Part shown: positions 1 to 10,494 of the stretch, one piece after another
Layout: each line of letters begins with the position of its first letter
Position numbering within the stretch: the stretch's first letter is position 1
Source of the DNA: Solirubrobacterales bacterium 70-9
GTDB lineage: Bacteria > Actinomycetota > Thermoleophilia > Solirubrobacterales > 70-9
DNA: 10,494 bases
Assembly (NCBI GenBank): GCA_001898095.1
Contig: MKSH01000070.1
Span: forward strand, 20,344-30,837
Reading direction: 5' to 3'
Program-made: the position numbers and the translations under genes
Notes under the pieces: model-generated
Told to the model about the DNA's origin: nothing
The model's database searches: none
Seen by the model: only the letters and a program-made list of their open reading frames with translations

Positions 1-462
1 CAGCCGATCGACGGGATCTTCCGCGGCGTCAACACCTACCCGCACCTGGCGGGGCCGACGATCGAGGGCAGCCCCGAGGGCCGTGCCGACGCCGAGCTCG
101 GCGAAGCCGCCCGGGCGATCCTCGACGCGATCTACGCGGAGGAGCTGCGCGACCTCGGTGCGCTGTTCGAGCAGCGCTCCGCCGCCGGTCGCACCGCGGT
201 CGAGATCAACGACCTCGGCCGCGCCGCCACCTTCGGCGCCGTCGACACCCTCTTCGTCGACATCGACTCCACCGTCCCCGGCACCGTCGACGAGGAGACC
301 GGCGCGGTCGCCCTTGACGACGAGGGGGGTCCCGGCGACTATGGCGTCGTGGACGAGATCGCCCGTCGCGTGCTGCTCGCCGATGGCACCGTCCTCGCCG
401 TGCGCGCCGCCGAGGTCCCCGGCGATGGTCCCGCCGCCGCGATCCTGAGGTATCCGGTCTGA
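1..462 (+). CDS. baeRF-type (release-factor-like) protein, C-terminal part; 5' end outside the window
   Basis: The frame is open from the first base and ends at TGA 460-462, giving 153 residues of a longer protein. The visible part has an acidic helical stretch (EAARAILDAIYAEELRDL, about residues 37-54) and then GRAATFGAVDTLFVDID, GVVDEIARRVLL and the ending AAILRYPV. From memory of the family, this arrangement (an RAATFGAVDTL-like segment, a VDEIARR helix, a terminal ILRY) is typical of the C-terminal region of bacterial archaeo-eukaryotic release factor family 11 (baeRF11). These proteins resemble the central and C-terminal domains of eRF1/aRF1 and are suspected to act on ribosomes, but their function is unproven. 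The catalytic-loop region would lie upstream of the window and cannot be inspected. The stop overlaps the start of the universal stress protein gene as ATGA, so the two are almost certainly one transcript with coupled translation. Gene identity is fairly likely; the exact baeRF subfamily is less sure. Confidence 0.62.
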   Translation, partial: QPIDGIFRGVNTYPHLAGPTIEGSPEGRADAELGEAARAILDAIYAEELRDLGALFEQRSAAGRTAVEINDLGRAATFGAVDTLFVDIDSTVPGTVDEETGAVALDDEGGPGDYGVVDEIARRVLLADGTVLAVRAAEVPGDGPAAAILRYPV

Positions 463-944
463 TGGCGGCGGGCGCGGCAGGCGGCCGTCCGGTCCTGATC
501 GCCTACGACGGCTCCGACCAGGCGAAGGGCGCGATCGCCGAGGCGGGCCGCGTGCTCGGCCCCGGTCGGCGCGCCGTCGTCCTCACCGTCCGCGGGGAGA
601 TCGAGAGCTACGACTTCGCCGGCCTCGGCGGCGCCACCACGCTCGACCCGGCGACGGTCTCGGCGATGCAGGACGCGGCGCAGAACGAGGCCACCGTCGT
701 CGCCGAGGAAGGGGCGGAGCTCGCCCGCGCGGCAGGATTCGACGCCGAGGCCCGGGTCGAGGTCGGCCCGACGCCGTGGCAGGAGATCATCGGCGCCGCC
801 GACCAGCTCGACGCCGAGGTGATCGCGATCGGCTCCCGTGGCCGCACCGGCCTGAAAAAAGTCCTCCTCGGCAGCGTCGCCTCGGCGGTCGCCCAGCACA
901 GTGGCCGCAGCGTCCTGATCGTCCACCCCGACGCCGGCGCCTAG
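462..944 (+). CDS. Universal stress protein, UspA family, ATP-binding type
   Basis: A 160-residue single-domain protein, the normal length for one Usp domain. The N-terminal strand and loop VLIAYDGSDQA (residues 11-21) carries the conserved Asp16. The C-terminal part has GSRGRTGLKKVLLGS (124-138), which fits the nucleotide-binding pattern G-x2-G-x9-G-S exactly (G124, G127, G137, S138), followed by VASAVAQHSGRSVLIVH, the usual last helix and strand. That pattern marks the ATP-binding MJ0577-like branch rather than the non-binding UspA branch. Usp proteins are cytoplasmic dimers that support survival under starvation, oxidants or energy stress; the partner here is unknown. The ATG overlaps the stop of the preceding baeRF-like gene (ATGA), so translation is coupled and no separate ribosome site is needed. 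It ends four bases before the stop of the opposing gene, with no terminator-like hairpin between. Family assignment is very secure. Confidence 0.95.
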   Translation: MAAGAAGGRPVLIAYDGSDQAKGAIAEAGRVLGPGRRAVVLTVRGEIESYDFAGLGGATTLDPATVSAMQDAAQNEATVVAEEGAELARAAGFDAEARVEVGPTPWQEIIGAADQLDAEVIAIGSRGRTGLKKVLLGSVASAVAQHSGRSVLIVHPDAGA

Positions 945-948
945 CGCC

Positions 949-1314
949 TCAGGAATTCCGCAGCGCGGCGAGCAGGCTCGCGGGTGAGCCGGGGTCGATC
1001 TCGCGCGGCTCGGCGGTGAAGTCGTGCTCGGAGCCGAGGGCGTAGAACTCGCGCAGCTCGGTCGACTCGATCACGTCGGCGATCCGCTCGTGGCGCTCCT
1101 GCTCCTGTTCGGCGACCGCGGCGGCGCCCGCCTCGAGGTCGGCCGGGTCGAGGTCGACGAAGCCGACGGTGAGGATCTCGCTCGGGTCGGAGAGGGAGGT
1201 CGCGGTGAAGACGCGGGCGGGGACGCCGAAGCCCTTTTCGGCCTCCCAGGCGCGGGTGAAGTCCTCGATGGTCTTCCCCGGCTTCAGCTTGCGGCGGAAC
1301 ACGGCGACGATCAT
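949..1314 (-). CDS. Small protein of unknown function, possibly ferredoxin-like/dimeric alpha-beta barrel fold
   Basis: A 121-residue soluble protein starting MIVAVFRRKLKPGKTIEDFTRAW. It has no signal peptide, membrane segment or cysteine. An initial beta-strand, an 'LKPG' turn, a helix (TIEDFTRAWEAEKG), a second strand pair (PARVFTATSLSDPSEILTVGFVDLD) and a long helix (about residues 60-84, rich in Ala/Glu/Gln) resemble the layout of small dimeric alpha-beta barrel proteins such as the ABM/EthD group. I do not recognise a specific family, and the fold suggestion is inference from strand and helix order only. Codon use and the absence of competing stops support a real gene. A TAGGCT hexamer lies six bases upstream of the ATG with no Shine-Dalgarno sequence, which suggests a leaderless message. 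It converges with the universal stress protein gene, four bases from its stop. Confidence 0.72.
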   Translation of the reverse strand: MIVAVFRRKLKPGKTIEDFTRAWEAEKGFGVPARVFTATSLSDPSEILTVGFVDLDPADLEAGAAAVAEQEQERHERIADVIESTELREFYALGSEHDFTAEPREIDPGSPASLLAALRNS

Positions 1315-1320
1315 GCGGGC

Positions 1321-1326
1321 AGCCTA
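1321..1326 (-). promoter_or_regulatory. Candidate -10 element (TAGGCT) for a leaderless transcript
   Basis: On the minus strand TAGGCT fits the actinobacterial -10 pattern TAnnnT. Its last base is six bases from the ATG at 1314-1312, so transcription would start at or beside the A of the start codon. No purine-rich ribosome site is present in the short gap. A -35 box is not obvious. Confidence 0.45.
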
Positions 1327-1375
1327 CGCGCTGTCGGCGGAGGAGCAATCGGCAACGTTGGGGCGTTGTGGATCT

Positions 1376-1391
1376 GGGACGGGACCGTCCC
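1376..1391. repeat. Short dyad GGGACGG-GA-CCGTCCC in the divergent spacer
   Basis: Seven-base arms are perfectly complementary around a two-base centre, a form that suits protein binding to DNA rather than an RNA hairpin. It lies between two divergent genes, about 50 bases behind the minus-strand -10 and about 60 bases before the plus-strand -10. With GC this high a chance dyad of this size is quite possible, so any operator role is speculative. The rest of the spacer 1327-1447 shows nothing I can name. Confidence 0.3.
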
Positions 1392-1447
1392 CGGCTGCAG
1401 GCGCCCGGAAGCACGCCGTCCCGGGCCAGGCGGCGGAATCGATCATC

Positions 1448-1453
1448 TAGGCT
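1448..1453 (+). promoter_or_regulatory. Candidate -10 element (TAGGCT) for the UBP zinc-finger gene
   Basis: The same TAGGCT hexamer as on the opposite strand at 1321-1326. It lies 30 bases before the GTG start at 1484, which leaves room for a leader of roughly 24 bases containing the ribosome site AAGGGGG (1472-1478). No convincing -35 box is seen 16-18 bases upstream. Confidence 0.45.
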
Positions 1454-1483
1454 CGGTCGAGGGATCCGACGAAGGGGGACGAG

Positions 1484-1840
1484 GTGGCGAACATCGAGCC
1501 GGGTGACATCGACGAGGCGGTCCTTCCCAGCGGGGAAGGATGCGAAGAGTGCATGGCGACCGGCGAATGGTGGCTGCACCTGAGGCGCTGCGCGGCGTGC
1601 GGTCACATCGGCTGTTGCGACAACTCGCCTAACCAGCATGGGACCCGGCACGCGGAGGCGTCCGGGCACCAGGTGATCCATAGCTTCGAGCCGGGCGAGG
1701 ACTGGTTCTACGACTACCGTTCCGAGCAGTTCTTCGAAGGCCCGGCGCTGGCGCCGCCCGACAGCCACCCGCTCGAGCAAGGCGTCCCCGGCCCGCAAGG
1801 AGCGGTGCCGCCGGACTGGCAGTCGAAGCTCAACCCCTGA
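1484..1840 (+). CDS. Stand-alone UBP-type zinc-finger protein
   Basis: A 118-residue protein with GTG start at 1484, preceded by AAGGGGG at a normal distance. The zinc-binding pattern is complete: C20-x2-C23, then WWLHLRRC36-x2-C39, then C44 (with an extra C45), and H52, H56 and H62 in the segment QHGTRHAEASGHQVIHSF. The order Cys-Cys, Cys-Cys, Cys, then spaced histidines within about 45 residues is that of the zf-UBP (ZnF-UBP/BUZ) domain. In eukaryotic deubiquitinases and HDAC6 this domain binds the free C-terminal Gly-Gly of ubiquitin. After it comes EDWFYDYRSEQFFEG and a proline-rich tail ending SKLNP. There is no protease, deacetylase or other catalytic domain. Stand-alone copies occur in many actinobacteria, and their ligand is not known to me. 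It reads toward the sigma-factor gene, 53 bases upstream of it. The domain call is very secure; the function is not. Confidence 0.92.
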   Translation: MANIEPGDIDEAVLPSGEGCEECMATGEWWLHLRRCAACGHIGCCDNSPNQHGTRHAEASGHQVIHSFEPGEDWFYDYRSEQFFEGPALAPPDSHPLEQGVPGPQGAVPPDWQSKLNP

Positions 1841-1855
1841 GCGAGCAGCGGGCCG

Positions 1856-1885
1856 GGTAACACCTGGCGCTCGGCCGGACATCTA
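1856..1885 (+). promoter_or_regulatory. Candidate ECF-type promoter for the sigma-factor gene
   Basis: GGTAAC at 1856-1861 resembles the AAC-containing -35 boxes of ECF sigma factors, and CATCTA at 1880-1885 lies 18 bases further on. The ATG at 1894 follows after eight bases with no ribosome site (CCTATTGG), so the message would have almost no leader. ECF factors often transcribe their own operon, which makes this plausible, but the -10 match is weak and the assignment is inference. Confidence 0.3.
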
Positions 1886-1893
1886 CCTATTGG

Positions 1894-2478
1894 ATGACCA
1901 CCATCGCGGGCCAGGCTCAGGCTGACGACGACATCTACCGCGGGCGCTTCGAGGCCTGCTTCGACCAGCACTACCTGGCGATCTTCGCCTTCGCCGCGCG
2001 CCGGGTCGCCGCAGGCGAGAGTGCCGAGGACGTGGTCGCCGACACCTTCGCGATCGCTTGGCGCAGGCGCGATCGCATCCCGGACCCGGCGCTGCCCTGG
2101 CTCTACGCGATCGCCGCCAACGTGATCGCGAACCAGCGTCGCTCGACCGGCCGCCGCCGCAATCTCGACCAGCGCCTCGCCGAGGAGGCGGGGGTTCGGC
2201 CCCATGGGGGCGACCCGGCCGACTCGCTCGCCGGACGTGACGAGCTGGCGGCCGCGTTCGCCGGGCTGGCGGAGGCCGATCGTGAGCTGCTGCGGCTGGT
2301 GGCCTGGGAGGGACTCTCGGCCCGGGACGCCGCCCTGGTGGTCGGCTGCTCGCCGGGCGCCGCGCGGGTGCGCCTCCATCGCGCCCGTCGCAAGCTCGCA
2401 AAGGAACTGAAGAACGCCGGAGACGGGGCCGCCGAGGCACCTCGGACCTCCGCCCGGCCGGCCGAGGAGGGCTCATGA
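1894..2478 (+). CDS. ECF-family RNA polymerase sigma factor
   Basis: A 194-residue sigma-70 family protein containing only regions 2 and 4, the usual ECF form. Region 2 spans about residues 17-83: FDQHYLAIFAFAARR, then AEDVVADTFAIAWRRRD (core-binding and -10 recognition) and LPWLYAIAANVIANQRR. Region 4 spans about 114-173, with LAEADRELLRLVAWEGLSARDAA and the helix-turn-helix CSPGAARVRLHRARRKLAKELK, which would contact the -35 box. A linker of about 30 residues joins them, and a polar tail of about 20 residues follows. It directs core polymerase to a small stress or envelope regulon; the signal is unknown. The stop overlaps the next gene's start (ATGA), the standard layout for a sigma factor and its cognate regulator. 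No Shine-Dalgarno sequence precedes the ATG. An in-frame alternative start is not obvious. Confidence 0.94.
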   Translation: MTTIAGQAQADDDIYRGRFEACFDQHYLAIFAFAARRVAAGESAEDVVADTFAIAWRRRDRIPDPALPWLYAIAANVIANQRRSTGRRRNLDQRLAEEAGVRPHGGDPADSLAGRDELAAAFAGLAEADRELLRLVAWEGLSARDAALVVGCSPGAARVRLHRARRKLAKELKNAGDGAAEAPRTSARPAEEGS

Positions 2479-3707
2479 GGCATGCCGATGACACCGACGT
2501 CCTGACCCAGCTGCGGCTGGCCGACCCGGTCGACATGGCCGAGCTGGAGCGCGCCGTCGCGCCGCTGCGGGCGCGGATCAAGCAGCGCGCGATCGAGCAG
2601 GGCAGCGTGCCCGGCGAGCCGATCCCGGCCGGCGACCGGGCGGCCCTCGAAGCGGGTGCCCGGCCGGCCGGCGACCGCTCGCGCCGCCGTCGCCGGCATG
2701 CCCTCGGCCTCGCCTCCTTCGCCTGCGCCGCCGCCCTCGCCGTGGTCGTCTTCTTTTCCGGCGGCTCGATCAAGTCCGTCGGCGACGGCGCCTACCCGGG
2801 CTTCGCCGAGGCGGCGGTCAAGGTCGCCGAAGCCAACCCGCGCCTGCTGGTCACGGCGCCGGGCTGGAAGATCGTCGAAGCCAGAAGCTTCAAGGCGACC
2901 AACGGTCAGCTCATGCTCTCGAACGGAAAGCAGCAGGTCCACCTCTCCTGGGGACCCGCCGCCTTCTACCGGGAGTCGATCAAGCGGATCCACGACGGAC
3001 CGGGGCGCCAGGTGGGCAGCGCGACGATCGCCGGCCGCAAGGCGACCGTGGTCTACGAGCAGCGCCCCGCCTTCGGCACCTACGCCGAAACGATCTTCCC
3101 GCCCGAAGGCGGCATCTCGGTCGAGCTCGACGGAGCGTTCGCCGAACCCGAATGGGAACGCCTGATGGCGAGCGTGCGGGCGGTCGGCGTCGAAGATTGG
3201 CTGCGGGCGATGCCGGCCGAAATCCTCCCGCCGGCGGCGATCTCGGGCGAGATCACGAAGATGCTCCGTGGCGTCCCGGTCCCGCCCGGTTTCGATCCCA
3301 CCGCGGCGGTCTACCCGACCCAGCTCACCAACCGCTTCCAGGCGGCGAAGCGCCTTACCCAGGCGCTCACCTGCAGCTGGGTGGAACGCTGGCGCGACGC
3401 ACGCAGCGGCGGCGACGCGGCGGGCGCCAAGGAAGCTGTCGATGCGATGGGGAGCGCCGCTCACTGGCCGGTGCTCCTCCAGATGGTCCGCGAAAAGGGC
3501 TACCGCGGCGACACTCTGCCGGCGCCGGGCTACCTGTGGCCGACGTCGATCATCACGATCGGGCGCCAGATGGCCGCGGGCCAGGTCGAGACCGAACGGG
3601 CGGCGACGAAGCTCGGCGGTCGGGTGACCGCGGAAGGCTTCTCGATGCCGAAGGGCGCCTATCCGCCCGCCGCCGTGACCTGCTTCCCGCCGCCCGGGTC
3701 CCCCTAG
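2475..3707 (+). CDS. Single-pass membrane protein, probable partner (anti-sigma or sensor) of the ECF sigma factor
   Basis: A 410-residue protein whose ATG overlaps the sigma-factor stop. Residues 1-75 are cytoplasmic by the positive-inside rule, ending in the basic run DRSRRRRRH. One membrane segment follows (about 76-95, ALGLASFACAAALAVVVFF), then about 315 residues outside. The outer part has a strand-rich region (LLVTAPGWKIVEARSFKATNG, MLSNGKQQVHLSWGP, ATIAGRKATVVYEQRP) and a later helical region with RFQAAKRLTQALTCSWVERW. It has only two outer cysteines, near residues 300 and 403, which may pair. The zinc anti-sigma signature (HxxxCxxC) is absent, so this is not a ZAS-domain protein. I do not recognise a named family. 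The role as sigma-factor partner is inferred from coupling and topology, which resemble membrane anti-sigma factors. The short N-terminal segment DPVDMAELERAVAPLRARIKQRAIEQ would be the sigma-binding candidate. Confidence 0.82.
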   Translation: MRHADDTDVLTQLRLADPVDMAELERAVAPLRARIKQRAIEQGSVPGEPIPAGDRAALEAGARPAGDRSRRRRRHALGLASFACAAALAVVVFFSGGSIKSVGDGAYPGFAEAAVKVAEANPRLLVTAPGWKIVEARSFKATNGQLMLSNGKQQVHLSWGPAAFYRESIKRIHDGPGRQVGSATIAGRKATVVYEQRPAFGTYAETIFPPEGGISVELDGAFAEPEWERLMASVRAVGVEDWLRAMPAEILPPAAISGEITKMLRGVPVPPGFDPTAAVYPTQLTNRFQAAKRLTQALTCSWVERWRDARSGGDAAGAKEAVDAMGSAAHWPVLLQMVREKGYRGDTLPAPGYLWPTSIITIGRQMAAGQVETERAATKLGGRVTAEGFSMPKGAYPPAAVTCFPPPGSP

Positions 3708-3720
3708 TCCTGCGGCCGGT

Positions 3721-3740
3721 AGGGGCCTGCTTCGGCCCCT
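3721..3740 (+). terminator. Hairpin after the sigma-factor operon
   Basis: AGGGGCC, a six-base loop TGCTTC and GGCCCCT form a perfect seven-base-pair G/C-rich stem, 13 bases after the stop of the membrane protein gene. The following sequence TTCCTGTG is only mildly T-rich, so it is a weak intrinsic terminator at best. It lies between two convergent genes; the remaining spacer to 3818 shows no other clear feature. Confidence 0.5.
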
Positions 3741-3818
3741 TCCTGTGCTGGTTCGTCGACATGGCCGCCGTCGGTGCCGAGGGTAGTCCTCGCCTGACCC
3801 GCAATTCGGGCGCCGTGA

Positions 3819-4403
3819 CTAGTAACCGCCCCCGCCGCCGTAGCCGCCCGAGCTTTCTTCCGCTTCTTCGCCTTCTTCCGGGGCGCTCGCCTTGCCTTCG
3901 ACCGCCGTGCCCGATTCATCGAGGACGAACCAGATGCCGTCGAGTTCCTGGCCGTTCGCTTCGCCGGGGCCGCTGTCGCCGGAGAAGGTATAGAGCGGGT
4001 GGCCTTCGTAGGTGACCTGCATCGTCCCGTCTTTGCGCTTGGTCGTGCCGAGGGCGGAGGACATCGCGCCTTCGCCGGCGCTCGGCTTGCCTTCGGTGAC
4101 GACCGGCGGCCAGGCCGCTTCGCATTCGCCGTAGCAAGTCGAGGTGGTGCCTTTGTCGGGCGTGTAGATGTAGACGGTCATGCCTTCGGAGTCGACCAGG
4201 ACCGAGCCGAGGCCGCCGACTTCGGCCGCGTTGATGGTGCCGGAGCCGCCGCCTTCGCCGCCGGTCGTGGCGCTCGCGTTTTCGGAACCGCCGGGTTCCG
4301 AGGTCGAGTTGGAGCTGGAGCTGCTCGAGCCGCCGCACCCGGCGATCACGACTGCGGCGAAAATCGCCAGCAGCGCTCCGATGAAAATGGCCCTGTTCCT
4401 CAT
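3819..4403 (-). CDS. Secreted lipoprotein with two COG4315-type repeats
   Basis: A 194-residue protein. The N-terminus MRNRAIFIGALLAIFAAVVIAGC is a type II signal peptide with lipobox I-A-G-C, so Cys23 would be lipidated and the protein anchored outside the membrane. A Ser/Gly/Thr-rich linker runs to about residue 55. Then come two repeats of the Lipoprotein_15 (COG4315) kind: first GSVLVDSEGMTVYIYTPD...CYGECEAAWPPV (about 66-102), then a second around 114-161 with MQVTYEGHPLYTFSGD and DGIWFVLD. The C90-x3-C94 pair with the AAWPP that follows is the family hallmark and may form a disulfide. The tail is acidic and glycine-rich, ending GGYGGGGGY. The family function is unknown. AAAGGAGGT (4416-4408) is an excellent ribosome site that fixes the start. 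All 20 glutamates use GAA, unlike neighbouring genes. The gene follows the phosphoesterase by 53 bases on the same strand and may share its message. Confidence 0.9.
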   Translation of the reverse strand: MRNRAIFIGALLAIFAAVVIAGCGGSSSSSSNSTSEPGGSENASATTGGEGGGSGTINAAEVGGLGSVLVDSEGMTVYIYTPDKGTTSTCYGECEAAWPPVVTEGKPSAGEGAMSSALGTTKRKDGTMQVTYEGHPLYTFSGDSGPGEANGQELDGIWFVLDESGTAVEGKASAPEEGEEAEESSGGYGGGGGY

Positions 4404-4456
4404 CGCTACCTCCTTTGAAGTGACTGCGCGGGATACGCAGGCGGCGGGAGGCGGGT

Positions 4457-5224
4457 TCAGGCGTCGGTGAGGATCTCGACCTGGGTCGCGAGCTCCTCGC
4501 CGCGCAGCGCGTGGATCGCGAAGCCCGGCGGGCCGCCGTAGGAGGTGACCGTTTCGGCGCCGAAGTCGGGGCGCACCGGCAGGTAGGTGCAGGGAGCGGC
4601 GAGGACGGGCCGGCCGGCGAGGGTGGAGACGGTGACCCGGTGGAGGTGACCGCCGACGATCGCCTTCACCTGCGGGTGGCGGGCGATCACCGCGGCCAGC
4701 ACCTCGCGCTCGGCCGGCGGCATGATCACGTTGTCCCAGTCGGGCATCGTCGTGACCAGCGGCGGGTGGTGCATGGCGACGATCGCCGGCTTCGGCGAGG
4801 CCGCCAGCTCGCCGTCGAACCGCTCCAACTGCCCCTGGTCGAAGCCGCCGCGGTCCTCGCCGGGGATCATCGAATCGATCACGACCAGGCGCAGCGGCCC
4901 GAGGTCGACCGCGTAATCGATCACCGCGTCGCCCTCGCCCGGGATCCCGAACGACGCCCGCATCGTCGCCCGATCGTCATGGTTCCCCGGCAGCACGTAG
5001 ATCGGCACCCCCAACTCGCCGATCAGCTCCCGCGCCAGCGCGTACTCCTTCTTCGACCCGTGCTCGGAGACGTCCCCGGTGACGAGCACCGCCCCGATCG
5101 GATCCGGCACCCGCCCCAGCGCCGCCACCACCGCCCGCAGGCAAGCCTTCGACTTCACTCCGTGCTTGGCCTTCTCGCCAAGGTGCGGGTCACTGATCTG
5201 GGCGAGGAGAAAGGGCGCGGCCAA
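4457..5224 (-). CDS. Calcineurin-like metallophosphoesterase, CpdA-like
   Basis: A 255-residue protein with the complete metal-binding set of the class III/CpdA-type phosphodiesterases: D12 and H14 (ISDPHLG), D51 (LVTGDVSEHG), N81-H82 (LPGNHDD), H152-H153 (AMHHPP), and H193 with H195 (GGHLHR). Two metal ions (commonly Fe/Mn) would activate water to cleave a phosphodiester. Family members hydrolyse cyclic AMP or other nucleotides, so cAMP is a reasonable but unproven substrate. No signal peptide is seen, so the enzyme is cytoplasmic. The start is TTG at 5224-5222, chosen because it places ISDPH at the usual distance from the N-terminus. No clear ribosome site precedes it, so the start is the weak point. 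Upstream lies the structured, G-rich spacer 5225-5735. The lipoprotein gene follows on the same strand. Confidence 0.92.
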   Translation of the reverse strand: MAAPFLLAQISDPHLGEKAKHGVKSKACLRAVVAALGRVPDPIGAVLVTGDVSEHGSKKEYALARELIGELGVPIYVLPGNHDDRATMRASFGIPGEGDAVIDYAVDLGPLRLVVIDSMIPGEDRGGFDQGQLERFDGELAASPKPAIVAMHHPPLVTTMPDWDNVIMPPAEREVLAAVIARHPQVKAIVGGHLHRVTVSTLAGRPVLAAPCTYLPVRPDFGAETVTSYGGPPGFAIHALRGEELATQVEILTDA

Positions 5225-5263
5225 GGCGCGGACCCTAGATGGTCGGGGGTGCGGTGTCGGGCT

Positions 5264-5284
5264 GGGGAAGGGACGGGGAAGGGG
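5264..5284 (+). other. G-quadruplex motif upstream of the phosphoesterase gene
   Basis: Four runs of three or four G (5264-5267, 5270-5272, 5275-5278, 5281-5284) are separated by two-base loops (AA, AC, AA), a compact canonical pattern. It lies 40-60 bases upstream of the TTG start of the minus-strand phosphoesterase. A second motif with loops of four, one and three bases is at 5361-5383. In DNA this rich in G, chance motifs are common, so this is only a candidate. Confidence 0.4.
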
Positions 5285-5307
5285 ACGAGCGAGGGACGGC
5301 CAGGGGA

Positions 5308-5363
5308 CCCGGCCCTCTCGTAGGCGGTCCGGGCAGGCTGTGACCGCCTACGAGAGGGCCGGG
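5308..5363. repeat. Perfect 22-bp inverted repeat, 12-base loop
   Basis: Arms 5308-5329 (beginning CCCGGCCCTCTCGTAGG) and 5342-5363 are exact reverse complements. The loop is 5330-5341. Twenty-two perfect pairs are far beyond chance even at this GC content. No T-run follows on either strand, so it is not a standard intrinsic terminator, and it is in a divergent spacer where a terminator would not be expected. Confidence 0.88.
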
Positions 5364-5490
5364 CCTCGGGGGGAGGGCGAGGGCGCAGGTCCCGTGCGGG
5401 TCGCGGCGGAGGGTCGTGAGGGGGACGCCGGGAACCCCACGTTCCCCGAGGGAAGACGCCACGAAGTGACCCTTCCGCGAGGGCCGAGAT

Positions 5491-5539
5491 GTCGACGGGC
5501 CGGAAAGCGCTCCATATCAGCGCTTTTCGGCCCGTCGAC
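5491..5539. repeat. 21-bp inverted repeat with one mismatch, 7-base loop
   Basis: Arms 5491-5511 (GTCGACGGGCCGGAAAGCGCT at DNA level, last base at 5511) and 5519-5539 pair at 20 of 21 positions, and the exception would be a G-U pair in RNA. The loop is CCATATC. The arm sequence is unrelated to that of the 5308 repeat. No T-run follows. Confidence 0.85.
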
Positions 5540-5574
5540 CTGGGGGCGTCGCGGAGGCGTGACGTCACTCCCCG

Positions 5575-5601
5575 GGAGGCGCGCGGGACCTGCGCGCTTC
5601 C
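5575..5601. repeat. Short inverted repeat, 10-bp arms with one mismatch
   Basis: GGAGGCGCGC (5575-5584), a seven-base loop and GCGCGCTTCC (5592-5601). Nine of ten positions pair in DNA, and the tenth would be G-U in RNA. It sits between the second and third long repeats and could be chance in such GC-rich sequence. Confidence 0.5.
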
Positions 5602-5615
5602 TGCCGAGAGCCTCA

Positions 5616-5678
5616 CGTCCCTGGGCGTCTCGCGGCAAGCGGGCAGCCTGCCAGGGCCGCCGCGAGACGCCCGGGACG
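5616..5678. repeat. 20-bp inverted repeat with one bulged base, 22-base loop
   Basis: The left arm 5616-5636 (CGTCCC, T, GGGCGTCTCGCGGC) pairs fully with the right arm 5659-5678 except for the single extra T at 5622. The loop itself contains a small GGCA/TGCC stem. It ends about 60 bases before the sulfurtransferase start, so if transcribed it would lie in or just upstream of that gene's leader. Confidence 0.82.
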
Positions 5679-5735
5679 GCCCGACCCCGGCCGCAGGGGC
5701 CCCGAGGTGCGCCGTCGGTAGCGTTGGCGGCGATC

Positions 5736-6602
5736 GTGATCGAGCCGTTCGTCGACATCGAGTGGGTTCGGGCGCACCGCGACGAGGTGGTGCTCGCCGA
5801 CAGTCGCTGGTACGCCGACGGTCGGTCCGGCCGCGACGCCTACGTGGGCGGGCACGTTCCCGGGGCGGTATTCGTCGACCTCGACGAGGCGCTGACCAGG
5901 CATGAGGACGCGGCGGTCGGTGGCCGCCATCCGCTTGCCGAGCCGGAGGATTTCGCCGCCGCGATGGCGGCGCTCGGGGTCGGCGACGAGGACACCGTGG
6001 TCGCCTACGACGACGCCGGCGGTGTGATCGCCGCCCGTCTTGTCTGGATGCTCCGCGCGACCGGCCACGAAGCTGCGCTCCTCGACGGCGGCCTCGCCGC
6101 CTGGCCCGACGCCCTCGAAACCGGAGACGCCACCGAGTGCGTTCGCACTTCCCCGTCCTCGGTAAGGGAAAGTGCGAACGCACCGGTGCGGGGTGGGTTT
6201 ACGGTGCGGGCGTGGCCGGCGGATCGGCTCGCGTCGATCGACGAGGTCGCGGCCATCGCCTCGTCGGGTGGGACCGTGCTCGACGCGCGGCCCGCCGATC
6301 GGTTCGCCGGCGCTCCCGACGACCTCGATCCGCGGCCGGGGCACATCCCCGGCTCGCGCAACGTCCCCTGCCGCGAGAACCTCGACCCCTCCGGGCGGCT
6401 GCTCCCGGTCGACGACCTGCGCGCGCGCTTCGGTGTCGAGGATGCGACCGAGGTCATCTCCTCCTGCGGCTCCGGCGTCACCGCCTGCCACAACCTGCTG
6501 GCGATGGAGCATGCCGGGCTCGGGCGCGGTCGCCTGTTCCCCGGCTCTTGGTCGCAATGGAGCCGCGATCCCGCCCGGCCTGTACAGAAGGGCGCCGGCT
6601 GA
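5736..6602 (+). CDS. sseA: Two-domain sulfurtransferase, 3-mercaptopyruvate type
   Basis: A 288-residue protein with two rhodanese domains. The N-terminal domain (about 1-130) has DSRWYADGRSGRDAYVGGHVPGAVFVDLD; its active-site position holds acidic residues (YDDAGG), so it is catalytically inactive, as is normal. The C-terminal domain (about 155-285) has VLDARPADRF, GHIPGSRNVPCREN and the active loop C244-GSGVTA. C-G-S-G-V-T is the signature of 3-mercaptopyruvate sulfurtransferase (SseA), whereas thiosulfate enzymes usually carry C-R-K-G-V-T. It would form a persulfide on Cys244 and pass sulfur to thiols or cyanide in the cytoplasm. Residues about 133-151 of the interdomain linker are encoded by a long inverted repeat that looks inserted. 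I chose GTG 5736 because it gives the usual short N-terminus; TTG 5724 is an alternative, and neither has a strong ribosome site. The frame is open far upstream but is not protein-like there. Confidence 0.92.
   Translation: MIEPFVDIEWVRAHRDEVVLADSRWYADGRSGRDAYVGGHVPGAVFVDLDEALTRHEDAAVGGRHPLAEPEDFAAAMAALGVGDEDTVVAYDDAGGVIAARLVWMLRATGHEAALLDGGLAAWPDALETGDATECVRTSPSSVRESANAPVRGGFTVRAWPADRLASIDEVAAIASSGGTVLDARPADRFAGAPDDLDPRPGHIPGSRNVPCRENLDPSGRLLPVDDLRARFGVEDATEVISSCGSGVTACHNLLAMEHAGLGRGRLFPGSWSQWSRDPARPVQKGAG
6131..6188. repeat. Palindromic element inside the sulfurtransferase gene
   Basis: GTGCGTTCGCACTT (6137-6150) and its exact complement (6170-6183) form a perfect 14-bp core. Pairing continues inward for three pairs after one mismatch (6152-6154 with 6166-6168) and outward for five pairs after one bulged A (6131-6135 with 6184-6188), with an 11-base loop. 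It is read in frame as about residues 133-151 of the sulfurtransferase, in the linker between the two rhodanese domains. The right arm read on the minus strand (6186 to 6170) matches 8033-8049 at 16 of 17 bases. Confidence 0.85.
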
Positions 6603-6613
6603 CGGTTGCGACC

Positions 6614-6636
6614 GGGTAGGTTCTTAGAACCGACCC
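6614..6636 (+). promoter_or_regulatory. Promoter/operator candidate before the aldehyde dehydrogenase
   Basis: A dyad with no loop: GGGT, mismatch, GGTTCT, central T, AGAACC, mismatch, ACCC, so 10 of 11 base pairs match. The zero-loop form suits binding by a dimeric regulator rather than an RNA hairpin. It contains TAGGTT (6617-6622), a TAnnnT-type -10, so a bound protein would block or modulate initiation. The start codon at 6661 and the ribosome site AGGGAG (6651-6656) follow at suitable distances. No convincing -35 box is seen. Confidence 0.5.
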
Positions 6637-6660
6637 AACTTCAGTCTGCGAGGGAGTCAG

Positions 6661-8028
6661 ATGAGCGATTACGCAGTGGTCAATCCCGCCACCGGGGAGA
6701 CGATCAAGGAGTACCCGACGATCAGCGACGACGCGCTGCGCGAGGCGATCGCCCGCGCCGACGCCGCCTACAAATCGTGGTCGCACTCCTCCACCGTGGC
6801 CGAGCGCGCGGCGCTGATCCGCAAGGTCGGCGACCTGCACAAGGAGCGCGCCTCCGAGCTCGGCCAGATCATCGCCCGCGAGATGGGCAAGCCGATCGGC
6901 GAGGCCGTCGGCGAGGCCGACTTCGCCGGCGACATCTACCACTTCTACGCCGACAACGCCGAGGAGTTGATGGCCGACGAACCGATCAAGTTGCTCGGCG
7001 GCGACGGCACCGCGGTGATCCGCCGCAGCACCTACGGGACGGTGCTCGGGATCATGCCGTGGAACTACCCCTACTACCAGGTGGCCCGCTTCGCCGGACC
7101 GAACCTGATCATCGGCAACCCGGTCCTGCTGAAGCACGCGCCGCAGTGCCCGGAATCGGCCGAGGCGATGCAGGGCATCTTCGACGAGGCCGGGTTCCCC
7201 GCGGGCACCTACGAGAACATCTACGCGACGAACGAGCAGATCGAGTGGGTGATCGGCGACCCGCGCGTGCACGGGGTCTCGGTGACCGGCTCCGAGCGGG
7301 CGGGGGCGGCCGTCGCCGAGATCGCCGGGCGCAACCTGAAGAAGGTCGTGCTCGAGCTCGGCGGGTCGGACCCGTTCATCGTCCTCGCCACCGACGACGT
7401 CGGCGCGGTCGCCGAGCAGGCCGCCGCGGCGCGCTTCGAGAACGCCGGCCAGGCCTGCAACGCGGCGAAGCGCTTCATCGTCAAGGACGAGTACTACGAC
7501 GAGTTCGTCGCCAAGCTGAAGGACCAGATCGGCGGGATCAAGAAAGGCGACCCGGCGAGCGAGGACACGACCCTCGGGCCGCTCTCCTCGAAGGTCGCCG
7601 CCGACCGCCTGGAGGACCAGATCAAGCGGGCGATCGACGGCGGCGCCGAGGTCGTGGTCGGCGGCGGTCGCGACGGCAACTACTTCGAGCCGACGATCCT
7701 CGCCGGGATCGAGCAAGGCTCGGACGCCTCCCAGGAAGAGTTCTTCGGCCCGATCGCGCAGGTCTACAAGGTCGGCTCCGAGGAGGAGGCGCTGAGCCTC
7801 GCCAACGACACCCAGTTCGGGCTCGGCTCCTACGTGATCACGAACGACTCCGAGCAGGCCGAGCGGGTCGCGAACGCGATCGAAGCGGGCATGGTCTACG
7901 TCAACATCGTCGGCGCGGACGCCCCGGAGCTGCCCTTCGGCGGCTTCAAGCGCTCCGGCTTCGGCCGCGAGCTCGGCCGCTTCGGCGCCGACGAGTTCGT
8001 CAACAAGAAGCTGATCCGGGTCGGCTAG
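6661..8028 (+). CDS. NAD(P)-dependent aldehyde dehydrogenase, succinate-semialdehyde dehydrogenase (GabD1/Sad-like)
   Basis: A 455-residue member of the aldehyde dehydrogenase superfamily, the typical length of the GabD1/Sad branch. Visible landmarks: PWNYP with the oxyanion Asn135, Lys158 (LLKHA) contacting the cofactor, TGS (209-211) of the Rossmann fold, general base Glu232 (LELGGSDP) and nucleophile Cys266 (ENAGQACNA). The C-terminal EEFFGPIAQVYKV and PELPFGGFKRSGFGRELG motifs are also present. LELGGSDPFIVL together with NAGQACNAAKRFIV and the LLKHA segment favour succinate-semialdehyde dehydrogenase of the GabD1/Sad kind, which oxidises succinate semialdehyde to succinate, for example at the end of GABA breakdown. 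Substrate cannot be proved from sequence; related semialdehydes are possible. The start is supported by AGGGAG four bases upstream. It begins 58 bases after the sulfurtransferase stop and probably has its own promoter. No transaminase or GABA permease is visible nearby. Confidence 0.93.
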   Translation: MSDYAVVNPATGETIKEYPTISDDALREAIARADAAYKSWSHSSTVAERAALIRKVGDLHKERASELGQIIAREMGKPIGEAVGEADFAGDIYHFYADNAEELMADEPIKLLGGDGTAVIRRSTYGTVLGIMPWNYPYYQVARFAGPNLIIGNPVLLKHAPQCPESAEAMQGIFDEAGFPAGTYENIYATNEQIEWVIGDPRVHGVSVTGSERAGAAVAEIAGRNLKKVVLELGGSDPFIVLATDDVGAVAEQAAAARFENAGQACNAAKRFIVKDEYYDEFVAKLKDQIGGIKKGDPASEDTTLGPLSSKVAADRLEDQIKRAIDGGAEVVVGGGRDGNYFEPTILAGIEQGSDASQEEFFGPIAQVYKVGSEEEALSLANDTQFGLGSYVITNDSEQAERVANAIEAGMVYVNIVGADAPELPFGGFKRSGFGRELGRFGADEFVNKKLIRVG

Positions 8029-8037
8029 CCCCCCGGT

Positions 8038-8080
8038 GCGTTCGCAGTTGGCCACACATGGTGTGGCCAACTGCGAACGC
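8038..8080. terminator. Perfect 20-bp hairpin between convergent genes (possible bidirectional terminator)
   Basis: GCGTTCGCAGTTGGCCACAC (8038-8057), a three-base loop ATG and the exact complement (8061-8080). It fills the space between the aldehyde dehydrogenase stop (8028) and the methyltransferase stop (8083-8085, minus strand), the usual place for a two-way terminator. Neither strand carries a T-run after the stem, so intrinsic termination would be atypical. The outer part of the arm belongs to the same sequence family as the palindrome in the sulfurtransferase gene. Confidence 0.75.
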
Positions 8081-8082
8081 GG

Positions 8083-8697
8083 TCAGCCGGCCCGGGGTCG
8101 GGCGAGGCGGGTGACGAGGAGGAGGCCGGCGCCGGTCGGGGCCAGCGCCTCCTCCGTCCGCCGGTCGGCGCCGGCGAGTGTGCGGAGGTCGGCGACCTCG
8201 TCGGCGTGGGAGATGACGTTGTCGACGGCGAGCAGGCCGCCGGGGCGAAGCACGCGGACGAGGTCGGCCCAGTAGCCGGGGTAGGCGGGGCGTTCGGCAT
8301 CGAGGAAGACCATGTCCCAGGAGGACTCGGGCGAGCCAGAGAGGGCGGCGCCGGCGTCTTCGCGGCGGAGCTCGACCGTGCCCTCGAGCCCGGCGGCGGC
8401 GAGGTTGGCGCGCGCCTCCCCGAGCCGCCCCTCGTCGAGGTCGACGCTCACCATCGCGCCCTCGTTGGCGGCGACCGCGGCGGCGAGCCAGATCGTCGAG
8501 TAGCCGTTCGAGCTGCCGAGCTCGAGCAGCCGCTTCGCCCCGGTAGCGAGCACCAAGAGGTGCAGGAGGCGGGCCGAGTCCGGCTCCAGGTTGCGCCGGC
8601 GCTCCCGGCGATCGGCCCGGCCGGCATCGAAATCGACCCCTTCCCGGTGGAGCTGGTCGAGCAGCGCCTCCAGCCGCGCGTCCATGGCCGGCAGCAT
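8083..8697 (-). CDS. Class I SAM-dependent O-methyltransferase (COG4122-like)
   Basis: A 204-residue Rossmann-fold methyltransferase. Motif I is LLELGSSNGYSTIWLA (about 57-72, with the glycine-rich turn E59-LGSSNG) and binds S-adenosylmethionine. SVDLDEGRLGEARANL (84-99) gives the acidic residue for the ribose at the end of strand 2. EDAG (113-116) follows, then DMVFLDAER (128-136) and LRPGGLLAVDN (150-160). The pattern ELGSSNGYST, FLDAE and DNV is that of the caffeoyl-CoA O-methyltransferase-like group, which is metal-dependent in many members. It methylates a hydroxyl of a small molecule that cannot be named here. The start is taken at ATG 8697; a second ATG four codons later is equally possible, and neither has a good ribosome site. 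It lies 38 bases downstream of the SDR gene on the same strand and is probably cotranscribed with it. Confidence 0.88.
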   Translation of the reverse strand: MLPAMDARLEALLDQLHREGVDFDAGRADRRERRRNLEPDSARLLHLLVLATGAKRLLELGSSNGYSTIWLAAAVAANEGAMVSVDLDEGRLGEARANLAAAGLEGTVELRREDAGAALSGSPESSWDMVFLDAERPAYPGYWADLVRVLRPGGLLAVDNVISHADEVADLRTLAGADRRTEEALAPTGAGLLLVTRLARPRAG

Positions 8698-8735
8698 AGA
8701 GCCGCCGGGCGGATCCCCCGACTACTCGACGGCTT

Positions 8736-9584
8736 TCACTCGAGCGGCTCGACCGGAGCGAGGGCCATCGCCGCCGACATCCCGGCGTCGACCGCGAGCA
8801 CCACCCCGGTGATCCACCTGGCCGCCGGGCCGGCGAGGTAGGAGACCGCCGCGGCGACGTCCCAGGCGTTGCCCTCGGTCTTCAGCAGGGAGCTGCGCCG
8901 GCGGACGTCGCGCATCTCGGGGGAGATCTTGTCGGCGATCATCGGGGTCCAGACCATCCCCGGGGCCACCGCGTTGACCCTGACCCCGGCTTCGCCGTGG
9001 TGCTGAGCCATCAACCGTGTCAACTGGGCGATCGCTCCCTTGGAGGTGCCGTAGGCGACGGTCGGGTACCCGCCCAGAAGGCCGGCGGTCGAGGAGAGGT
9101 TGACGATCGAGCCGCCGCCGCGGGCGGACATACGGGGGACGCAATGTCGGCTCATCAAGACCATCGTCCTCACGTTGACCCTCATCGTCTCGTCCCAGCC
9201 GTCGAGGTCGACGTCGACCACCGTCCCTGGCGCGCCAAGGATCCCCACGTTGTTGACCAGGATCGACGGCAGGCCGAGATGGTCCTCGACGGCGGCGATC
9301 GTCTCTCGGCAGGCCTCCTCCTCGTTCACGTCGCCGAGGAAGATCGCCGCGGCGCCGCCCTCGGCTTCGATCGCGGCAAGCGTCCGGTCGGCGGCCTCGG
9401 CGTCGCGGTCGACGATCGCGACCTTGGCCCCGCCGGCGGCCAGCAACCGCGCGCAGGCAGCGCCGATGCCCGGTCCCGACAGGTGCGTTCCGGCTCCGGT
9501 GACCACCGCCACCGCGTCGGAGAGGTCCGCGCTTTCTGCTGCCACGGCGGTGGCGCCGCCCTCGATCGGAACATCCACTCCCAT
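8736..9584 (-). CDS. SDR-family NAD-dependent oxidoreductase
   Basis: A 282-residue classical-type short-chain dehydrogenase/reductase. The cofactor loop is TGAGTHLSGPGIG (29-41), longer than the standard TGxxxGxG by about five residues. D59 at the end of strand 2 (IVDRD) favours NAD(H) over NADP(H). NNVG (111-114), N137, Ser164/165 (NLSST), Y178 and K182 (YGTSK) complete the catalytic set. VNAVAPGMVWTPM and the ending ITGVVLAVDAGMSAAM are typical of the family. It would oxidise or reduce a hydroxyl/keto substrate that is unknown. I start it at ATG 9584 because GAGGAGG lies just upstream; ATG 9617 is in frame but would add 11 residues and run into the promoter. It is divergent from the acetoacetate-decarboxylase-family gene, and the methyltransferase gene follows 38 bases after it. 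Confidence 0.92.
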   Translation of the reverse strand: MGVDVPIEGGATAVAAESADLSDAVAVVTGAGTHLSGPGIGAACARLLAAGGAKVAIVDRDAEAADRTLAAIEAEGGAAAIFLGDVNEEEACRETIAAVEDHLGLPSILVNNVGILGAPGTVVDVDLDGWDETMRVNVRTMVLMSRHCVPRMSARGGGSIVNLSSTAGLLGGYPTVAYGTSKGAIAQLTRLMAQHHGEAGVRVNAVAPGMVWTPMIADKISPEMRDVRRRSSLLKTEGNAWDVAAAVSYLAGPAARWITGVVLAVDAGMSAAMALAPVEPLE

Positions 9585-9593
9585 GACCTCCTC
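9585..9593 (-). promoter_or_regulatory. Ribosome binding site that decides the SDR start
   Basis: On the minus strand GAGGAGGTC directly precedes ATG 9584-9582. The upstream in-frame ATGs at 9617 and 9611 have no such site, and the earlier one lies just past the probable transcription start. Confidence 0.75.
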
Positions 9594-9616
9594 TTCGCCT
9601 ACCGAACGCATCTTCA

Positions 9617-9661
9617 TATACTAAGCGGCAGCTAATATATCTAGCTTGGTTAGGGTGTAAA
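9617..9661. promoter_or_regulatory. AT-rich divergent promoter between SDR and decarboxylase-family genes
   Basis: This is the most AT-rich stretch of the window. On the minus strand TTTACA (9661-9656), a 16-base spacer and TATATT (9639-9634) form a near-consensus sigma-70 promoter reading into the SDR gene, with a leader of roughly 40 bases. On the plus strand TATACT (9617-9622) is a good -10 for the decarboxylase-family gene, though its -35 is poor. The minus -35 overlaps the ribosome site AAAGGAG (9659-9665) of the plus-strand gene, so the two promoters are tightly interleaved. Confidence 0.6.
9630..9646. promoter_or_regulatory. Candidate operator AGCTA-N7-TAGCT
   Basis: Five-base arms are perfectly complementary around a seven-base centre, spaced for one DNA turn. 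It covers the minus-strand -10 and lies just past the plus-strand start region, so one bound dimer could control both directions. The GntR-like protein encoded just downstream of the decarboxylase-family gene is a candidate ligand, by position only; the site does not match the usual FadR-type TGGTnnnACCA pattern. Confidence 0.35.
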
Positions 9662-9670
9662 GGAGAAGAG

Positions 9671-10414
9671 ATGAAGCTCGAGCAGGTCCGACAGCAGCTG
9701 ACGACGCCGTTGGATGCTCCGGCCTACGGACCGGGGCCGTTTTTCTTTTATGGCCGGGAGTTCTTCACGATCGAGTACCGGACCGACCTCCAGGCCGCCC
9801 GTCGCCTGGTTCCCGAGCCGCTGGTACTGCGCGATCCGATCGTCCGCTTCGAGGTCGTGAAGATGCCCGATGCGCTGACCTTCGGCGCCTACGTCGAGGC
9901 GGGCCAGACGCTGGCGGTCGAGTTGGCCGGCGAGCCAGGTCAGTTCGCCCTCAGCATGTACCTCGAGAACCACCCGGCAATCGCGGGCGGGCGGGAGGTG
10001 GCGGGGTTTCCGAAGAAGCTTGGCTCGCCGCAGCTGTTCGTCGACAACGACGTGCTGGTCGGCCAGCTCGATTACGGAACCCAGCGCGTGGCTACCGCGA
10101 CGATGGCCTACAAACGGGCGACCCTGGAGGCCGCGGAGGCGAAGGCGGAGCTGAGCGCGCCGCTCTATCTCCTGCATCGGATTCCCTGGTACGACGGTCG
10201 CGGTCCCCGCATCTCGGAGCTCTTGCGGCTGCCGCCTTCGGACGCGACCAAGGTGGTCGGCGGTTGGACCGGGCCGGCCCGGCTGCACCTGATCCCGCAT
10301 GTCCTCGCCCCGGTCGCCGACCTGCCCGTCCTCGAGATCGTCCGGGCGACGCACATCGTCGCCGACTTCACCTACGGGCCGCTCGAACTGGCCCACGACT
10401 ACCTGGACGGTTGA
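9671..10414 (+). CDS. Acetoacetate decarboxylase family protein
   Basis: A 247-residue protein, the usual length for the family. The segment EVAGFPKKLGSP holds the adjacent lysines K115 and K116, at the same numbering as the Schiff-base Lys115 and neighbouring Lys116 of the clostridial enzyme. R29 (FYGRE), E61 (RFEVVK) and E76 (YVEAGQ) also fall where I recall that enzyme having active-site Arg29, Glu61 and Glu76. This suggests a competent active site that forms an imine with a beta-keto acid and releases CO2. Other members of the superfamily catalyse aldol or dehydratase reactions, so acetone formation from acetoacetate is not certain. No CoA-transferase is adjacent. The start is fixed by AAAGGAG (9659-9665), five bases before the ATG. 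It is divergent from the SDR gene and followed after one base by a regulator gene. It has no signal peptide and should be cytoplasmic. Confidence 0.9.
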   Translation: MKLEQVRQQLTTPLDAPAYGPGPFFFYGREFFTIEYRTDLQAARRLVPEPLVLRDPIVRFEVVKMPDALTFGAYVEAGQTLAVELAGEPGQFALSMYLENHPAIAGGREVAGFPKKLGSPQLFVDNDVLVGQLDYGTQRVATATMAYKRATLEAAEAKAELSAPLYLLHRIPWYDGRGPRISELLRLPPSDATKVVGGWTGPARLHLIPHVLAPVADLPVLEIVRATHIVADFTYGPLELAHDYLDG

Positions 10415-10415
10415 G

Positions 10416-10494
10416 TTGAGCGAGGAAATTCCGCTCAGCCGCGACGGGCGCGCCACGGAGCTCGCCCATCGCCGCATGCGCTCGGCGATCCTGC
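10416..10494 (+). CDS. Start of a probable GntR-family transcriptional regulator; 3' end outside the window
   Basis: Only 26 residues are visible. They begin MSEEIPLSRDGRATELAHRR (from TTG 10416) and continue MRSAIL. A polar lead-in followed by a helix of the type 'A-x-L-A-h-x-R-h-R-x-A-I-L' is the usual opening of the winged-helix domain in GntR regulators, often of the FadR/FCD branch. The TTG is the first possible start and follows the preceding stop by one base, so the gene is probably in one operon with the decarboxylase-family enzyme. No strong ribosome site is present, which fits translational coupling. A GntR protein here would be a natural regulator of the divergent promoter. The call rests on a short segment. 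Confidence 0.5.
   Translation, partial: MSEEIPLSRDGRATELAHRRMRSAIL

What the first reader, a model, noticed from the sequence alone, without database searches (positions are those of the whole stretch)
6131..6188. Palindromic element inserted in frame in a sulfurtransferase gene
A 58-base near-perfect inverted repeat (14-bp perfect core, 22 pairs in all) lies inside an otherwise intact two-domain sulfurtransferase. It encodes about residues 133-151, exactly in the linker between the two rhodanese domains, where family members usually have a short, variable segment. The frame is kept. This resembles palindromic elements that enter coding sequence, as described for Rickettsia (RPE), but in a very different, GC-rich lineage.
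Basis: partly seen in the sequence, partly recalled or inferred. Interest (0 to 1): 0.72.

Follow-up and report, generated by a model that had tools for sequence, protein, structure and literature searches.

The report
Palindromic repeats inserted in protein genes
A short DNA palindrome, present in scores of copies in the genome of an uncultured bacterium and in some of its relatives, mostly sits between genes but also lies in frame inside some genes, where it adds about 16 amino acids to a flexible part of the protein.

Summary
The 47-nt core (6137-6183) is one of 75 palindromes of one design in its 4.2-Mb draft genome (reversed control 0), all with a 37-nt inner length. By my gene calls six of the 75 lie in frame inside genes: the window's sulfurtransferase, IspE, a RibB-flavin reductase fusion, a helicase/nuclease-like protein, a GNAT and a GcvT-family oxidoreductase; most others are intergenic. 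Two relatives lacking it have a linker 16 residues (48 nt) shorter; in the predicted structure the encoded peptide is the only internal stretch under pLDDT 50. The same IspE loop is empty in five relatives and holds a different palindrome in another. All 13 in-gene copies compared between two genomes are nearer to a copy of their own genome than to any sampled copy of the other, so copies seem replaced or converted from within. Two other palindrome families also have in-frame copies, one in isoleucyl-tRNA synthetase. No Y1 (RAYT-type) transposase was found in 12 genus genomes. I file it as a new family of protein-coding palindromic repeats (RPE/REP-like) in Solirubrobacterales. How it moves is not shown.

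The parts
6137..6183 (.). Palindromic element, 47-nt core: GTGCGTTCGCACTT, 19 variable nt, AAGTGCGAACGCAC. Pairing extends to 6131-6188. In frame inside the sulfurtransferase gene.
5736..6602 (+). Two-domain rhodanese-type sulfurtransferase (SseA-like), host gene of the insert; the element codes about residues 134-150, in the linker.
   Evidence: NCBIfam 3-mercaptopyruvate sulfurtransferase model 137.6 bits, below its cut-off of 250
8036..8082 (.). Second copy of the same family with another inner stem (GGCCACAC/GTGTGGCC), in the gap between two convergent ORFs (one ending 8028 on +, one ending 8083 on -).
5263..5716 (.). Partial copy of a larger (about 660 nt) intergenic composite repeat made of several other hairpins (5308-5363, 5491-5539, 5620-5675). 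In the six composites read in full a TTCGCA palindrome lies near one end.

Best explanation
The segment is a copy of a dispersed, non-autonomous palindromic repeat family. Shown: 75 copies of fixed size in this draft genome; conserved half-sites TTCGCA(C/G)TT facing each other; inner stems that vary with pairing largely kept; most copies between genes; six copies in frame inside genes; relatives with and without the insert. Inferred: copies are made or converted from others in the same genome, arrive in many places, and inside genes survive only where the added length is a multiple of three and the protein tolerates a flexible loop. The window's copy entered, or was converted in place in, the linker between the two rhodanese domains and would be translated as an added peptide of about 16 residues with no known function. 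What moves it is unknown. A transposase acting on a single-stranded hairpin and gene conversion between copies are the two leading candidates.
For: Copy number and fixed length: 75 places, each 37 nt inner although 31-48 was allowed, control 0. In-frame copies in six genes of different kinds, domains found by Pfam for five of them. Insert absent in relatives: sulfurtransferase linker 16 aa shorter in G003 and G058; IspE loop empty in G004, G005, G013, G019, G022 (13 of the 20 loci looked at gave the loop, 7 did not fit my expression). Flexible place: AlphaFold2 model mean pLDDT 83.4, residues 137-149 the only internal stretch under 50. Copying inside a genome: the IspE copy is identical over 37 nt to a copy of its own genome called intergenic and differs at 9 from the orthologous copy in G009; 13 of 13 in-gene copies (6 of G000, 7 of SZAS-14) are nearer to another copy of their own genome than to any sampled copy of the other; in a label-shuffle test 71 of 78 copies are nearer to their own genome, shuffled mean 30.3, maximum 51. 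Paired changes in the stem: 95 cells changed on both sides, shuffled 25.6 (sd 4.1).
Against: No mobilising enzyme found: PF01797 0 of 12 genus genomes. No target-site duplication or exact junction could be read; flanks of the species compared are too diverged. Recurrence at the same loops in many relatives also fits one old insertion plus later conversion. Against a third MAG, SZAS-10, 12 of 13 in-gene copies are nearer to their own genome and one ties. Two covariation measures do not exceed shuffles: pairs with a change on both sides 7 against 6.7, further pair types 13 against 14.0, and related rows inflate the others. The genome is a draft (84% complete, 5.7% contaminated) and gene calls are from a home-made codon model. 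G010, which has no TTCGCA palindromes, also shows 2 of 12 strong hairpins inside called ORFs. Nothing shows that the peptide is present in the mature protein.
Confidence: 0.85

Rival explanations
1. One old insertion per gene, inherited vertically. The palindrome is kept palindromic by arm-copying (template switching at replication), not by movement or copying between sites.
For: Copies sit at the same loop in G000 and in G009/SZAS-14 for sulfurtransferase, IspE and GNAT. Pairing is largely kept while the inner stem changes. Orthologous copies differ at 9, 10 and 14 of the 21 positions free to vary (43, 48, 67%); with 21 positions the first two are within error of the four-fold divergence of the host genes (54 of 175 IspE, 52 of 143 sulfurtransferase; not computed for GNAT).
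Against: The same three G000 copies differ at only 0, 3 and 2 positions from a copy elsewhere in their own genome, and copies cluster by genome. G007 has a different palindrome in the same IspE loop, a second copy of which was seen in the G007 sample (L272).
Confidence: 0.2
2. The palindromes are primarily bidirectional transcription terminators or 3'-end mRNA stabilisers that evolve in place; the in-gene copies are by-products.
For: 30 of 54 copies in classified gaps lie between convergent genes (16.3 expected by gap length, p 1.4e-4). 29 of 75 have a called gene 3' end within 20 nt, 13 on both sides.
Against: The convergent excess comes from copies with a CGTCCCC-like flank (21 of 32, loose test); without them it is 9 of 22, p 0.35. 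Only 1 of 150 flanks has 5 or more T in 9, so they are not canonical intrinsic terminators. A shared half-site, a fixed length and genome-specific variants are not expected of terminators that arose separately. REPs show a like 3'-end bias (PMC3733652, section 15).
Confidence: 0.1
3. Chance palindrome in a naturally variable linker.
For: The linker is variable in length and sequence in the family.
Against: 75 copies against 0 for the reversed pattern; z -8.8; one block-shuffled version of the 400-kb sample gave 0 hairpins at the threshold used, the real sequence 62.
Confidence: 0.01

Closest known systems
Rickettsia palindromic elements (RPE) and Wolbachia palindromic elements (WPE)
   Same: Dispersed palindromic repeats, several families, some in frame inside unrelated genes; encoded peptides in solvent-exposed areas; orthologous genes sometimes hold different groups near the same place (PMC10969869 and PMC3767692, passages seen).
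   Different: Here 47 nt, not 100-150 bp; GC-rich Solirubrobacterales; two reading frames seen; genome-specific inner stems. No sequence comparison with RPE families was made.
REP elements (GTAG- and CGTC-tagged), with or without RAYT transposases
   Same: Short palindromes, high copy, downstream of genes, sometimes supplying the stop codon (here the TGA of six called genes lies in a TGAG end), some inside ORFs, helicase and nuclease genes included (PMC3733652: abstract, section 15, passages).
   Different: The four bases outside each end are TGCG, GGCG, TGAG, CGCG and the like, in no case GTAG or CGTC; a CGTCCCC-like string does lie further out in 26 of 73 copies. No Y1_Tnp hit in 12 genus genomes.
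MITEs
   Same: Non-autonomous, dispersed, inverted-repeat, can fuse in frame (PMC10969869, passages).
   Different: Single 47-nt hairpin, shorter than the 70-300 bp given for MITEs in PMC3733652 (passage); no target-site duplication identified; no parent transposon found by the one family searched.

Membership tests
RPE (Rickettsia palindromic elements) | Dispersed palindromic repeat in many copies | tested here: met
   75 copies, reversed control 0
RPE (Rickettsia palindromic elements) | In-frame copies inside unrelated ORFs that stay open | tested here: met
   6 of 75 in own genome; 8 of 86 distinct copies from 80 of the 82 named loci
RPE (Rickettsia palindromic elements) | Length about 100-150 bp | tested here: not met
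   About 47 nt conserved
RPE (Rickettsia palindromic elements) | Sequence similarity to a described RPE family | not tested
   No RPE sequence set was fetched
RPE (Rickettsia palindromic elements) | Found in Rickettsiales | tested here: not met
   The 80 rows shown (capped scan) are Actinomycetota and Solirubrobacterales MAGs plus two single Acidobacteria records
RPE (Rickettsia palindromic elements) | Encoded peptide in a solvent-exposed or flexible part | tested here: met
   Sulfurtransferase: residues 137-149 under pLDDT 50 in a model of mean 83.4; exposure itself not computed. IspE model weak, mean 63.4, insert in a stretch under 50 (115-136) among others
REP, GTAG or CGTC tagged | Unpaired GTAG or CGTC motif at one end | tested here: not met
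   Outer tetranucleotides at 150 ends of 75 copies: TGCG 70, GGCG 33, TGAG 22, CGCG 14, CGAG 5, others 6. A CGTCCCC-like string lies further out in 26 of 73 copies
REP, GTAG or CGTC tagged | RAYT (Y1_Tnp) transposase in the genome (GTAG type) | tested here: not met
   PF01797 0 of 12 genus genomes, controls ring in 5 of 14; drafts are incomplete
REP, GTAG or CGTC tagged | Preference for gene 3' ends and convergent gaps | tested here: inconclusive
   All copies: 30 of 54 convergent, p 1.4e-4; 29 of 75 with a 3' end within 20 nt; but copies without a CGTCCCC-like flank 9 of 22, p 0.35
MITE | Target-site duplication at insertion | tested here: inconclusive
   Flanks of the filled and empty sites compared are too diverged
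Intrinsic terminator | GC-rich hairpin followed by a T-tract | tested here: not met
   1 of 150 flanks with 5 or more T in 9

The most novel reading that the evidence does not exclude
Several unrelated palindrome families in one Solirubrobacterales genus keep entering and overwriting each other in a few flexible loops of housekeeping enzymes (IspE, isoleucyl-tRNA synthetase, a MurC-like ligase, sulfurtransferase), with resident copies rewritten from same-genome copies. Loose loops of such proteins would then be a continuing landing ground for short selfish DNA, driven by a mobilising or converting system other than Y1/RAYT.
Probability: 0.45. Interest if true: 0.8.

Novelty: new member of a known kind. 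Interest (0 to 1): 0.66.

Why it matters
The papers seen describe in-frame palindromes best for Rickettsia and Wolbachia, and for Rickettsia it was left open whether different elements at one site mean a hotspot or divergence from one insert (PMC3767692, passages). Here, in a GC-rich lineage far from those, orthologous sites that are empty in one species, filled in another and filled by a different palindrome in a third can be compared, and same-genome likeness points to copying rather than simple divergence. It is a practical system for asking how short palindromes move and how proteins accept new peptides.

Tried and rejected
Rejected: a sulfurtransferase remnant at G000 C29:4720-4908. The weak protein match is carried by the shared palindrome, which there lies just after the stop of a gene I take from memory to be lepA; the rest of that alignment is poor and has stops. 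Rejected: in-frame calls for L096 (the frame runs against a better-scoring gene) and L153 (the copy lies upstream of what I take from memory to be a uvrA start). Not supported: RAYT mobilisation, no PF01797 hit; a phage vehicle, no exact match to the strict pattern in viral contigs. Rfam: no match in the 5 sources given. The IspE structure model is too weak to say more than that the insert is in a low-confidence stretch. A strict end-to-end count on 6131-6188 gave 13 of 29 pairs because it allowed no bulge; the fold is the better test.

Biases and dropped rows: the 120-row protein lists are the best hits to queries that contain the insert, and only the best 7998-8000 candidates were scored. 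The peptide motif counts use expressions of mine and miss rows (P0014 for one). That favours 'own is nearer' for G000 but works against it for SZAS-14. In some searches, 69 distinct copies of the 75 were used (duplicates and one without a 5-base flank dropped), 73 copies with 30-base flanks. The CGTCCCC flank test is loose: 26 of 73 by one orientation, 42 of 75 by either side. The class search held 199 genomes drawn evenly and only three of the 12 genus genomes; that it rang only in G000 says nothing about the other nine.

Full report
What is there. The inverted repeat reported at 6131-6188 is real and lies in frame in a two-rhodanese-domain sulfurtransferase. Its 47-nt core is GTGCGTTCGCACTT, 19 variable bases, AAGTGCGAACGCAC.

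It is a family. The two-armed pattern TTCGCANTT...AANTGCGAA occurs 75 times in the 4.2-Mb draft genome, reversed control 0, and a fixed-length version of the pattern also gives 75, so each has an inner length of 37 although 31-48 was allowed. Conservation fades at about the 45-47-nt boundary (47 copies without a CGTCCCC-like flank). Across 69 distinct copies 95.1% of cells pair, and 95 cells differ on both sides together against 25.6 (sd 4.1) in shuffles; the number of pairs with such a change (7 against 6.7) and of further pair types (13 against 14.0) does not exceed shuffles. The C/G position inside each half-site pairs in only 33 of 69. So each arm looks like a recognised half-site as well as a pairing arm; that reading is inference.

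Where copies sit. By a codon-model gene call, of 75 copies 30 lie in convergent gaps, 19 in tandem gaps, 5 in divergent gaps, 4 beside a contig edge, 11 overlap a called ORF in part and 6 are inside one. By gap length in a 400-kb sample 16.3 of 54 would be convergent (p 1.4e-4). Copies with a CGTCCCC-like flank, a mark of a larger composite repeat, carry this excess (21 of 32); the rest show 9 of 22, p 0.35. About 91% of the sample is called coding, so genes are strongly avoided. The TGA stop of six called genes lies in a TGAG end of a copy. The second copy in the window, 8036-8082, lies in a convergent gap.

In-frame copies. Besides the window gene: IspE (L105), a DHBP synthase-flavin reductase fusion (L124, between the two Pfam domains), a helicase/nuclease-like protein (L126, name by my reading), a GNAT (L137) and a GcvT/DAO-type oxidoreductase (L151). 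NCBIfam ispE gives 120.7 bits, under its cut-off of 138.7. Two reading frames are seen: VRxS......SANAP and RSxx......NCExT. In 80 of 82 named loci 8 of 86 distinct copies are inside ORFs: seven in SZAS-14 and one in MohnsGC08_bin146. They include IspE and sulfurtransferase again, a partial Mur ligase nearest to MurC (260.6 bits, cut-off 335.1), a UvrD-helicase/PD-(D/E)XK nuclease, two GNATs, a glycosyltransferase-TPR protein and one without a Pfam match.

With and without. For the sulfurtransferase, G003 and G058 have a linker 16 residues shorter, G009 has a palindrome of the same family with another inner stem, and G006 and G008 have a longer linker with no inverted repeat found. Of the 120 best protein hits 41 have the short linker and 19 fit my SANAP-type motif. 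For IspE, 13 of 20 loci looked at gave the loop: G004, G005, G013, G019 and G022 are empty; G000 and G009 have this family, G009 as a 49-nt perfect palindrome; G007 has a different long palindrome; G006, G003 and G008 have imperfect ones by eye; G017 and G050 have other short sequences. Of the 120 best IspE hits 86 fit the motif. For the L151-type oxidoreductase 54 of 120 have the short form (38-39 residues between anchors) and 19 fit the NCE-type motif. These lists lean towards the query.

Likeness within a genome. The IspE copy of G000 is identical over 37 nt to a copy elsewhere in the same genome and differs at 9 from the orthologous copy. In-gene copies are nearer to their own genome in 13 of 13 cases against the other genome of the pair, and in 12 of 13 with one tie against SZAS-10. 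For all copies: G000 71 of 75 nearer to own, 3 ties, 1 not; SZAS-14 41 of 45, 2 ties, 2 not. With flank-marked copies left out, 71 of 78, shuffled mean 30.3, maximum 51. This supports conversion or renewed insertion over plain descent and does not tell the two apart.

More than one family. A hairpin scan of stretches not chosen for the element gave 62 in 400 kb of G000, 31 in 288 kb of G007, 43 in 265 kb of G009 and 12 in 355 kb of G010; one block-shuffled version of each gave 0. Of these 1, 1, 1 and 2 lie inside a called ORF. The G009 one is the IspE copy. The G007 one is a GTTCCTTATG palindrome in an isoleucyl-tRNA synthetase (NCBIfam ileS 892.7 bits, over its cut-off) and the G000 one a GGGCCGAAAA palindrome in a FAD-linked oxidase. 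The two in G010 belong to none of the three families just named, to judge by their sequence. Strict TGTTCCTTATG palindromes number 81 in G006, 73 in G009, 35 in G007, 10 in G005, 5 in G008, 3 in G003 and 0 in the other six, G000 among them. The TTCGCA family numbers 75, 92, 74, 17 and 13 in G000, G009, G007, G006 and G003, 2 in G001, 1 each in G011 and G005, 0 in four.

Range. In an even sample of 199 genomes of the class only G000 rang. Named records with the stricter pattern, in a capped list, are Actinomycetota and Solirubrobacterales MAGs (SZAS-14, SZAS-10, SZAS-9, MohnsGC08_bin146, RYN_247, MGR_bin420) and two single Acidobacteria records. No viral contig matched.

Against known kinds. 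Behaviour matches RPEs (PMC10969869 and PMC3767692, passages) and REPs (PMC3733652: abstract, section 15, passages) in in-frame copies, stop codons supplied by the repeat, and copies in repair-type genes. End tags and a RAYT were tested and not met; RPE length and host are not met. I therefore call it a new family of the protein-coding palindrome kind, not an RPE and not a tagged REP. Eight searches of the held library (capped listings only) listed no paper whose title or abstract start concerns such elements in this lineage; most subscription papers are not held.

Mechanism. Shown: repetition, fixed form, in-frame presence, absence in relatives, same-genome likeness. Inferred: spread by an unknown enzyme or by conversion, with survival in genes limited to in-frame, flexible places. 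The structure model fits this: in the sulfurtransferase the encoded residues are the only internal stretch under pLDDT 50.

Noticed in passing
window 5263-5716: Partial copy of a composite intergenic repeat (about 660 nt in L110) of several long hairpins; 45 matches of 200 bits or more at 40 distinct places in the genome (only part of the candidates were scored). No Rfam match.
   Followed up: partly
L066 (G006) 2057-2180: The G006 sulfurtransferase has three in-frame tandem copies of a 39-nt unit beyond the linker, in the second-domain region.
   Followed up: no
P0007, P0040, P0124, P0138, P0229: Homologues with two or three palindrome-type peptides in a row in the same loop of the sulfurtransferase or IspE.
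   Followed up: no
P0010, P0025, P0045 and others: Other repeated peptides in the sulfurtransferase linker (AVDLTSGYRAKGRP type) may come from a further palindrome family; DNA not seen.
   Followed up: no
L177, L235: Single exact pattern matches in two Acidobacteria MAG contigs; may be chance or misbinned.
   Followed up: no
L126 and L175: In-frame copies in two helicase/nuclease-type genes (L126 by my reading) recall the repair-gene bias reported for REPs in ORFs (PMC3733652, section 15).
   Followed up: no
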